In this document: positions 1 to 64,000 of the stretch, piece after piece
Position numbering within the stretch: the first letter of the stretch is position 1
How the letters are laid out: each line of letters starts with the position of its first letter
NCBI GenBank assembly: GCA_017547175.1
Contig: JAFYQI010000002.1
Location: 1 to 64,000 of the forward strand
DNA: 64,000 bases
Reading direction: 5' to 3'
Origin: Alistipes sp.
GTDB lineage: Bacteria; Bacteroidota; Bacteroidia; Bacteroidales; Rikenellaceae
Translations under genes and position numbers: made by a program
Notes under the pieces: model-generated
What the model saw: the letters and a program-made list of their open reading frames with translations, nothing else
Told to the model about the DNA's origin: nothing
Database searches by the model: none

Positions 1-460
1 AATGCATTCTATGGTTGCACAAGCCTTGCAAGCATCACGATTCCCGAGGGGGTAACGACGATTGGAAGCTATGCATTCCAGGATTGCACAAGTCTTACGA
101 GCATTACAATTCCCGAGGGGGTGACGACGATTGGAAACTGTGCATTCTCATATTGCACAAGCCTTGCAAGCATCACGATTCCCGAGGGGGTAACGACAAT
201 TGGATATGAAGCATTCTATCGTTGCACCAGCCTTGCGAGCATCACGCTTCCCGAGGGGGTGACGACGATTGGAAATTATGCATTCTATGGTTGCACAAGC
301 CTTGCGAGCATCACGCTTCCCGAGGGGGTGACGACGATTGGACGTTATGCATTCCAGAATTGCAAAAGCCTTGCAAGCATCACGCTTCCCGAGGGGGTGA
401 CGGAGATTGGAGACTATGCATTCCGGGATTGCACAAGCCTAAAGAGCGTCTATTGCAAAC
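1..460 (+). repeat. 69-bp tandem coding repeat (LRR units)
   Basis: Six near-identical 69-bp units begin at about 1, 70, 139, 208, 277 and 346, with a seventh degenerating after about 415. Each encodes one 23-residue LRR. The core CCCGAGGGGGT is the same in every unit. The array continues off the left edge. Confidence 0.9.
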
Positions 461-621
461 CGACCACGCCGCCGTGGGGAGGAAGTGACATGTTCAACAA
501 CAACGCCTCCGGCCGCAAGATCTATGTACTGGCATCGGACGACGATAGCATTATCAAGGCCTACAAAGCGGCTTCGTATTGGAGTGATTACGCATCAGAC
601 ATGGAGGAGTATCAGTTTTAA
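1..621 (+). CDS. BspA-type leucine-rich repeat protein, 5' end outside window
   Basis: The reading frame is open from base 1, so the N-terminus lies upstream and the start is not visible. The visible 206 residues are about six and a half copies of a 23-residue LRR_5 unit (consensus YAFxxCTSLASITLPEGVT), followed by a non-repeat tail with a TTPP turn and a YWSDYA motif, typical of the C-terminus of BspA-like proteins. LRR_5 proteins of this type are usually secreted or surface proteins of Bacteroidetes that bind host or bacterial surfaces; that role is inferred from the family. The GTG at 121 could be mistaken for a start but lies inside a repeat. A clear terminator follows the stop. Repeat units differ mainly by single bases, so copy number may vary between strains. 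Confidence 0.88.
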   Translation, partial: NAFYGCTSLASITIPEGVTTIGSYAFQDCTSLTSITIPEGVTTIGNCAFSYCTSLASITIPEGVTTIGYEAFYRCTSLASITLPEGVTTIGNYAFYGCTSLASITLPEGVTTIGRYAFQNCKSLASITLPEGVTEIGDYAFRDCTSLKSVYCKPTTPPWGGSDMFNNNASGRKIYVLASDDDSIIKAYKAASYWSDYASDMEEYQF

Positions 622-640
622 CCGATTCCTATAACACGAG

Positions 641-676
641 AAAAGGCGTATGCAGGTTATAGCATACGCCTCTTTT
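641..676 (+). terminator. Rho-independent terminator after the LRR gene
   Basis: A 9-bp perfect stem (GGCGTATGC at 645-653 with GCATACGCC at 662-670) is flanked by AAAA and TCTTTT. It sits between convergent genes and could serve both strands. Confidence 0.85.
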
Positions 677-699
677 GTAGACCGAGGGATGATTGTTTG

Positions 700-3117
700 C
701 TAAAATTGCCAGCTGACGCGCAGGGTACAACTACGGGGTTGTGCATAGAGGTAGCGCGTGGCCTGCGGAATACGCACGGTATTGTGCTCGACACCCAGGC
801 GCTGGGAGCGCAACGACTCGTAACCATAGGAGGGATAGGATCCACCGGTCAGATTATTTGCATGGAGCGACAGCAGCAACGACGAGCGGTCAAACCGAAA
901 ACTCTTAAAGAGGGAGAGGTCGAGCGTAAAGGCATCCTGCAACCGTTCCTGCGTCGTAAAGGCGGCAAAGGTTTCGGGCGTCACACCATTTTGGCGAGCC
1001 ACACGATCGGTACGGCGCAACGGCGCAGGATCGACATACCGATTGCCCGCACAACCACCCGAAAGGCGAAAGCCCCATCCACGAGCTCCGTAGTAGCGCA
1101 CCGCAGCGAGGGCCGTCCATGCAGGCGCACCCCCAACACGGCAATCGCGCAGGTGGCTGACAGCCCCCACGTCGATCGGAGCATTGTCCGTATCGCGTAA
1201 AATCGTCACCACGGGATCGGCCACATAGCGATAGCTCCCCCACGATGCAGCTGCCGAGAGGGTCCAACGATAGGAGACACGCCACTGCAAAGCCCCCTCG
1301 ACACCCAACGCTTGGGTTGCCAAACCCGCCAGGGTCATATCGGCATAGGAGGCCGCCAAATCGTCGTAATAACGCGTAGAGTGAATGCCATCGGCACGGC
1401 GATTCAGAAAGAGCGTCAGCTCGGAATCAAGCATTTCGCCACGTTGGCGGTATCCCAATTGTGCCGACCAATACTGCTCGGCAAGGGGTTGATCAACCGT
1501 GCGGTTGTTGTAGAGCGGCTGCACAAAGAGCGAGGCGATGGCCGGGTTTTCACGTCCCGAAGCCAGGCGTAACTCCAGGTAGCTGCGCGGCGAGAAGGTC
1601 CAGCCCGCCGCCATGCGCAACGCATAGGTATCGAGGCGAATCTGTCGACTTGCCCCATAGGAGCCTGCACCTGCAAAGAGCTCTTTTTCGTAGAAGCCAT
1701 AACGCGAAAGCAGCGCTTGCCCAACCTCTCCCGAAAACTCGGCTTGCAACCGATCGGCTCGCCACAACGCATGTGCCCACACCGTGGCATCGACTTGGCG
1801 CAGGGCGTAATCATAACCAAAGCGATCGCCCTCACCAATACGACGTCCCGGATCGCGCAGGTTATTCTGCAGGCGGTTAGAATAGCTGTCATCATCGACC
1901 AGGTAGTAGTCGATATCGGTCAAGTATTGCGCACCCAGCAGATCGCGCATCTGCTTGTAATAGCGATCGTTCCGAACATCAGCACGCACACCGCCATCCA
2001 ACTCGACCGCCCCAACACGATGGCTGACATCGGCCACCAGCGAAAGGTGCATCACACGTGTCACACGATCCTCCAAGGTGTAGATAGCCTCACCATTCCG
2101 CAGGCAGTTCTGCGCCACGAGTTCATCCCAATTGATCTGTGTGTAGCGCGGATCGGCCGATCGCCACGCCTCTTCCGAAGCTCGATCTTCAGTATAGGAT
2201 GGCATATAACGGTAATTATCAGGCAGGGGCGAACGTGCATCATACCACCCTAACGCGCTCTGACGTTGCTGCCCATATTCACCACCAAGCGACACCCGAG
2301 CCATCGTGGATTCGCCCAACCGATATTGAAACGAAGTGGCCAAAAACGGCAGTCGTTCACGGCGCACACGCGCATTAAAGACCTCACCCTCACGAAATCC
2401 CCAGGAGGGGTTGTAGTAAGGGTCTTCGACCAAGCGGAAAGCCTCTTCGGTAGAGGATGAACGCAGGCCGCGTTCAACAAGCGGAACAGTGCCATAAAGG
2501 GTCCAACTCGCGCCCGATGCCCATGCACGTGAAAAGCGAACTGCTGCCAAGAGCGAACGGGTATATACACCCTCCATGCGCAGATCAGCACCCATCGTCA
2601 CATCGAGGGCTGCACCCACCTGCCACGGACCTATCTCCTGATTCATCAGCACACGTCCGCCCAAGCGGTAGTTACGATCGACCAGACGCACCGAGGCGGC
2701 ATAGGGCATCAACGGCAATGCATCGTCGAACTCGTAGTTTTCACCCTCCCCCGCCATGGCTCTGCCGGCAGGTCCAGCCGATACGCCAGCATGCATGGTG
2801 ACCACACCACCCAATGCACGAGCCAATGTCAGATGACGATAGGAGCAGGTAATACCCATCAACGAAGTGGCGTGAGCACTACGCTCCTCGCCCCGCCGAC
2901 GAATAGTCACACGTGGCAGATTGTAGTCGGTCAACGAGCCGTAGAGGTCGGTAGCCGATCGCACTGCACGATAAAAAAGCGTCGAGTCAGAGAGCGGATC
3001 AGGGATCCGTTCCTCCGACTCGGCGTAAGGATAATAAGGTCCGTCTTCAGCCTGTTGAGCCAATGCCGACACTGAGAATGACAGCAACAGCAACAAAAAA
3101 GCTGAAAGGCGTTTCAT
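700..3117 (-). CDS. TonB-dependent-receptor-like outer-membrane barrel with degenerate plug
   Basis: The 805-residue protein has a signal peptide (MKRLSAFLLLLLSFSVSALA, cleavage near residue 20) and a long barrel region rich in alternating aromatic and polar strands. It ends in W-Q-F, the C-terminal aromatic expected for BAM-dependent insertion. Residues about 60-110 may be a shrunken plug, but no carboxypeptidase-like N-terminal domain and no clear TonB box are visible, which is unusual against typical SusC or siderophore receptors. It starts 9 bp after the pepD stop, so the two are probably cotranscribed. The substrate cannot be told from sequence. It could be a receptor or a barrel that has lost gating. 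Confidence 0.75.
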   Translation of the reverse strand: MKRLSAFLLLLLSFSVSALAQQAEDGPYYPYAESEERIPDPLSDSTLFYRAVRSATDLYGSLTDYNLPRVTIRRRGEERSAHATSLMGITCSYRHLTLARALGGVVTMHAGVSAGPAGRAMAGEGENYEFDDALPLMPYAASVRLVDRNYRLGGRVLMNQEIGPWQVGAALDVTMGADLRMEGVYTRSLLAAVRFSRAWASGASWTLYGTVPLVERGLRSSSTEEAFRLVEDPYYNPSWGFREGEVFNARVRRERLPFLATSFQYRLGESTMARVSLGGEYGQQRQSALGWYDARSPLPDNYRYMPSYTEDRASEEAWRSADPRYTQINWDELVAQNCLRNGEAIYTLEDRVTRVMHLSLVADVSHRVGAVELDGGVRADVRNDRYYKQMRDLLGAQYLTDIDYYLVDDDSYSNRLQNNLRDPGRRIGEGDRFGYDYALRQVDATVWAHALWRADRLQAEFSGEVGQALLSRYGFYEKELFAGAGSYGASRQIRLDTYALRMAAGWTFSPRSYLELRLASGRENPAIASLFVQPLYNNRTVDQPLAEQYWSAQLGYRQRGEMLDSELTLFLNRRADGIHSTRYYDDLAASYADMTLAGLATQALGVEGALQWRVSYRWTLSAAASWGSYRYVADPVVTILRDTDNAPIDVGAVSHLRDCRVGGAPAWTALAAVRYYGARGWGFRLSGGCAGNRYVDPAPLRRTDRVARQNGVTPETFAAFTTQERLQDAFTLDLSLFKSFRFDRSSLLLSLHANNLTGGSYPSYGYESLRSQRLGVEHNTVRIPQATRYLYAQPRSCTLRVSWQF

Positions 3118-3126
3118 ATCTTTTGT

Positions 3127-4578
3127 TTAGATTCGGCGCAACACCTCACACAGCAGATCCCAGAATTTGGGAACAGTCGCAATCTCCAAGCGCTCATCGG
3201 GAGAATGTACACCGCGCAACGTGGGACCAAACGACACCATCTCCAACTCAGGATACTTCTCCAAGAACAAGCCACACTCCAATCCAGCATGGATGGCTCG
3301 CACCTTCGGCTCAGTTGCAAAAAGATCCTGGTAGGCAGCGGCGGTGATCTCCAGCAGGCGCGATTCGGGGTTGGGATTCCAACCCGGATAACCGTCCGTA
3401 TGGGCTACATCGGCACCGGCCAATGAGAATACCGACTCTACCATCTGAGCCACATAGGTCTTGGCACTTTCGACTGACGATCGTTGCGACGAGGTTACCA
3501 CAATGGTCTCATCATCAACAAACTTCACCGAAGCCAGGTTAGTCGAAGTCTCCACCAATCCGGGCATAGCAAACGACATCGAAATCACCCCATTAGGAAC
3601 ACCTACGAGGGCATAAATCAGTGCTTGTTGCGTCTTCTGATCGAGTACTCGATCCACTTCGGGCATTTCATTGAGCGTGATCTTAAAGTTGGGCTCGCGG
3701 AAACGGAACTCTTGCTCCAAATCAGCAGCAAAAAGGCGATAGCGTTCCTCGAAATCGGCCTTATACTTGGTCGGAACACCAAAAATAGCATAGGCTTCGC
3801 GCGGAATAGCATTACGCAGATTACCACCCGAGAAGTAGCTCAGGCGCAGCTCACAACTCTGCATACCATCCCACATAAGACGCGCAACTGTCTTATTCGA
3901 ATTGACACGACCCTTATCGATATCATCACCCGAGTGACCTCCCAACAGATCGGAGACATCAACACGGTAGAAGGCATAGTTTTTCGGCGCAGCCTCCATC
4001 TTGGCATGGAACGTAGCAATCGTATCGATACCACCGGCGCAACCGATGAAGAGTTCACCCTCATCCTCCGAGTCGAGGTTTACGAGGTACTTACCCGTCA
4101 GCATACCCTCACCCAACTCAAAAGCACCTGTCAGACCGGTCTCTTCATCAACTGTAAAGAGTGCCTCCAGCGGACCATGAGGCACCGTTTCATCGAGCAT
4201 CAGGGCCAACGCAGCAGCCATACCGATACCGCAATCGGCGCCCAGGGTCGTACCCTCAGCCTTCACCCATTCATCCTCGATGCGGGTGCGAATCGGATCG
4301 TGCTCGAAGTCGAACTCCACGTCCGAATTCTTCTCGCAAACCATATCCATATGCGACTGCAGAATAACCGTCGGACGATCCTCCATACCGGCCGTGGCAG
4401 GCTTCAGCATCACCACATTACCGATTGCATCCTTCTTATACTCGATACCATGCTGTTTGGCAAACTCGACAAGGAACTCGATAATCTTCGTCTCTTTCTT
4501 CGAGGGACGCGGTACACGCGTAATGGCATCAAACTGTTCCCAAACAAGTTTGGGTTCAAGATTCGTAATCGTTGACAT
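3127..4578 (-). CDS. pepD: Aminoacyl-histidine dipeptidase (PepD, M20C)
   Basis: This cytosolic zinc dipeptidase of 483 residues hydrolyses Xaa-His and related dipeptides. The M20 metal ligands are visible: HMDMV (His76, Asp78), the bridging Asp115 in GADCGIG, the catalytic Glu pair in DEETG near 145, Asp169 in NLDSEDE, and a late His in the GVHSPDE segment. Length matches the family. It is followed after 9 bp by the barrel protein gene and preceded by a leader of about 150 bases that holds a GC-rich hairpin. A TATCTTTG box at 4734-4741 on the minus strand is the likely promoter. Confidence 0.93.
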   Translation of the reverse strand: MSTITNLEPKLVWEQFDAITRVPRPSKKETKIIEFLVEFAKQHGIEYKKDAIGNVVMLKPATAGMEDRPTVILQSHMDMVCEKNSDVEFDFEHDPIRTRIEDEWVKAEGTTLGADCGIGMAAALALMLDETVPHGPLEALFTVDEETGLTGAFELGEGMLTGKYLVNLDSEDEGELFIGCAGGIDTIATFHAKMEAAPKNYAFYRVDVSDLLGGHSGDDIDKGRVNSNKTVARLMWDGMQSCELRLSYFSGGNLRNAIPREAYAIFGVPTKYKADFEERYRLFAADLEQEFRFREPNFKITLNEMPEVDRVLDQKTQQALIYALVGVPNGVISMSFAMPGLVETSTNLASVKFVDDETIVVTSSQRSSVESAKTYVAQMVESVFSLAGADVAHTDGYPGWNPNPESRLLEITAAAYQDLFATEPKVRAIHAGLECGLFLEKYPELEMVSFGPTLRGVHSPDERLEIATVPKFWDLLCEVLRRI

Positions 4579-4660
4579 CTATTAATCGTTTTATGTTTAT
4601 TCTATCTGTTCACGCTTGGCCTGGCAGTTCCCGCCGCCGTTGGCGTCGTCTGCAGATTTT

Positions 4661-4719
4661 ACCCACCCCCAAACCCCCGCCTTAGGCAGGGGCTTGGTCG
4701 CTTCGCTCCCTTGGGTGGT
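4661..4719 (-). repeat. GC-rich intergenic hairpin in the pepD leader
   Basis: A nested inverted repeat has an outer stem of ACCCACCC (4661-4668) with GGGTGGT (713-719 of the same kilobase) and an inner stem of CCCCCGCC with GGCAGGGG around a TTA loop. It lies between the putative pepD promoter and start codon, so it would be in the mRNA leader. It looks like a dispersed intergenic repeat, though no second copy is in this window. Confidence 0.6.
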
Positions 4720-4733
4720 GCTAATATCGGTCA

Positions 4734-4741
4734 CAAAGATA
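4734..4741 (-). promoter_or_regulatory. Putative -7 box (TATCTTTG) for pepD
   Basis: This matches the Bacteroidetes TAnnTTTG consensus on the minus strand, about 155 bases before the pepD start codon. No equally good box lies closer. Confidence 0.5.
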
Positions 4742-4764
4742 CACTTTTATCTATAAACCGACAA

Positions 4765-5739
4765 TCAATCGGCCACTTTGCGGTACTCAATCACAACGGT
4801 TTGACCGTTATACTCGTATGTGCTCGATAAATGACGGATAAAATCAGGCTTCGTCTGATCGTCAAACCACGCCTCTACAACCAATCGACCACCTTCGCCC
4901 GGATTCCAATGCGGCGTGAAGATGTTTAATTTTCGATTATTGCTGATATTCAGCTTTTTGATTTGGCAACTCGAGCAATCGAACTCGGTCAATTCCGCGT
5001 TTCCACCCATATCGATTTCGCTGATCGGATTCCCCTCGCAGTGAAGCAATTGCAGTTTCGGATTCTGCTTTACATCCAATTTCGTCAAAGCGTTAACACC
5101 TACATGCAACCACTCGAGATTGGGACAATGATCAACCGCCAAACTCTTTAACTTACCTTGTAGAGCGACCAGGCGCTCGAGCTTCGTGCAGGAGGATATA
5201 TTCAACGCACCAAGCGACGAGTTCTGCCCGCAATAGAGCCACCTGAGCTCCGGACACTGACTAAAATCAAGGGACGAAAGTTTGTTATTGGTAAGATAGA
5301 CCCACTTCAGGCAGTCATTCGCGCCAAACTGCACCGAGCTGAGTTGATTTTGTTCCAACGACACCTCTTCGAGCAACGGATTACGGCTTAAATCGGCCGA
5401 GGTGAGTTTGTGGCAATCGCAACGCAACTTTTTCAACGACTCGAAATATTCGATACCGCGCAACGATGTAATCGGATCGTAGGTAATCAGCAAATCGCCA
5501 TAGACGAAATCAATCTTTTCGATTTTGCGCACATCGGCACGAGTAATCCGCAAAGCATTAGCAATCAGTTTGTGGCGCTGAAGCTCCTTTGCAAAATTCG
5601 CATCAATGTGTGCTGTAATATCCTCCGTATAGTCAATTTCGGGCTTCGGTGTCGGCTCCTCCTCCGGACCACCCTCACTGCATGCCACAAAAGAGACAGA
5701 GAGTATCAAAAGCCACATCAGCATCAGTCTTTTCATCAC
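4765..5739 (-). CDS. Leucine-rich repeat lipoprotein
   Basis: The 324-residue protein begins with a lipoprotein signal (MMKRLMLMWLLILSVSFVAC) whose Cys20 is followed by SEGG, suggesting anchoring in the outer or inner membrane leaflet. A low-complexity EEEPTPKP linker is followed by about eight LRR-like units (residues about 100-290) with motifs such as LEEVSLEQNQLSSV and LRWLYCGQN, close to the Bacteroidetes internalin-like lipoproteins. Function is unknown beyond likely protein or glycan binding. A possible -7 box lies upstream at 5774-5781. An alternative start one codon downstream is possible. Confidence 0.82.
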   Translation of the reverse strand: MMKRLMLMWLLILSVSFVACSEGGPEEEPTPKPEIDYTEDITAHIDANFAKELQRHKLIANALRITRADVRKIEKIDFVYGDLLITYDPITSLRGIEYFESLKKLRCDCHKLTSADLSRNPLLEEVSLEQNQLSSVQFGANDCLKWVYLTNNKLSSLDFSQCPELRWLYCGQNSSLGALNISSCTKLERLVALQGKLKSLAVDHCPNLEWLHVGVNALTKLDVKQNPKLQLLHCEGNPISEIDMGGNAELTEFDCSSCQIKKLNISNNRKLNIFTPHWNPGEGGRLVVEAWFDDQTKPDFIRHLSSTYEYNGQTVVIEYRKVAD

Positions 5740-5773
5740 TATCGGTTATTCGAAATACATAGAATAGCTCATG

Positions 5774-5781
5774 CAAAAATA
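5774..5781 (-). promoter_or_regulatory. Putative -7 box (TATTTTTG) for the LRR lipoprotein
   Basis: A TAnnTTTG match on the minus strand lies 35 bases before the start codon, back to back with the era promoter. Confidence 0.5.
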
Positions 5782-5802
5782 GGATATTTTCCGATAAATT
5801 CC

Positions 5803-5810
5803 TACCTTTG
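5803..5810 (+). promoter_or_regulatory. Putative -7 box (TACCTTTG) for era
   Basis: A perfect TAnnTTTG box lies 23 bases before the era ATG, giving a leader of about 17 bases. Confidence 0.65.
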
Positions 5811-5832
5811 CGCGTAAATATAAAATACAGGT

Positions 5833-6714
5833 ATGCACAAATCCGGCTTCGTTAATATCATCGGCAACCCCAACGTAGGTAAATCGACGCTGATGAACCA
5901 ACTCGTGGGCGAAAAGCTCTCGATCATCACCTCCAAGGCACAAACTACGCGCCACCGCATCATGGGTGTCGTTTCGGGCGAGGATTTTCAGATCGTCTAT
6001 TCCGACACACCGGGTATCTTGAAGCCCTCCTACAAGTTGCAGGAGTCGATGATGAAGTTCGTGACGGGTGCCCTGACCGACGCCGATGTGATCCTCTTCG
6101 TGACGGATACGGTGGAGGAGTCGGATCGTGCAGCCGAGATTCTATCGAAACTCAAGAAGACCTCGATTCCGGTCATCGTCGTAGTCAATAAGGTCGATCT
6201 GTCGAATCCGGCCGATCTTGAGGCGTTGGTCGAGAAGTGGCATACTGAACTCCCCGAGGCTCGCATCGTGCCCGTATCGGCCAAGGAGTCGTTCAATATC
6301 GAGCCGCTCTTCCAGACGATTCTCGATCTGCTGCCCGAAGGTCCTGCCTACTACCCAAAGGACACGCTGACGGACAAAACATTGCGTTTCTTCGCATCGG
6401 AGATCATCCGCGAAAAGATCCTGAAGTTCTACGACAAGGAGATCCCCTATTCGTGCGAGATTGCTATTGATTCATACAAGGAGGAGCCGACGATTGACCG
6501 CATTTCGGCCACGATCTACGTCTCGCGCGACTCACAGAAGGGCATTGTGATTGGCCACAAGGGAGAGAAGCTGAAGAAGGTGGGCAAGGCTGCCCGCGAA
6601 GACATGGAGGCCTTCCTCGATAAGAAGGTCTTCCTGCAGCTCTACGTCAAGGTCAATGACGATTGGCGCAACAACGACCGCGAGTTGCGCCGCTTCGGCT
6701 ACGAACTCGAATAA
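5833..6714 (+). CDS. era: GTPase Era
   Basis: Era is an essential GTPase that binds 16S rRNA near its 3' end during small-subunit maturation. The 293 residues show G1 GNPNVGKS (residues 11-18), a T-rich switch, DTPG (G3), NKVD (G4) and a SAKE motif (G5). A C-terminal KH domain contains VIGHKGEKLKKVGKAARED. Length is normal for the family. The TPR gene starts 32 bp downstream and may be in the same transcript. Confidence 0.97.
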   Translation: MHKSGFVNIIGNPNVGKSTLMNQLVGEKLSIITSKAQTTRHRIMGVVSGEDFQIVYSDTPGILKPSYKLQESMMKFVTGALTDADVILFVTDTVEESDRAAEILSKLKKTSIPVIVVVNKVDLSNPADLEALVEKWHTELPEARIVPVSAKESFNIEPLFQTILDLLPEGPAYYPKDTLTDKTLRFFASEIIREKILKFYDKEIPYSCEIAIDSYKEEPTIDRISATIYVSRDSQKGIVIGHKGEKLKKVGKAAREDMEAFLDKKVFLQLYVKVNDDWRNNDRELRRFGYELE

Positions 6715-6746
6715 TAAACCAAACTCAAAACGCGTTAAAGTTCTGC

Positions 6747-8735
6747 ATGCAGCGTCTACGACACCTCTTTATAACCCTTGTGGTGCTCTTCGTCGCCACG
6801 GAGACATCGGCTCAATACAACAGAGAGTACTTCTTCTGGGTGGGTCGTCGTTGCATGATGAACAACGATTACCAAGAGGCCATTCGCACGCTAAACACTT
6901 TGCTTCGTTTCGACGATGAGGCCTTCGAGGGTTACTTTCTGCGTGGCATTGCCAAATACAACCTCGACGACCTGCTGGGTGCCGAGGGAGATTTCACGAC
7001 TGCTATTCAACTCAATCCGGTCTACACGCAAGCCTACACATATCGCGCAATTACTCGCTCACGATTAGGAAATTACGATGACGCACTTCAAGATTTCCGT
7101 GAAGCAATTGATCTGCGTCCCGACCTACCGGGGCCTTACTACAGCCGTGGCGTCACCCGACTTTTGAACCAACAATTCGAGGAGGCTATTGCCGATTTCG
7201 ACAAATTTGTACGTCATGAAAACAAGGTAGCAGATGCCTATATCTGTCGTGGTTTGAGCTACCTGCACCTAAAGGATACGGTAAAAGCATACGAGGATTT
7301 CGAGCGAGGAATCCGCACCAACCGCGAAAGCCCCAACGGCTATAACCGTCGTGGCACGCTCTATATGCAGCAGGATCGTTTCGAGGAGGCCGAGGCCGAC
7401 TTCAATATGGCAATCGCCTGCGATTCGACCTATCTGCTCTCTTATTTTAACCGCGCCCTGGTCTATTCGGACACCAATCGCCCCTTGGCTGCTTTAGCCG
7501 ATTTCGACAAGGTGATCAGTCTCGATTCGACCAACTCACTCACCTACTTCAACCGAGCAATCCTGCGCAGCAACATCGGCGATTATAATCGCGCGTTGGA
7601 GGACTACGACAAGGTGGCACTCTATTCGCCCAACAATGTCTTGGTCTATTACAATCGTGCCAATGTCCATGCTCAACTCGGTGAAATCGAAAAGGCGATC
7701 AAAGATTATTCGTCAGCTATTGAGCTCTACCCCGATTTTGCCAACGCATACATCTATCGTGGTCGTTTACGAGCTCTGCTGCGTGACCAAAAAGGTGCTC
7801 GCAACGATCAGGCTATAGCTCAAAAAAAGATTGCGGCCTATCGTGACCGCCTGAGCGATAGCACCTACTCGATCTATGCTGACACCACCCAGCACTTTGA
7901 CAAACTGCTCTCTTTCGACAGCAAGTTTGCAGGTTCGTCGTTCAACCGAATCACGGCACAAGGAGGTGGACGTGAAGAGATGCGTTTGTTGCCCCTCTTC
8001 AAATTTACCCTCATGCAGCCCGACTCGACAGTCGGCATGAAGCACTACAGCCCGAAACGTCTGGAGGATTTCTTAAAGCGTATCGACAATCGTTATTTAG
8101 CCCTTTCATGGCGCGATTCGTCGTTACCGGCCGACACCCTCGTCATGCTCGACAAGGAATACACTCGCCAAATCAATGTGAGTGCGCCTTCGTGGATTGA
8201 CTTCTTCGAGCGAGGTATCTCCCAGTCGCTTATCAAGCAATATACCAACTCGGTCAACACTTATACTTCGGCCATTGAGTTAAATCCCTCGAATCCGTTC
8301 CTCTACCTGAACCGTTCGACCACACGCGCCGAGATGATCGACTTCATCTCCTCGATTGACAACTCATATCAGCGTATCACGATCGACTCGGATCCGGCAA
8401 ACCGCCTGCACAACAACTCGAAGCGCACCTACAGCTACGACGAGGCGATAGCCGATTTGAACAAGGTCTTGAAACTCTATCCCGATTTTGCATACGCCTA
8501 CTACAACCGCGCTAACCTCAGTGCGCTATCGGGTGATTTACCGGCCGCCTACGAAGACTACACAAAGGCGATTGAGCTCAATCCTCACTTTGCCGAGGCC
8601 TACTACAACCGAGGCATTGTCCAAATCTTCATGAAAGATACACGCAAGGGATGCCTCGATATTTCGAAATCCGGCGAATTGGGTATCGTAGAGGCCTACG
8701 AGGTATTGAAACAATATGCCCACAGCACAGAATAA
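6747..8735 (+). CDS. Secreted tetratricopeptide-repeat protein
   Basis: The chosen ATG at 6747 gives a signal peptide (MQRLRHLFITLVVLFVATET, then SAQ). An in-frame upstream start at 6663 would overlap era and bury this signal. The mature part has about nine consecutive TPR units (roughly residues 35-350), a non-TPR stretch of about 120 residues, then three or four more TPRs near the C-terminus, with motifs such as AYYNRANL and YDEAIADLNKVL. It is probably a periplasmic scaffold for protein complexes. No enzymatic motif is seen. It sits between era and an MFS carrier, 21 bp ahead of the latter. Confidence 0.85.
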   Translation: MQRLRHLFITLVVLFVATETSAQYNREYFFWVGRRCMMNNDYQEAIRTLNTLLRFDDEAFEGYFLRGIAKYNLDDLLGAEGDFTTAIQLNPVYTQAYTYRAITRSRLGNYDDALQDFREAIDLRPDLPGPYYSRGVTRLLNQQFEEAIADFDKFVRHENKVADAYICRGLSYLHLKDTVKAYEDFERGIRTNRESPNGYNRRGTLYMQQDRFEEAEADFNMAIACDSTYLLSYFNRALVYSDTNRPLAALADFDKVISLDSTNSLTYFNRAILRSNIGDYNRALEDYDKVALYSPNNVLVYYNRANVHAQLGEIEKAIKDYSSAIELYPDFANAYIYRGRLRALLRDQKGARNDQAIAQKKIAAYRDRLSDSTYSIYADTTQHFDKLLSFDSKFAGSSFNRITAQGGGREEMRLLPLFKFTLMQPDSTVGMKHYSPKRLEDFLKRIDNRYLALSWRDSSLPADTLVMLDKEYTRQINVSAPSWIDFFERGISQSLIKQYTNSVNTYTSAIELNPSNPFLYLNRSTTRAEMIDFISSIDNSYQRITIDSDPANRLHNNSKRTYSYDEAIADLNKVLKLYPDFAYAYYNRANLSALSGDLPAAYEDYTKAIELNPHFAEAYYNRGIVQIFMKDTRKGCLDISKSGELGIVEAYEVLKQYAHSTE

Positions 8736-8756
8736 CAAACTTAATCTTAAATATTT

Positions 8757-10124
8757 ATGACGCAAACTATTACAAAAAAAATGAACGACAAATGGTACCT
8801 TCGTTGGGGCGCACTGATTCTCATCGCCTCGATGATGTTCTTTGCCTACATGTTTGTCGATGTAATGTCGCCGCTCAAATCGCTCATCGAGTCGGAGCGC
8901 GGTTGGAGCAGCTCGACCTTCGGAACGTATGCTGCTTCGGAGTACTTCCTGAATGTCTTTGTAGCCTTCCTCATCTTTGCCGGTATTATTCTCGACAAGA
9001 TGGGCATCCGCTTTACGGGTCTGCTGTCGGCTTCGCTGATGGTAATCGGTGCCGGTATCAAGTACATCGGTATCTCGGATTGGTTCCAGGCCACGGAGTT
9101 CTGCGCATGGCTCGGCTCGTGGTGGATCTCGTTCCCCGCAAGCGCCAAGGTTGCTTCGTTTGGTTTCATGATCTTTGGTTGCGGTTGCGAGATGGCCGGT
9201 ACGACCGTTTCGAAGGCTATTGCCAAGTGGTTCGAGGGTAAGGAGATGGCTCTTGCCATGGGTATGGAGATGGCTATCGCACGTCTGGGCGTATTCGCCG
9301 TGATGTGGCTCGCTCCGATGGTATCGGGTTGGTTCGACCAGTCGGTAGTTGCCCCCGTAGCCTTCTGCACCGTACTGCTCATCATAGGTCTTTTGAACTA
9401 CGCCATCTTTGTTCTGATGGATCAGAAGTTCGACAAGGAGCTTATCGCTTCGGGTGAGATGAAGCAGGAGAGCTCGGAGGAGGAGTTCCAGATCAAGGAC
9501 CTGGGCAAGATCTTCTCGTCGAAGATGTTTTGGCTGGTGGCTCTACTCTGCGTACTCTACTACTCGGCTATCTTCCCCTTCCAGCGTTATGCCCCGAACT
9601 TCCTGGAGGTGACGCTCGGCATCGACGCAGAGTCGGCTGCTCGTCTGTTCAGTTGCTTCCCCGTGTTGGCCATGTGCCTCACGCCGTTCCTGGGTGCTCT
9701 ACTCGACTTCAAGGGTAAGGGTGCTACGATGCTGATGGTGGGTGCTGTGATCATGATTGCTTGCCACCTCTCGTTCGCTTTCCTGCTGCCGGCATTCCCG
9801 TCAAAGGCCCTGGCTCTGTTGCTGGTTGTGACGCTCGGCGTATCGTTCTCGTTGGTTCCTGCTGCTTTGTGGCCCTCGGTTCCGAAGATTATCGACTCGA
9901 AGATTCTCGGCTCGGCCTACTGCGTGATCTTCTGGATTCAGAACATCGGTCTCTGCCTCGTACCGCTGCTCATCGGTACGGTACTCGATGCTACGGGCAC
10001 TTATGTAGCTCCGATGGTGATCTTCTCGTCGTTTGGCGTATTGGCCTTCATCATGAGCTTCTACCTCAAGATCGAGGACAAGAAGAAGGGCTACGGCTTG
10101 GAGCTTCCCAATATCAAGAAGTAG
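8757..10124 (+). CDS. MFS transporter, substrate unknown
   Basis: The 455-residue polytopic membrane protein has about 12 hydrophobic segments and an MFS-like loop between TM2 and TM3 (DKMGIRFTG). A charged central loop (residues about 220-250, rich in E and K) separates two six-helix halves, and the C-terminus is basic. Internal glycine-rich helices resemble the OFA/NNP-like carriers common in Bacteroidales, but no motif fixes the substrate. An alternative start at the second Met (8781) is possible. A strong terminator follows. Confidence 0.85.
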   Translation: MTQTITKKMNDKWYLRWGALILIASMMFFAYMFVDVMSPLKSLIESERGWSSSTFGTYAASEYFLNVFVAFLIFAGIILDKMGIRFTGLLSASLMVIGAGIKYIGISDWFQATEFCAWLGSWWISFPASAKVASFGFMIFGCGCEMAGTTVSKAIAKWFEGKEMALAMGMEMAIARLGVFAVMWLAPMVSGWFDQSVVAPVAFCTVLLIIGLLNYAIFVLMDQKFDKELIASGEMKQESSEEEFQIKDLGKIFSSKMFWLVALLCVLYYSAIFPFQRYAPNFLEVTLGIDAESAARLFSCFPVLAMCLTPFLGALLDFKGKGATMLMVGAVIMIACHLSFAFLLPAFPSKALALLLVVTLGVSFSLVPAALWPSVPKIIDSKILGSAYCVIFWIQNIGLCLVPLLIGTVLDATGTYVAPMVIFSSFGVLAFIMSFYLKIEDKKKGYGLELPNIKK

Positions 10125-10148
10125 CCAACAACATAGCATACAACAAAA

Positions 10149-10180
10149 GCGAGGTTGTCTGTCCGGCAACCTCGCTTTCA
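10149..10180 (+). terminator. Bidirectional terminator between the MFS gene and the cysteate synthase gene
   Basis: A perfect 9-bp stem pairs GCGAGGTTG (10149-10157) with CAACCTCGC (10167-10175), with A-rich and T-rich flanks. It lies between convergent genes. Confidence 0.88.
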
Positions 10181-10199
10181 TTTAGGAGAACACTTTACA

Positions 10200-11492
10200 C
10201 TATGCGAACAGAGCCTCCACCTTACTTACTACATCCTCCACATTCGGATTGAGCGGGAATACATGGCTTGGTTTGAGATACCACATCTCGCGCTTCGATT
10301 TAAAGAGTTTCTCACCGCCACCCGTGATATTGAGCATTACAGTAGCCCCCTTCTCAACCTTACCATCAGCAACGGCTTTCATAAGCGAAGCCGTCGCAAC
10401 GGCAGCCGCAGGATGGATATCGATACCCTCCAACTCTTCAAAGAGTTTGGCCGCCTTGCGAGCCTGAGGATTTGTAACAGCCATAATATCACCCTGCGTA
10501 GCTTTCAGAGCATCATACAAGCCACCGACAACGCCATAGGGAGGCTTTCGGTTTGAGAGCACTTTAGCATCGATAATCTCCACGTCGCGACGCGCCTTAT
10601 CATCATCATAAGGCAACATAGCACGTGAATCGGCACGCCATGCATCAAACATCGGCACAAAGGGTGCATTCTGCGAGACGATCAATTTCATCATGTGGTT
10701 ACCATAGCGGCCATCCTCCACCAAACGCATATTGGCCTCCCACGCTGCAATTGCACCCGTACCGCTACCAACGGCCTGAAAATAATAATCAGGAATCCGT
10801 CCAATCGTGGTTGTAGCCGACAAGACAGTCGTTGCCATACCATCACGACGTGCGATATTCTTTGCACCTCCCTCGGCGTAGAAATTCTGTGCTTTCAGAG
10901 CGAGGTCAGAGAGATGAATAGCATCAAAATAGTCACCGCCGGATGCGCAGGCAATCACCTTGACACACGGATTCAGCGGTTCGTCAAACCAAAGCGCATC
11001 GATATTATCGTTCGGAACGACTAATAATAGACGAATGTTGTTGGCCGAACACACCTTGGCAAAAGCTCGTGCTGTATTTCCCGCCGAAGCAACCACCAAC
11101 ACACGTTGCTCATCCTGCTTAGCTCGGCCACACACGGCATAAGCCTCCGTCTCTTTAAACGAACATGTCGTCATCTGGGCACCGATTGACGGATTATAGC
11201 CATTGAACGTAATCCATAGGTTCTCCAATCCGAGGTACTGACCCAATCCTTTACTTTTGTAGGTCACAGGAGCAGCCGAGCCCTTCAACAGATGGCTGAC
11301 AGGGAGCCAATCGCAGAACTTATAAAGGCCATACTCGTCCCCCTTCACTTCCAGTTGCTTATTGGCATAGTGGGCACGGATGAGCGAGGGACACGTACAT
11401 TCACGGTCTGCCAACGTCCAACCCTCATCGTTAAATTCATGACCCGAGGCCACACAGATAAGCGTATATTCGGTAGGTTTAAAGTTTTCCAT
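10200..11492 (-). CDS. Cysteate synthase-like PLP enzyme (threonine synthase paralogue)
   Basis: This fold-type II PLP enzyme of 430 residues resembles threonine synthase. Its PLP lysine lies in CSFKETEA (Lys113) rather than the SFKDR of true threonine synthases, and it has FNGYNPSIGA just before. A phosphate-binding ASAGNTARAF loop spans about 135-144 and a GGG loop is near 405. These match the cysteate synthase family as I know it, which converts O-phosphoserine and sulfite to L-cysteate. In Alistipes and Odoribacter, cysteate is condensed with acyl chains to make capnine-type sulfonolipids. The start at 11492 is chosen because upstream residues are unlike the family. It lies 28 bp behind an nspC remnant and is probably cotranscribed with it. 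A divergent threonine synthase is the main alternative. Confidence 0.72.
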   Translation of the reverse strand: MENFKPTEYTLICVASGHEFNDEGWTLADRECTCPSLIRAHYANKQLEVKGDEYGLYKFCDWLPVSHLLKGSAAPVTYKSKGLGQYLGLENLWITFNGYNPSIGAQMTTCSFKETEAYAVCGRAKQDEQRVLVVASAGNTARAFAKVCSANNIRLLLVVPNDNIDALWFDEPLNPCVKVIACASGGDYFDAIHLSDLALKAQNFYAEGGAKNIARRDGMATTVLSATTTIGRIPDYYFQAVGSGTGAIAAWEANMRLVEDGRYGNHMMKLIVSQNAPFVPMFDAWRADSRAMLPYDDDKARRDVEIIDAKVLSNRKPPYGVVGGLYDALKATQGDIMAVTNPQARKAAKLFEELEGIDIHPAAAVATASLMKAVADGKVEKGATVMLNITGGGEKLFKSKREMWYLKPSHVFPLNPNVEDVVSKVEALFA

Positions 11493-11520
11493 GAGGTTAT
11501 CTTTTGAGTTTTGTTGTGGA

Positions 11521-11757
11521 TTATCCCATACGATTTTTATAATCTTCGTAACCAAATTCGCGTACAAGGTCAATTGTCCCATCACGACGGGCGATAGCAA
11601 TTGCAGGGTGCGAGACTCCGTTAAACATAGTGGTCTTAACCATCGTATAGTGAATCATATCTTCAAAAACGATACGGTCTCCCACCTTTGGATTTTGATC
11701 AAGCAACCGCTCATCTAACAGATAGGTCGGTGAGGGCACTCGCGAAAAATCAATCAT
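11521..11757 (-). pseudogene. nspC: Internally deleted carboxynorspermidine decarboxylase (nspC remnant)
   Basis: The 78-residue frame starts with the N-terminus typical of fold-III PLP decarboxylases (VPSPTYLLDERLL, residues 6-18). It jumps within a few residues to the extreme C-terminus of NspC (GDRIVFEDMIHYTMVKTT, then FNGV and a final FGYEDYKNR). Full-length NspC is about 380 residues, so about 300 residues, including the PLP lysine and barrel, are missing while the frame is kept. It cannot be a working decarboxylase. It keeps a promoter-like box upstream and lies 28 bp before the cysteate synthase-like gene, so it may survive as a leader ORF. An assembly collapse is the alternative explanation. 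Confidence 0.75.
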
Positions 11758-11785
11758 CTTTACAATCAATGTGTCACTAATTATG

Positions 11786-11793
11786 CAAAAATA
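11786..11793 (-). promoter_or_regulatory. Putative -7 box (TATTTTTG) for the nspC remnant and cysteate synthase gene
   Basis: A TAnnTTTG match on the minus strand lies 29 bases before the nspC remnant start. No other good box lies closer to the cysteate synthase gene. Confidence 0.5.
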
Positions 11794-11934
11794 AAAAAAT
11801 CTACCCAATTCAACACCTCATTGCATCGACACGCAGAAGAAATAGGTATTTATACTTATCGAGCATATAGTTCAATCAAAGCAGGCACTTTATTTGTAGG
11901 GTAAACGAACGTACCTGTTTTATACAACCACACT

Positions 11935-12477
11935 ATGAAACGATTTTTAGTAATCTTATCGGCACTGCTGCTACTTGTGGCAGCCATGAGTGTCGTCGGG
12001 CAAAAGAGTCGTCTTTCGCCCAAAGAGGAACGTCGTGAAGTACGCGAAAAACGTCGTGCTCAACGGTTGGCCGATTACGAAAAGATGATGGATTCAATCG
12101 TCCTTTCACACAACTTTCAATTTAATCCCCAGACCATGCAACGTCAACCGGCCGGTCCGATGCGAAATATTCTCAATCCCGAATACAGTGTCGGAATTTG
12201 GGGCACAGTGGCCGATATCTGTCTGCCCTACATCAAGGGCTATACGCCACCCTACTATGTCACCATTCTGAACTATACGATCCCCTCGCTCGAAAATTTT
12301 GTCACTGAGCAGACTCAGGAGGGATGGTTGGTAAGTTTTCAGTCATCACTCTTTTCAGGATCGACCTATACATTTCTTTTTGAGATCTATTCGCGAACTG
12401 GCGGCGCAACGCTGACCATCAAAAATCCATGGTACAACGACGTTCAATACAGCGGTACTATTACGCAACTGTATTAA
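11935..12477 (+). CDS. DUF4251-like exported protein
   Basis: The 180-residue protein has a signal peptide (MKRFLVILSALLLLVAAMSV) and a very basic, coiled stretch (residues about 25-45, rich in KEERREVREKRR). The beta-rich C-terminal half contains IWGTVADICLPYIKGYTPPY. This layout matches DUF4251 proteins of Bacteroidales, which have no known function. It is divergent from the nspC remnant and convergent with ispF, 24 bp apart. Confidence 0.75.
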   Translation: MKRFLVILSALLLLVAAMSVVGQKSRLSPKEERREVREKRRAQRLADYEKMMDSIVLSHNFQFNPQTMQRQPAGPMRNILNPEYSVGIWGTVADICLPYIKGYTPPYYVTILNYTIPSLENFVTEQTQEGWLVSFQSSLFSGSTYTFLFEIYSRTGGATLTIKNPWYNDVQYSGTITQLY

Positions 12478-12501
12478 CCTATCAGATAAGCTATTGCCCG
12501 T

Positions 12502-12981
12502 CTATTGTTGGTATATCAGGGCAACGGCACTGACTGAAACACCCTCTTCGCGACCTTCGAAACCAAGATGCTCTGTGGTGGTGGCTTTGACCGATACACG
12601 GTCATCGTCCACACCCATTGCATCGGCCATAGCATGACGCATCTCGTCGATATAGGGACGTAATTTAGGGCGCTGCATACGAATCGTACAATCGACGTTC
12701 CCAATCGCATAACCCTTCTCCTTCAGCAGGTCCACTACGCGACGAAGCAGAATTTTCGAATCAATGCCGCCAAATTCGGCCGACGTATCGGGAAAGTGCA
12801 GGCCTATATCACCCAGGGCTGCAGCCCCAAGCAAAGCATCACAGACGGCATGAATTGCCACATCACCATCCGAGTGTGCCACAAAGCCTTTCGAGGAGGG
12901 AATCTCTACTCCACCCAACACCAAACGCAACCCTTCGCGCATGGCGTGTACATCATAACCATGTCCGATTCTGAAATTCAT
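12502..12981 (-). CDS. ispF: 2-C-methyl-D-erythritol 2,4-cyclodiphosphate synthase
   Basis: IspF makes the cyclic diphosphate in the non-mevalonate isoprenoid pathway. The 159 residues show the zinc ligands Asp10 and His12 in GYDVHAM and His44 in VAIHAVCDALLGA, plus the conserved AHSDGD and DIGLHFPDT segments and a late SVKATTTEHLGFEG motif. Length is standard for this trimeric enzyme. It starts 11 bp after the uvrA stop, so it is probably cotranscribed with uvrA. Confidence 0.97.
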   Translation of the reverse strand: MNFRIGHGYDVHAMREGLRLVLGGVEIPSSKGFVAHSDGDVAIHAVCDALLGAAALGDIGLHFPDTSAEFGGIDSKILLRRVVDLLKEKGYAIGNVDCTIRMQRPKLRPYIDEMRHAMADAMGVDDDRVSVKATTTEHLGFEGREEGVSVSAVALIYQQ

Positions 12982-12992
12982 TGTTTCTATCT

Positions 12993-15812
12993 TTAGAGGC
13001 CCATCTCCTTCAAGAAACGGCCTGTATAACTCGCCTCACATTGTGCCACTTCATGCGGGGTACCCGTAGCCACTATCGTACCACCTGCAGCACCTCCTTC
13101 GGGGCCAATATCAATCAAATGGTCGGCAACCTTCACCACATCCAGATTGTGTTCGATGACAATCACCGTATTGCCGCGATCAACCAACTTATTGAGCACC
13201 TCCAACAGAATGCGCACATCTTCGAAATGCAGACCTGTGGTCGGCTCATCCAAAATATAAAGCGTACGCCCCGTATCGGTCTTCGCCAATTCGGAAGACA
13301 GTTTAATGCGCTGGCTCTCACCGCCCGAAAGCGTCGTACAAGGCTGACCAAGCGTCAGGTAACCCAGGCCCACATCTTGAATCGCTTTCAGTTTCTGGTA
13401 GATCGACGGTACAGCCTCGAAAAATTCGGCGGCCATATTGACCGTCATATTCAGTACATCGTTGATCGACTTACCCTTGTACTTCACCTCCAACGTCTCG
13501 CGATTATAACGATTACCGCCACACGCCTTACAACGCACATAGACATCCGGAAGGAAGTTCATCTCAATCGTCTGCACACCCGCGCCACGACACTCTTCAC
13601 ATCGACCTCCACGCACGTTGAACGAGAAATGTCCCGCTTTGTAGCCACGCATCTGGGCATCGGGGGTCTTTTCGAAGAGCTTACGAATATCGGTAAAGAG
13701 GTTCGAATAAGTAGCCGGATTACTACGAGGCGTACGGCCAATCGGCGACTGATCCACCACAACAAGTTTATCAATCAACTCGATTCCTTCGATGGCATCG
13801 TAGGCCAACGGACGGTCAAGCGATCGGTACAGTTTTTGGCTCAATATCGGACGTAAGGTCTCGTTTACAAGGGTTGATTTACCCGAACCGCTGACTCCCG
13901 TCACACAGATTAACTTACCCAACGGGAAATCGACATCAACCCCTTTGAGGTTATTACCCTTTGCTCCACGAATCGTAATCACTTCACCTGACCCTGATCG
14001 TGGTTCGGCAGGGATTTCAATTCGACGGCGGCCTGTCAGATAATCGGCCGTCATCGAGTCAGCCTTCACGATCGCCTCATAATTACCGGCTGCAACAATA
14101 CGGCCACCCTTACGACCCGCCTTGGGTCCTACATCGACGATATAATCGGCAGCACGCATCATCTCCTCATCGTGCTCAACCACAATAACCGAATTTCCGG
14201 CATCGCGCAAATCTTTCAAGCTACGAATCAGTCGTTGGTTATCTCGCTGATGCAGACCAATCGAAGGCTCATCGAGAATATAGAGCACATTCACGAGTTT
14301 TGAGCCAATCTGGGTTGCCAGACGGATACGTTGGCTCTCGCCTCCCGACAGCGTTCGAGATGCTCGATCAAGCGACAAATAGCCCAATCCCACATCGACC
14401 AAAAAGCGCAGACGTTCGCGAATCTCTTTGACGATCTCGCGTGCTATCAGTTGCTCTTTCTGATCCATCCGTTCCTCGATATGCTCCATCCAAGCCGAGA
14501 ATTCGAGAATTGACATCGCCGACAGATCCGCGATATTTTCATTCCCGATACGGAAGTGTAATGCCTCATCTTTGAGACGTAATCCGCCACAGGCTGAACA
14601 CTTCTGATAGGCCAAAAATTGGCCACGCCACTTCTGCCCCTTTTTCGAATCTTCATCCTCCGTACGATCAATGTATTCGGCAACTCCTTCCCACTGCAAG
14701 AACTGAATCCCACCCACGGGTGCACTAAAGCGGCCAAGATCGACCGTGAGCGGCTCTGAATCACCATAGAGCACCGACTTCAAAGCACTCTCCGACAAGG
14801 TCTCCACAGGGTCATCCAACGTAAAATCGTGCCGATGTCCCAACATCTCCAACATCGCAAAGGTGATGTTATTGCGATATTTCCCTAAGGGTTCTATTGC
14901 ACCTTCACGAATCGACTTATGCGGATCGGGAATAATCTTCTCAAGGTCAAAAACCGCCTCCTCTCCCAAACCGTTACAATGAGGACACGCGCCCTTTGGA
15001 GAGTTAAACGAGAAGGTATGAGGAGCTGGATCCTCGAAGGCTACACCCGTCGAGGGACACATCAGATGGCGCGAATAGTAACGCTGTTCGTTGGTACCAT
15101 AGTCATAGACCGACATCGTACCCTTACCTTGACGCATCGCCTCTTTCAAGGAGGTCATAATACGATCCGAGGACTCCTCAGTCACACGAAGGCGATCTAC
15201 CACCAAATCAATCGTATGGGTTTTGTAGCGATCGAGGCGCATGCCGGCCTGAAATTCACGTATTTCGCCATCAATACGGGCATAGAGATAGCCCTTTTTG
15301 GCCAAAGAATCGAAAAGTTCGCGATAATGACCCTTGCGACCTTGAACTACGGGAGCCATCAAGGCAATCTTACGACCAGCAAAGCTCTCGCCGATCAACT
15401 CTGCAATGCGATCATCGGTGTAATGCACCATTCGTTCACCCGTAATGGGTGAATAGGCACGTGACGCTCGCGCAAACAGCAGGCGTAAGAAATCGTTGAT
15501 CTCGGTTACCGTACCCACAGTAGAACGAGGATTTTTATTCGTAGTCTTCTGCTCGATAGCCACCACAGGACTCAAGCCGGTGATCTTATCGACATCAGGA
15601 CGCTCCATCGCCCCCACGAAATGGCGGGCATAGGCCGATAGAGTCTCCATATAGCGACGTTGACCTTCGGCATAGATGGTATCAAAGGCCAACGAGGATT
15701 TACCCGATCCGGAAAGTCCTGTCACAACCACCAATTGGTTACGCGGAATCTCGAGATCGACATTCTTCAAATTGTGCACTCTGGCACCCAATATCTGAAT
15801 TTTATCCTGCAT
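12993..15812 (-). CDS. uvrA: UvrABC excinuclease subunit A
   Basis: UvrA recognises bulky DNA lesions and loads UvrB. From the ATG at 15812 the protein is 939 residues, the usual length. It has Walker A GLSGSGKS at about residues 32-39 and a second GVSGSGKST near 640. It carries zinc-finger cysteine pairs ([11 protein letters not shown] and [10 protein letters not shown] regions) and two LSGGESQRI signatures. An upstream in-frame start at 15968 is rejected because it would run through the cvfB promoter and add 52 residues unlike UvrA. A TATCTTTG box lies at 15871-15878. ispF follows. Confidence 0.97.
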
Positions 15813-15870
15813 GGTCTCTACATAAACGGTTCCCCGTGCTGCATATTGTCCGGCGGAAGGGGTGAATATG

Positions 15871-15878
15871 CAAAGATA
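15871..15878 (-). promoter_or_regulatory. Putative -7 box (TATCTTTG) for uvrA-ispF
   Basis: A perfect TAnnTTTG match on the minus strand lies 59 bases before the uvrA ATG and faces the cvfB promoter. Confidence 0.6.
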
Positions 15879-15933
15879 CAACTCTTCTTGCGAAATGAGT
15901 ACGCCGAGCAGGGAGTTTTTCAAGAAAAATCTG

Positions 15934-15941
15934 TACCTTTG
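15934..15941 (+). promoter_or_regulatory. Putative -7 box (TACCTTTG) for cvfB and downstream genes
   Basis: A perfect TAnnTTTG match ends 13 bases before the first candidate ATG, which gives a very short leader. Confidence 0.6.
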
Positions 15942-15954
15942 CGATAAATTAGAA

Positions 15955-16797
15955 ATGACTATGCTCAAAGCCGGACGTAATTATACCCTTAAAGTGAGCC
16001 GTATCTCGGAATTCGGTCTCTATCTGCAAGACGAGGAGGGGCAGGAGGTACTGCTCCCCAACCGCTATACTTCGCTCAGCGACCAGGTGGGCGACGAGAA
16101 GGAGGTCTTTATCTATCACGACTCGGAAGATCGCCTCGTAGCCACTACCGAGACACCTACGATTCGCGTAGGCGAAGTAGCCTATTTGAAGGTAGTTGAC
16201 AAGACTGTTCACGGTGCGTTCCTCGATTGGGGTTTGCACGGCAAGGATCTCTTTTTACCAAATCGCAACCAACAAGGTGGTATCTTTGCCGGCCACAGCT
16301 ATGTAGTCTACGCCTATGAGGACAGCATCACGGGGCGTTGTGTCGCATCGAATAAGCTCAAAAGTTTTATCGACAACGAGGTTATTTCGGTCAAGGTACG
16401 TGACGAGGTAGACATCCTTGTTGCTTCTGAATCGCCAATCGGTTTCCGTGTAGTCATCAACAACCGTCACTGGGGTATGATCTACCGCAACCAACTCTTC
16501 CGCCCGGTCCAAATTGGTGATCGCATGAAGGGTTATGTACGTCGCATCACAGAGGATAATCGTATCGATATCAGCCTCCAACAACAAGGCTATCGCCAAG
16601 TTCAAGATTCAGCGGTAACGCTACGCGACCTGCTCCAGGCCAACGGAGGTTTCCTGCCGCTGAACGACAACAGTGACCCGCAGGAGGTGGCCCGCATGAC
16701 GCAGATGAGCAAGAAAGTATTCAAGCGTTCGGTGGGCATGCTGCTCAAGAGCGGCGAGGTTGAAATGACGGAGGAGGGTATTAAACTCATACGCTAA
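15955..16797 (+). CDS. cvfB: CvfB-like S1 RNA-binding protein
   Basis: The 280-residue protein carries tandem S1-like OB folds (residues about 5-60, 65-130 and 145-215) and a C-terminal winged-helix-like segment. Landmarks are SEFGLYLQDEEG, GAFLDWGLHGKDLFLP and a terminal KKVFKRSVGMLLKSGEV motif. This is the CvfB/YitL architecture, proteins that bind RNA and influence expression of virulence or stress genes in Firmicutes; the target here is unknown. Starts at 15955 and 15961 are both possible. Its TAA overlaps the next ATG by one base (TAATG), so translation of the methyltransferase is probably coupled. Confidence 0.87.
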   Translation: MTMLKAGRNYTLKVSRISEFGLYLQDEEGQEVLLPNRYTSLSDQVGDEKEVFIYHDSEDRLVATTETPTIRVGEVAYLKVVDKTVHGAFLDWGLHGKDLFLPNRNQQGGIFAGHSYVVYAYEDSITGRCVASNKLKSFIDNEVISVKVRDEVDILVASESPIGFRVVINNRHWGMIYRNQLFRPVQIGDRMKGYVRRITEDNRIDISLQQQGYRQVQDSAVTLRDLLQANGGFLPLNDNSDPQEVARMTQMSKKVFKRSVGMLLKSGEVEMTEEGIKLIR

Positions 16798-17564
16798 TGG
16801 CAACGCTTCAAACGGCAGAACGCGTATCGCGCGAAGCATCCGATAATTTCGTCTTTCAGCGTTCGATCCTGGCCTATCACGAGGCTGCAAAGCGAGTATC
16901 AGGCGATGTATTGGAGATCGGAACCGGATCCGGATACGGCATTGAGGTCATTGCACCCCACACGCACCGATTCATTACGGTCGATAAATTCATGGCTCCC
17001 CTCAAAGAGGCTCTTCCTGACAATGTCGAGTGCCGACAAGCCACTGTACCGCCCCTACCCTTTGCATCGGAGAGTTTCGACTACATCATCTCCTTCCAGG
17101 TTATTGAGCATATCGAGGATGACATCGCCTTTGTTCGCGAATTGCATCGCGTTTTGCGTCCGGGTGGCAAGGTCATTATCTCAACACCGAACGCCCCCAT
17201 GTCACTCACCCGCAATCCATGGCATGTGCGCGAATATCGTGCCGACGAGTTAGACAAACTCTTCAGTAATTGCTTCGACGAGATTTGCATCGAAGGTGTG
17301 ATCGGAAACGAGGCGGTAGCTGACTACTACGAGCGTAATCGAAAAAGCGTGCAACGCATCACCCGTTGGGATATTCTCGACCTGCAACATCGTCTGCCGC
17401 GTTGGATGCTTCAGATTCCTTATGACATTTTAAACCGCATCAATCGCCGCAAATTATTGGCAGCAGCCCCCGAAGCTACAGCTGCAATTCGCATGAAAGA
17501 TTATCAACTCTCACCTTCGACCGAGAAGAGTTTCGATCTCTTTTTAATGGCCACCAAACGATGA
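16797..17564 (+). CDS. Class I SAM-dependent methyltransferase
   Basis: The 255-residue protein has the glycine-rich SAM-binding motif LEIGTGSGYGIEVI near residue 40, an acidic end of beta2 (VDKF) and the IISFQVIEHIEDD / LRPGGKVIISTPN pair typical of methyltransferase type 11 enzymes. The family includes small-molecule and lipid methylases; the substrate is not deducible. It overlaps cvfB by one base and the HAD gene by four bases, so all three form a coupled operon. Confidence 0.85.
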   Translation: MATLQTAERVSREASDNFVFQRSILAYHEAAKRVSGDVLEIGTGSGYGIEVIAPHTHRFITVDKFMAPLKEALPDNVECRQATVPPLPFASESFDYIISFQVIEHIEDDIAFVRELHRVLRPGGKVIISTPNAPMSLTRNPWHVREYRADELDKLFSNCFDEICIEGVIGNEAVADYYERNRKSVQRITRWDILDLQHRLPRWMLQIPYDILNRINRRKLLAAAPEATAAIRMKDYQLSPSTEKSFDLFLMATKR

Positions 17565-18157
17565 AAAACATAGTCTTTGACCTCGGTGGCGTTGTCTTTA
17601 TGCGCGACCCGAAGAAGTGCACCGAGGATTTCTTGAACTTCTTCAGCTTTGTGCGTCTGGAGCAGATGCCCCACTTCTGGAACGAGTATGACCGAGGCAC
17701 GCTCTCGATCGACGAGGTGAAGGAGGAGCTCTGTCGCTACCACAACTGCGATCGAGCCAAGGTTGACGAGTACCTGCGTTTGGCCATCGATAAGCAGGAG
17801 GTCATCGCCCCTACCGAACGGCTGATCGAGCAGCTGAAAAAGGCGGGCTATCGCCTCTATGTACTTTCGAACATGTCGAAGGAGTTCATCGCTTTCCTGC
17901 GCCAAGTGCCCGTCTATCGCCACTTTGACGGTGAGGTCGTCTCATGCGAAGAAGGCGTGTGCAAGCCCGAAAAGGAGATCTATCAACTCCTGCTCGAGCG
18001 CTACGACCTGAACCCACAGGAGACCCTCTTTATCGACGATCGTAAGGAAAACATCGAGGCCGCCGAGCAGGTGGGCATCACAGGCTTCCACTTCAACCGC
18101 AAGGATATCGCGGGAACGATCGGCGAACTGCGTTCGCAATTAAAAATTAAGAATTAA
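17561..18157 (+). CDS. HAD-family phosphatase (YihX-like)
   Basis: The 198-residue protein starts with the HAD motif I variant FDLGGVVF, has motif II LSNMS near residue 105, Lys in VCKPEKEIY (motif III) and FIDDRKENIEAA (motif IV). A helical cap lies between motifs I and II. HAD subclass IA members of this type act on sugar phosphates or similar small molecules. In motif I the second Asp is replaced by Gly, as in the YihX group. It overlaps the methyltransferase stop by ATGA. A large inverted repeat and a terminator follow. Confidence 0.85.
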   Translation: MKNIVFDLGGVVFMRDPKKCTEDFLNFFSFVRLEQMPHFWNEYDRGTLSIDEVKEELCRYHNCDRAKVDEYLRLAIDKQEVIAPTERLIEQLKKAGYRLYVLSNMSKEFIAFLRQVPVYRHFDGEVVSCEEGVCKPEKEIYQLLLERYDLNPQETLFIDDRKENIEAAEQVGITGFHFNRKDIAGTIGELRSQLKIKN

Positions 18158-18272
18158 AGGTTACTAAAGGCGACTAAAGGGAATTAAGGCGTGAAGGGAA
18201 ATCCTTTGCGCTTTTTTTGCGTTCTCGCCCTTTCCGCCCTTTCCACCCTTATCGCCCTTTAGTAACCTTTAG
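18155..18272 (+). repeat. Large TAAAGG-rich inverted repeat
   Basis: The left arm (18155-18181, TTAAAGGTTACTAAAGG and on) pairs with the right arm (18246-18272, CCCTTTAGTAACCTTTA), leaving a loop of about 64 bases rich in CCCTTTCCG units. The pattern is of short iterated TAAAGG/CCTTTA words. It overlaps the HAD stop codon. Confidence 0.7.
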
Positions 18273-18289
18273 CTACCTTTATTATATAT

Positions 18290-18322
18290 AAAAACCGGCC
18301 GTCAGCGCAACGACCGGTTTTT
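18290..18322 (+). terminator. Terminator of the cvfB-methyltransferase-HAD operon
   Basis: AAAAACCGG (18290-18298) pairs with CCGGTTTTT (18314-18322), with a further CGT/ACG pairing above one mismatch and a 7-base loop. Confidence 0.82.
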
Positions 18323-18402
18323 GATTTTAGAGGAGCTGATTTTGTCATGAACGCAGTAAGCCCCGGATGGGGTGTACTTTGTACATCCCATTCGGGGCTT
18401 GC
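18319..18402 (+). repeat. Dispersed hairpin repeat, copy A
   Basis: TTTTGATTTTAGAGGAGCTG is followed by a 20-bp stem, AAGCCCCGGATGGGGTGTAC with its complement across a TTT loop. The two odd pairs are G-U if read on the plus strand. A second copy with the same 53-base spacing lies at 46443-46527. Confidence 0.72.
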
Positions 18403-18420
18403 TCTTTACAACTATATTAG

Positions 18421-18795
18421 TTATTTTAATATTCGGAAAATATACTTGAAATCTTGGTACGATTTTATTGTCTTAAATTCTTCAGGGAATTGCACCCCGG
18501 CCTTTTTATACAAAAGTTCGTATTTCGTTCTAAGGTCTTCGAGTCTAGCTGGCACATACTCATCATCCGTATATAACACGATTTGTTCCATCTCATAAAA
18601 TATGGCATCATAGAGTAAAAACTTTATATCAGGATGTCCTTTAACTGCCTCTTTTATGAGATCATGTAACGAATTTCGATGCAACATCTTTTTACATATT
18701 TTATCAACATCATTAGTCATTCCCCACACCTTACAAAACAAAATAAACTGCAAAATTGCGACGACAATCAATAAAAGAGTTAATACAATATTCAT
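18421..18795 (-). CDS. Small membrane-anchored hypothetical protein, AT-rich
   Basis: From the ATG at 18795 the product is 124 residues. It has one N-terminal transmembrane helix (MNIVLTLLLIVVAILQFILF) followed by a charged alpha-helical domain with no motif I recognise. Longer in-frame starts reach 18891 but add residues ahead of the helix. Base composition is clearly more AT-rich than in its neighbours, and it is flanked by repeats, so recent acquisition is plausible. No neighbouring gene suggests a function. Confidence 0.5.
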   Translation of the reverse strand: MNIVLTLLLIVVAILQFILFCKVWGMTNDVDKICKKMLHRNSLHDLIKEAVKGHPDIKFLLYDAIFYEMEQIVLYTDDEYVPARLEDLRTKYELLYKKAGVQFPEEFKTIKSYQDFKYIFRILK

Positions 18796-18891
18796 ATCTT
18801 CATGTGCTTTAAAGTTCATATAATTCATTTTGTACCCCATTAATCTGCACACAAAAAAAAGCGCGGTACTTTCAGTATCTCGCTCTGACAA

Positions 18892-19149
18892 GGTGTTTGG
18901 CGTAACCCGAGAAATCGAAACAACAGAAAGCCCACGCCAATTAGCGCAGGCATTTCAATTGTCATTCCTATTTCTCGTTATTCAGTCGCCAAACTTTAGT
19001 CAGAGAAGAAGCAATTAAAACGCTTTTCCAATTATTTTAAGAGTGTGCGTAGTAATTACGCTAATGTTTCATAGGCAGTCTAGTGTTGGTTCGTTTACAA
19101 AATTAGCAAATTATATTTAGCTCCGCAATTTTTGAGCATTTTATTTTTA
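18892..19149. other. AT-rich intergenic stretch without a recognisable gene
   Basis: About 260 bases upstream of the orphan gene hold no convincing coding frame. The sequence is AT-rich and contains short runs of A and T. Together with the structured block that follows, it separates the orphan gene from nqrF. Confidence 0.6.
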
Positions 19150-19154
19150 GAGCC

Positions 19155-19193
19155 GAAGTTACGGCACACGCTACGCTTTCGTGCCGTGACTTC
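19155..19193. repeat. 13-bp-arm hairpin next to the cloverleaf palindrome
   Basis: GAAGTTACGGCAC (19155-19167) pairs with GTGCCGTGACTTC (19181-19193) with one mismatch and a 13-base loop. Confidence 0.7.
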
Positions 19194-19205
19194 GAGGGGC
19201 GTTCG

Positions 19206-19330
19206 GCAGAACAGGCGCAAATGTATCCTTCGGATACCGCACATAAAGAAAAAGGATGGATCACGAATTAATTCGCATCCATCCTTTTTCTTTATGTGCT
19301 TACGCCTTTAGGCGATTTGCGCTGTTCTGC
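19206..19330. repeat. Cloverleaf-shaped nested palindrome, possible nqrF terminator
   Basis: An outer stem of 16 bp with one bulge (19206-19222 with 19315-19330) encloses three hairpins. They are GTATCC/GGATAC (19223-19237), a perfect 23-bp stem (19239-19261 with 19277-19299) capped by the palindrome CGAATTAATTCG, and CGCC/GGCG (19303-19314). Together they form a four-way junction. It begins 5 bp past the nqrF stop, so on the minus strand it may end the nqr transcript. Confidence 0.78.
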
Positions 19331-19335
19331 TCTCA

Positions 19336-20598
19336 CTATGAGCCGAAGTTATCATACAGGATATTCTCGGGCGGTACGCCGAGCGAATCAAGCATGTTCA
19401 CCACGGCACCGATCATCATCGGAGGTCCGCACATGAGGTAGATGCAATCCTCGGGAGCCTCGTGGTTCTTCAGGTAGTTCTCATACAACACATTGTGTAC
19501 GAAACCTGCCGTGTATGCCACGCCCTTAGCATCAGCCTCGGGATCCGGACGGTCGAGGGCCAGATTCATCTTGAAGTTGGGGAATTCCTCCTGGATGGCG
19601 TTGAACTCATCCATGTAGGGAGCCTCCTTCAGCGCACGAGCACCATACCAGAACGATACGGGACGCTTCGTCTTCTCGGTCTTGAAGAGGTGCATCAAGT
19701 GGCTACGCATGGGAGCCATACCGGCACCACCACCGATGAAGATCAGCTCCTGCGTGTCGGGCAGATTCTCATCGAGGAAGAACTCACCGTAAGGACCCGA
19801 GATGGTCACCTTATCACCCGGTTTGCGCGAGAAGATGTACGACGAGCAAATACCCGGGTTCACCTTCATAAAGCCGCCATTCACGCGATCGAACGGAGGA
19901 GTTGCGATACGGATGTTAAGCATGATGATGTTACCCTCTGCGGGGTGGTTGGCCATCGAGTAGGCACGGAACGTCGGCTCGGGGTTGGTCGTAACGAGAT
20001 CCCACATCTTGAAGTGGTCCCAATCGCCACGGAACTTCTCGTCGATGTCCATGTCCGAGAACTTGATCTGGTCGTACTGCGGAATGTCGATCTGGATGTA
20101 ACCACCACTGCGGAAGTTCAGCGTCTCGCCCTCCGGGAGCTTTACGACAAACTCCTTGAGGAAGGTCGAGATGTTGCGGTTCGAAACCACCTCACACTCC
20201 CACTTCTTCACACCGAGTACCGACTCGGGCACCTTAATCTTCATGTTCTCCTTCACCTTCACCTGGCAACCCAGACGCCAATGCTCCTTGGCCATCTTGC
20301 GGTTGATGAAGCCGGTCTCGGTCGGAAGCAGCTCACCGCCACCCTCCATAACCTGGCACTTGCACATACCGCAGGCACCACCACCACCACAAGCCGAGGG
20401 GAGGAAAATCTTGTTATCGGCCAACGTGGCCAAAAGCGTCGAACCGCTCTCAGCCTCGAATACCTGTGCACCATCGTTCACGTCGATCGTCACGGCACCC
20501 GACGTTGTCAGTTTTGCCTTTGCAAAGAGAAGCAGGCCCACCAGAAGGAGGGTCACTACCAGAAAGGCTACGATTGCAACAATAATTGTCTGTGTCAT
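19336..20598 (-). CDS. nqrF: Na+-translocating NADH:quinone reductase subunit F
   Basis: NqrF is the NADH-oxidising entry subunit, anchored by one N-terminal helix (residues about 4-26). A 2Fe-2S ferredoxin domain has Cys70, Cys76, Cys79 and Cys111 in the SACGGGGACGMCKC context. It is followed by FAD-binding (RAYSMANHP) and NADH-binding (FIGGGAGMAPMRSH, then YLMCGPPMM) domains of the ferredoxin-NADP reductase fold. The 420 residues match the family. It is the last gene of nqrABCDEF. Its final codons overlap a direct repeat that flanks the cloverleaf palindrome. Confidence 0.97.
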   Translation of the reverse strand: MTQTIIVAIVAFLVVTLLLVGLLLFAKAKLTTSGAVTIDVNDGAQVFEAESGSTLLATLADNKIFLPSACGGGGACGMCKCQVMEGGGELLPTETGFINRKMAKEHWRLGCQVKVKENMKIKVPESVLGVKKWECEVVSNRNISTFLKEFVVKLPEGETLNFRSGGYIQIDIPQYDQIKFSDMDIDEKFRGDWDHFKMWDLVTTNPEPTFRAYSMANHPAEGNIIMLNIRIATPPFDRVNGGFMKVNPGICSSYIFSRKPGDKVTISGPYGEFFLDENLPDTQELIFIGGGAGMAPMRSHLMHLFKTEKTKRPVSFWYGARALKEAPYMDEFNAIQEEFPNFKMNLALDRPDPEADAKGVAYTAGFVHNVLYENYLKNHEAPEDCIYLMCGPPMMIGAVVNMLDSLGVPPENILYDNFGS

Positions 20599-20620
20599 AT
20601 TCCTATTCTCTTTTTAAAGG

Positions 20621-21229
20621 TTAGAACTGAATACCCGAGAAGATCATGAAGGCAATACCCATCAGACCCGTGATAATAAAGGCGATACCAGGACCTTTCA
20701 GTGCAGCCGGAATATGCGAATAGGTCGTCTTCTCGCGGATAGCGGCCATCATCACAATTGCCAACCACCAACCAAGACCCGAACCCAGACCATAGACGAT
20801 CGACTGCCATACCGAGGTCAGCTCACCGCCATCGACCTTCTGCTGCATGAAGAGCGAAGCTCCCATGATGGCGCAGTTCACGGCAATCAGCGGCAGGAAG
20901 ATACCCAGCTGGCTGTAGAGCGTGGGCGAGAACTTCTCGACGATCATCTCCACGAGCTGCACAAAGGCGGCAATCGTAGCGATGAAGATAATAAAGGTCA
21001 GGAAGCTCAAATCGACACCCGGAACCAGTGCGTCGGCTTTCAGCACGTAGTTATACAGCAAATAGTTCAGGGGCACGGTCATCACCAGCACGAAGGTAAC
21101 CGCAGCACCCAGGCCGAGGGCCGTCTTAACGCTCTTCGACACGGCGATGTAGGAACACATACCGAAGAAGAAGGCGAAGACCATATTGTCGATAAAAATC
21201 GACTTAATAAAGATGTTCAATGTTTCCAT
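20621..21229 (-). CDS. nqrE: Na+-NQR subunit E
   Basis: The integral membrane subunit has 202 residues and six predicted helices, with the conserved [20 protein letters not shown] start and a [11 protein letters not shown] segment near residue 150. NqrE pairs with NqrD to form an inverted-topology core that binds an iron centre between them; the conserved Cys in GMCSYIA fits a ligand role. It sits between nqrD and nqrF. Confidence 0.96.
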
Positions 21230-21240
21230 ATGCTACCCTC

Positions 21241-21870
21241 CTATTTTTCCTGTAAATCCTTATTTTTCGAGCGGTGTACCCAGATGATGCAGCCGCAGAG
21301 GATCAGTGCCATCGGCGGGAAGAGCATCAGACCGTTGTTGGCATAGAAGCCACCCTCGGCAATGTACCAGCTCTCGGGAATGACACGGATGCCATAGAGC
21401 GTACCGGCACCAAAGAGCTCACGGAAGAAGCCGATGATCACCAAAATCAGGCCATAGCCCAGACCGTTACCAATACCGTCGAGGAACGAAGCCCAAGGGC
21501 CGTTACCCAATGCGAAGGCCTCTACGCGACCCATCACAATACAGTTCGTAATGATCAGACCTACATAGACCGACAACTGCTTCGACACGTCATAAACGAA
21601 GGCCTTGAGTACCTGGTCCACCAAGATTACGAGTGCAGCGATCACAACTAACTGCACGATGATGCGGATACGCGACGGCAGACCGTTGCGCAGGAGCGAC
21701 ATCACCAAGTTTGCGAAGGCCGTAACGACCGTCACCGAGAGGGCCATTACGATAGCAGGCTTGAGCTGCACCGTAACTGCCAACGCCGAGCAGATACCCA
21801 AGATCTGCACGATGACCGGGTTGTTCGCCGAGAACGGGCCGGTCAGATATTTCAGATTCTTGTTACTCAT
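21241..21870 (-). CDS. nqrD: Na+-NQR subunit D
   Basis: The 209-residue subunit has six helices, homologous to NqrE and RnfA/E. ILGICSALAVT near residue 25 carries the conserved Cys of the intramembrane iron site, and ITNCIVMGRVEAFALG is the mirror motif. The gene overlaps the nqrC stop by 8 bp, suggesting translational coupling. Confidence 0.96.
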   Translation of the reverse strand: MSNKNLKYLTGPFSANNPVIVQILGICSALAVTVQLKPAIVMALSVTVVTAFANLVMSLLRNGLPSRIRIIVQLVVIAALVILVDQVLKAFVYDVSKQLSVYVGLIITNCIVMGRVEAFALGNGPWASFLDGIGNGLGYGLILVIIGFFRELFGAGTLYGIRVIPESWYIAEGGFYANNGLMLFPPMALILCGCIIWVHRSKNKDLQEK

Positions 21871-22585
21871 TGTTCTCTACATTATTCGTTTCACACTCGG
21901 TCTCGGCACAAGCCTCACAGCAGGGAGTCGCAACCGATGCCTTCAAGAAAGGCAGGTAGGCGCCCAGACTCGACTTAAGCATCGCCGTCACGCCGTCCGA
22001 AGTCTTCGTACCACCCGAGATGGCATCCACCTCGTGCTTCTCGTCCTTCGCACCACCCTTGCGCAGCGTTACCGAAACAAACTCATCGCCCTCAAAGAGG
22101 GTCTTTCCCTTATACATTGCCTGATGCTTCGGCGTAGCCACCTCGGCACCCAGACCCGGGGTCTCACCGGCATGGTCGAGGACGATACCCGAAATGGTAT
22201 TCATATCCTTCTCCAGAGCCACATAACCCCACATCGGACCCCAAAGGCCCACACCCGAAACGGGTACTACAACACGGCCATCCGTAGCCTGGAATACGGG
22301 GAGCGTATTCTCGGCAAAAGCAGTCGGCAGATCAAACAAAAGCTGAATCGGATCCTGACCCTCAATCTTCTCGCCCTTTTCGTTCACAACAAATGCCTCA
22401 ATGCACTCATCATAATTCTGACCCGAAAGTGACAACGAAGCGAGAATGGCCTCCTTCTTCTCGTTGAGAATATTGGCATCCTGACGCGACTTGAGCGCCA
22501 AAGCAGCTACAGCCAGCAGCGTAGCTACTACAACGACCATTACCGTCGAATAGATGACAATATAAAGATTGCTGTTCTTATTCAT
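21863..22585 (-). CDS. nqrC: Na+-NQR subunit C (covalent FMN)
   Basis: The 240-residue subunit has one N-terminal helix (residues about 8-28) and a periplasmic FMN-binding domain. The flavinylation motif is SGGTKTSDGV instead of the common SGATxTS; the threonine that takes FMN is kept. A C-terminal acidic tail with several Cys (CCEACAETECE) is not part of the usual family core. It should need an ApbE flavin transferase, which is not in this window. Confidence 0.95.
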   Translation of the reverse strand: MNKNSNLYIVIYSTVMVVVVATLLAVAALALKSRQDANILNEKKEAILASLSLSGQNYDECIEAFVVNEKGEKIEGQDPIQLLFDLPTAFAENTLPVFQATDGRVVVPVSGVGLWGPMWGYVALEKDMNTISGIVLDHAGETPGLGAEVATPKHQAMYKGKTLFEGDEFVSVTLRKGGAKDEKHEVDAISGGTKTSDGVTAMLKSSLGAYLPFLKASVATPCCEACAETECETNNVENNE

Positions 22586-22594
22586 ATCGTTACA

Positions 22595-23728
22595 CTATTT
22601 AACGGTTTTAACACGATTCTTACGACGGTTGATGTTAGCCTCTACCACGAAGTAGTCTACCAGCGGAGCCAGCGCGTTCATGAAGAGGATCGAAAGCATC
22701 ATACCCTCCGGATAGGCGGGGTTCACCACGCGAATCAGTACGGCGATAGCACCCGTCATAAAGCCGACGATGTACTTACCCGTATTGGTCTGAGCCGACG
22801 TTACGGGATCGGTAGCCATGAAGACAGCACCGAAGGCAAAACCACCTACGATCAGGTGCCACCATGCGGGATACTCCGTCACACCAAGTGCCTGGAACAG
22901 ATAACCCATAGCCAGACCACCGACAAATACCGAAACCATCGTGCGCCACGAAGCGATACCGGCACCGAGCAGGATTACAGCACCCAAGAGGATTGCCAAC
23001 GTCGAGGTCTCACCGAACGAACCGGGGATGAAACCCAGGAAGGCATCCATGGCCGACCACTCACCCATCGTGCCTGTCGTTGCGAGCTTCTCGAGGGCCG
23101 TAGCACCCGTTACACCATCAACCTGTGCGCCCATCATCGTCCAATTCGAGTACCACACCTGCTCACCCGAAATCTGGGGCGTGTAGGCAAAGAATACGAA
23201 TGCACGAGCCAGGAGTGCGGGGTTAAATACGTTCATACCCGTACCACCAAATACCTCCTTACCGAAGATTACGGCAAAGGCCGTAGCCAGACCGACCATC
23301 CACAGCGGAGTCGACACGGGCATGATCATCGGAATCAGCAGACCCGAAACGAGGAAACCCTCGTTGATCTCATGCTTACGGATCTGAGCAAAATAGAACT
23401 CGATCGCCAAACCTACGATGTACGACACAGCGACCATCGGCAGGATGCGAACCAAACCATAAATGAAGGCCGTCAGACCCTCCAGACCCACCTGAGCACC
23501 CGTCCAGTAGCAACCGAACAAGAAAGCGGGGATCAATGCCACGATCACCATGATCATCGTGCGCTTCATATCGTTGCAGTCACGGATATGAGCACCCTTC
23601 GTGGTGGTCGTATCGGGCACAAACAAGAACGTCTCGAAACCCTCGAAGGTCGAGTGCAGGAAGCCCAACTTACCCCCCTCGGAGAAGGTCGGCTTCAGCT
23701 TATCAACAATGTTTCTCAATGCCTTCAT
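22595..23728 (-). CDS. nqrB: Na+-NQR subunit B (covalent FMN, Na+ channel)
   Basis: The 377-residue polytopic subunit has about ten helices. The FMN-accepting threonine lies in GVTGATALEKL near residue 213. GTGMNVFNPALLARAF and ATDPVTSAQTN are conserved NqrB/RnfD signatures. It carries riboflavin and FMN in the family and forms the main Na+ path. It starts 9 bp upstream of nqrC and follows nqrA by 2 bp. Confidence 0.96.
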   Translation of the reverse strand: MKALRNIVDKLKPTFSEGGKLGFLHSTFEGFETFLFVPDTTTTKGAHIRDCNDMKRTMIMVIVALIPAFLFGCYWTGAQVGLEGLTAFIYGLVRILPMVAVSYIVGLAIEFYFAQIRKHEINEGFLVSGLLIPMIMPVSTPLWMVGLATAFAVIFGKEVFGGTGMNVFNPALLARAFVFFAYTPQISGEQVWYSNWTMMGAQVDGVTGATALEKLATTGTMGEWSAMDAFLGFIPGSFGETSTLAILLGAVILLGAGIASWRTMVSVFVGGLAMGYLFQALGVTEYPAWWHLIVGGFAFGAVFMATDPVTSAQTNTGKYIVGFMTGAIAVLIRVVNPAYPEGMMLSILFMNALAPLVDYFVVEANINRRKNRVKTVK

Positions 23729-23730
23729 CG

Positions 23731-25083
23731 TTATGCCTCCTTAATCATTAAGTTAATACCATCACGGAGTACCTGCTGCATCTCGATCTTCGACGGATCG
23801 ACAAACTCGCAGAGGGCAATATCCTCCTCGATTACCTCATAGATACCCAGATTCTCCATCTTGTCGATATCACCGGCCATGCAAGCCTTCAACAGATAGA
23901 CCGGATAGATGTCCATCGGCAGATACTGCTCGTAAAGACCCGAAACAACAAACGGACGCTCGCCGCCATTGAGGTTCGTATCGAGCTTGTACTCCTTCTT
24001 CGGGCAAAGCCATGAGAAGTAAGCGCGCGATACAGAGAACTTCTTAAAGCGGGGCATCATCCAACCGAAGAGCTCGAACTTGTCGCCCTCGGGGATCACC
24101 GTCAGTTGGTTGGCATAGTAGCCCAGGAACTCGTTCTCGGCACGCTTTGCGCCTGTGAGAACATTACCCGAAATCAGACGTACCGAGTCACCCTCCTGTT
24201 GCTGTTTCAGTTTACCTGCTACGATCGAATCGATGCGGGCACCGGAGATAACATTGTAGTACTGCGGAGCCTCAACCTCCGAACCTGCGAGGGCAATCGT
24301 CTTGCACATATTTACCTTACCCTCCGTTGCAAGGCGACCGATGATGGCTACATCCTGGATATTGACCGTCCATACGACCTCACCCTTGTTGACGGGATCG
24401 ATGTGATGGATCTGCACACCCACGTTACCGGCGGGATGCTTACCTTTGAAGATGTGCGTCTCGGCACCCTCCACCTGGCTCATCACGGGGGCAACGGTAG
24501 GCAACGAGAGGTGCACCTTACCCTCGGTCAAACGACCCAACAGAGCAATACCGGCCTCGATATTGGCACGCTCGGCAGCCAACACGAAATCGTAGTCGGG
24601 AGCCAACGGAGCCGTATCAAACGCCGAAATAAAGATCGCCTTCGGCTGATCCGAAGGATTGGCAATGATGCCATAGGGACGCTGCTGAATCATCGGCCAC
24701 AGACCGGACTTGAGCAGCAACTCAACAACCTCCTCGCGCGATGCCTTTTTCACATCGAGCTTGGGGAACTCCTCATAGGTTTGCTTTTCAGCGGGCGTAA
24801 CCGTCACGGAGAGCACCTTGCGCTTCTCACCACGGTTAATGGCCGCAACCACACCGCTGACGGGCGACGTGAAGAGGATACGCTCATCTGCCTTATTGAA
24901 GAAGAGCGGCGTACCAGCCTTCACCTCATCACCCACTTTAACCAGCAACTTCGGCGTCACGCCCTCGAAATCGAGGGGCGAGATGCCATACTCCGAAGCC
25001 ATGGGCAATTGCTTGCACTGCTTCGCAGCCACACCTGCGAGGTTGATGTCGAGACCCTTGCGTAAAGTAATGATTTTCGACAT
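23731..25083 (-). CDS. nqrA: Na+-NQR subunit A
   Basis: The cytoplasmic 450-residue NqrA subunit contacts ubiquinone or menaquinone. It begins with ITLRKGLDINLAG and contains the biotinyl-lipoyl-like GVTPKLLVKVGDEVKAGTPL segment. It is the promoter-proximal gene of the operon. The leader contains a hairpin (25125-25140) and a weak -7 box. Confidence 0.96.
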   Translation of the reverse strand: MSKIITLRKGLDINLAGVAAKQCKQLPMASEYGISPLDFEGVTPKLLVKVGDEVKAGTPLFFNKADERILFTSPVSGVVAAINRGEKRKVLSVTVTPAEKQTYEEFPKLDVKKASREEVVELLLKSGLWPMIQQRPYGIIANPSDQPKAIFISAFDTAPLAPDYDFVLAAERANIEAGIALLGRLTEGKVHLSLPTVAPVMSQVEGAETHIFKGKHPAGNVGVQIHHIDPVNKGEVVWTVNIQDVAIIGRLATEGKVNMCKTIALAGSEVEAPQYYNVISGARIDSIVAGKLKQQQEGDSVRLISGNVLTGAKRAENEFLGYYANQLTVIPEGDKFELFGWMMPRFKKFSVSRAYFSWLCPKKEYKLDTNLNGGERPFVVSGLYEQYLPMDIYPVYLLKACMAGDIDKMENLGIYEVIEEDIALCEFVDPSKIEMQQVLRDGINLMIKEA

Positions 25084-25156
25084 GGTTAATGTGTTTGAAA
25101 ATTTGTGAATATTTGTGTTTTTTGTGTTAGCGTTCTAACAGCCTATAATTCGCGGG

Positions 25157-25164
25157 CGAAAATA
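25157..25164 (-). promoter_or_regulatory. Weak putative -7 box (TATTTTCG) for the nqr operon
   Basis: It departs from TAnnTTTG at one base. It lies 74 bases before the nqrA ATG. Confidence 0.35.
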
Positions 25165-25395
25165 CAAAAATTTTCCTGAAAAACCGCACAAAAAGGGGAA
25201 AATAATAACGATTACGGCCGTGAATTTCACAAATAGCACAATTGCAACAGACAACTCAACAACATTGATCACACGCTATCGAAATGCAGGAAAAACATGA
25301 TAGGGCTGATTTTATCGCTTTGAGGCATCAAAAGGCGCTTATTATTCTAATCACAAAATTCCAAATACGACGATCAAAATTCTAAATTTTATCGT

Positions 25396-25403
25396 TACCT
25401 TTG
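25396..25403 (+). promoter_or_regulatory. -7 box (TACCTTTG) directly before the TatD-like gene
   Basis: The box ends 4 bases before the ATG, so transcription would begin at or beside the start codon, giving a leaderless mRNA. Confidence 0.6.
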
Positions 25404-25407
25404 CTCT

Positions 25408-25974
25408 ATGTTAGTCAACCTCCACACCCATCTTCCGACTTCAGCCAAAACGCCACGGGCAGTTGGATTACACCCATGGCAGGCGGCCGAAGGGAAACTT
25501 CCCTGTGAGGAGGATGTTTTAACTACCGACGTCGTAGGCGAAATCGGATTAGACAAGTGTTGCAAAGTCAATTTTGAACAGCAAAAACAGTGTTTTGAGC
25601 ATCAGTTGAGGCTGGCCGAAAAGCACCAAAAGACGGTTGTTCTACATGTAGTGCACGCCTTTGAGGAGGTTATCACCATGCTCAAGAGACACACCCTAAA
25701 AGCGGTCGTTTTTCACGGCTTCATCGGATCCAAAGAGCAGGCTATGCAGGCTGTCAAACAGGGATATTTTCTATCCTTCGGGGCTCGCACCGAGAGCTCA
25801 CCTAAAACGATTGAAGCACTCCGTCACACGCCACTCGATTCGCTCTTTGTTGAGACTGACGAAGCGGCTGTTACCATCGAGGATATGTACGCAACAATTG
25901 CCCGTTTGCGAGGTGTTTCAATGGCTGATTTGGAGGAAGCCACGACAAAAAATTATGCACGAATAGTTGATTAA
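25408..25974 (+). CDS. TatD-like metal-dependent hydrolase, short form
   Basis: The 188-residue protein has the TatD start LVNLHTHLP with the metal-binding HxH, then VGEIGLDKC with the conserved Glu, LHVVHAF and VFHGFIGS for later His ligands, and FVETDEAA with the final Asp. Known TatD proteins are about 260 residues, so this is a compact member lacking some loops. The family includes 3'-5' exonucleases and other hydrolases; the activity is uncertain. tcdA follows after 4 bp. Confidence 0.8.
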   Translation: MLVNLHTHLPTSAKTPRAVGLHPWQAAEGKLPCEEDVLTTDVVGEIGLDKCCKVNFEQQKQCFEHQLRLAEKHQKTVVLHVVHAFEEVITMLKRHTLKAVVFHGFIGSKEQAMQAVKQGYFLSFGARTESSPKTIEALRHTPLDSLFVETDEAAVTIEDMYATIARLRGVSMADLEEATTKNYARIVD

Positions 25975-25978
25975 AAAG

Positions 25979-26698
25979 ATGAATAATTGGCTGGAACGCA
26001 CCGAGTTATTACTCGGAAAAGAAAAACTCGATATCCTAAAAAATGCGCATGTGCTCGTCGTAGGATTAGGCGGCGTAGGAGCCTATGCTGCCGAGATGAT
26101 TGCCCGCGCCGGAGTGGGTCGCATGACTCTGGCCGATGCCGATATCGTGGGGCTTACGAATATCAACCGCCAGCTTGTAGCGCTTCATTCAACGGTTGGA
26201 CGACCAAAGGCTGAAGTCCTGGCCGAGCGTATCAAAGATATCAATCCGGAGATAGAACTGACAATCGTCAATCGCTATATCAAAGATGCCGAAACCTACA
26301 TCTTGCTCGATGCAGCTCCGTATGATTATGTGGTCGATTGTATCGATACGCTCTCACCCAAATTAGCGCTCATTGTCGCCTGTCTGGAGCGCAAAATCAA
26401 ACTTGTCAGTTCGATGGGAGCAGGCGCAAAAACCGACCCCACGCAGCTCGAGATCAAGGACATTTCAAAGACCCACCACTGCCCACTGGCGCACATGCTC
26501 CGCAAGCGACTGCACAAAGTGGGTGTTTACAAGGGTTTTAAAGCCGTTTTCTCACCCGAACCGATTCGTGAGGGAGCGATGATCCTCGAAGAAGAACAGA
26601 ACAAAAAATCGCAGGTGGGCACCATCAGCTACATCCCGGCCCTCTTCGGCATCGGATGTGCGTCAGTGGTTATCCGTGATCTGATTGGCGAACTTTAA
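25979..26698 (+). CDS. tcdA: tRNA threonylcarbamoyladenosine dehydratase (TcdA)
   Basis: This ThiF/E1-like ATP-dependent enzyme of 239 residues cyclises t6A37 in tRNAs to ct6A. The nucleotide-binding VVGLGGVGAYAAEM lies near residues 29-42, followed by DADIVGLTNINRQ and the GRPKAE motif, VVDCIDTLSPK and a C-terminal ALFGIGCASVV. The ATG at 25979 is preferred over a TTG at 25967 that overlaps the upstream gene. Confidence 0.9.
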   Translation: MNNWLERTELLLGKEKLDILKNAHVLVVGLGGVGAYAAEMIARAGVGRMTLADADIVGLTNINRQLVALHSTVGRPKAEVLAERIKDINPEIELTIVNRYIKDAETYILLDAAPYDYVVDCIDTLSPKLALIVACLERKIKLVSSMGAGAKTDPTQLEIKDISKTHHCPLAHMLRKRLHKVGVYKGFKAVFSPEPIREGAMILEEEQNKKSQVGTISYIPALFGIGCASVVIRDLIGEL

Positions 26699-26765
26699 CA
26701 CGCTTTGTGCATATTAAGACTACCAAACCCTACGAATTTTATTGCTAAACCACGAACATTAACTT

Positions 26766-27263
26766 ATGATTTCTGATCGCATGCAGGTGGTCTTTGACTT
26801 TCTTGACAGCCACCAAATCCGTTACTCATGGTACGAACACCCCGAGGCACCCACGATTGAGATCGCCCGCCAATATTGGCACGCAGATGGCTCGAAACAT
26901 TGCAAGAACCTCTTCTTCCGCAACCACAAAGGCAACCGCCACTACCTGGTCTGCTTCGATTGTGAGCAATCGATGGCCATCCATGACCTAGAGCACCGCC
27001 TCCACCAAGGTAAACTCTCTTTTGCCTCCGAACAGCGAATGGAGCGTTGGTTGGGGCTGAAACCCGGCTCGGTGTCGCCTTTCGGTCTGGTGAATGACCC
27101 CGAAAACCACGTCCACCTCTTTCTTGATAGCACGCTAAAGAATTACCCCGCCCTCTCGTTTCACCCAAACGACAACCGCGCCACAGTCGTCATTGAGCTC
27201 GGTGAGTTCCTGCGTTACCTGGAAAAGGTCGGAAACAGCTATGAGTTCATCGAACTCTATTAG
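26766..27263 (+). CDS. Prolyl-tRNA deacylase / YbaK-EbsC domain protein
   Basis: The 165-residue protein is of the ProXp/PrdX type, which clears Ala or other residues mischarged on tRNA-Pro in trans. Family landmarks are YEHPEAPTIE, KNLFFRNHKG with the conserved Lys, and GSVSPFGLVND. It appears to be monocistronic. A strong terminator follows. Confidence 0.87.
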   Translation: MISDRMQVVFDFLDSHQIRYSWYEHPEAPTIEIARQYWHADGSKHCKNLFFRNHKGNRHYLVCFDCEQSMAIHDLEHRLHQGKLSFASEQRMERWLGLKPGSVSPFGLVNDPENHVHLFLDSTLKNYPALSFHPNDNRATVVIELGEFLRYLEKVGNSYEFIELY

Positions 27264-27290
27264 AATTGAAAATTGAGCGTTAGCCTAACA

Positions 27291-27332
27291 AAAAGGGAGA
27301 TAGCCAATAGATCAGGCTATCTCCCTTTATTT
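27291..27332 (+). terminator. Bidirectional terminator
   Basis: AAAGGGAGATAGCC pairs with GGCTATCTCCCTTT in a 14-bp perfect stem with a 9-base loop, then ATTTG. It lies between the convergent deacylase and gpmI genes. Confidence 0.9.
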
Positions 27333-27389
27333 GTTAAACGGCTGAAAGCAAAAGAATAACTTTCAACTATCAACTTTGAACTATCAACT

Positions 27390-28916
27390 TTACTTCAGCT
27401 CAACCAGTGAGTGACCCGTCATTTCGGCAGGCTGCTCGAGACCCATTAGATTCAATACCGTGGGAGCTACGTCGGCCAAAATACCGTCATGTACGGCCTT
27501 TACGCGATCCGAAACCACTACAATGGGCACAGGGTTGAGCGAGTGAGCCGTGTTGGGCGTACCATCAGCATTCACTGCATTGTCTGCGTTACCGTGGTCG
27601 GCAATCTGAATCACCTCATATCCATTCTTCTTGGCTGCCTCAACCACCTTCTCCACGCACTGATCCACCGCCTTCACAGCCGTTACGATCGCCTCGTAGA
27701 TACCCGTGTGACCCACCATATCGCCGTTGGCGAAGTTCAGGCAGATGAAGTCGAACTGCTGCGAGTTTAGTGCCTCAACCAGCTTATCGGCCACCTCGGG
27801 AGCCGACATCTCGGGCTGCAGATCGTAGGTAGCCACCTTCGGCGAAGCCACCAAGATACGCTCCTCGCCCTCAAACTTCTCCTCGCGACCACCATTGAGG
27901 AAGAAGGTCACGTGAGCATACTTCTCCGTCTCGGCGATGCGCAACTGGCTCAAGCCCTGCTTCGATACCCACTCACCAATCGTGTTCTGCACGTTCTCCT
28001 TATCGAAGAGGATATGCAATCCCTGGAACTTGGCATCGTAGGGGGTCATGCAGCAGTAGTAGAGGGGGATCGTATGCATACCCTCTGCCGGCATATCCTC
28101 CTGCGTGAGAACGATCGTCAACTCCTTGGCGCGGTCGTTACGGTAGTTAAAGAAGATCACCACGTCGTTCTCCTTCACGAGCCCCACAGGTTGACCCTTG
28201 CCGTCTACATGCACGATCGGCTTGATGAACTCATCCGTAACCTCCTCATCATACGAGGCCTGTACGGCTGCTACCATATCGGTCGCGGGCTTACCCACAC
28301 CGTTTACCAAGGCATCGTAAGCCACCTTCACACGCTCCCAACGCTTATCACGGTCCATAGCGTAGTAGCGGCCGATGATCGTGGCAATCTGACCCGTCGA
28401 GGCTGCCATCTTTTGCTCCAACTGCTCGATGAATCCCTTACCGCTGCGGGGGTCGGTATCACGACCATCCATGAAGCAATGTACATAGGTGTGCTCAATC
28501 TTATACTCGGCTGCAATATCGCAGAGTTTGAAGAGATGCTCCAACGACGAGTGTACACCACCATCCGACGTCAAACCCATGAAATGTACAGCCGATCCAT
28601 GCTCTTTGGCATATGCAAAGGCGGCAGCAACCTCCTTGTTTTGCAGAATCGAGTTATCACGGCAAGCACGATTGATCTTTACCAAATCCTGGTAAACCAC
28701 ACGACCGGCACCGATATTGAGGTGACCCACCTCCGAGTTACCCATCTGACCTTCGGGCAGACCGACATTCTCACCATCGGTACGCAGCTCGGCGTGGGGA
28801 TTCTCTTCGGTCATCTTCGAGATATAGGCAGGATGGACCGTCGAGATCACATCCGAACGATCCTTACGGCCGTTACCCCAGCCATCGAGGATCATCAATA
28901 AAACTTTGTTAGCCAT
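27390..28916 (-). CDS. gpmI: 2,3-bisphosphoglycerate-independent phosphoglycerate mutase
   Basis: GpmI interconverts 3- and 2-phosphoglycerate in glycolysis and gluconeogenesis. The 508 residues show ILDGWG with the metal-binding Asp near residue 11, the phosphorylated Ser61 in [17 protein letters not shown], and a C-terminal IADHGNADN and [10 protein letters not shown] metal site. Length is standard. It starts 26 bp after the alaS stop and is probably cotranscribed with it. Confidence 0.97.
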
Positions 28917-28942
28917 TTTCTTATTCTTGTTTATCTTATCAT

Positions 28943-31564
28943 CTACTTGATTTGTGTGGCAATCAGTTCAACGGCCTTATCGATTGCAGCCTGCAAACCC
29001 TCGGGATTCTTACCACCTGCCGTTGCAAAGAAGGCCTGACCGCCACCGCCACCCTGCATCAACTTTGCAGCCTCGCGAATTATCGCACCGGCATTCACGC
29101 CCTGTGCCGTAATCTCGTCGCCAAGCATGATCGTCAGGTTGGGTTTACCATCGTTCACTACGCCGACTACGAATACAAGCTTCGGAGCGCGACCGCGCAA
29201 ATTATAGGCCAAATCCTTCACAAAATCGGCACGACGCGGCATAACGGCACGTACAAGCTGCATACCATCCTGCTCCTGGAGCGTAGCAAAGAAACGATCG
29301 GCAACCTGCTGAATCTGCTCCTTACGCATCTCCTCAACCTCTTTCGTGAGGCTCTCGTTGTTCTCGATCATCTTCTTGACAGCCTGCATTACCTGCGAAT
29401 TGTTTAAAGCTACCGAGAGCGAAGACATCGTATCCTCTACGGCATAGAGCATATTCTCAGCCTTTTCACCTGTTACAGCCTCAATACGGCGAACACCGGC
29501 CGAAATAGCACCCTCTGACAAAATCTTAAACATACCGATCGTACCCGTAGCGCTCGTATGCGTACCACCGCAAAGCTCCACCGACGTACCAAACTTCACC
29601 ATGCGTACCTTGTCGCCGTACTTCTCGCCAAAGAGCATCATGGCACCAGCAGCCTCGGCCTCCTCCTTCGTAGCCTCACGGTTTTCAACCAAAGGATAGT
29701 TGGCACGAATCTTACGATTTACACGGCGCTCTACCTCACGCAGCTCCTCGGCCGTTACCTTCTGGAAGTGCGAGAAGTCAAAGCGCAACGACTGCGGCGT
29801 CACAAGCGAACCCTTCTGCTCAACGTGCGTACCCAACACCTCGCGCAAAGCCTCGTGCATAAGGTGCGTAGCCGAGTGGTTGTTGGCTGCCGATTGACGC
29901 TCCTCGCCATTAACCTTGGCGGTAAACTCAGCCTCGGGATTCTCCGGCAGATTATTCACGATGTGGATAATCAGGCCGTTCTCTTTCTCCGTAGCGACAA
30001 TCTCGATACGCTCGTTGGCGCTCTCGATCACACCCGTATCACCAACCTGACCACCCGAATTACCATAGAACGGGGTCTTGTCAAATACCAGCTGATAGGT
30101 CGTCTTACCCTTCGAGGTCACGCGACGGTAGCGGGCGATCTTAACCGAATCGGTCAACGTATCGTAACCCGTAAACTCACTCTGGGGTAGCGGGAAGAGC
30201 TCCACCCAGTCGTCCGTATCAACAGCTGCAGCATTGCGCGAGCGAGCCTTTTGGGCGGCCAATTCCTCCTCAAAGGCAGCCAAATCGACACCTACACCCT
30301 GCTCACGAGCAATCAGTTCCGTCAAATCAATCGGGAAACCAAAGGTATCGTAGAGCACAAAGGCATCCTTACCCGAGATCAGCGCCTTACCCTCCTTCTT
30401 CGTGCGAGCAACCACACCATCCAAGAGATTGATACCCGTAGCCAACGTACGCAGGAACGAAGCCTCCTCCTCCTCGATCACCTTCTCAATGAGGGTCTGC
30501 TGAGCCTTCAACTCGGGGAACTGATCACCCATCTGAGCTACCAACACCGGTACGAGTTTGCAGAGCATCGGCTCGTTGAAACCAAGGTAGGTATAACCGT
30601 AACGCACGGCGCGGCGCAAGATACGACGAATCACATAACCGGCCTTAACATTCGACGGCAACTGACCATCAGCAATCGAGAAGGCGATGGCACGAAGGTG
30701 GTCGGCAATCACACGCATGGCCACATCACACTTCTCATCCACACCATACTCTTTACCCGAAAGAGCAGCAATACGCTGAATCGTGGGCTGGAACACATCC
30801 GTATCGTAGTTCGACTTCTTACCCTGCATTACCATGCATAGACGCTCGAAGCCCATACCCGTATCCACATTGCGTGCAGGCAACTCCTCGAGCGAGCCAT
30901 TCGCCTTGCGGTTGAACTGCATAAATACGAGGTTCCAGATCTCGATTACTTGAGGGTGGCTCATGTTGACCATCTCACGACCTGGAATCTTGGCAATCTC
31001 CTCTTCGTCGCGCAGGTCGAAATGAATCTCCGAGCAGGGACCGCAGGGACCCGTCTCGCCCATCTCCCAGAAATTGTCGTGCTTATTACCACGGATGATG
31101 TGGTCAGCAGGCAGGAACTTGAGCCAATAGTCGTAGGCCTCCTGATCGAACGGCACGCCATCCTCCTCCGAGCCCTCAAAGACCGTAGCGTACATACGCT
31201 CGGCGGGCAGCTTATAGATGTCGTGCAGCAACTCCCAAGCCCACTCGATGGCCTCCTTCTTGAAGTAGTCGCCATAAGACCAGTTGCCGAGCATCTCGAA
31301 CATGGTGTGGTGGTAGGTATCGTGTCCTACCTCCTCGAGGTCGTTGTGCTTACCCGACACACGCAGACACTTCTGCGTATCGGCAGCGCGGGGATACTTA
31401 CGCGGAGCGTTACCTAGGAAAATATCCTTAAACTGATTCATACCGGCGTTGGTAAACATCAACGTCGGGTCGCCCTTTACGACCATCGGAGCCGAAGGCA
31501 CAATGGCATGCTCTTTCGATGCGAAAAAGTCTAAAAAGGCTTGGCGAATTTCTTTTGATTGCAT
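28943..31564 (-). CDS. alaS: Alanyl-tRNA synthetase
   Basis: The 873-residue class II synthetase starts with a motif near [16 protein letters not shown] and has the catalytic [15 protein letters not shown]. The editing domain carries [11 protein letters not shown] and [10 protein letters not shown], which hold the zinc-binding His and Cys residues. A C-terminal C-Ala region is glycine-rich ([10 protein letters not shown]). It is the first gene of an alaS-gpmI pair and is divergent from the first M23 gene. Confidence 0.97.
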
Positions 31565-31639
31565 AGCGATATACTTTTTTTAGCTTGTTTTCGTTCTTTT
31601 CAAAACACCTCGCGCATACACGCGACGCGATTCGGGTTG

Positions 31640-31647
31640 CAAAATTA
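31640..31647 (-). promoter_or_regulatory. Putative -7 box (TAATTTTG) for alaS
   Basis: A TAnnTTTG match on the minus strand lies 76 bases before the alaS ATG. Confidence 0.5.
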
Positions 31648-31659
31648 CACAATTTACGC

Positions 31660-31667
31660 TAAATTTG
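31660..31667 (+). promoter_or_regulatory. Putative -7 box (TAAATTTG) for the M23 pair
   Basis: A TAnnTTTG match lies 31 bases before the chosen ATG at 31698. Confidence 0.5.
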
Positions 31668-31697
31668 CACCATAAAACAGGGAGTTTTTTTACGACA

Positions 31698-32702
31698 ATG
31701 AGCCAAATTGGGGATAAGAACGAGCAATCGACCGGATTGGTACAGGAGGCACAGGAGCTAACACGCGAAGTGGTAAGCGCTCCGTTCCGTCTGCGCACCT
31801 ACCGTGTGATTCGCAAAATCCTGATTGGGTTCATTCTTGTTTCACTCATCAATGTCGTCTTTTCGTTCTTCTTCCTCACCCCAAAGATGTATGCGATCAA
31901 TCGCGACAATCGCGAAATGGTAATCAAATACCGCATCTTGCAAGATCGCATCCGTACGGCACAGCAACAGATTGAGGAGATTCGTCACCGCGACCACCAG
32001 GTCTATCGATCACTCTTCTCGCGCGACACACTCGCCGTGCAAGGTATCTACCAAGAGTATCCCTCCGAAAAATATGCCTCGATGGAGGGTGACGAGTACG
32101 AAAATCTGATGATTCCTACTTGGAAGCAACTCGACAAGTTGGCTCGTTCGCTCTACGCCGAATCGGTTTCGTTCGACGAGCTGCAACAACTCTCGACCGA
32201 TAAGGAACAGATGACCACTGCCATCCCGGCAATCTGGCCCATGGATCGCAGCGCACTGAAGAGCCATATCGGAGCTTTCAATCCTCGCCGTTACCACCCT
32301 ATCCTACACCGCATCCAGCCCCATAACGGTGTCGATCTTCCGTGCGCACGCGGTACGTTGATCTACGCCACCGGTGACGCAGTAGTCGAAAAGGCTCATC
32401 GTAGTGGTTACAACGGCGGCTATGGCCGTTTGATTACACTCAACCACGGATTCGGCTACAAGACACGATATGCCCATTTAGACAAAGTTTTGGTTGAGAT
32501 TGGCGACACGATCCGTCGTGGTCAAGTTATCGGCCATGCAGGAAATTCCGGTCGATCAACCTCGGCCCATTTGCATTATGAAGTACTTTACAAAGGACGC
32601 CCGGTCAATCCAATCAATTATTTCAACAAGGATCTTTCGGAGGCCGAATACGAGAAGTTGATGGAAAACATGCGTGAAACCAATTACGAAACGCTCGAAT
32701 AA
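31698..32702 (+). CDS. Membrane-anchored M23 metallopeptidase (first of pair)
   Basis: The 334-residue protein has one transmembrane helix (about residues 40-62), a coiled coil (about 75-110) and a C-terminal M23 domain. The metal motif HNGVDLPCARG supplies the first His and Asp, and SAHLHYEV supplies the HxH. M23 enzymes cut peptide cross-links in peptidoglycan, often to shape cells or aid division. An earlier in-frame start at 31665 lies inside the promoter region and is rejected. It is one base ahead of a related second M23 gene. Confidence 0.88.
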   Translation: MSQIGDKNEQSTGLVQEAQELTREVVSAPFRLRTYRVIRKILIGFILVSLINVVFSFFFLTPKMYAINRDNREMVIKYRILQDRIRTAQQQIEEIRHRDHQVYRSLFSRDTLAVQGIYQEYPSEKYASMEGDEYENLMIPTWKQLDKLARSLYAESVSFDELQQLSTDKEQMTTAIPAIWPMDRSALKSHIGAFNPRRYHPILHRIQPHNGVDLPCARGTLIYATGDAVVEKAHRSGYNGGYGRLITLNHGFGYKTRYAHLDKVLVEIGDTIRRGQVIGHAGNSGRSTSAHLHYEVLYKGRPVNPINYFNKDLSEAEYEKLMENMRETNYETLE

Positions 32703-32703
32703 C

Positions 32704-33651
32704 ATGGCTATCAACAAGCAACAAAAATCCGTCAAACAGCCACGCAGCCGCAAACAGCAGGTTGCGCGCCTTGTTGTGAGTTGTTTCACGTGGCTCGGAG
32801 CCTTCACCCTCTATTACCTCGCCTTCTCGATTTTTTTCGACACTCCTATGGAGTACGAGTTGAAGCATCGTGCCGACCGCATGAAGACGGAATATACCCT
32901 TTTAGAGGGTCGCTACGATACGCTGATGATGGTATTGGAGAATCTTTCGGAGCGTGATCGATCAATCTTCCGTTCGCTTTTCGAGTCCGACCCCTACAAT
33001 TTCGACACCGAAGAGACCGATAGTCGCAACGCCACCTACGAGGCGATTGTAAATCGTTCGAGCCGTCGTTTGAAGCGCGACCTCAACACCCGCACACAAC
33101 AATTCGAGACTCGACTCGAAGCACTCAACCAAAGCTATCAAACTCTGCACGAAGCCATCACCAACCAAGGAGAGGCCACGAACTACATACCCGCCATTCA
33201 ACCGGTAATCAACAAGCAGTTAACTTTGCTGACCACCTCATACGGCATGCGCATACACCCCTTCTACAAAACCCTGACTTCGCACCAGGGAGTCGATTAC
33301 GCCATTCCCGAAGGATCGCGTGTGTTTGCCACTGCAGATGGTCGCATCAAGGAGATCAAACGCAGCTCTACTTCGGGGCAGACAGTCATCATCGACCACG
33401 GAAACGGTTACGAAACTTCGTATAGCCACCTCTCAAAAATCTCGGTGGTCAAAAACCAAAAAGTACGTCGTGGCGATATTATTGCCCTCTCGGGAGACAC
33501 CGGTCTTTCGTTAGCTCCTCACTTGCACTACGAGGTGCGAAATAACGGCATGCGCGTCGATCCGATTCACTATTTCTTCATGGAGTTGACCCCCACCGAA
33601 TACGAACGTTTGATGCGCATTGCCCAATCAGGCATGCAGGCCTTCGATTAA
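32704..33651 (+). CDS. Membrane-anchored M23 metallopeptidase (second of pair)
   Basis: The 315-residue protein has the same plan as its upstream neighbour: a basic N-terminus, a helix around residues 28-48, a coiled coil and an M23 domain. The catalytic set is complete (HQGVDYAIPEG and APHLHYEV). The two differ enough in the linker to suggest old duplication rather than redundancy. The start at 32704 follows the previous stop by one base, so translation is likely coupled. Confidence 0.88.
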   Translation: MAINKQQKSVKQPRSRKQQVARLVVSCFTWLGAFTLYYLAFSIFFDTPMEYELKHRADRMKTEYTLLEGRYDTLMMVLENLSERDRSIFRSLFESDPYNFDTEETDSRNATYEAIVNRSSRRLKRDLNTRTQQFETRLEALNQSYQTLHEAITNQGEATNYIPAIQPVINKQLTLLTTSYGMRIHPFYKTLTSHQGVDYAIPEGSRVFATADGRIKEIKRSSTSGQTVIIDHGNGYETSYSHLSKISVVKNQKVRRGDIIALSGDTGLSLAPHLHYEVRNNGMRVDPIHYFFMELTPTEYERLMRIAQSGMQAFD

Positions 33652-33663
33652 CCCCATCGAACC

Positions 33664-34236
33664 ATGGATCGAAAACCTATCCGATTGATACTAAGCGATT
33701 TCGACGGAACACTGGTCGATACGCGAAGAGCTAATGCGCGTGCCTATATCCAAACGCTTGACGAGGTGGGTATTCACCTCACCGAAGAGGAGTATTTGAA
33801 TCGCTGGTTTGGCGTTCGGTGCAACGAGTTTATGCAACAGATCGGCATCACCGATCGCAACGAACGTGAACGGTTGCGGCTGCGCAAAATCGAGCTCTAC
33901 CCTACCTATTTTGATACACTTCGTCTCAATGAGCCGTTGTGGCAACTTGCCCAACAACTGCGCCAACAGGGAGGAAAACTTTGGATTGTCTCGACGGGCA
34001 GTCGCGCCAATATCGACAATGTGATCAACCATTTGGGATTGCGTGCAGGTATCGACGGGATTTTATCGGGGTTGGAAATTGAGCATCCCAAACCGGCTCC
34101 CGACTGTTTTTTAGAGGTTATGCAACGCGAGGGTTGTACCCCTGACGAAACCTTAATTTTCGAAGATTCCCCGGTAGGTTTGGCAGCAGCTGCTGCTAGC
34201 GGAGCCCCCTATTTCAAGGTCAAATTTGAAGATTAA
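33664..34236 (+). CDS. HAD-family hydrolase (phosphoglycolate phosphatase-like)
   Basis: The 190-residue protein has SDFDGTLVDT as motif I with both catalytic aspartates, VSTGS as motif II, KPAPD with the motif III Lys and FEDSPVGLAAA as motif IV. A four-helix cap is present. The subclass includes phosphoglycolate and beta-phosphoglucomutase-like enzymes; the substrate is unknown. It is 12 bp after the second M23 gene and may be cotranscribed. Confidence 0.85.
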   Translation: MDRKPIRLILSDFDGTLVDTRRANARAYIQTLDEVGIHLTEEEYLNRWFGVRCNEFMQQIGITDRNERERLRLRKIELYPTYFDTLRLNEPLWQLAQQLRQQGGKLWIVSTGSRANIDNVINHLGLRAGIDGILSGLEIEHPKPAPDCFLEVMQREGCTPDETLIFEDSPVGLAAAAASGAPYFKVKFED

Positions 34237-34292
34237 ACAAACCGAAGTTTTAAGACTTCCAACCCCATGTCAGCCTTGATTCGCCTCTCGGG

Positions 34293-37175
34293 CTATCTCC
34301 TGCAAATCAACTTAAAGTCACAATACTGACACGCCTTGTCGTCCTTGACCTGCGTGAATGGGATGTTCGGATCGAACAAAGTGGCCAACGTCTCAGCAAG
34401 CAGCGATTCGAATAATGCCGCATAACGACTATAAGGGATACCTGTTTTCTGCTTTTCACAATCAATGAGCCAAGGGGCATAATCATCACGGTGCATGTTA
34501 CGCACATAATAGAGCGCCGGCACCACATCACACTGTTCGGAATGGTGGAGCATCATAGCATAGAGCAAAGTCTGAATCGTATTACTCTGTCGATCGCGAG
34601 CCTCACCCTGGAAAAGAGCCTCAAGTCCTTTGAAGTCGAGATGTGCTGTACCGGTCTTATAATCGACGACACGCAGCTTTCCGTCACCGAGCCGATCAAT
34701 ACGATCAGCAATACCACCCAACTTCAATCGAAGCGTCTGACCTTCCACCTCAAAGGGGAATTGCCATGCTACATCAGTCTCAAGCCCCAGCACCGCAAAA
34801 TCATCATGCTTGACATCGTAAGCTACGACACCACGTTTGATGTATCGCACCACAATATCACGCACCAACAATAAGTTTCCGGGATAGGTTTCGACACCTG
34901 CATCGGGGTTATTGAGATAATGTTCTGCAATCGATTTATCGACGGCTCGCTCGACCTCACCAGCTCGTAAGAGAGCCTGCAAGCTGTTACCGGGACGATA
35001 CTCCCCTGCGATACGACCATATAGCTCCTGCACAGCACCATGCAGAATCGTACCAAACATCGGGGCATCTACCTCCTCGGTTACCAGATCTTCGCTCTTG
35101 AGACGAGCCACAGAGTGGAAATAAAACCGCAACGGACATGCCACATAGCGATAAAGTGCCGTAGGTGAAAGTGTTGCCGACGACTTTGGATCAACAAACC
35201 GATAGAGTGACTGCATGATCTGTTCGCTCTTTGCAACTTCAATCGGCTCGGCTTGCATCAGATTGACATCTACACCAACCTCTACACGTTCAATCGTATG
35301 GGGCGACTCATAGTCCAACTGACGGATGTATCGACTCGCCTCACCGGTCGATTTATCATCGGCATGCGAACAATAAAGCATTGTTACACGTTCAGCACGT
35401 TGAATCAGTCGATAAAAATAGTAGGCATAGACGCCCTCGTGATGTTCGGGGGTGGGTAATTCAAAGGCTGCACGCAAATTATACGGAATAAACGAAGCCT
35501 GCAACATATGGTTGCCGGGGAAATTGTCGTCATTCATCGACAAGATCAACACATTCCGAAAATCAAGACTACGAGTCTCCAGAATTCCCATCACCTGTAC
35601 ACCCTCCAAAGGTTCACCTTCAAAAGGAACTCGCAGGGTTTGCAAATGGCGACGCAACAACGAACAATAGACCTCGTTTGTGATTCGCAAATCGCATTGG
35701 TCCAACGAATTGCGCAATTTATGAATCTCCGTAGCCGCCACCGAAAGAAATTCCGTACGACGGGCCGCGTCATCGCCCTCATAGGGTAATCGAGCAATCG
35801 ACTCAAGGACTTTGAGCAACCAATCGGAGAGGCTCTGCCAATCATTAGCGCCCTGGAAAATTTTAGTCAAGAGCGGATGACGACACAACCAAGATGAGGT
35901 GAGGCGAATCATTCGTTTATTGACCACCTCCTCCTGCATTGCAAAGAAGAGTTTTTCGTCGGAATGTGCCACCAAGGGATGGGTCAGTAGACCCGACACA
36001 TCGGTATGGTAGAAGCTCCACTCCTCATGCTCCAGTCGGGCCTGATGTTGCAATGCAATCAGGCGTTCAATAAAGGTATAGACCAGCGTCTGACGCAAGG
36101 GATAACCCATTGTCACATTCACCTTACCCACTGCTTCGGGCAGTGCATAGAGCAAAGGCATCAAGAGATTTTCATCCGTAAGTACCACGGCTGTTTCCTT
36201 ATCAAGCGGATGTTCTTTAGCCCACTGAGCAAGTACCTCGGCTGCATACTTACATTGAACGGCATTCGATACCGTTGCCACCGAAACCATCTGCTTCGAT
36301 TGGTTCATTTTCTCCTCCGACAGGCGTTTGACAGGGGGAAAATCGGCTCGATTGCGACGAATAAACATACCGGCTTCCTGCTCCTCATGATCGGCATAAT
36401 AGCGATCGCAATCCCAATAAAAGTCGGTATGGGTACGCATCTGCATCGCCCGAAAGAGAGCTCGTTCGCAGGTCGACAACGCATTAAAGCCCGCTACTAC
36501 GAAGTGTTCATCACCATTAAACTCCCAAGATTGCGACTCCAGGCGCTCAATCGCCACACGCTGCATCAACCCCTCATAAGCGATACCGAGCGAAAGCAGC
36601 CGCTCGCGAAAACGAACATAGATGGTATGCAGCGTACGCCAAATGGCCAAAAAGCGCCTCTTCTCCTTCGTGAGATCGGCATCAGATCCCAATGATGACC
36701 AAAAGCGTGATATGATTTCCAATTGATGAGGAGTCAGATACGAAATATCCGCTTCGAGCTCTTTCAACTCCTCGATATTGCGAAAAAGTTGTGCTGCATC
36801 AATACGGTATTTATCGACCATATCGAAATCCGACAACAACAATTCACCCCAAAAATAGAATTTATCGAACGACTCCTCATGGAACTCTGAATAGACTTTG
36901 TAGAGTTCAGTCACCAGACGCAGTTTATCACCAACATGCAATCCCGAGATCGTACTCATCAATTCATCAAGCGCCACCCAACGCGGCTGCCAAATGGGAC
37001 GATTGACCAAACGGGTCAAGGCATCTACAAAGAAGAGTCTGGCACGACGTGACGGAAAGAGTATGCGACATGCCGAGATCTCATCACCATAACGTGTATA
37101 GAGATCTTCTGCCACCTCTTCCAAAAAAGTTTTTAGTGCGTATGGTGCCATCGAAGATTGTTTTTCGGGTTTCAC
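34293..37175 (-). CDS. AddB-like PD-(D/E)XK nuclease and inactivated helicase
   Basis: The 960-residue protein resembles the B subunit of AddAB-type recombination nucleases. The N-terminus has a degraded helicase-like part (RILFPSRRARLFF where a Walker A would be expected). The C-terminal nuclease has VDYKTG as the D-x-K core near residue 850 and ends in KACQYCDFKLICRR, a cysteine set typical of the iron-sulfur staple. It is divergent from the AddA-like gene, 83 bp apart. AddAB processes double-strand breaks for RecA. Confidence 0.86.
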   Translation of the reverse strand: MKPEKQSSMAPYALKTFLEEVAEDLYTRYGDEISACRILFPSRRARLFFVDALTRLVNRPIWQPRWVALDELMSTISGLHVGDKLRLVTELYKVYSEFHEESFDKFYFWGELLLSDFDMVDKYRIDAAQLFRNIEELKELEADISYLTPHQLEIISRFWSSLGSDADLTKEKRRFLAIWRTLHTIYVRFRERLLSLGIAYEGLMQRVAIERLESQSWEFNGDEHFVVAGFNALSTCERALFRAMQMRTHTDFYWDCDRYYADHEEQEAGMFIRRNRADFPPVKRLSEEKMNQSKQMVSVATVSNAVQCKYAAEVLAQWAKEHPLDKETAVVLTDENLLMPLLYALPEAVGKVNVTMGYPLRQTLVYTFIERLIALQHQARLEHEEWSFYHTDVSGLLTHPLVAHSDEKLFFAMQEEVVNKRMIRLTSSWLCRHPLLTKIFQGANDWQSLSDWLLKVLESIARLPYEGDDAARRTEFLSVAATEIHKLRNSLDQCDLRITNEVYCSLLRRHLQTLRVPFEGEPLEGVQVMGILETRSLDFRNVLILSMNDDNFPGNHMLQASFIPYNLRAAFELPTPEHHEGVYAYYFYRLIQRAERVTMLYCSHADDKSTGEASRYIRQLDYESPHTIERVEVGVDVNLMQAEPIEVAKSEQIMQSLYRFVDPKSSATLSPTALYRYVACPLRFYFHSVARLKSEDLVTEEVDAPMFGTILHGAVQELYGRIAGEYRPGNSLQALLRAGEVERAVDKSIAEHYLNNPDAGVETYPGNLLLVRDIVVRYIKRGVVAYDVKHDDFAVLGLETDVAWQFPFEVEGQTLRLKLGGIADRIDRLGDGKLRVVDYKTGTAHLDFKGLEALFQGEARDRQSNTIQTLLYAMMLHHSEQCDVVPALYYVRNMHRDDYAPWLIDCEKQKTGIPYSRYAALFESLLAETLATLFDPNIPFTQVKDDKACQYCDFKLICRR

Positions 37176-37258
37176 GGATGCTAAATTACAAAATTTAGCC
37201 TAAAAAAGCAGGACGTTCGGGAATTAATTTGTATTTTTACAAATTAAACAGCCGATTC

Positions 37259-40200
37259 ATGACCAAACAGGCCCAGATACTCAATGCAAGTGCCGGATCG
37301 GGCAAGACCTATCAGTTGGCGTACAACTACGTCCGCGAGATTATCTTGCAGCCGACCCACTATCGTCATATCCTTGCTGTCACCTTTACCAATAAGGCTA
37401 CCGAAGAGATGAAGAGCCGTATTTTGAAGGAGATTCATCGCTTGGCAGCCGACTACAAGAGTTCCTATCGTTCGAAATTGGTCAACGATCTCGGCTTATC
37501 GCGCGAAGAGATTCGTAAACGCGCCTGCGATGCCCGTTCTCGAATTCTGCACGACTACTCTCGGTTCACGGTACTGACGATCGACACCTTCTTTCAACGC
37601 ATTTTACGCGCCTTTATCAAGGAGTTAGGCATTGACCTAGATTACAACATCGAGCTTGAAACAGCCTCTATTCTTGCCAAAAGTGCCGACACGCTAATCG
37701 AACAAATTACCACCAATCGTGAACTGCTAGCTTGGCTCAGCCGCTTTGTCGAGGAGCGTATCGAGGAGGGGAAAGGATGGGACGTTCGCGACGGAATCCT
37801 CTCTTTGGGCAACGAGCTCTTCAAAGAGAAAAACAAACAATCGCTTCTCTCACCCCACTCGCGTGATGAACTGGCTGCATTGGTTGATCGAGCGACACGC
37901 CATACAACTGCAACCAAAGCCCAGATCATACGCCTGGCAGGTCAAGCTATGGATGCCATCAAACAGGCGGGAGGCTCAATTGAAAATTTTCCTTACAAAT
38001 ATACCGGATTTGCCAATTGGTTTTTGGCTATAACACGCGATGGTGCGGTAATACCCTATACAAAACGTGTCGCCACCGCATGTGAAGATGATCAGGTTTG
38101 GGGTAGAGCAGGTACATTTTCAGCCACCATGCGCCCCACGTTACAACCCATCCTGCAACAAATGCGCGCCATCTATGACCAGAATCTGCGTGCATGGAAT
38201 ACCTGCGCTCTTCTGCGCGAAACCTATCGCAGTTTTGCCCTGCTGAGTGATCTCTACAACGAGGTTCAACGCCTCTGCGACGAGCAACAACTCATGCTGC
38301 TCTCCGAAACAAAATACCTCCTTTCGGAATTTGTCACCGAACTCGATGCCCCCTTTATCTATGAAAAGGTGGGTAACCGCTACGAGCATTTCATGATCGA
38401 CGAATTCCAAGACACATCGGTCAAGGAGTGGGAGAACTTTCTTCCGCTGTTGCGCAACGCCATGTCACAAAACCAGCGTCAATCGGTGCTTTTGGTTGGC
38501 GACATCAAGCAATCCATCTATCGATGGCGTGGCAGTGATTGGAAAATTCTCCATGAAAGAGCGGCCAAAGAGCTGGGGGTGGAGCATACCCAGGTAATCA
38601 ATCTAAAAGAGAATTTCCGTAGTCTGCCCGAAGTGGTACAGTTCAACAACCGCGTAATCTCTCGCCTGGTCGCCATTGACAATACCCTGCTCAACAGCCA
38701 ACTTGACGAAGCGGTAGCAAATGGCAACCTCAACGAACGTGTGGCTGCATCGTTACGCGACACCCTACACAATGCCTATCTCAATACCGAACAGATACCC
38801 CGTCGCAAAAATCGCCATGAGGGATATGTATCGGTAGAAGAGTACGACAAGGAGCCTCCTATCATTGCACGTATCTGCGAATTGATAGATCGCGGCTTCA
38901 AGCCTGCTGATCTGATGATTCTGGTACGTACGACGCGTGAGGGTGCCGAAATTGCGACCCAACTACTGAAATTCAAAGGTGAGAATCAGGATCCGCACTA
39001 CCGTTTCGATGTCATGACACGCGAAGCGCTGATTATCGGCACAGCCCCCATCAGTGGCTTTATCACCTCGGTTATGCGCTTGGCACTCAATCCAGGTGAA
39101 AGCATCTACCGTGCCCTCTACAACCAATATCTCGGCTATGATTTCGATCGCAATTTCGAGGAGCAGGAGCGCCTCTTCCTCCAGCAGATTCGCCTACTCT
39201 CGCCCGAAGAGGCCTTCGAGCGTATTGTACTCGAATATGCGTTGCACTCCCGTCCGACCGAGATCGCATACCTTCAGGCCTTGCACGAACAAGTGATTCT
39301 GTTCTGCAACAACCGCGTAGCAGATCTGAAGCTCTTCCTCACCTGGTGGGATGAGCAGGGTGCTACGAAATCCATCTCGGTCGAAGAGAGTCAAACCACC
39401 ATCGAAATCACGACCATTCACAAGGCTAAAGGTCTAGAGAAACGTGTGATTATCATCCCCTATTGCTGCTGGTCGCTCAACCCGGCCACCAACGGGGCTA
39501 CGAGCAACATTGTATGGGCCGAGGCAGCCGAAGGGGACGTTGCCGAATTGGGACGTATGCCGATCCGCTTTAAACAACAGATGGGTGTATCCGGATTTTC
39601 GGCTGCCTTCTACCATGAGTTGATATACTCGCATGTCGACAACATCAATCTGCTCTATGTAGCCCTTACACGTGCAGCAGAGTCGTTACACGTCTTTATT
39701 CCAAGCAAAGGCGATAAACATATCGGTAGTCTGTTACGAAGCGCCCTGCAAAGCGACTCGCCTCAATCATCCTATACCTTTGGCTCGTTCGAGGGACCTG
39801 CACCCGAAGATGAGCGCAACGAAGAGGAACCTTTCGAGCAACTGTTATGCGAAGAGCCTAAACTCAAGCCGCGGCACATGCTTCTCGACTCGTATCACAC
39901 GTCGCCCACCCAATTGCAACTGCGCCTCCCCTCGGAGCGCTATTTCGATCGCACGGAGGAGCAGGAGCTGTCGCCTCGAAACTTTGGTATATTGATGCAT
40001 AAGGCTTTTGAAGAGGCTGAAGATCGTGCCTCAATCGATCGAGCTATCGACCGCATGCAACTCAACGGCGTACTGAACGCCACAGATGCGCAGGAGCTGA
40101 AGCGGATTATTGAAGAGGCATTGAACGATCCCATAGTCGGAAGTTGGTTCGACGGCTCATGGTCAGAGGTCCGAACCGAAGAGGTTATTCTTGCCCCTGA

Positions 40201-40405
40201 GCAACGAGCCATTCATCGTCCGGATCGCGTCATGGTACGTGGCAAAGAGGCTGTGGTGATCGACTACAAATTCGGCGAGAAGGATGCCGAGAGATACCGA
40301 TCACAGTGTCGCCGTTATGCTCGTCTGCTTCACGAGATGGGTTATGAGGCGGTTAAAGGCTATCTATGGTATGTCAAACAAGGGAAAATCGAACAAGTAA
40401 TATAG
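37259..40405 (+). CDS. AddA-like UvrD/Rep helicase-nuclease
   Basis: The 1048-residue protein begins with Walker A NASAGSGKTYQL (near residue 9), followed by TFTNKATEEM (motif Ia), IDEFQDTS (motif II), GDIKQSIYRWRG (motif III) and a late TIHKAKGLE / LLYVALTRA pair (motifs V and VI). The C-terminus carries a RecB-type nuclease domain with VVIDYKFGEKD. The start at 37259 is preferred over one ten codons upstream. It forms a divergent pair with the AddB-like gene, and an ABC exporter follows after 1 bp. Confidence 0.9.
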   Translation: MTKQAQILNASAGSGKTYQLAYNYVREIILQPTHYRHILAVTFTNKATEEMKSRILKEIHRLAADYKSSYRSKLVNDLGLSREEIRKRACDARSRILHDYSRFTVLTIDTFFQRILRAFIKELGIDLDYNIELETASILAKSADTLIEQITTNRELLAWLSRFVEERIEEGKGWDVRDGILSLGNELFKEKNKQSLLSPHSRDELAALVDRATRHTTATKAQIIRLAGQAMDAIKQAGGSIENFPYKYTGFANWFLAITRDGAVIPYTKRVATACEDDQVWGRAGTFSATMRPTLQPILQQMRAIYDQNLRAWNTCALLRETYRSFALLSDLYNEVQRLCDEQQLMLLSETKYLLSEFVTELDAPFIYEKVGNRYEHFMIDEFQDTSVKEWENFLPLLRNAMSQNQRQSVLLVGDIKQSIYRWRGSDWKILHERAAKELGVEHTQVINLKENFRSLPEVVQFNNRVISRLVAIDNTLLNSQLDEAVANGNLNERVAASLRDTLHNAYLNTEQIPRRKNRHEGYVSVEEYDKEPPIIARICELIDRGFKPADLMILVRTTREGAEIATQLLKFKGENQDPHYRFDVMTREALIIGTAPISGFITSVMRLALNPGESIYRALYNQYLGYDFDRNFEEQERLFLQQIRLLSPEEAFERIVLEYALHSRPTEIAYLQALHEQVILFCNNRVADLKLFLTWWDEQGATKSISVEESQTTIEITTIHKAKGLEKRVIIIPYCCWSLNPATNGATSNIVWAEAAEGDVAELGRMPIRFKQQMGVSGFSAAFYHELIYSHVDNINLLYVALTRAAESLHVFIPSKGDKHIGSLLRSALQSDSPQSSYTFGSFEGPAPEDERNEEEPFEQLLCEEPKLKPRHMLLDSYHTSPTQLQLRLPSERYFDRTEEQELSPRNFGILMHKAFEEAEDRASIDRAIDRMQLNGVLNATDAQELKRIIEEALNDPIVGSWFDGSWSEVRTEEVILAPEQRAIHRPDRVMVRGKEAVVIDYKFGEKDAERYRSQCRRYARLLHEMGYEAVKGYLWYVKQGKIEQVI

Positions 40406-40406
40406 G

Positions 40407-42125
40407 ATGAAACAGATCTTGCAACTCATACCCAAACCTTTTCGTCAACGAGGTATCGGTGTTCTGGTTTCGCTCATCGTCCGTGCAGGATTAAATTTGG
40501 TAGGTCTGGCCATGTTTCTACCGATATTGGCCTTGGCCCTCAATCCCGAAGCGCTGCATGGTGAGGGAGTGATGGCGCAAATTTATCAATGGGGCGACTT
40601 CCGCTCTACTGAGCAATTTGCCTGGGTCACGGCGGCCGTCATTATCTCAGTAATTGCTCTTAAAGCAATGCTAAACCTCTACCTAGCACACCTCGAACGT
40701 AAATACATCTACGATCTGTACAGCGCCCTTTCACGGCAGCTCTACACCAACTATCACCACCGAGGATTGGCCTTTATCAAAGGGCAGAACTCCGCCATGC
40801 TGACACGCAATGTAAATGTCGTCTGCCTACAATTTACAGCCGGAATACTGCGTCCCATGGCTACCATTCTTTCGGAGGCGACCTTACTCATTCTCCTCTT
40901 TGCTGCCTTGGCATGTTATGCACCCATGGCAGCGCTACTCACGATCGGTGTATTTGCACCTGCCACCTGGATCTACTACTATGTAGTTCGCCGTCGCATC
41001 AATCGCTATGGTGAGGAGGAAAACCGGGCACAACGTGAAAAAGCACGCATCGTATCCGAAACTTTCCGCGGATACACAGACATCGAACTTGGCAATGCCT
41101 TCCCGATGATGCTCCGCAGATTCGACCAAGCGATGAAAGAGGTGGTGCGTACTCGCTCGAAAGAGGCAGATATTGCACTCCTACCGCAGGTGGTCACCGA
41201 ATTGGGGTTAGCAATCGGAATCGCACTGTTGGCTGCACTCTCACTCAGTTTTGAACTGAGCCACGTCTCATCACAGATGCTGTTCGGTATTTTTGCCGTA
41301 GCAGCTATCCGCTTGATGCCTTCAGTGAGAAATATACTTTCAAGTTGGACGACCTTTCGTTACAACCACTACACGATCAGTATTCTAAAAGAGGTTCCCG
41401 CCCAGGACAAGCCGACCGACCAAATCGCGGAAATTGTGCCACTACCGTTCAACAATACGATTGAGATCCGCAACCTCAAATTCCGTTTCATGGACGGAGA
41501 GAAACCGCTTTTCGATGGTCTGAATCTACTGATTCACAAGGGAGAACATATCGGAATCCGTGGAGCTTCCGGCGTAGGTAAAACAACTCTTTTCAATCTG
41601 TTATTGGGTTTCTATACACCTTCGTCCGGTGAAATACTCATTGACGGAGTACCACTCACGGAGGAGAACAGACGTAATTGGCAACAACGTGTCGGCCATG
41701 TTTCGCAAAGTCTGTTTTTAACGGACGGGACCTTTGCCCAAAATGTAGCCCTTGGTACGGACGACGAACATATTGATCGCGAGCGAGTCATGCAACTCCT
41801 CGAAATGGCCCAAATGGGCGATTTTGTTCGCTCCCTGGCAAAGGGTATCGATACGCCTATCGGAGAGTGTGGGTGCCGCCTTTCCGGCGGTCAGCGCCAA
41901 CGCATCGGCATCGCCCGCGCCCTCTATCGACACGCAGATGTACTCTTCTTCGACGAAGCCACCTCCTCGCTGGATTCGGCCACCGAACAAGAGATCAACC
42001 AATCAATCGCTCGCTTGGCACGCGAAAATCAATCGCTCACCCTGCTGGTCATTGCACATCGCGAATCTTCGCTCGAGGATTGTGATCGCATACTGACCAT
42101 CGACAACTCGTATTGCAATGGTTAA
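40407..42125 (+). CDS. ABC exporter with fused ATPase
   Basis: The 572-residue half-transporter has about six helices (residues about 20-330) and a C-terminal ATPase. Walker A is GASGVGKTTLFN, the signature LSGGQRQRIGIARAL and Walker B VLFFDEATSSLD. It resembles lipid flippases and peptide exporters (MsbA, PglK, McjD). It overlaps the next gene by 8 bp and heads a compact cassette with an HprK-like kinase and a signal-peptidase-like protein, which suggests export of a specific substrate. Confidence 0.9.
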   Translation: MKQILQLIPKPFRQRGIGVLVSLIVRAGLNLVGLAMFLPILALALNPEALHGEGVMAQIYQWGDFRSTEQFAWVTAAVIISVIALKAMLNLYLAHLERKYIYDLYSALSRQLYTNYHHRGLAFIKGQNSAMLTRNVNVVCLQFTAGILRPMATILSEATLLILLFAALACYAPMAALLTIGVFAPATWIYYYVVRRRINRYGEEENRAQREKARIVSETFRGYTDIELGNAFPMMLRRFDQAMKEVVRTRSKEADIALLPQVVTELGLAIGIALLAALSLSFELSHVSSQMLFGIFAVAAIRLMPSVRNILSSWTTFRYNHYTISILKEVPAQDKPTDQIAEIVPLPFNNTIEIRNLKFRFMDGEKPLFDGLNLLIHKGEHIGIRGASGVGKTTLFNLLLGFYTPSSGEILIDGVPLTEENRRNWQQRVGHVSQSLFLTDGTFAQNVALGTDDEHIDRERVMQLLEMAQMGDFVRSLAKGIDTPIGECGCRLSGGQRQRIGIARALYRHADVLFFDEATSSLDSATEQEINQSIARLARENQSLTLLVIAHRESSLEDCDRILTIDNSYCNG

Positions 42126-42981
42126 AGTATATCGCATAGCACAAATTGATCTGCAATTGAACGATGATCACCTCTTCTTTGCCGCATTGCGACCCTTTGA
42201 AATTGATCTGCAAGCGGCCAAGGATCCAATTGTCGTTTGTTATGACGCACATACACAAATGCCCAAGCAGCCAGACAAACTACTTGATACTTTTAACTTT
42301 ACGGATGCCGGAGCCATCTGCAAACTCTATAAAACAACAGATGGGTACAACTTTACCATGACACGAAGCGATCGTCCAACCGTTTGCTTTGAGATTCCTA
42401 CCCTCGGTCCTGTACGTTGCAATTGCACCTCAAACGACGATCCTTCACTCTTTCGGTTCGGCTTATGGATGGTTTTCAACCTGCGTGCTTCAGCACGTGG
42501 TGTCTTGGCAATCCACGCCTCGGTACTCATTCACCATGAAGCAGCAGTTCTCTGTCTCGGCGAATCTGGTACGGGAAAAAGTACTCATACCCGCCTATGG
42601 CGCGAACATATACCCGCCACAGAACTGCTTAATGACGACTCACCGATGATCGCTATACACCATGATGTCGCCACAGTCTACGGATCACCGTGGAGTGGAA
42701 AAACCCCATGTTACCGCAATTTGCACTACCCGATTAAGGGATTCTTGCGACTTTCACAAGCACCTGAAAATGAGATTATAAAACTATCAACCTTACGTGC
42801 ATATGGGGCCTTACAACCCTCTATGCCCCCATCATTTTCCCACGATGATGAGTTATTTGATCGGGTCAACAACCTCTTATCAGAGCTCTTACGACAAACA
42901 CCGGTTTATCATCTAAAATGTCTACCCAATCAGGAAGCAGCACAACTTGCCCACTATACACTCTACAATTCGACGACATGA
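42118..42981 (+). CDS. HprK-like P-loop kinase-domain protein
   Basis: The 287-residue protein has a P-loop GESGTGKST (residues 148-156) preceded by a beta strand with IHASVLI, and a DDSPMIA segment typical of the HprK C-terminal domain. The N-terminal half resembles no HprK domain. Such proteins occur in RiPP and lasso-like clusters and in Bacteroidetes gene sets with S24 peptidases; the target is unknown. It overlaps both neighbours (8 bp upstream, 4 bp downstream), so the three are surely one operon. Confidence 0.75.
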   Translation: MVKVYRIAQIDLQLNDDHLFFAALRPFEIDLQAAKDPIVVCYDAHTQMPKQPDKLLDTFNFTDAGAICKLYKTTDGYNFTMTRSDRPTVCFEIPTLGPVRCNCTSNDDPSLFRFGLWMVFNLRASARGVLAIHASVLIHHEAAVLCLGESGTGKSTHTRLWREHIPATELLNDDSPMIAIHHDVATVYGSPWSGKTPCYRNLHYPIKGFLRLSQAPENEIIKLSTLRAYGALQPSMPPSFSHDDELFDRVNNLLSELLRQTPVYHLKCLPNQEAAQLAHYTLYNSTT

Positions 42982-43421
42982 AAATCAGCAACGAGCTATT
43001 CTTCGAGCAGATAGAGCTATTACTCAAAGAGGGAACCGACGCAACCTTTACCCTGCGCGGTAACAGCATGCGTCCTTTGCTTCGCAACAACCGCGACCAG
43101 GTAGTCGTCACGCCTATTGGGCACGAAGATCCTCGCGTGGGCGAGGTATATCTCTTCCGCTATCAAGGTCACCACCTGCTACATCGCCTACACCGTATTG
43201 AGCATCAAACACTGGTGATGCGAGGCGATGGCAACCACCTATTGGAAGAACGATGTCAGACGAAGGATCTGGTAGCACGGCTTGTCTATATCAAACGACC
43301 TTCCGGAAAAACGATCAACTGCGCCTCAAAAAGTTGGCAATTAAAATCCAAAATATGGTGTACGATTCCGGCATGGACCAGACGCATCATTTTAGGGATT
43401 ATGCGCAGAATTAGACCCTAA
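42978..43421 (+). CDS. S24/S26 signal-peptidase-like protein
   Basis: The 147-residue protein has RGNSMRPLL with the nucleophile-position Ser30, a GEVYLFRY turn like the S26 box C and the His-rich LLHRLHRIEH, then RGDGNH. LepB uses a Lys base; the position here fits the Ser-His-Asp type (S26B). No transmembrane helix is clear. It may process the leader of a peptide exported by the neighbouring ABC transporter. The start at 42978 gives an ATGA overlap with the kinase gene. Confidence 0.7.
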   Translation: MKISNELFFEQIELLLKEGTDATFTLRGNSMRPLLRNNRDQVVVTPIGHEDPRVGEVYLFRYQGHHLLHRLHRIEHQTLVMRGDGNHLLEERCQTKDLVARLVYIKRPSGKTINCASKSWQLKSKIWCTIPAWTRRIILGIMRRIRP

Positions 43422-43472
43422 TACCACGTAGATCAGAGCTACGTACTCTCCTATCACACGATCAACAACAAA

Positions 43473-43505
43473 AAAACCGAGGCCTATTGACCTCGGTTTT
43501 CGTTT
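43473..43505 (+). terminator. Bidirectional terminator
   Basis: AAAACCGAGG (43473-43482) pairs with CCTCGGTTTT (43491-43500) around an 8-base loop, between the S24/S26 gene and tsf, which converge. Confidence 0.88.
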
Positions 43506-43521
43506 ATCGGATAATCAGTGA

Positions 43522-44352
43522 TTACTCACCCAGCGCGAAACGCTTGTAAGCAACTACCGTAGCCTCCTTGTCAGCCTTCTGGATGAACTCGGCGATCGTC
43601 TCCTTCTCGCCTACTACGCACTGGTTCAGCAGCGTGTTCTCCTCGAAGAACTTACGCATCTTACCCTCGGCGATCTTCTCGAGAATAGCCTCCGGCTTGT
43701 TGGCATTCTTCGGATCCTGCTTCATGGCCTCGATAGCGATCTTGCGCTCGTGCTCAACCGTCTCAGCGGGGCAGTCAGCAACATCGATCGAGATAGGAGC
43801 CATAGCCGTAGCCTGCATAGCAACGGTGTGAGCAACCTCCTCGGGAACCTCCTTGTTGAAACCGAGTACCGTACCAAGCTTCTTGTTGAAGTGTACATAG
43901 GCGTTGCAGTAAGGAGCCTCGATGCGAGCATAGAAAGCGAGCTCGATCTTCTCACCCGTCTGACCCGACTTCTCGGTTACCATCTCCTCAACGGTGAGAC
44001 CCTCGGCGTTCTTCACAGCCAACAGAGCGTCACGATCAGCAGCGTCAGCAGCAACAGCCAACTCGAGCATCTCGTTTACCGAAGCCGAATACTCCTCGTT
44101 CTGAGCAACAAAGTCGGTCTCGCAAGCCAAGCAGAGGATATAGGCCTTCGTGCCTACAACCTTCGTGGCAACAACACCCTCCGTAGCGTTACGATCAGCA
44201 CGCTTGGCAACAACCAGCTTACCCTTCTCGCGGATGATATCCTGGGCACGGGCGAAATCACCCTCAGCCTCCATCAGAGCCTTCTTGCAGTCCATCATAC
44301 CAGCACCCGTCATCTTACGGAGCTTCATGACATCAGCAGCCTTGATTTCCAT
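43522..44352 (-). CDS. tsf: Elongation factor Ts
   Basis: EF-Ts releases GDP from EF-Tu. The 276 residues have the N-terminal UBA-like AADVMKLRKMTGAGMMDCKKA and TDFVAQNEE, with a coiled-coil region in the C-terminal half. The gene is the last of the rplM-rpsI-rpsB-tsf block, 38 bp after rpsB, and converges with the S24/S26 gene. Confidence 0.97.
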   Translation of the reverse strand: MEIKAADVMKLRKMTGAGMMDCKKALMEAEGDFARAQDIIREKGKLVVAKRADRNATEGVVATKVVGTKAYILCLACETDFVAQNEEYSASVNEMLELAVAADAADRDALLAVKNAEGLTVEEMVTEKSGQTGEKIELAFYARIEAPYCNAYVHFNKKLGTVLGFNKEVPEEVAHTVAMQATAMAPISIDVADCPAETVEHERKIAIEAMKQDPKNANKPEAILEKIAEGKMRKFFEENTLLNQCVVGEKETIAEFIQKADKEATVVAYKRFALGE

Positions 44353-44390
44353 AGTCTTAATGTGTGTTTAAGGTTTGTAAAGTCAATAAT

Positions 44391-45230
44391 TTACTCGGCA
44401 GCAGCCTCCGTAGCGGCTACAACCTCCTTTACGGTCTCCTCCTCGGCATCAACGTTGGCCTTTACAGCCTTCTTGATGCGGGGCTTAGCCTCCTTCTTGG
44501 GAGCAGCAGCCTCAGCCTCCTGAGCCTCCTTCTCCTTCTCCAGGCGACGCTCCTCCGTACCCTCTGCGATGGCAGCGCACATCACGTCGAGAACAACGGC
44601 AATCGACTTCGAAGCATCATCGTTTGCAGGGATAACGTAATCAATGTTGGTAGGATCACAACAAGTATCTACCATTGCAAATACGGGGATGTTGAGTCGC
44701 TTTGCCTCCTTCACGGCGTTAGCCTCCTTCTGAACGTCGATAACGAACAGAGCTGCAGGCAGACGGGTCAGGTCAGCGATCGAACCGAGGTTCTTCTCCA
44801 ACTTGGCGCGCTGGCGCTCGATCTGGAGCTTCTCTCGCTTCGAGAAATTATCGAACGTGCCGTCCGAGGCCATCTTGTCGATGGTGGCCATCTTCTTAAC
44901 GGCTTTACGTATGGTGGGGAAGTTCGTCAGCATACCGCCAGCCCAACGCTCAGTAACGTAAGGCATACCTACGGTAGCCACCTTTTCGGCAACGATCTCC
45001 TTAGCTTGTTTCTTGGTGGCTACGAACAGTACGCGACGACCGCTCTTGGCGATCTGCTTGATGGCTGCAGCAGCCTCATCGATCTTAAGCACAGTCTTGT
45101 GCAGGTCGATGATGTGGATGCCGTTCTTCTCCATGAAGATGTAGGGAGCCATTTTGGGGTTCCACTTACGCTTCAGGTGACCGAAGTGTGCACCGGCCTC
45201 CAATAATGTATTAAAATCTGTACGTGACAT
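44391..45230 (-). CDS. rpsB: 30S ribosomal protein S2
   Basis: The 279 residues start with TDFNTLLEAGAHFGHLKRKW and contain WAGGMLTNFPTIRKAV and the C-terminal signature VIPANDDASKSI. The tail after residue 225 is long, Ala-, Glu- and Lys-rich, as in many Bacteroidetes S2 proteins. A 195-bp spacer separates it from rpsI and may hold a leader. Confidence 0.97.
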   Translation of the reverse strand: MSRTDFNTLLEAGAHFGHLKRKWNPKMAPYIFMEKNGIHIIDLHKTVLKIDEAAAAIKQIAKSGRRVLFVATKKQAKEIVAEKVATVGMPYVTERWAGGMLTNFPTIRKAVKKMATIDKMASDGTFDNFSKREKLQIERQRAKLEKNLGSIADLTRLPAALFVIDVQKEANAVKEAKRLNIPVFAMVDTCCDPTNIDYVIPANDDASKSIAVVLDVMCAAIAEGTEERRLEKEKEAQEAEAAAPKKEAKPRIKKAVKANVDAEEETVKEVVAATEAAAE

Positions 45231-45425
45231 TTTAATTCAAATGGTTATAAATTTTAATTCTCTTTTCTTCAATCAACCAAGTAGCGGCCTCTTCGCGAGG
45301 TGAGTCTTAGTCGATTTTCCGCGGACGAGCAACACCAAGGCAGTACATATATATAATATAAGGTGTAGTCCTTGTTGTTTGAGAACTCGTACCGTGCTTT
45401 GCCGAAATTCGGTCCAGCGAATATA
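45231..45425 (-). promoter_or_regulatory. rpsB leader / rpsI-rpsB spacer
   Basis: The spacer is long for this compact ribosomal block. It has a small hairpin (CCTC/GAGG around GCGAA on the minus strand) and AT-rich TATATA runs. It could contain a promoter or an S2-binding autoregulatory leader. No known RNA motif is recognised. Confidence 0.35.
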
Positions 45426-45812
45426 TTAACGCTTGCTGAACTGGAACTTGCGACGTGCACCGGGCTGACCGGGCTTCTTACGCTCAACAACGCGCGAATC
45501 ACGCGTGAGGAATCCAGCCTTCTTCAGTACCGGACGCATCTCAGCGTCGATCTCGCAGAGCGCACGGGCGATACCCAGACGGGCAGCCTCTGCCTGACCC
45601 TTGATACCACCACCAACGAGGTTGATCGTGATGTCATAGTTCTCCAGCGTGTTGGTAGCCATGAGGGGCTGCTTAACCTGGAAGCAGAGAATGTCCAGCG
45701 AGAAATACTCGGCCAGTGCCTTGTGGTTGATTGTAATCTGACCCTTACCCGGCTTCACATATACGCGAGCCACAGCTGCCTTACGGCGACCTACGGTGTT
45801 TACAACTTCCAT
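45426..45812 (-). CDS. rpsI: 30S ribosomal protein S9
   Basis: The 128-residue protein starts with EVVNTVGRRKAAVARVYV and ends with the basic PGARRKFQFSKR tail that reaches the P-site tRNA. It starts 8 bp after the rplM stop. Confidence 0.98.
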   Translation of the reverse strand: MEVVNTVGRRKAAVARVYVKPGKGQITINHKALAEYFSLDILCFQVKQPLMATNTLENYDITINLVGGGIKGQAEAARLGIARALCEIDAEMRPVLKKAGFLTRDSRVVERKKPGQPGARRKFQFSKR

Positions 45813-45820
45813 CTTCTTTC

Positions 45821-46276
45821 TTACTTAATCTCGTTTAACTTAATAGCCTTGGGGTTCTGAGCAGCGTGGGGGTGCTCCTCACCTGCATACACCTTCAGGT
45901 TCTTCAAAATGTGCTCGCCCAGACGCGTCTTGGGGAGCATACCCTTAACGGCCTTCTCAATTACGAAGGTCGGCTTCTTTGCCAGGTAATCGGCGGGGGT
46001 AGCAAAACGCTGACCACCGGGATAACCCGTGTGACGCACGTAGACCTTATCGGTCATCTTCTTACCCGTGAGCTTCACCTTGTCAGCATTGATTACGATG
46101 ACGTAGTCACCACAATCAGCGTGGGGCGTGAAGCAGGGCTTGTTCTTGCCTCGGAGGATCTTCGCGATCTGCGATGCAAGACGTCCCAGTACCTCGTTCG
46201 TTGCGTCGATGACGTACCACTCCTTGGTTACGCCCTCAGCAGTGGCCGAGATAGTCTTGTAGCTTAATGAATCCAC
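45821..46276 (-). CDS. rplM: 50S ribosomal protein L13
   Basis: The 151-residue protein has WYVIDATNEVLGRLASQIAK, a GDYVIVINADKVKLTG segment and KGMLPKTRLGEHILKNLKVY. It heads the block. A -7 box and a leader hairpin lie upstream. Confidence 0.98.
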   Translation of the reverse strand: MDSLSYKTISATAEGVTKEWYVIDATNEVLGRLASQIAKILRGKNKPCFTPHADCGDYVIVINADKVKLTGKKMTDKVYVRHTGYPGGQRFATPADYLAKKPTFVIEKAVKGMLPKTRLGEHILKNLKVYAGEEHPHAAQNPKAIKLNEIK

Positions 46277-46314
46277 TGTGTTTTACGTTTAATTTAACTT
46301 GTTGTAATCCTAAT

Positions 46315-46329
46315 CCCGCACTTTGCGGG
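46315..46329 (-). promoter_or_regulatory. Hairpin in the rplM leader
   Basis: CCCGCA pairs with TGCGGG across a 3-base loop, just downstream of the rplM -7 box. It may be a ribosomal-protein leader element; this is not established. Confidence 0.45.
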
Positions 46330-46333
46330 TGCG

Positions 46334-46341
46334 CAAAGGTA
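46334..46341 (-). promoter_or_regulatory. -7 box (TACCTTTG) for rplM-rpsI
   Basis: A perfect TAnnTTTG match on the minus strand lies 58 bases before the rplM ATG. Confidence 0.65.
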
Positions 46342-46417
46342 CGAAAAAGTTTTGGTTTTACAAAATAAATTAATTTAAGAATGTGTCTTTTTTAGCGTTT
46401 TAGCTACTTTCAAAGGA

Positions 46418-46446
46418 GTGGTTATTCTAACCACAACCCGTTTTTT
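46418..46446 (+). terminator. Terminator-like hairpin preceding repeat copy B
   Basis: GTGGTTA (46418-46424) pairs with TAACCAC (46428-46434), followed by AACCCG and six Ts. No plus-strand gene ends here, so it probably belongs to the repeat element. Confidence 0.5.
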
Positions 46447-46527
46447 GATTTTAGAAGAGCCGATATGTGCTTAAACAAAGTAAGCCCCGGATGGGTAGTA
46501 CTGACGTACGTCCCATTCGGGGCTTGC
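46443..46527 (+). repeat. Dispersed hairpin repeat, copy B
   Basis: It has the same layout as the copy at 18319-18402: TTTTGATTTTAGAAGAGCCG, a 53-base run up to the CCCCGGATGGG arm, a variable loop of 16 bases and the arm CCCATTCGGGGCTTGC. It lies between mmdB and rplM. Confidence 0.72.
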
Positions 46528-46564
46528 GAGTAAAGTGCGGAAGGTTCCGCTTAAAATCGGAAAA

Positions 46565-47770
46565 CTATCCGAGGAACGAAAGCAACAGACCAGCTGCCAC
46601 AGCCGAACCAACCACACCGGCTACGTTCGGACCCATAGCGTGCATCAAAAGGAAGTTCGAAGGATTCTCCTCCTGACCTACCTTCTGCGATACACGGGCA
46701 GCCATCGGCACAGCCGAAACACCTGCCGAACCAATCAACGGGTTGATCTTGTTACCCTCCTTGAGGAAGCAGTTCATCAGCTTGGCGAAGAGCACACCGC
46801 AAGCCGAAGCCACACCGAAGGCCACAACACCCATCACCATAATCTTGATAGTCGAGGGGTTCAGGAAAGCGTTGGCCGTAGCCGTAGCACCTACCGTGAG
46901 GCCCAGGAAGATAACCACGATATTCATCAGTTCGTTCTGTACGGTCTTCGAGAGGCGATCTACCACACCCGACTCCTTCATCAGGTTACCCAACATGAGG
47001 CAGCCAATCAGCGGAGCAGCATCGGGCAGGATCAGCGAGATGATCGACGCGATGACGATCGGGAAGAGGATGCGCTCCTTCTTCGAGACCTGACGCAGCG
47101 TGCTCATCTTGATCTGACGCTCCTTCTTGGTCGTCAGGGCGCGCATGATGGGAGGCTGAATCACCGGCACGAGGGCCATATACGAGTAGGCAGCCACAGC
47201 AATCGGGCCGAGGAGCTCGGGAGCCAGACGGGCCGTCAGGAAGATAGCCGTCGGGCCGTCAGCGCCACCGATGATACCGATCGAACCGGCCTGCTCGGGC
47301 GTAAAGCCCATGGCGTAAGCAGCCAGGAACGTAGCGAAGATACCCACCTGTGCAGCAGCACCCAGCAGGAAGCTCTTAGGGTTGGCGATCAGCGGACCGA
47401 AGTCGGTCATAGCACCTACACCCACGAAGATCAAGCAAGGGTAAATACCGAGCTTAACACCCAAGTAGAGGTAATCCAGAAGGCCGGCACCGTGGGCAAA
47501 CTCGCCCCAATGCACATGGCCACCGGCGAAGAGCTCCTCATGGAAGAGACCCGCACCGGGGAGGTTCGTCAGGAGCATACCGAAGGCGATGGTCATCATC
47601 AGCATCGGCTCATACTCCTTCTTAATAGCCAGATAGAGCAGGAAGAAGGCAATTAGGATCATCACCAGGTTACCCCAGCCCATCTCCGAGAAGAAGGCTG
47701 CGAAACCCATCGACGAGAGGAACTTCTCCAGGCTCTCCAGCGCGAAATTCGATTGCAGGAGATTCAACAT
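46565..47770 (-). CDS. mmdB: Na+-translocating decarboxylase beta subunit
   Basis: The 401-residue polytopic subunit, homologous to OadB, GcdB and MmdB, couples decarboxylation of carboxybiotin to Na+ export. Conserved segments include [31 protein letters not shown] and [16 protein letters not shown]. It is the last gene of the mce-mmdA-oadG-mmdC-mmdB operon and lies 3 bp after mmdC. Confidence 0.94.
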
Positions 47771-47773
47771 AGC

Positions 47774-48235
47774 TTACTCGATCACGATTAAGTTGTCACC
47801 CTCCATCACCGTAGCACCCTGCTGTACGCAGATCTGCTTAACGACACCGGCGCGGTCCGAGTCGATGTTATTCTCCATCTTCATAGCCTCGAGCACGATC
47901 AGCGTCTGACCTACGGCTACCGTGTCACCCACGGCTACCTTCACGGCCATAACTGTACCCGGCAGCGGGCACTTGATAGCACCGGCAGCAGCGGCTGCGG
48001 GGCGCTGTACGGGAGCCGACGGAGCGGCCGTCTGCGGCGTAACCTGGGCGCTGTTGGCCGTCTTGGGAGCGGCTGCAACCTGCGGCTTTACGACCGGAGC
48101 AGCCTTGCCACCCTCGATCTCCACCTCATAGTGCGTACCGTTCACCGTAACACGAGCCAGCGTCGAGGCCTCGTTTACCTCGTCAATCTGTACGTTGTAC
48201 GTATGACCGTTGATTTTCAATGTGTAGTCTTTCAT
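47774..48235 (-). CDS. mmdC: Biotin carboxyl carrier (gamma) subunit
   Basis: The 153-residue protein has an N-terminal part, a flexible Ala/Pro linker (residues about 45-85) and a biotinyl domain with the biotinylated Lys119 in EAMKMEN. It swings the carboxyl group from MmdA to MmdB. A separate biotin ligase is needed and is not in the window. Confidence 0.94.
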   Translation of the reverse strand: MKDYTLKINGHTYNVQIDEVNEASTLARVTVNGTHYEVEIEGGKAAPVVKPQVAAAPKTANSAQVTPQTAAPSAPVQRPAAAAAGAIKCPLPGTVMAVKVAVGDTVAVGQTLIVLEAMKMENNIDSDRAGVVKQICVQQGATVMEGDNLIVIE

Positions 48236-48246
48236 AGTTTTTCGTC

Positions 48247-48600
48247 TTATTTTCTATCGGGTAACTGGGTTAAACCGTGAATCTTCGAGTTCCACGGCGA
48301 GTAGGCACGCTTCAGGCTCTGGATCGTGAGCACCTCCGACTCGCGGTCGTGCAGGGCGCTCTTGTAGAGCTTCAGCGCTGCGGTGATGGCGGCAATCTGC
48401 TCCTCGTGGAGTTGCTCGTCCGAGATGGGCTTCTCGGCTACCTTGGCCAGCTTGCGCTCAGGCTTCTGGGCTAAGATAACACCGAAGAGCTTCATCACGA
48501 AAACCAGCAATACGAGCACGGCAAATACCAACGCAATGCTGATCACCGTACACCATATCATCTCGTTCCAGCCCCAGGTAACTGCTAAAAAGTTTGTCAT
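48247..48600 (-). CDS. OadG-family membrane subunit (delta-like)
   Basis: The 117-residue protein has one N-terminal helix (about residues 16-41) and a charged C-terminal half. This layout matches OadG and MmdD subunits that hold the carboxyltransferase to the membrane beta subunit. Sequence identity within the family is low, so the call leans on position between mmdA and mmdC. Confidence 0.82.
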   Translation of the reverse strand: MTNFLAVTWGWNEMIWCTVISIALVFAVLVLLVFVMKLFGVILAQKPERKLAKVAEKPISDEQLHEEQIAAITAALKLYKSALHDRESEVLTIQSLKRAYSPWNSKIHGLTQLPDRK

Positions 48601-48612
48601 AACTTAAAGGGA

Positions 48613-50178
48613 TTACAAGGGAATGTTCGAGTGTTTCTTCGCGGGGTTCTGCAGGCGCTTCGTAGCGAGCGACTGGAGGGCACGAATGATGCGGAAACGC
48701 GTGTTGCGCGGCTCGATCACATCGTCGATGTAGCCGTAGCGGGCTGCGTTGTAGGGGTTCGAGAACTTCTCGTTGTACTCGGCCTCCTTCTCGGCGATGA
48801 ACTTTGCCTTCTCCTCCGGCTTGTCAGCCAGATCCTTCAGTTCCTTACCATAGAGTACCTCAACAGCACCGCTGGCACCCATTACGGCGATCTCAGCCGA
48901 CGGCCATGCGTAGTTGATGTCACCACGGATGTGCTTCGACGACATCACGATGTAAGCACCACCGTAAGCCTTACGCAGCGTAACCGTCACCTTGGGAACC
49001 GTAGCCTCGCAGTAGGCAAAGAGCAGTTTGGCACCGTGCGTGATCACACCACCATACTCCTGGGTCGTACCCGGCAGGAAGCCCGGCACATCCACGAGCG
49101 TCACGAGCGGAATGTTGAAGGCGTCGCAGAAACGCACGAAGCGGGCAGCCTTGCGCGAAGCGTTGATGTCCAATACACCGGCCATGAACTTGGGCTGGTT
49201 GGCGATGATTCCTACCGACTGACCGTTGAAACGGGCAAAGCAGGTGATGATGTTCTTGGCATAGCCTGCAGCCTGCTCCAGATACTCACCGTTATCGACG
49301 ATGGCCTTGATTACCTCGGTCATATCGTAGGGCTTGTTGATGTTGTCGGGGATGATCTCGTTGAGCGAATCCTCCAGACGGGTCGGCAGATCGGTGCAAA
49401 CGGCCAGCGGCGTATCCTCCATATTGTTCTGGGGAATGTACGAGAGCAGATCCTTGATGATCTTAATACCCTCCTCCTCCGTATCAACGGCGAACTGAGC
49501 AACACCCGACTTGGTCGTGTGCATCGTAGCACCACCCAACTGCTCCTGCGTTACATCCTCACCCGTTACGGTCTTCACAACCTTCGGGCCCGTGAGGAAC
49601 ATGTTCGAGGTCTCCTTCTTCATGATGATGAAGTCCGTGAGGGCGGGCGAATATACGGCACCACCGGCGCAAGGACCGAAGATGGCCGAAATCTGCGGGA
49701 TCACACCCGAAGCCATCACGTTACGCTGGAAGATGTTGGCATAACCTGCCAAAGCATTTACACCCTCCTGGATACGGGCACCACCCGAGTCATTCAGACC
49801 GATGCAGGGAGCGCCGTTGCGCATAGCCATATCCATAATCTTGCAGATCTTGTCAGCCATCGAGAGCGACAACGAACCTGCCGTTACCGTGAAGTCCTGG
49901 GCAAATACATAGACCAGACGACCGGCAACCGTACCGTAACCGGTCACAACGCCATCACCGAACGTATGGCTCTTGTCCATACCGAAGTCATAGCAGCGGT
50001 GGGTTACGAACATGTCGAACTCCTCAAACGAACCCTCGTCCAGGAGCATCTCAATACGCTCACGTGCCGTGTACTTGCCTTTGGCATGCTGGGCATCGAT
50101 GCGCTTCTGACCGCCACCCATGCGAGCCGTCTCGCGGTTTTCGATCAGTTTGTTGATTTTAGCTTGAATTTCGCTCAT
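48613..50178 (-). CDS. mmdA: Methylmalonyl-CoA decarboxylase alpha / acyl-CoA carboxyltransferase
   Basis: The 521-residue carboxyltransferase moves a carboxyl group between methylmalonyl-CoA and biotin. It has the acyl-CoA-binding [18 protein letters not shown] and the carboxybiotin side [15 protein letters not shown], with [18 protein letters not shown] in between. With mce, mmdC and mmdB downstream it fits the Na+-pumping decarboxylase that yields propionyl-CoA in the succinate-propionate route. A propionyl-CoA carboxylase beta subunit has the same fold, but no biotin carboxylase gene is adjacent. Confidence 0.93.
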
Positions 50179-50209
50179 TGCTAAATGTAAATTATTTGAA
50201 TTGTTTGGT

Positions 50210-50620
50210 TTATTTATTCTTGTTCTCGCACAACTCGGTCAGGATACCCTGCGTCGACTTCGGGTGCAGGAAGGCGATCGTCAGACCCTCAGCGCCCTTA
50301 CGGGGGGTCTTGTCGATCAGGCGGATGCCCTTCTCCTCGGCATCAGCCAACTGTGCCTCGATATCCTCGCAAGCCAAAGCCATGTGGTGGATACCTACGC
50401 CCTTGTTCTCGATGTACTTGGCAATGGTCGAATCCTCCGACGTGGGCTCCAAGAGCTCGATCTTGGTCTGACCCAGCTGGAAGAAGGCCGTGCGAACCTT
50501 CTGATCAGCCACCTCCTCGATGGCATAACACTTCAGACCCAGTACGTTTTCCCAGTAGGGAATGGCCTCGTCGAGGCTCTTCACAGCAACACCAAGGTGC
50601 TCAATGTGAGATACTTTCAT
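50210..50620 (-). CDS. mce: Methylmalonyl-CoA epimerase
   Basis: The 136-residue vicinal-oxygen-chelate protein interconverts the (R) and (S) forms of methylmalonyl-CoA. It shows [16 protein letters not shown] with the first metal His and [18 protein letters not shown] with the next, and a late metal Glu. It is the first gene of the decarboxylase operon. Confidence 0.95.
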
Positions 50621-50687
50621 AGCAAAATTTTGTTTTGGTTATTAGTATTTTGTGAATATGTTTCGTCCAAATCCATTTTTGGGCATA

Positions 50688-50695
50688 CAAAGGTA
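50688..50695 (-). promoter_or_regulatory. -7 box (TACCTTTG) for the mce-mmdA-mmdB operon
   Basis: A perfect TAnnTTTG match on the minus strand lies 68 bases before the mce ATG. Confidence 0.65.
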
Positions 50696-50810
50696 CAAAA
50701 TTAACCCCAAAAAGGCAAGCAGAAAGGGGAATGAAAAAGCGAAAAAACGTGTTTTTAACCAAAGTATCCGAACGTCGGTAAAAAACAGTACACAAGCTGC
50801 ATAAACCAAC

Positions 50811-50840
50811 AAAAAAGAGAGGGCGTTCAACACCCTCTCT
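50811..50840 (-). terminator. Terminator after meaB
   Basis: On the minus strand AGAGAGGG pairs with CCCTCTCT, followed by TTTTTTG. It lies 55 bases past the meaB stop. Confidence 0.88.
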
Positions 50841-50894
50841 CAACCCTAAATAAAAGCTTTTGAAAACACCTCAATCTATCCCCTTTCGGAGTTG

Positions 50895-52007
50895 CTATTC
50901 GCGCGCGAAGTAGCGATCAAGCAGTTCATGAGCTGCAGTAAACGACGAGGTTTTTTCCTCCAAAACCAGACGCTCCATCTCCTCAATGAGCGGCGCAATA
51001 GCCGGATTCAGATAGAAAGAAGATTTGAGCGTCTCGTTGATCGTCTCATACATCCAATATTTATTCTGACGATTACGATTATGGCGGAAATAACCGTTCT
51101 GTTGAATGTGGTCAATATAGGTTTCAACCCCTTTCCAGACCTCCTCAAGGCCTGTTCCAGCTACCGACGAGCAGCAATAAACCTCAGGACGATGTCCCGA
51201 CTCGGGCAGCGGAAAGAGACGCAACGCCCCTTGATACTGCACGCGTGCCAACTCAGCCTTATGAACATTCTCGCCATCCGCCTTCGTGATGACCATCATA
51301 TCGGCCATCTCCATGATACCACGCTTGATACCCTGCAGATCATCGCCGGCACCCGAGATTTGCAACAGCAAAAACATATCAACCATCGAGTGTACGGCCG
51401 TTTCGGACTGGCCAACACCAACCGTCTCAATAAAGATCACGTCGAAACCGGCCGCTTCACACAACACCACCGTCTCGCGCGTCTTGCGCGCCACACCTCC
51501 CAACGATCCGGCCGAGGGCGAGGGACGCACAAAGATATCCGGATTGGTAGTAATTGTGGTCATACGCGTTTTGTCTCCCAAAATCGAACCTCCCGAACGC
51601 TCGGACGAGGGGTCAATCGCCAAGACGGCAAGCTTATGCTTCAAACGAGTCACCATATTACCCACCGCCTCGATCCAGGTCGATTTGCCAGCTCCGGGGA
51701 CGCCCGTGATACCGATACGAATCGAACGGCCTGCGTGCGGCAGACACCCCTCGATAATCTGCTGTGCCTGAGCATAGTGATCGGGGTTTGAAGACTCGAC
51801 CAACGTAATAGCTCGCGACAAAATGGTGATATCGCCTCGAAGAATACCCTCGATATACTCTTCGGTTGTCAGTTGGCGTTTTTTACGACGCTTCAGATAA
51901 GGATTGACAACGGGTTGATCCTCGACACCTTCAGTGACCTGCAAGGCCGAATCGTGATGGTGGTCAAGGTACTCGTGCTCGTAGTGGTTGATCTTCGTAA
52001 AGGACAT
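50895..52007 (-). CDS. meaB: Methylmalonyl-CoA mutase-associated GTPase MeaB
   Basis: MeaB is a G3E GTPase that loads and protects the B12 cofactor of methylmalonyl-CoA mutase. The 370 residues have Walker A GVPGAGKST (about 102-110), LAIDPSSERSGGSILGDKTRM and ETVGVGQSE. A His-rich N-terminus (YEHEYLDHHHD) is extra. The mutase is not in this window, but the neighbouring epimerase and decarboxylase complete the same pathway. The start at 52007 is preferred over one 17 codons upstream, which would overlap the promoter box. Confidence 0.94.
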   Translation of the reverse strand: MSFTKINHYEHEYLDHHHDSALQVTEGVEDQPVVNPYLKRRKKRQLTTEEYIEGILRGDITILSRAITLVESSNPDHYAQAQQIIEGCLPHAGRSIRIGITGVPGAGKSTWIEAVGNMVTRLKHKLAVLAIDPSSERSGGSILGDKTRMTTITTNPDIFVRPSPSAGSLGGVARKTRETVVLCEAAGFDVIFIETVGVGQSETAVHSMVDMFLLLQISGAGDDLQGIKRGIMEMADMMVITKADGENVHKAELARVQYQGALRLFPLPESGHRPEVYCCSSVAGTGLEEVWKGVETYIDHIQQNGYFRHNRNRQNKYWMYETINETLKSSFYLNPAIAPLIEEMERLVLEEKTSSFTAAHELLDRYFARE

Positions 52008-52027
52008 AATCTTGCTTTTTGCGTATG

Positions 52028-52035
52028 CAAAAGTA
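52028..52035 (-). promoter_or_regulatory. Putative -7 box (TACTTTTG) for meaB
   Basis: A TAnnTTTG match on the minus strand lies 21 bases before the meaB ATG. Confidence 0.55.
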
Positions 52036-52166
52036 ACAAAACATGCGCAAACGAGCAACTACGAAGCTAAAAAGTTACAAAGTTACACGGCTACAAGGGC
52101 GCATCCCCTGCAACCATATAACTTTGCAACTACGTTATCCTATACTATTTTGAGCCGTTTACCCGC

Positions 52167-53573
52167 TTAATGTGCAAAGACCTTGCCACACTGCTTAACC
52201 TGCTGCTCATACTTCAGGCGCGATGTGGTAGGATACTGCAAAGCCTCAAACTCCTCAACCGCATTGCGAATATCGGTCAACAACTGATCGGCCATATGAC
52301 GCGAGAAGCCCTGGCGCACCACAACACGCATCACGACCATCTGCTCGATATTTTTAGGCATTGCATAGGCCGGCACCATCCAGCCACTCTGCTTGAGTTT
52401 ATCCTGCAAATCGTAGAGTGTCCATTTGGCCTTTCGCTCATACTCAGGACAAAGCGACCAGATAAAGAGCGGATTCGAGATCTCGGGCGAGTAATTTTTA
52501 AAGCAGGCCATTTTACCTATCTCACCGTGGCAATAGCGCGCCACAGCCATGGAAGCCTCTTGTACTGCCTTATAGCCTTCACGCCCCAAACGAATGTAGT
52601 TGTAATACTGCCCCAAAACCTGAGCTGCGGGTCGTGAGAAATTGAGACCCACCTGCGTAATCGAAGCGCCAAGATAATCCACCGAGAAGGACATCTCCTC
52701 GGGCAGATACTTTTTATCCTTCCATACAACCCAGCCCAAACCGGGATAGACCAAGCCGTACTTATGCCCCGAGGTGGAGATCGAGAGCACCCACTTCAGG
52801 CGGAAATCCCAGCGCTTATCCGGATTAAGGAAGGGCAAAATAAAGCCACCCGAAGCTGCATCGACGTGAATCGGAATCTCATAACCCGTCTTTTTATTAT
52901 AGGTATCGAGTGCACGATCCAACGCCTCCACATCATCATCCAACCCCGTCCAGGTCACACCACAGATCGGTACCACGCAGATCGTATTCTCGTCGCAAAG
53001 GGCCAATGCAGCCTCTGCATCAAGCGTCAGATGGTCCGACGTAAGGGGTACAGTGCGCAGCTCGATCTGCCACAATTGACAGAACTTTTCCCACACCACC
53101 TGATAGGCCGAGCTCATCACCAGATTGGGCTTATCACACGGCTTTCCCTGCGCCTTACGACGATTGCGCCAACGCAGCCATGCCGCTACTCCACCCAGCA
53201 TACATGCCTCCGACGAACCGATACCGAGGGCACCGGTCTTCCAATCCCTTTTTTCGGGAGTATTCCACAGGTTGGCCAGGATGTTGATACAACGACCACA
53301 CATCACCGCCACGCGCGGATACTCGGTCTCATCAATGTAATTTACCGCGATGGCCTCATTCATCAGGCGTGTCGCCTCCTCATCCATGTAGGTTGTTACA
53401 AAGGTTGCCAAATTCAACTCGGGACGAGTTTCGGCGTAGGTCTCATCCTTCACCATGCGGTAAGCCACTTGGGGCGTAGTACCCTTTTCGGGAATACGAT
53501 CTACGGGAGCAGACTCGCGCATCGCCTCCGATGCATAAACGTCAGTTGTCAGGTTGTCATGTTTTTGTTTCAT
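52167..53573 (-). CDS. gadB: Glutamate decarboxylase
   Basis: This PLP enzyme converts glutamate to GABA and consumes a proton, aiding acid tolerance. From the ATG at 53573 it has 468 residues, the family length. The PLP pocket shows HVDAASGGF (His236, Asp238) and the Schiff-base Lys271 in SISTSGHKYG. A conserved GSSEACMLGG lies near 119. The 14 residues before the chosen start do not resemble the family. No antiporter gadC or glutaminase lies next to it, so GABA export must be handled elsewhere. Confidence 0.95.
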   Translation of the reverse strand: MKQKHDNLTTDVYASEAMRESAPVDRIPEKGTTPQVAYRMVKDETYAETRPELNLATFVTTYMDEEATRLMNEAIAVNYIDETEYPRVAVMCGRCINILANLWNTPEKRDWKTGALGIGSSEACMLGGVAAWLRWRNRRKAQGKPCDKPNLVMSSAYQVVWEKFCQLWQIELRTVPLTSDHLTLDAEAALALCDENTICVVPICGVTWTGLDDDVEALDRALDTYNKKTGYEIPIHVDAASGGFILPFLNPDKRWDFRLKWVLSISTSGHKYGLVYPGLGWVVWKDKKYLPEEMSFSVDYLGASITQVGLNFSRPAAQVLGQYYNYIRLGREGYKAVQEASMAVARYCHGEIGKMACFKNYSPEISNPLFIWSLCPEYERKAKWTLYDLQDKLKQSGWMVPAYAMPKNIEQMVVMRVVVRQGFSRHMADQLLTDIRNAVEEFEALQYPTTSRLKYEQQVKQCGKVFAH

Positions 53574-53669
53574 GCTTGTATGTTTGATTGTTTGATGTCG
53601 AGCGACAAAAAACACAAATTATGCCAAACTTTTTTATCAAAAAATTTGGAAATATGATTTTTTATGCAC

Positions 53670-53677
53670 TATCTTTG
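53670..53677 (+). promoter_or_regulatory. -7 box (TATCTTTG) for the SPFH operon
   Basis: A perfect TAnnTTTG match lies 52 bases before the SPFH gene ATG. Confidence 0.6.
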
Positions 53678-53728
53678 TGATATCAAAATGATATTAGAAT
53701 AAACTAAACCAATTAACACCTATCTACT

Positions 53729-54685
53729 ATGGAGAACAAGAATTACGAGTACAAGGGTTGGAAATGCAACGGTATTGTAGCCCTGTTACTGAATCTGGTA
53801 GGCCTGGCCGGCGGGATCTTTGCGTTGGTAAACGGCATCTACCGCCTCGATGAGGGCCTCGCTTATGGCGGTATACTGCTGGCAGTTGGCATCGTGACAA
53901 CGCTGGTGGCATTGATCAGCTTTGGAGGTTACATGCTTCTCGAGCCGAATCAGGCACGTGTGATGCTCTTCTTCGGTGAGTACCGCGGTACCTTCTACAC
54001 GAACGGCTTCTGGTGGGTGAACCCCTTCCTTACGGCCAAGCAAATCTCAGTGCGCGCCCGCAACCTCAATGTCGATCCAATCAAGGTGAACGACAAGACA
54101 GGTAATCCGATCATGATCGGCCTGGTGCTGGTATGGCGCATCAAGCAGGATGATATCTACAAGGCGGTCTTCGAGATTGACGCAGCGACGGCAGACGGCA
54201 CGCCCGTTTCGGCTTCGAAGCGCATGAATATCCTCGAGAACTTTGTTTCGGTACAGTCGGATGCAGCACTGCGCCAGGTGGCCGGTTGCTACGCCTACGA
54301 CAACAACGGTGCGAAGGATGAGGAGCTGACCCTCCGTTCGAACAGCGAGGCAATCAACGAGCAGCTGGAGCGCACGCTCAACGAGCGTCTGGCCATGGCC
54401 GGTATCGAAGTAATGGAGGCTCGCATCAACTACCTGGCCTATGCGCCTGAGATTGCCGCCGTGATGTTGCGTCGTCAGCAGGCTGATGCTATCATTGCAG
54501 CCCGCGAGAAGATTGTGGAGGGTGCCGTTTCAATGGTCGATATGGCCCTAAAGAAGCTCTCGGAGGAGGAAATCGTCGAGTTGGACGAGGAGCGCAAGGC
54601 CGCCATGGTTTCGAACCTGCTGGTTGTATTGTGTGCCGATGAGGCCGCTACGCCGGTTGTGAACGCAGGTACGCTTCACCACTAA
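53729..54685 (+). CDS. SPFH/band 7 domain membrane protein
   Basis: The 318-residue protein has two N-terminal helices (about residues 16-38 and 45-68) and an SPFH domain with [17 protein letters not shown] and GFWWVNPF. The C-terminal part is helical and carries repeated Ala/Glu segments typical of oligomerising stomatin-like proteins. It probably forms membrane microdomain rings. It heads an operon with a ribbon-helix-helix protein, two membrane proteins and a sirtuin. Confidence 0.87.
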
Positions 54686-54720
54686 CATCGGAACATTCCG
54701 ACAGCTAACTTTTCTAACAA

Positions 54721-54777
54721 GTCCAGCCGCGCGAAGCGAGTGTCGGGTAATCGGCACTCCGCTTCGCCCGAGCGGAC
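54721..54777. repeat. GC-rich imperfect palindrome between the SPFH and Arc-like genes
   Basis: Arms of about 22 bases (54721-54742 and 54755-54777) pair around GCGAAGCGAGTG/CACTCCGCTTCGC, with a 12-base loop. It could be a REP-like element or an attenuator between two genes of one operon. No T-run follows. Confidence 0.6.
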
Positions 54778-54820
54778 CAATCAATGGACATGGATTTAAA
54801 TCGCTTTTGAAAACCTTTTT

Positions 54821-55018
54821 ATGGCAAAAGAGGCACAAAAAAGTTTCGTGTTGCGCATCGATGCAGCGACGATGAACGAACTGGAGCGCTGGGCCGAGGA
54901 TGAGTTCCGATCGGTCAACGGCCAGCTGCAGTGGATCATCGCCGAGGCACTGCGTCGTAGCGGACGCGTGAAGAAATCCAAAAAAAAGCAGAACGATGGC
55001 ACCGATACCCAATCTTGA
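54821..55018 (+). CDS. Arc-like ribbon-helix-helix protein
   Basis: The 65-residue protein has FVLRIDAATMNELERWAED, the beta strand plus first helix of an Arc/MetJ fold, then a second helix around IAEALRR and a lysine-rich tail. It is probably a DNA-binding dimer. Its 3' end overlaps the next gene by 23 bp. It may control the operon, though no operator is recognised. Confidence 0.75.
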   Translation: MAKEAQKSFVLRIDAATMNELERWAEDEFRSVNGQLQWIIAEALRRSGRVKKSKKKQNDGTDTQS

Positions 55019-55517
55019 TAAGATGCGCGAGACGATGCGCGAGACGAGTGACGTGGTGGCACGCATGGAGCGCAGAGAGCGACGCAACAAAAAACTGTAT
55101 ATTGCCCGCCAAATTACCGCGAGTGTCGTGGTGATACTTTTTCTGCTGCCGACAAGGGTGAATACAGCAACCGTGTGGCATGGTGTGATCAGTTGGTCGG
55201 CTATCGTAGCCTTCTTTGTGGTAGCTTTCTTTATCTGGCGTCAGAAAGCTCCGCTGACCCGCTGGCGCAATGTACGTAAGAAGTCGGCTGCGGCTGCTCT
55301 TGCGTTTCTGATTATCCCGCCTATAGTGATGTTTATTCGTGGTTACAACCCCGAACAAATGGATTTCTACTGTTTGATGTGGAGCGGTGCACTCCTCTTT
55401 GCTGTGCTCTATGTGGTGGGACGTGTGAAATATCGCCGTGCCAAGGCAGAGGCCGAGGAGGAGGTCGAACGTATTCGTCGTCGTGAACAACGACGCAAAA
55501 AACTCGAAATACTATGA
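54996..55517 (+). CDS. Membrane protein with C-terminal basic coiled coil (first of pair)
   Basis: The 173-residue protein has a basic, helical N-terminus, about four transmembrane helices (residues about 38-55, 62-82, 97-112, 122-142) and a C-terminal coiled coil rich in Glu and Arg. It resembles the next gene in plan and probably arose by duplication. I recognise no family. It overlaps both neighbours. Confidence 0.7.
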   Translation: MAPIPNLDKMRETMRETSDVVARMERRERRNKKLYIARQITASVVVILFLLPTRVNTATVWHGVISWSAIVAFFVVAFFIWRQKAPLTRWRNVRKKSAAAALAFLIIPPIVMFIRGYNPEQMDFYCLMWSGALLFAVLYVVGRVKYRRAKAEAEEEVERIRRREQRRKKLEIL

Positions 55518-56020
55518 GATATAAGTTATTTAATAAGAAGGCTAATCGAATCAATCGCCTGGCGCAGAAGATTGGCAAGCGACTCGATCGCGAGAACCCC
55601 AAGCGCAAGATGCGCAAGATGGTATCGGCACTACTGGCCCTTAGTTTGCTGCTGCTCGGTTTGTTAGTCAACCAAAACATCGCTTCCGAAGTGATCCTTG
55701 TTGCGCTTCCTTTTGTGTTGGTTGCAGAAGAGTGCATACGCTTGAAGGGGCGCGCTCCGCTTCGCAAGTGGCGCGAGGTGATGCTGATTACCGGTATTGG
55801 CGTGGCGGTCTTTGCCTTTATGACCTTTGTCATGTGGCAGGATGGCACGGAGCCGGCCTTCGTTTGGGCCTTTGCCTCGCTGGCCGTTGTGTTGTTACTT
55901 TTATTTAGTTATGCCGTGTGGCGTTTTGTCTGCATCAAACGTGAGGCTGCGGAGGAAAAGGAGCAACTGCGGAGACGCTATGAGCGACAGAAGCGACTCG
56001 AAAAGCTCAATTCGTTATGA
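55514..56020 (+). CDS. Membrane protein with C-terminal basic coiled coil (second of pair)
   Basis: The 168-residue protein has the same layout as the previous one: a basic N-terminus, about four helices (residues about 37-52, 58-73, 88-107, 118-140) and a charged coiled-coil tail. It overlaps the upstream gene by 4 bp and the sirtuin gene by 4 bp, so all are translated as a unit. Function is unknown. Confidence 0.7.
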   Translation: MRYKLFNKKANRINRLAQKIGKRLDRENPKRKMRKMVSALLALSLLLLGLLVNQNIASEVILVALPFVLVAEECIRLKGRAPLRKWREVMLITGIGVAVFAFMTFVMWQDGTEPAFVWAFASLAVVLLLLFSYAVWRFVCIKREAAEEKEQLRRRYERQKRLEKLNSL

Positions 56021-56709
56021 AAAAGGTAGTCGTCTTTACCGGCGCGGGCATCTCGGCCGAGAGTGGTCTGAAGACCTTCCGTGATGCAGATGGCCTCTGG
56101 GCCGAGTATCGCATCGAGGATGTTTGCACGCCCGAAGCCCTGGCGCGCAATCGAACCCTGGTGGTCGAGTTCTACAACATGCGTCGTCGCGAGGCAGCCA
56201 AGTGCGAGCCCAATGCGGCCCACCGAGCAGTGGCCGAGTTAGAGCGCCACTTCGACGTGGAGGTGGTGACGCAGAATGTGGATGACCTGCACGAGCGAGC
56301 CGGATCGACCCGCATCACCCACCTGCACGGCGAGCTGGGAAAGCTCCGCTCGATGCACAACCCCGAACTGATCGTCGAGCTCGAAGGCACGGAGCAGGGT
56401 TTGGAGGATCGCGGTCCCGATGGCGCACTTTTGCGACCCCACATCGTTTTCTTTGGCGAGTCGGTGCCAATGTTCGATCGAGCTTGCGAGATTGCGGCCA
56501 CGGCCGATGTGATGGTGGTTGTGGGGACTTCGCTGGCAGTCTATCCCGCCGCCATGCTGGTCCGCTACGCCCGTCCCGAGGTGCCGATTTATGTAATCGA
56601 TCCGGGAGAACCCGATACGCGCATGATTCGCAACCCACTCCACCACATCAAGGAGAAGGCAACCACGGGTATGCAAAGACTCCTTGAGGAATTAAAAATT
56701 AAGCAGTAA
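56017..56709 (+). CDS. cobB: Sirtuin-family NAD-dependent deacylase without zinc cysteines
   Basis: The 230-residue Sir2 protein has GAGISAESGLKTFRD (residues 9-23), the catalytic TQNVDDLHERAGS and His104 in HLHGEL. In the small domain the four zinc-binding cysteines are absent. Tyr53 and Arg56 in FYNMR match the acyl-binding YxxR of desuccinylases such as SIRT5 and CobB, so it may remove negatively charged acyl groups. It is the fifth gene of an operon with the SPFH protein. Confidence 0.86.
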   Translation: MKKVVVFTGAGISAESGLKTFRDADGLWAEYRIEDVCTPEALARNRTLVVEFYNMRRREAAKCEPNAAHRAVAELERHFDVEVVTQNVDDLHERAGSTRITHLHGELGKLRSMHNPELIVELEGTEQGLEDRGPDGALLRPHIVFFGESVPMFDRACEIAATADVMVVVGTSLAVYPAAMLVRYARPEVPIYVIDPGEPDTRMIRNPLHHIKEKATTGMQRLLEELKIKQ

Positions 56710-56787
56710 AATGCAGGCCGCATAGGTCGTATAACTCCTATAGGCCTGACAACTCTTTTACAAATTAACCCTTAAACTTTTCTAACT

Positions 56788-57417
56788 ATGAAACAAAATT
56801 CAACCATTCGTCAAGAGGTCCTCGCTGCGATGCGGGGCAAGTGGCTCAATGGTATTGCCGTCCTGGTGATTTACTTGCTGCTGATGGTGATCATCTCGGT
56901 CTTCCTGCGTGTGGACACCGCAGAGTTTAACTCTTCGAGATTCTTCCTGGTGCAGTTTACCTCGATCCTGGTGAGTATCGCGATCGGCTTCCCGCTGCAG
57001 CTGGGTTTCTACAAAACCTTCCTTACGGCTGTGCGCACCGACAATAAGCCCCAGGTGAAGGAGCTCTTCTCGGGTCTCACGCGTCGATACCACCGCAGTG
57101 CGATGGGCACGCTGTTGCTGATGAACATCTACACCCTGTTGTGGACGTTGCTGCTGATCGTGCCCGGTATCATCAAGAGCATCGAGTACGCCATGACCTA
57201 TTACGTTATTGCGGACGAACCCGAGTTGGGTTGCAACGAGGCCATCGAGAAGAGTATGCGCCTCATGAAGGGTCACCGCTGGCAGTTCTTCAAGATGTGG
57301 CTCGGCATGTTTGGTTGGCTGTTGCTAGGTGCAATCACCTTGGGTGTGGCTTACCTCTGGATTATCCCCTACTACCAGGCCGTTTTTGCCAAGTTCTACG
57401 AAGAGGTAAAACAATAA
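56788..57417 (+). CDS. DUF975 family membrane protein
   Basis: The 209-residue protein has a short basic start (STIRQEVLAAMRGKW), about five helices and a C-terminal YYQAVFAKFYEEV tail, as in DUF975 proteins. The function is unknown; some relatives are integral membrane stress or envelope proteins. It is 78 bp after the sirtuin gene and may belong to the same transcript. Confidence 0.75.
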   Translation: MKQNSTIRQEVLAAMRGKWLNGIAVLVIYLLLMVIISVFLRVDTAEFNSSRFFLVQFTSILVSIAIGFPLQLGFYKTFLTAVRTDNKPQVKELFSGLTRRYHRSAMGTLLLMNIYTLLWTLLLIVPGIIKSIEYAMTYYVIADEPELGCNEAIEKSMRLMKGHRWQFFKMWLGMFGWLLLGAITLGVAYLWIIPYYQAVFAKFYEEVKQ

Positions 57418-57440
57418 ACATCATTCAATCTCCCAAGACA

Positions 57441-57478
57441 AAGGGGCTGTCCATAATCCGATGGACAGTCCCCTTTTA
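57441..57478 (+). terminator. Terminator after the DUF975 gene
   Basis: AAGGGGCTGTCCA pairs with TGGACAGTCCCCTT with one bulge and an 8-base loop, followed by TTTTA. Confidence 0.88.
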
Positions 57479-57620
57479 TATTCGGAAGTTATCACCCCCT
57501 ACAGTGTGTTTTCACCACGAGTTCCGAGTTCGACATCGCAAAGTCTGATTTTGAACACCAAAAATCAAAGTTACAGCCCGAAAGCATTACCCCAGAGCTT
57601 TTTCTTTCCGCTTTTTTTCG

Positions 57621-57628
57621 TACCTTTG
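57621..57628 (+). promoter_or_regulatory. -7 box (TACCTTTG) directly before the 5-alpha-reductase gene
   Basis: A perfect TAnnTTTG match ends 5 bases before the ATG at 57634, so the mRNA is expected to be leaderless or nearly so. Confidence 0.6.
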
Positions 57629-57633
57629 TCCAT

Positions 57634-58395
57634 ATGGTTGAGAACTATTACACATTTCTTATCGTAATGGCCGTTTTGGCTGTTATCGTCTTTGTGGCAC
57701 TACACTTTGTCGAGGCCGGATACGGTTACCTCTTTAATCCCCGCTACGGTCGTCCGATCTCGAACAAGGTGGGTTGGGTATTGATGGAGAGCCCCGTATT
57801 TGTGGCGATGACTATCCTATGGGCTTTATCAGAGCGTCGCTTCGAGGCTGCTCCGTTGGTGCTTTTCATACTTTTTCAAATTCACTATTTCCACCGTTCG
57901 TTCATCTTCCCGATGCGCCTACGCGGCAACTCGAAGATGCCGCTCGGAATTGTGCTGATGGGCATGACCTTCAACACGCTCAATGCGTTGATGCAGGGTG
58001 GGTGGTTCTTTTACCTGGCTCCCGAAAACTTCTACCACGATTGGTTTTCGCGCCCCATGATTTGGATTGGAATTATCCTCTTCTTTGCCGGCATGGCTAT
58101 CAATCTCCAAGCCGACCATATTATTCGCTCGCTGCGCAAACCCGGTGATACACGCCACTACATTCCCCATGGTGGCATGTTCCGCTATGTTACCTCGGCC
58201 AACTACTTCGGAGAGTTGGTTGAATGGACCGGCTTTGCCATTGCCTCATGGTCGTGGGCAGGTGCCGTATTCGTCCTCTGGACTTTTGCCAACCTGGCTC
58301 CGCGTGCTGCCTCACTCCGACGCCGCTATGAGAAGGAGTTTGGCGAAGAGTTCACGCGCCTCGGGCGCAAGCGTATCATCCCGTTCATCTATTAA
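57634..58395 (+). CDS. Steroid 5-alpha-reductase family protein
   Basis: The 253-residue polytopic protein has about six helices and the C-terminal SRD5A signature around TSANYFGELVEWTGFAIASW, and ends in GRKRIIPFIY. The central FQIHYFHRSFIFP and RLRG motifs match the NADPH/steroid-binding region of animal and bacterial 5-alpha-reductases. The family reduces 3-oxo-delta4-steroids to 5-alpha products. It is the first gene of an operon with an old-yellow-enzyme gene 11 bp downstream and a short-chain dehydrogenase after that. Isoprenylcysteine methyltransferase is a distant alternative fold. Confidence 0.87.
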   Translation: MVENYYTFLIVMAVLAVIVFVALHFVEAGYGYLFNPRYGRPISNKVGWVLMESPVFVAMTILWALSERRFEAAPLVLFILFQIHYFHRSFIFPMRLRGNSKMPLGIVLMGMTFNTLNALMQGGWFFYLAPENFYHDWFSRPMIWIGIILFFAGMAINLQADHIIRSLRKPGDTRHYIPHGGMFRYVTSANYFGELVEWTGFAIASWSWAGAVFVLWTFANLAPRAASLRRRYEKEFGEEFTRLGRKRIIPFIY

Positions 58396-58406
58396 GACAA
58401 CACGCT

Positions 58407-59633
58407 ATGGATTCAAAGCTCTTTACACCCTTTCAAATAGGGCCGCTCACCTTACGCAATCGCACCATCCGTTCGGCTGCATTCGAGTCGATGGGTAAGG
58501 ATTTTGGACCTACGAAGCAACTCAAAGAGTACCATGTCAGCGTGGCTCGTGGTGGAATCGGCATGACGACATTGGCCTATGCCTCGATCAATCGTAGCGG
58601 CATTTCGTTCAACTCGCAACTCTGGCTGCGCGACGAGATTGTGCCCGCGCTGAAAGATATCACCGACGCCATCCACCACGAGGGGGCTGCTGCCGGCATT
58701 CAGATTGGTCACTGCGGAAACATGACCCATTGGTCCACCGCAGGATCTTTTCCTGTATCGGCATCGAACGGATTCAACCTCTACTCCCCTACTTTTCACC
58801 GACGCATGTCGCATCAGGAGATCGCTGCAACGGTTAAAGATTTCGGAAAGGCCGTCCATACGGCACATGAAGCCGGCTTCGACTCAGTGGAAGTACATGC
58901 CGGCCACGGATACCTCATCTCGCAATTCCTTTCGCCCTGGACCAACCGTCGTCGCGACTGCTACGGTGGCTCGCTGACAAACCGCATGCGATTCATGCAG
59001 GAGTGTCTGACAGAGGTACTCGAGGAGGCTACAAAACTGAAGATGGCCGTTGTCGTAAAGCACAACATGGAAGATGGCTTCAAAGGAGGCATCGAACTAC
59101 CGGAAAGCATCGAAATCGCCCGTGAGATCGAGCGTCTCGGAGTACATGGCTTGGTACTGTCATCGGGCTTTGTGTCGCGTGCTCCGATGGCGGTCATGCG
59201 CGGACGCATCCCGACCAAAACGATGGGATACTACATGGGCTGGAACGAATGGTTGCAAAAGATTGTCGTGTCGCTCTTCGGACAGTGGATGATCAAACAA
59301 TACGATTTCGAGGAGTGTTTCTTCCTGGAAAACGCCAAAAAATTCCGCCAAGAGTTAAAGATGCCGCTCATCTATGTCGGCGGCCTGGTTTCACGCGAAG
59401 GTATCGAACGTGTACTTGACGAGGGATTTGAATTGGTACAAATGGCACGTGCGTTGATCAACGATCCGGCCTTTGTCAATAAAATGAAGGAGGGCGATCG
59501 CATGACTCGTTCGGGCTGCGACCACCGAGACTATTGTATTGCCCGCATGTACTCGCGCGACATGCAGTGTTGCCACAACTGCCAAGAACCGATCCCTGAA
59601 CGTCTGTGGCGCGAACTGAAGAAGATCAAATAA
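58407..59633 (+). CDS. Old-yellow-enzyme family FMN reductase (BaiCD/5-beta-reductase-like)
   Basis: The 408-residue TIM-barrel flavoprotein has FTPFQIGPLTLRNRTIRSA, the active-site HAGHGYLISQFLSPWTNRR and a FELVQMARALINDP phosphate-binding end. The C-terminus carries a Cys set (C-x5-C, then CCHNC) that may bind an iron-sulfur cluster. It lacks the second NAD(P)H/FAD half of BaiCD-type enzymes, which are about 650 residues. Relatives reduce enone steroids or bile acids. It overlaps the SDR gene by one base (TAATG). Confidence 0.85.
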   Translation: MDSKLFTPFQIGPLTLRNRTIRSAAFESMGKDFGPTKQLKEYHVSVARGGIGMTTLAYASINRSGISFNSQLWLRDEIVPALKDITDAIHHEGAAAGIQIGHCGNMTHWSTAGSFPVSASNGFNLYSPTFHRRMSHQEIAATVKDFGKAVHTAHEAGFDSVEVHAGHGYLISQFLSPWTNRRRDCYGGSLTNRMRFMQECLTEVLEEATKLKMAVVVKHNMEDGFKGGIELPESIEIAREIERLGVHGLVLSSGFVSRAPMAVMRGRIPTKTMGYYMGWNEWLQKIVVSLFGQWMIKQYDFEECFFLENAKKFRQELKMPLIYVGGLVSREGIERVLDEGFELVQMARALINDPAFVNKMKEGDRMTRSGCDHRDYCIARMYSRDMQCCHNCQEPIPERLWRELKKIK

Positions 59634-60445
59634 TGAGTCGTCCCCAAATCATACCGGCCCACACATGGGCTTTGATTACCGGTGCAGGCACAGGCATCGG
59701 ACGCTGCTATGCGTTGCACTTGGCTCGATTGGGCTATAATCTGATACTGGTCGGCAATCACACCGAAACCTTGACGCAGGTGGTCAGCGAATTGGAGCCA
59801 TTGGTTGAAGGTCAGATATTCCGTACCTTGGCCATGGACTTGGCTCGCATAGAGGCTGCCGAAGAGTTATACGAGGCAGTTGGTGCCGCCGGCATTGAGA
59901 TCGATCTACTGATCAACAACGCCGGAATCTTTTCGTTTTGTGATGTATTGAATACAGAGGAGGAGCGCATCGAACGCATGTTATTACTGCACGACATGAC
60001 TGCAACAAAGCTATGTCTCCGATACGCTACACGCATGAAAGAGCGCGGCGTCCATGGACATATCCTCAACATGTCCTCCTATTCGCTCTGGATGCCCTTT
60101 CCGGGGTTGGCTATCTACAGCGCCTCAAAAGCCTATCTAAAGGCCTTCTCGGTCGCCTTTTCCAAAGAGGTGGAAGAGCACGGGATCACCGTTACAGCCA
60201 TCTGTCCTGCCGGTGTAGCCACCGACCTTTATGGCCTACCGCACGACCTGCAACGTTTTGGCACCAAAATCGGTGGATTGATCACGGCAGATCGCTGCGC
60301 CAAACGCGGATTGAATGCTCTTTGGCGCGGTACACGCTGTTCGGTACCCGATTGGTGGAATCGATTGTGGATTCCGCTATTGGTGGCACTTCCGATGTGG
60401 ATTCTGCGTCCAATCCGCCATTATACAATGCGATTTCAAAAGTAG
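59633..60445 (+). CDS. Short-chain dehydrogenase/reductase, possible 3-hydroxysteroid dehydrogenase
   Basis: The 270-residue SDR has the cofactor motif TGAGTGIG (residues 16-23), NNAG near 96, the catalytic Ser near 148 and YSASK (Tyr162, Lys166). A C-terminal hydrophobic stretch around LWIPLLVALPMWIL may touch the membrane. Position after a 5-alpha-reductase and an enone reductase suggests a 3-oxosteroid reductase; sequence alone does not show stereochemistry. Confidence 0.82.
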   Translation: MSRPQIIPAHTWALITGAGTGIGRCYALHLARLGYNLILVGNHTETLTQVVSELEPLVEGQIFRTLAMDLARIEAAEELYEAVGAAGIEIDLLINNAGIFSFCDVLNTEEERIERMLLLHDMTATKLCLRYATRMKERGVHGHILNMSSYSLWMPFPGLAIYSASKAYLKAFSVAFSKEVEEHGITVTAICPAGVATDLYGLPHDLQRFGTKIGGLITADRCAKRGLNALWRGTRCSVPDWWNRLWIPLLVALPMWILRPIRHYTMRFQK

Positions 60446-60452
60446 TTAAAGT

Positions 60453-61085
60453 ATGTTGAAAGAGATTAAAAATGTCATTTTTGACCTCGGTGGAGTAATC
60501 TGCGATATTGAGATAGAGCGAGTTGTTGCCGCTTTTCGTGAGATTCAAATGCCGAACATGGCCAATCTGATGGATCCTTGCTATCCTGCCGAAGTTAACG
60601 AGCGAATGGAGTGTGGTGAAATTTCGTGGGAAGAGGCATGCGACGAGATGCGCAAGATCGACAACCGCCCTGAGGTAACCAACGAGCAGATCGAATGGGT
60701 TTATCGTGAATTTCTGCCACGTGTCAATGGCGCTAAATTGGACACCATCGATCGGTTGCGTAGCATGGGAATCCGCACTTATATACTCTCGAACACTAAT
60801 CCCAGAGCCATCGAAATTGTACGCGACCGTGTACGCGAGGCCACAGGCCGAGAATTGGACAGCTATTTCGATGCCATCTACCTCTCGTTCCAACTCGGCA
60901 TTTTGAAGCCCTCACCGGCTATCTTTGAGCGAATGATCGAACAGAGTGGCATCAACCCAGCTGAAACGCTCTTTGTGGACGATGGCAGTCGCAATGCAGA
61001 CACAGCCCACGCGCTCGGATTCTCGATCTATTGTCCCCCGACGAACGGCGAGTGGATGCACATTTTTGAGGATCTCAACAATTAA
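60453..61085 (+). CDS. HAD-family phosphatase (YihX-like), second copy
   Basis: The 210-residue protein has VIFDLGGVICD (motif I, second Asp replaced by Gly), LSNTN (motif II), GILKPSPAIF with the motif III Lys and VDDGSRNADTA (motif IV). It is related in plan to the HAD gene at 17561-18157. It follows the SDR gene by 7 bp and may be in the steroid operon, but nothing ties it to that chemistry. Confidence 0.83.
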   Translation: MLKEIKNVIFDLGGVICDIEIERVVAAFREIQMPNMANLMDPCYPAEVNERMECGEISWEEACDEMRKIDNRPEVTNEQIEWVYREFLPRVNGAKLDTIDRLRSMGIRTYILSNTNPRAIEIVRDRVREATGRELDSYFDAIYLSFQLGILKPSPAIFERMIEQSGINPAETLFVDDGSRNADTAHALGFSIYCPPTNGEWMHIFEDLNN

Positions 61086-61121
61086 TTCGATTTTCGCATC
61101 CCATAATTCAAAAATAAGGTG

Positions 61122-61129
61122 TATCTTTG
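61122..61129 (+). promoter_or_regulatory. -7 box (TATCTTTG) for tRNA-Pro
   Basis: A perfect TAnnTTTG match ends 9 bases before the tRNA 5' end. Confidence 0.65.
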
Positions 61130-61138
61130 CACCGTCTT

Positions 61139-61213
61139 CGGGGTGTAGCGCAGCCCGGTTAGCGCGTCTGGTTTGGGACCAGAAAGTCGCTGGTTCGAAT
61201 CCAGTCTCCCCGA
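61139..61213 (+). tRNA. tRNA-Pro (anticodon TGG)
   Basis: The cloverleaf has a D stem GCGC/GCGC, an anticodon stem TCTGG/CCAGA with anticodon TGG at 61174-61176, and a T stem GCTGG/CCAGT with loop TTCGAAT. The acceptor CGGGGTG/CTCCCCG has one T-T mismatch. CCA is not encoded. A terminator follows. Confidence 0.95.
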
Positions 61214-61215
61214 CA

Positions 61216-61246
61216 AAAAGCCTTTGCCACGCAAAGGCTTTTTTGT
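61216..61246 (+). terminator. Terminator after tRNA-Pro
   Basis: AAAAGCCTTTG pairs with CAAAGGCTTTT in an 11-bp perfect stem with a 5-base loop and extra Ts. Confidence 0.92.
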
Positions 61247-61270
61247 TTAGTGATCCAAGCACAACCCTAC

Positions 61271-61312
61271 ACAAAAAAGATACCTGCCCAACTTTTGTCA
61301 GACAGGTATCTT
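61271..61312 (-). terminator. Terminator after the RluB-type gene
   Basis: On the minus strand AAGATACCTG pairs with CAGGTATCTT, followed by TTTTG. It lies 22 bases past the stop. Confidence 0.87.
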
Positions 61313-61333
61313 CGTATGCGAAAATCACATTGA

Positions 61334-62521
61334 TTACTCGTACAAACCGGCTTTGAGGCGCGTAACCTCCTCCTTGGTAAGGAAACGCCAAGCGCCACGC
61401 TTGAGGTTTTTCTTTGTCAGACCGGCATAATAGACACGGTCAAGCTTCGTTACGGTATAGCCCAAGAACTCGAACATACGACGCACGATACGATTACGGC
61501 CCGAGTGAATCTCGATGCCCACCTCCTGCTTGTTGTCCTTCAGGTAAGAGATCTCATCGGCGAAGATCTCACCATCCTCCAATGTGATACCCTCTGCCAA
61601 ACGATCCATATCGGCACGTGTGAGGGGCTTATCGAGCGACACCTGATAGATCTTCTTCTTGCGGTACGAGGGGTGCGTCAGCGTTTTCGTAAGATCGCCG
61701 TCATTTGTAAAGAGCAACAGACCCAACGAGTTTTTATCCAGACGGCCAACGGGATAGATACGCTCCGTACAAGCATTCTTCACCAGATCCATCACCAACT
61801 TCTCAGCATGAGGATCCTCGAGTGAAGTAACATAGCCCTTCGGCTTATTAAGCACCAAATAGACCTTCTTCTCACCCTGGATACGCTCATCGTTAAACTT
61901 CACTTCATCCGTAGGCTTCACCTTCGTACCCAGCTCGGTTACGATCTCACCATTAACGGTCACCAAACCTGCCGTGATAAAATCATCGGCCTCACGGCGC
62001 GAGCAGATACCCGACTGAGCCAGGAAACGATTCAGGCGAATATCACCCGTCTGACGCTCCGGGTTGAACTTCGGATAGTTACGCGGACGCTCATCGTCAC
62101 GTTTAAAGCTACGCTTTGCACCCTGCTTATCGCCAGATTTTTTGTCACCAAAGCCCTTCTTATCAAACTTTTTGTCTGAGAACTTCTTCTCAAAAGGTTT
62201 ATCCGTCGTCGACTTACGATCACCAAACGCACGTTTTTCACCGCTGTTTGTACGGCCACGACCTGCAGCCGAGAACTTCGGACGACGCTCCTCCTTATTC
62301 TCAAACAAGGGGCGATTATCCTCCGTAAAATGCGGATTGTACGATGCTCGCTTCACGGGGCGAGTTGCCTTGTCGTTGCGACGATACGATCCATCCTGCG
62401 CCTTAAACTCCGTGCGCGGACGACGCTCTACACGCTCGGTGGCGGCCGTCACGGTGCGCACACGCTTGTCACGAGCAAAACGCGACAAGGCCGAGCTTGA
62501 GTCGTTAAATTTCTTTTCCAT
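61334..62521 (-). CDS. rluB: RluB/RsuA-type 23S rRNA pseudouridine synthase with long basic N-terminus
   Basis: The 395-residue protein starts with about 150 low-complexity residues rich in Lys, Arg, Asp and Gly (FSDKKFDKKGFGDKKSGDK). An S4 domain (IRLNRFLAQSGICSRREAD) and the catalytic domain with GRLDKNSLGLLLFTND, which contains the active Asp, follow. The long disordered extension is common in Bacteroidetes members and may bind rRNA. It is monocistronic, with a -7 box at 62550-62557 and a terminator. Confidence 0.92.
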   Translation of the reverse strand: MEKKFNDSSSALSRFARDKRVRTVTAATERVERRPRTEFKAQDGSYRRNDKATRPVKRASYNPHFTEDNRPLFENKEERRPKFSAAGRGRTNSGEKRAFGDRKSTTDKPFEKKFSDKKFDKKGFGDKKSGDKQGAKRSFKRDDERPRNYPKFNPERQTGDIRLNRFLAQSGICSRREADDFITAGLVTVNGEIVTELGTKVKPTDEVKFNDERIQGEKKVYLVLNKPKGYVTSLEDPHAEKLVMDLVKNACTERIYPVGRLDKNSLGLLLFTNDGDLTKTLTHPSYRKKKIYQVSLDKPLTRADMDRLAEGITLEDGEIFADEISYLKDNKQEVGIEIHSGRNRIVRRMFEFLGYTVTKLDRVYYAGLTKKNLKRGAWRFLTKEEVTRLKAGLYE

Positions 62522-62549
62522 CTTTCTTTTATATAGGTAAATCGAGCCG

Positions 62550-62557
62550 CAAAGGTA
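62550..62557 (-). promoter_or_regulatory. -7 box (TACCTTTG) for rluB
   Basis: A perfect TAnnTTTG match on the minus strand lies 29 bases before the ATG. Confidence 0.6.
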
Positions 62558-62621
62558 AGGTAAAGTTTTTGATTTTCCGCACTCGTTTGAATTGTTTTTG
62601 GAAAATGCAACGAAAACTTTG

Positions 62622-62629
62622 TACCTTTA
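62622..62629 (+). promoter_or_regulatory. Putative -7 box (TACCTTTA) for the MATE gene
   Basis: It departs from the consensus only in the last base and ends 8 bases before the first ATG. Confidence 0.45.
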
Positions 62630-62637
62630 CGACCGTT

Positions 62638-63963
62638 ATGAAGATGAATCACGAAATATTACGTCTGGCTATACCAAACATCATCTCAAATATCACTGTT
62701 CCGATGATGGGTATTGCCTCAACAGCCATTGCCGGCCATTGGGGTATTGATTCGGCCGCCACAATCGGAGCTTTGGCTATCGGTACCTCGATTTTCAACT
62801 TCATCTATTGGAATTGCTCGTTTGTCCGTATGGGCACGAGTGGTCTGACAGCACAAGCCTATGGTGCGCAGGATTATACCGAATGTACAAACATGTTGGC
62901 TCGTGCTCTGGTTGTATCAGCAGCACTGGGCCTGTTGCTACTGATCCTACAAGTACCTCTCGGAGAATTGGCTCTTTGGGCGATGCATGGTGACGAGATG
63001 ACACGCGAATACTTCTACGCCCGCATCTGGGCCGTGCCGGCCGGCATTCTGCTCTTTGGCTTCAACGGTTGGTTTACGGGCATGCAGAATGCCGTGATTC
63101 CGATGGTGACGGCTATCACGGTCAACCTGATCCACATCGGCTGTAGCTTTGGTTTTGCCTTTGGGCTTGACATGGGCATTGTCGGCATCGCTTACGCTTC
63201 TGTGCTGGCGCAATATGTGGGTGTGGGTCTCTCGATTGTGTTGCTGATGGGACGTTATGGTAAGCTGCTCACGGCGATCGATTGGCGACGTGTACTGGCC
63301 ATCGAGCCTCTCAAGGAGTTCTTTCGCATCAACCGCGACATCATGCTGCGCACGCTCTGCAACGTGGCAGTCTACACCTTCTTTACGGCCATCTCGGCCC
63401 GCATGGGCGACAAGAATCTGCTGGCCGTAAATACACTCTTGATGCAGCTCTTCACCCTTTTCTCGTACATGGCCGACGGCTTTGCCTACGCCGCCGAAGC
63501 CCTCACGGGACGCTTTATCGGGGCTCGCGATCCGCGCAATCTACGTCTATGCATCAATCGCAGCCTGGTATGGAGCACTGTGATTGCACTCCTCTTTGTC
63601 GGCTGTTACCTCGTAGGTTGGCGCGATCTGCTGGCTCTGTTTGTCGATGAGGGCACCGAAAATGCCTCGAAGCTGATCAACCTGGCCGGCAGCTACATCG
63701 GCTGGATCATCCTCATTCCCTTCTTCTGCGCCGTTCCGTTTGCCCTCGACGGGATCATGATCGGTGCTACGGAAAGCCGTGTGATGCGCAACGCCATGTT
63801 CGTGGCAGCCGCCACCTTCTTTGCGCTCCACTTCGGACTCTACCCCTTGATTGGCAACAACGCTCTCTGGGCCGCCTTTACGCTCTACATGTTGCTGCGC
63901 GGCATGTGCCAATACCTGATGACCAACCGCCTCGGTACGCTCTACGCCAAAGCCGAAGCATAG
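62638..63963 (+). CDS. MATE family efflux transporter
   Basis: The 441-residue protein has about 12 hydrophobic segments in two bundles of six. Family segments include AIPNIISNITVPMMGIAST, VRMGTSGLTAQAYGAQD and FNGWFTGMQNAVIPM. MATE proteins export drugs or cationic compounds with H+ or Na+; in a Na+-rich energy scheme like this one, Na+ coupling is plausible but not shown. The start at 62638 (or Met 62644) is preferred over one 23 codons upstream that would include the promoter. Confidence 0.9.
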   Translation: MKMNHEILRLAIPNIISNITVPMMGIASTAIAGHWGIDSAATIGALAIGTSIFNFIYWNCSFVRMGTSGLTAQAYGAQDYTECTNMLARALVVSAALGLLLLILQVPLGELALWAMHGDEMTREYFYARIWAVPAGILLFGFNGWFTGMQNAVIPMVTAITVNLIHIGCSFGFAFGLDMGIVGIAYASVLAQYVGVGLSIVLLMGRYGKLLTAIDWRRVLAIEPLKEFFRINRDIMLRTLCNVAVYTFFTAISARMGDKNLLAVNTLLMQLFTLFSYMADGFAYAAEALTGRFIGARDPRNLRLCINRSLVWSTVIALLFVGCYLVGWRDLLALFVDEGTENASKLINLAGSYIGWIILIPFFCAVPFALDGIMIGATESRVMRNAMFVAAATFFALHFGLYPLIGNNALWAAFTLYMLLRGMCQYLMTNRLGTLYAKAEA

Positions 63964-64000
63964 CCTTAAAAACAGCTCGACAATACGACGATAAAAAGAG
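63964..64000. other. Right-edge intergenic sequence
   Basis: Nothing recognisable lies in the last 37 bases after the MATE stop codon. Confidence 0.5.

What the first reader, a model, noticed from the sequence alone, without database searches (positions are those of the whole stretch)
18290..18402. Two-hairpin repeat, copy A, with wobble pairs favouring plus-strand RNA
A terminator-like hairpin with T-run is followed by TTTTGATTTTAG and a 20-bp stem whose two irregular pairs are both G-U if read as plus-strand RNA. A second copy at 46418-46527 has the same order and the same 53-base spacing but different loops. This points to a dispersed element or a structured RNA rather than chance.
Basis: seen in the sequence. 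Interest (0 to 1): 0.6.

Follow-up and report, generated by a model that had tools for sequence, protein, structure and literature searches.

The report
Hairpin repeats parked at stop codons
Two look-alike hairpins in this gut bacterium belong to a scattered family of about 124-letter foldable DNA elements that usually sit exactly at the end of genes, keep their shape while changing almost all their letters, and spread by an unknown route.

Summary
The conserved element is a ~124-nt imperfect rod hairpin (copy A 18318-18440, copy B 46442-46564). The GC hairpin at 18290-18322 is not part of it. The host genome has about 21 copies. Relatives were found in 46 of 150 sampled genomes (6 of 22 genera) of the family. 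All named hits are Alistipes/Rikenellaceae MAGs, nearly all from ruminant gut. Sequence changes widely while pairing is kept: 28 of 39 pairs show two-sided compensation, 0/500 shuffles match, and a model built without window sequences finds both copies. The fold favours the plus strand (GU:AC = 148:22; more stable in 157/164 copies). Yet the neighbouring gene lies on the other strand, and its stop codon abuts the element within -3..+5 nt in 83 of 122 cases; copy B starts exactly at the oadB stop. Near-identical copies at unrelated genes and wholesale replacement at orthologous sites point to mobility. Y1/RAYT, IS110 and integron enzymes were not found, nor a host reverse transcriptase. Best reading: a new family of small, structure-recognised, non-autonomous repeats, MITE/ERIC/BOX-like in role, with unusual stop-codon siting and an unknown mobilising enzyme.

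The parts
18318..18440 (+). Copy A: full rod element (left arm, main stem, right arm); right arm diverged but still pairing
   Evidence: CM R1 92.2 bits; independent CM R2, built without window-genome sequences, 48.5 bits, E 1.7e-9; fold
18355..18402 (+).
   Evidence: apical pattern GATGGG..TAC..GTA..CCCATT conserved in the family
18290..18322 (+). GC hairpin with T-run left of copy A; probably a local terminator, NOT part of the repeat unit
   Evidence: not conserved in other copies
18421..18891 (-). 156-aa ORF of unknown family whose 3' end runs ~20 nt into copy A
   Evidence: no Pfam match; the block 18228-19153 is missing from G023 and G008
46442..46564 (+). Copy B: full rod element
   Evidence: CM R1 106.3 bits, R2 60.1 bits E 2.2e-12; fold
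46482..46525 (+). Copy B main/apical stem
46565..47770 (-). Sodium-pump decarboxylase beta-subunit-like gene (oadB, named from its sequence); its stop codon 46565-46567 directly abuts copy B
   Evidence: orthologous sites in G023 and G008 also carry an element

Best explanation
The two copies are members of a Rikenellaceae-specific family of small, non-coding, non-autonomous repeats of ~124 nt whose conserved property is a single-stranded fold. The fold is a rod with an AT-rich terminal stem, G-A mismatches, a bulge, a GC-rich stem with a fixed G-T/U wobble and a small apical loop. SHOWN by sequence: the family, the fold, the strand preference, the exact placement after stop codons in a fixed orientation, near-identical copies at unrelated genes, and wholesale replacement at orthologous sites. 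INFERRED: the folded + strand (as ssDNA, or less likely as RNA) is recognised by an unidentified enzyme that inserts or exchanges the unit at the 3' boundary of genes. There it is tolerated because it leaves the protein intact, and in some genes it stands where relatives have an ordinary terminator. In the mRNA of the upstream gene the unit becomes a 3'-UTR hairpin.
For: ~21 own-genome copies. Covariation: 28/39 pairs, 255 double-change cells against 78.7+-7.8 shuffled. + strand GU 148 vs AC 22, G-A at one position in 33/34 sequences; + fold better in 157/164. Stop codon within -3..+5 nt in 83/122 right-hand genes on the opposite strand (93/122 within +-20; 16 more at 110-180 nt, mostly second units of arrays), against 1 of 74 at the other end. 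Five identical 125-bp copies on five contigs of G168 beside different genes, boundaries exact. G168 and G180 are 86-92% identical, yet an orthologous site holds a completely different rod between the same TAATTT and AAATT edges. Arrays often combine unrelated units (mutual identity under 0.55 in 12 of 16). Empty orthologues carry a classical terminator in several cases.
Against: No transposase is linked: no Y1 or IS110 in 31 genus genomes, no RT in the host genome, no integron integrase over cut-off, and no autonomous copy seen. No target-site duplication was found, and no clean recent empty/filled pair (>95% flank identity) was obtained. Many sites are kept across species, which also fits selection at the site plus gene conversion.
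Confidence: 0.5

Rival explanations
1. A cis-acting mRNA 3'-end element: the rod in the sense transcript terminates or stabilises the upstream mRNA. It is kept by selection at each gene and homogenised by gene conversion among copies rather than by transposition.
For: Fixed orientation and exact stop-codon contact; the same genes keep an element in different species; empty orthologues often have a classical terminator; mosaic differences between orthologous copies (oadB).
Against: The sense (gene) strand folds worse than the antisense strand by 15 kcal/mol on average and carries the A-C and C-U mismatches. A T-run after the inner stem on the gene strand is present in only 34/122 copies. Unrelated genes are affected, distribution is patchy, and replacement extends to the rod ends without shared flanks.
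Confidence: 0.27
2. A trans-acting structured RNA made from the + strand, antisense to the neighbouring gene's strand, of which the copies are dispersed genes.
For: + strand specific G-U, tandem G-A and bulge conservation typical of RNA folds.
Against: No promoter motif is enriched in front of the + strand. Copies number 20 to over 80 per genome and sit by position relative to the opposite-strand gene. No Rfam family matches.
Confidence: 0.1
3. Quasi-palindromes kept perfect by replication template switching, with no selection or recognition of the fold.
For: Template switching can create compensated changes in inverted repeats without selection (general knowledge); arms do covary.
Against: Mismatches at fixed positions (G-A 33/34, C-C/T-C, tandem GA, the fixed G-U 31/34) persist across sub-families, though such a process should erase them. 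It does not explain dispersal or stop-codon siting.
Confidence: 0.06

Closest known systems
BOX, RUP and SPRITE repeats of Streptococcus pneumoniae (PMC3049150)
   Same: Small interspersed, tightly folded repeats, non-coding; BOX often forms the extreme 3' end and stop codon of genes (36 of 58 overlapping CDSs)
   Different: No sequence relation tested or seen; here a single rod, stop contact and orientation are the rule, and structure outlives sequence across species
ERIC/RU-1, RU-2, NEMIS/Correia, CIR elements (review PMC2229807)
   Same: ~100-170 bp palindromic intergenic repeats, MITE-like, with RNA-level folds; mobiliser unknown for most
   Different: Those have recognisable consensus sequences and terminal repeats (own knowledge); here terminal stems vary freely as long as they pair
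REP/REPIN with RAYT transposases (PMC2817692, PMC3733652)
   Same: Hairpin repeats outside genes, strand-specific ssDNA fold plausible
   Different: No Y1_Tnp in 31 genus genomes; one ~124-nt rod, no GTAG tag tested
Integron attC sites / V. cholerae repeats
   Same: Long imperfect hairpin, sequence-variable but structure-conserved, strand-selective, immediately after a stop codon (from own knowledge)
   Different: No IntI over cut-off, not in one cassette array, beside housekeeping genes; R-box consensus not seen by eye

Membership tests
MITE-like small interspersed repeat (broad class) | Short, non-coding, dispersed multi-copy, intergenic | tested here: met
MITE-like small interspersed repeat (broad class) | Terminal inverted repeats | tested here: met
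   terminal stems pair and covary, but their sequence is not fixed
MITE-like small interspersed repeat (broad class) | Target-site duplication | tested here: inconclusive
   none visible at 20 fetched copies; no clean recent empty site
MITE-like small interspersed repeat (broad class) | Parent transposon with matching ends | tested here: inconclusive
   no lone or separated half-elements in the fetched loci, but whole genomes were not scanned for them
REPIN/RAYT | Y1 (RAYT) transposase in the genome | tested here: not met
   0 of 31 genomes; controls positive
Integron attC | IntI integrase in the genome | tested here: not met
   TIGR02249: 0 of 31 over cut-off
Retron / group II-related RNA | Reverse transcriptase in the genome | tested here: not met
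   PF00078 absent from the host and from high-copy genomes G011, G017, G020, G021, G023
IS110 bridge RNA | IS110 transposase | tested here: not met
   PF01548: 0 of 31
Known Rfam RNA family | Match above gathering score | tested here: not met
Intrinsic terminator | GC stem followed by T-run on the gene strand | tested here: not met
   5 or more T of 7 in only 34/122 copies

The most novel reading that the evidence does not exclude
A mobile element recognised by the three-dimensional shape of one strand rather than by its sequence, which inserts specifically at the stop codons of host genes through an enzyme class not yet linked to any known hairpin-using transposase, integrase or reverse transcriptase.
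Probability: 0.27. Interest if true: 0.85.

Novelty: new variant of a known kind. Interest (0 to 1): 0.56.

Why it matters
Few bacterial interspersed repeats show fold conservation this strong with sequence turned over, or such precise siting at stop codons. If mobile, it implies a structure-guided insertion system of unknown chemistry that spares host proteins. If a cis-element, it is a new lineage-wide 3'-end signal in common gut bacteria. Either way the question is testable with strain comparisons and RNA 3'-end mapping.

Tried and rejected
The left terminator as part of the unit: rejected, not conserved. Known RNA family: none. REPIN/RAYT, retron/group II, integron attC, IS110: enzyme absent in host. 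Autonomous parent: none found. General intrinsic terminator: T-run not general. + strand promoter: not enriched. A fixed downstream motif (GGTCGTGGTGCTGAT): only a weak G/T-rich tail. 'Newest unit is always next to the stop' in arrays: not supported, 6 of 16. Clean insertion of copy A alone: not shown, since a ~930-bp block containing it and the 156-aa ORF is what differs from G023 and G008. Viral contigs: no match to the apical pattern. Literature: no description of this family found in four searches.

Full report
What is there. Copy A and copy B were re-read, folded and aligned. A BLAST of 85 nt of copy A against the host genome (1.99 Mb, 12 contigs) gave about 15 dispersed relatives. Aligning them showed that the unit is longer than reported: the left arm TTTTTGATTTTAGAGGAGCAGATTTTG pairs with a right arm CAAAATATGCCCTATAAAATCGAAAA beyond the reported end, so the whole is one ~124-nt rod. 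The upstream GC hairpin of copy A is not shared. A covariance model (R1) finds about 21 copies in the genome.

Is it more than chance. In the first alignment 18 of 40 pairs have two-sided compensation. In a second alignment of 34 diverged relatives containing no sequence of the window genome, 28 of 39 pairs do. There, 94.8% of cells pair against 74.3% shuffled, and the covariation score is 0.575 against 0.188 shuffled and at most about 0.10 with slid partners. The model from that alignment (R2) recovers both window copies on the + strand at E 2e-12 and 1.7e-9.

Where it occurs. R1 found it in 14 of 41 near relatives, all of the same genus, with no hit in 16 other-family genomes. R2 found it in 46 of 150 genomes and 6 of 22 genera of the family, patchily even within the genus. 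A DNA pattern of the apical stem over 85,000 species genomes hit at least 119 stretches; every record listed is an Alistipes/Rikenellaceae MAG, nearly all from ruminant guts. Viral contigs gave none.

Strand. In 157 of 164 distinct copies the + strand folds better, by 15 kcal/mol on average. At the consensus pairs, G-U outnumbers A-C 148 to 22 and 60 to 13 in the two alignments. Fixed G-A mismatches and a tandem GA lie on the + strand. I read this as selection for one strand's fold, as RNA or single-stranded DNA. No promoter supports + strand transcription.

Position. In 122 of 153 copies with a right-hand gene, that gene is on the opposite strand. Its stop codon lies within -3..+5 nt of the element's end in 83, and within +-20 in 93. 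Another 16 lie at 110-180 nt, mostly because a second unit intervenes. At the other end only 1 of 74 + strand genes ends within +5 nt. Copy B begins at the base next to the oadB stop (46565-46567). Orthologous genes without an element end at the same residue, so proteins are not truncated in most cases inspected. A few copies lie just before a start codon (lpxB-like gene, L020/L027). Copy A is an exception: the 156-aa ORF runs about 20 nt into it. Genes were called as simple ORFs of 70 codons or more, so some right-hand neighbours may be misassigned.

Turnover. Orthologous sites often keep an element across species whose flanks are 70-93% identical. The elements differ by paired changes: 81 double, 38 single over 15 ortholog pairs, counted on pairs that both sequences form. 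Between G168 and G180 (86-92% identical) one unit is replaced by an unrelated rod between the same edges, one partly differs, one is about 94% and one nearly identical. Arrays mostly join unrelated units. These facts favour movement or precise exchange over slow in-place evolution, but a strict presence/absence polymorphism was not obtained.

How it might work. Families that move by hairpin recognition were tested through their enzymes: Y1/RAYT, reverse transcriptase, integron integrase and IS110. All are absent from the host, although RTs occur in 12 of 31 genus genomes. No autonomous copy was seen. The mobilising enzyme is therefore unknown and the mechanism is inferred. The main rival is a cis-acting 3'-end signal spread by gene conversion; a classical T-run terminator is not general.

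Comparison. The nearest known kinds are BOX/RUP/SPRITE (PMC3049150) and ERIC/RU-2/NEMIS/CIR (PMC2229807). The present family works like these in the broad sense, but membership in any of them is not claimed.

Noticed in passing
window 18821-19077: A ~250-bp conserved segment upstream of the 156-aa ORF (..GCTCTGACAAGGTGTTTGGCGTAACC..CGCCAAACTTTAGTCAGAG..) recurs in other genomes beside unrelated sequence, more than once within G023, G005 and G004. It looks like a structured leader or mobile 5' region; no Rfam match.
   Followed up: partly
window 18155-18198 and 18238-18281; also beside L010, L013, L016: Runs of CTAAAGG spaced ~9-11 nt, inverted around a terminator-like hairpin, occur near several element copies.
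   Followed up: no
window 19239-19300: Long near-perfect inverted repeat (AGCACATAAAGAAAAAGGATGGAT..ATCCATCCTTTTTCTTTATGTGC) after the nqrF stop, where relatives carry the rod element.
   Followed up: partly
window 18228-19153: A ~930-bp block with copy A, the 156-aa ORF and the leader-like segment is absent between the HAD gene and nqrF in G023 and G008.
   Followed up: partly
L020/L027 (G000:C7:305765), L045 (G000:C7:465452): Element copies end within a few bases of the start codon of a downstream gene on the same strand, unlike the usual stop-codon siting.
   Followed up: no
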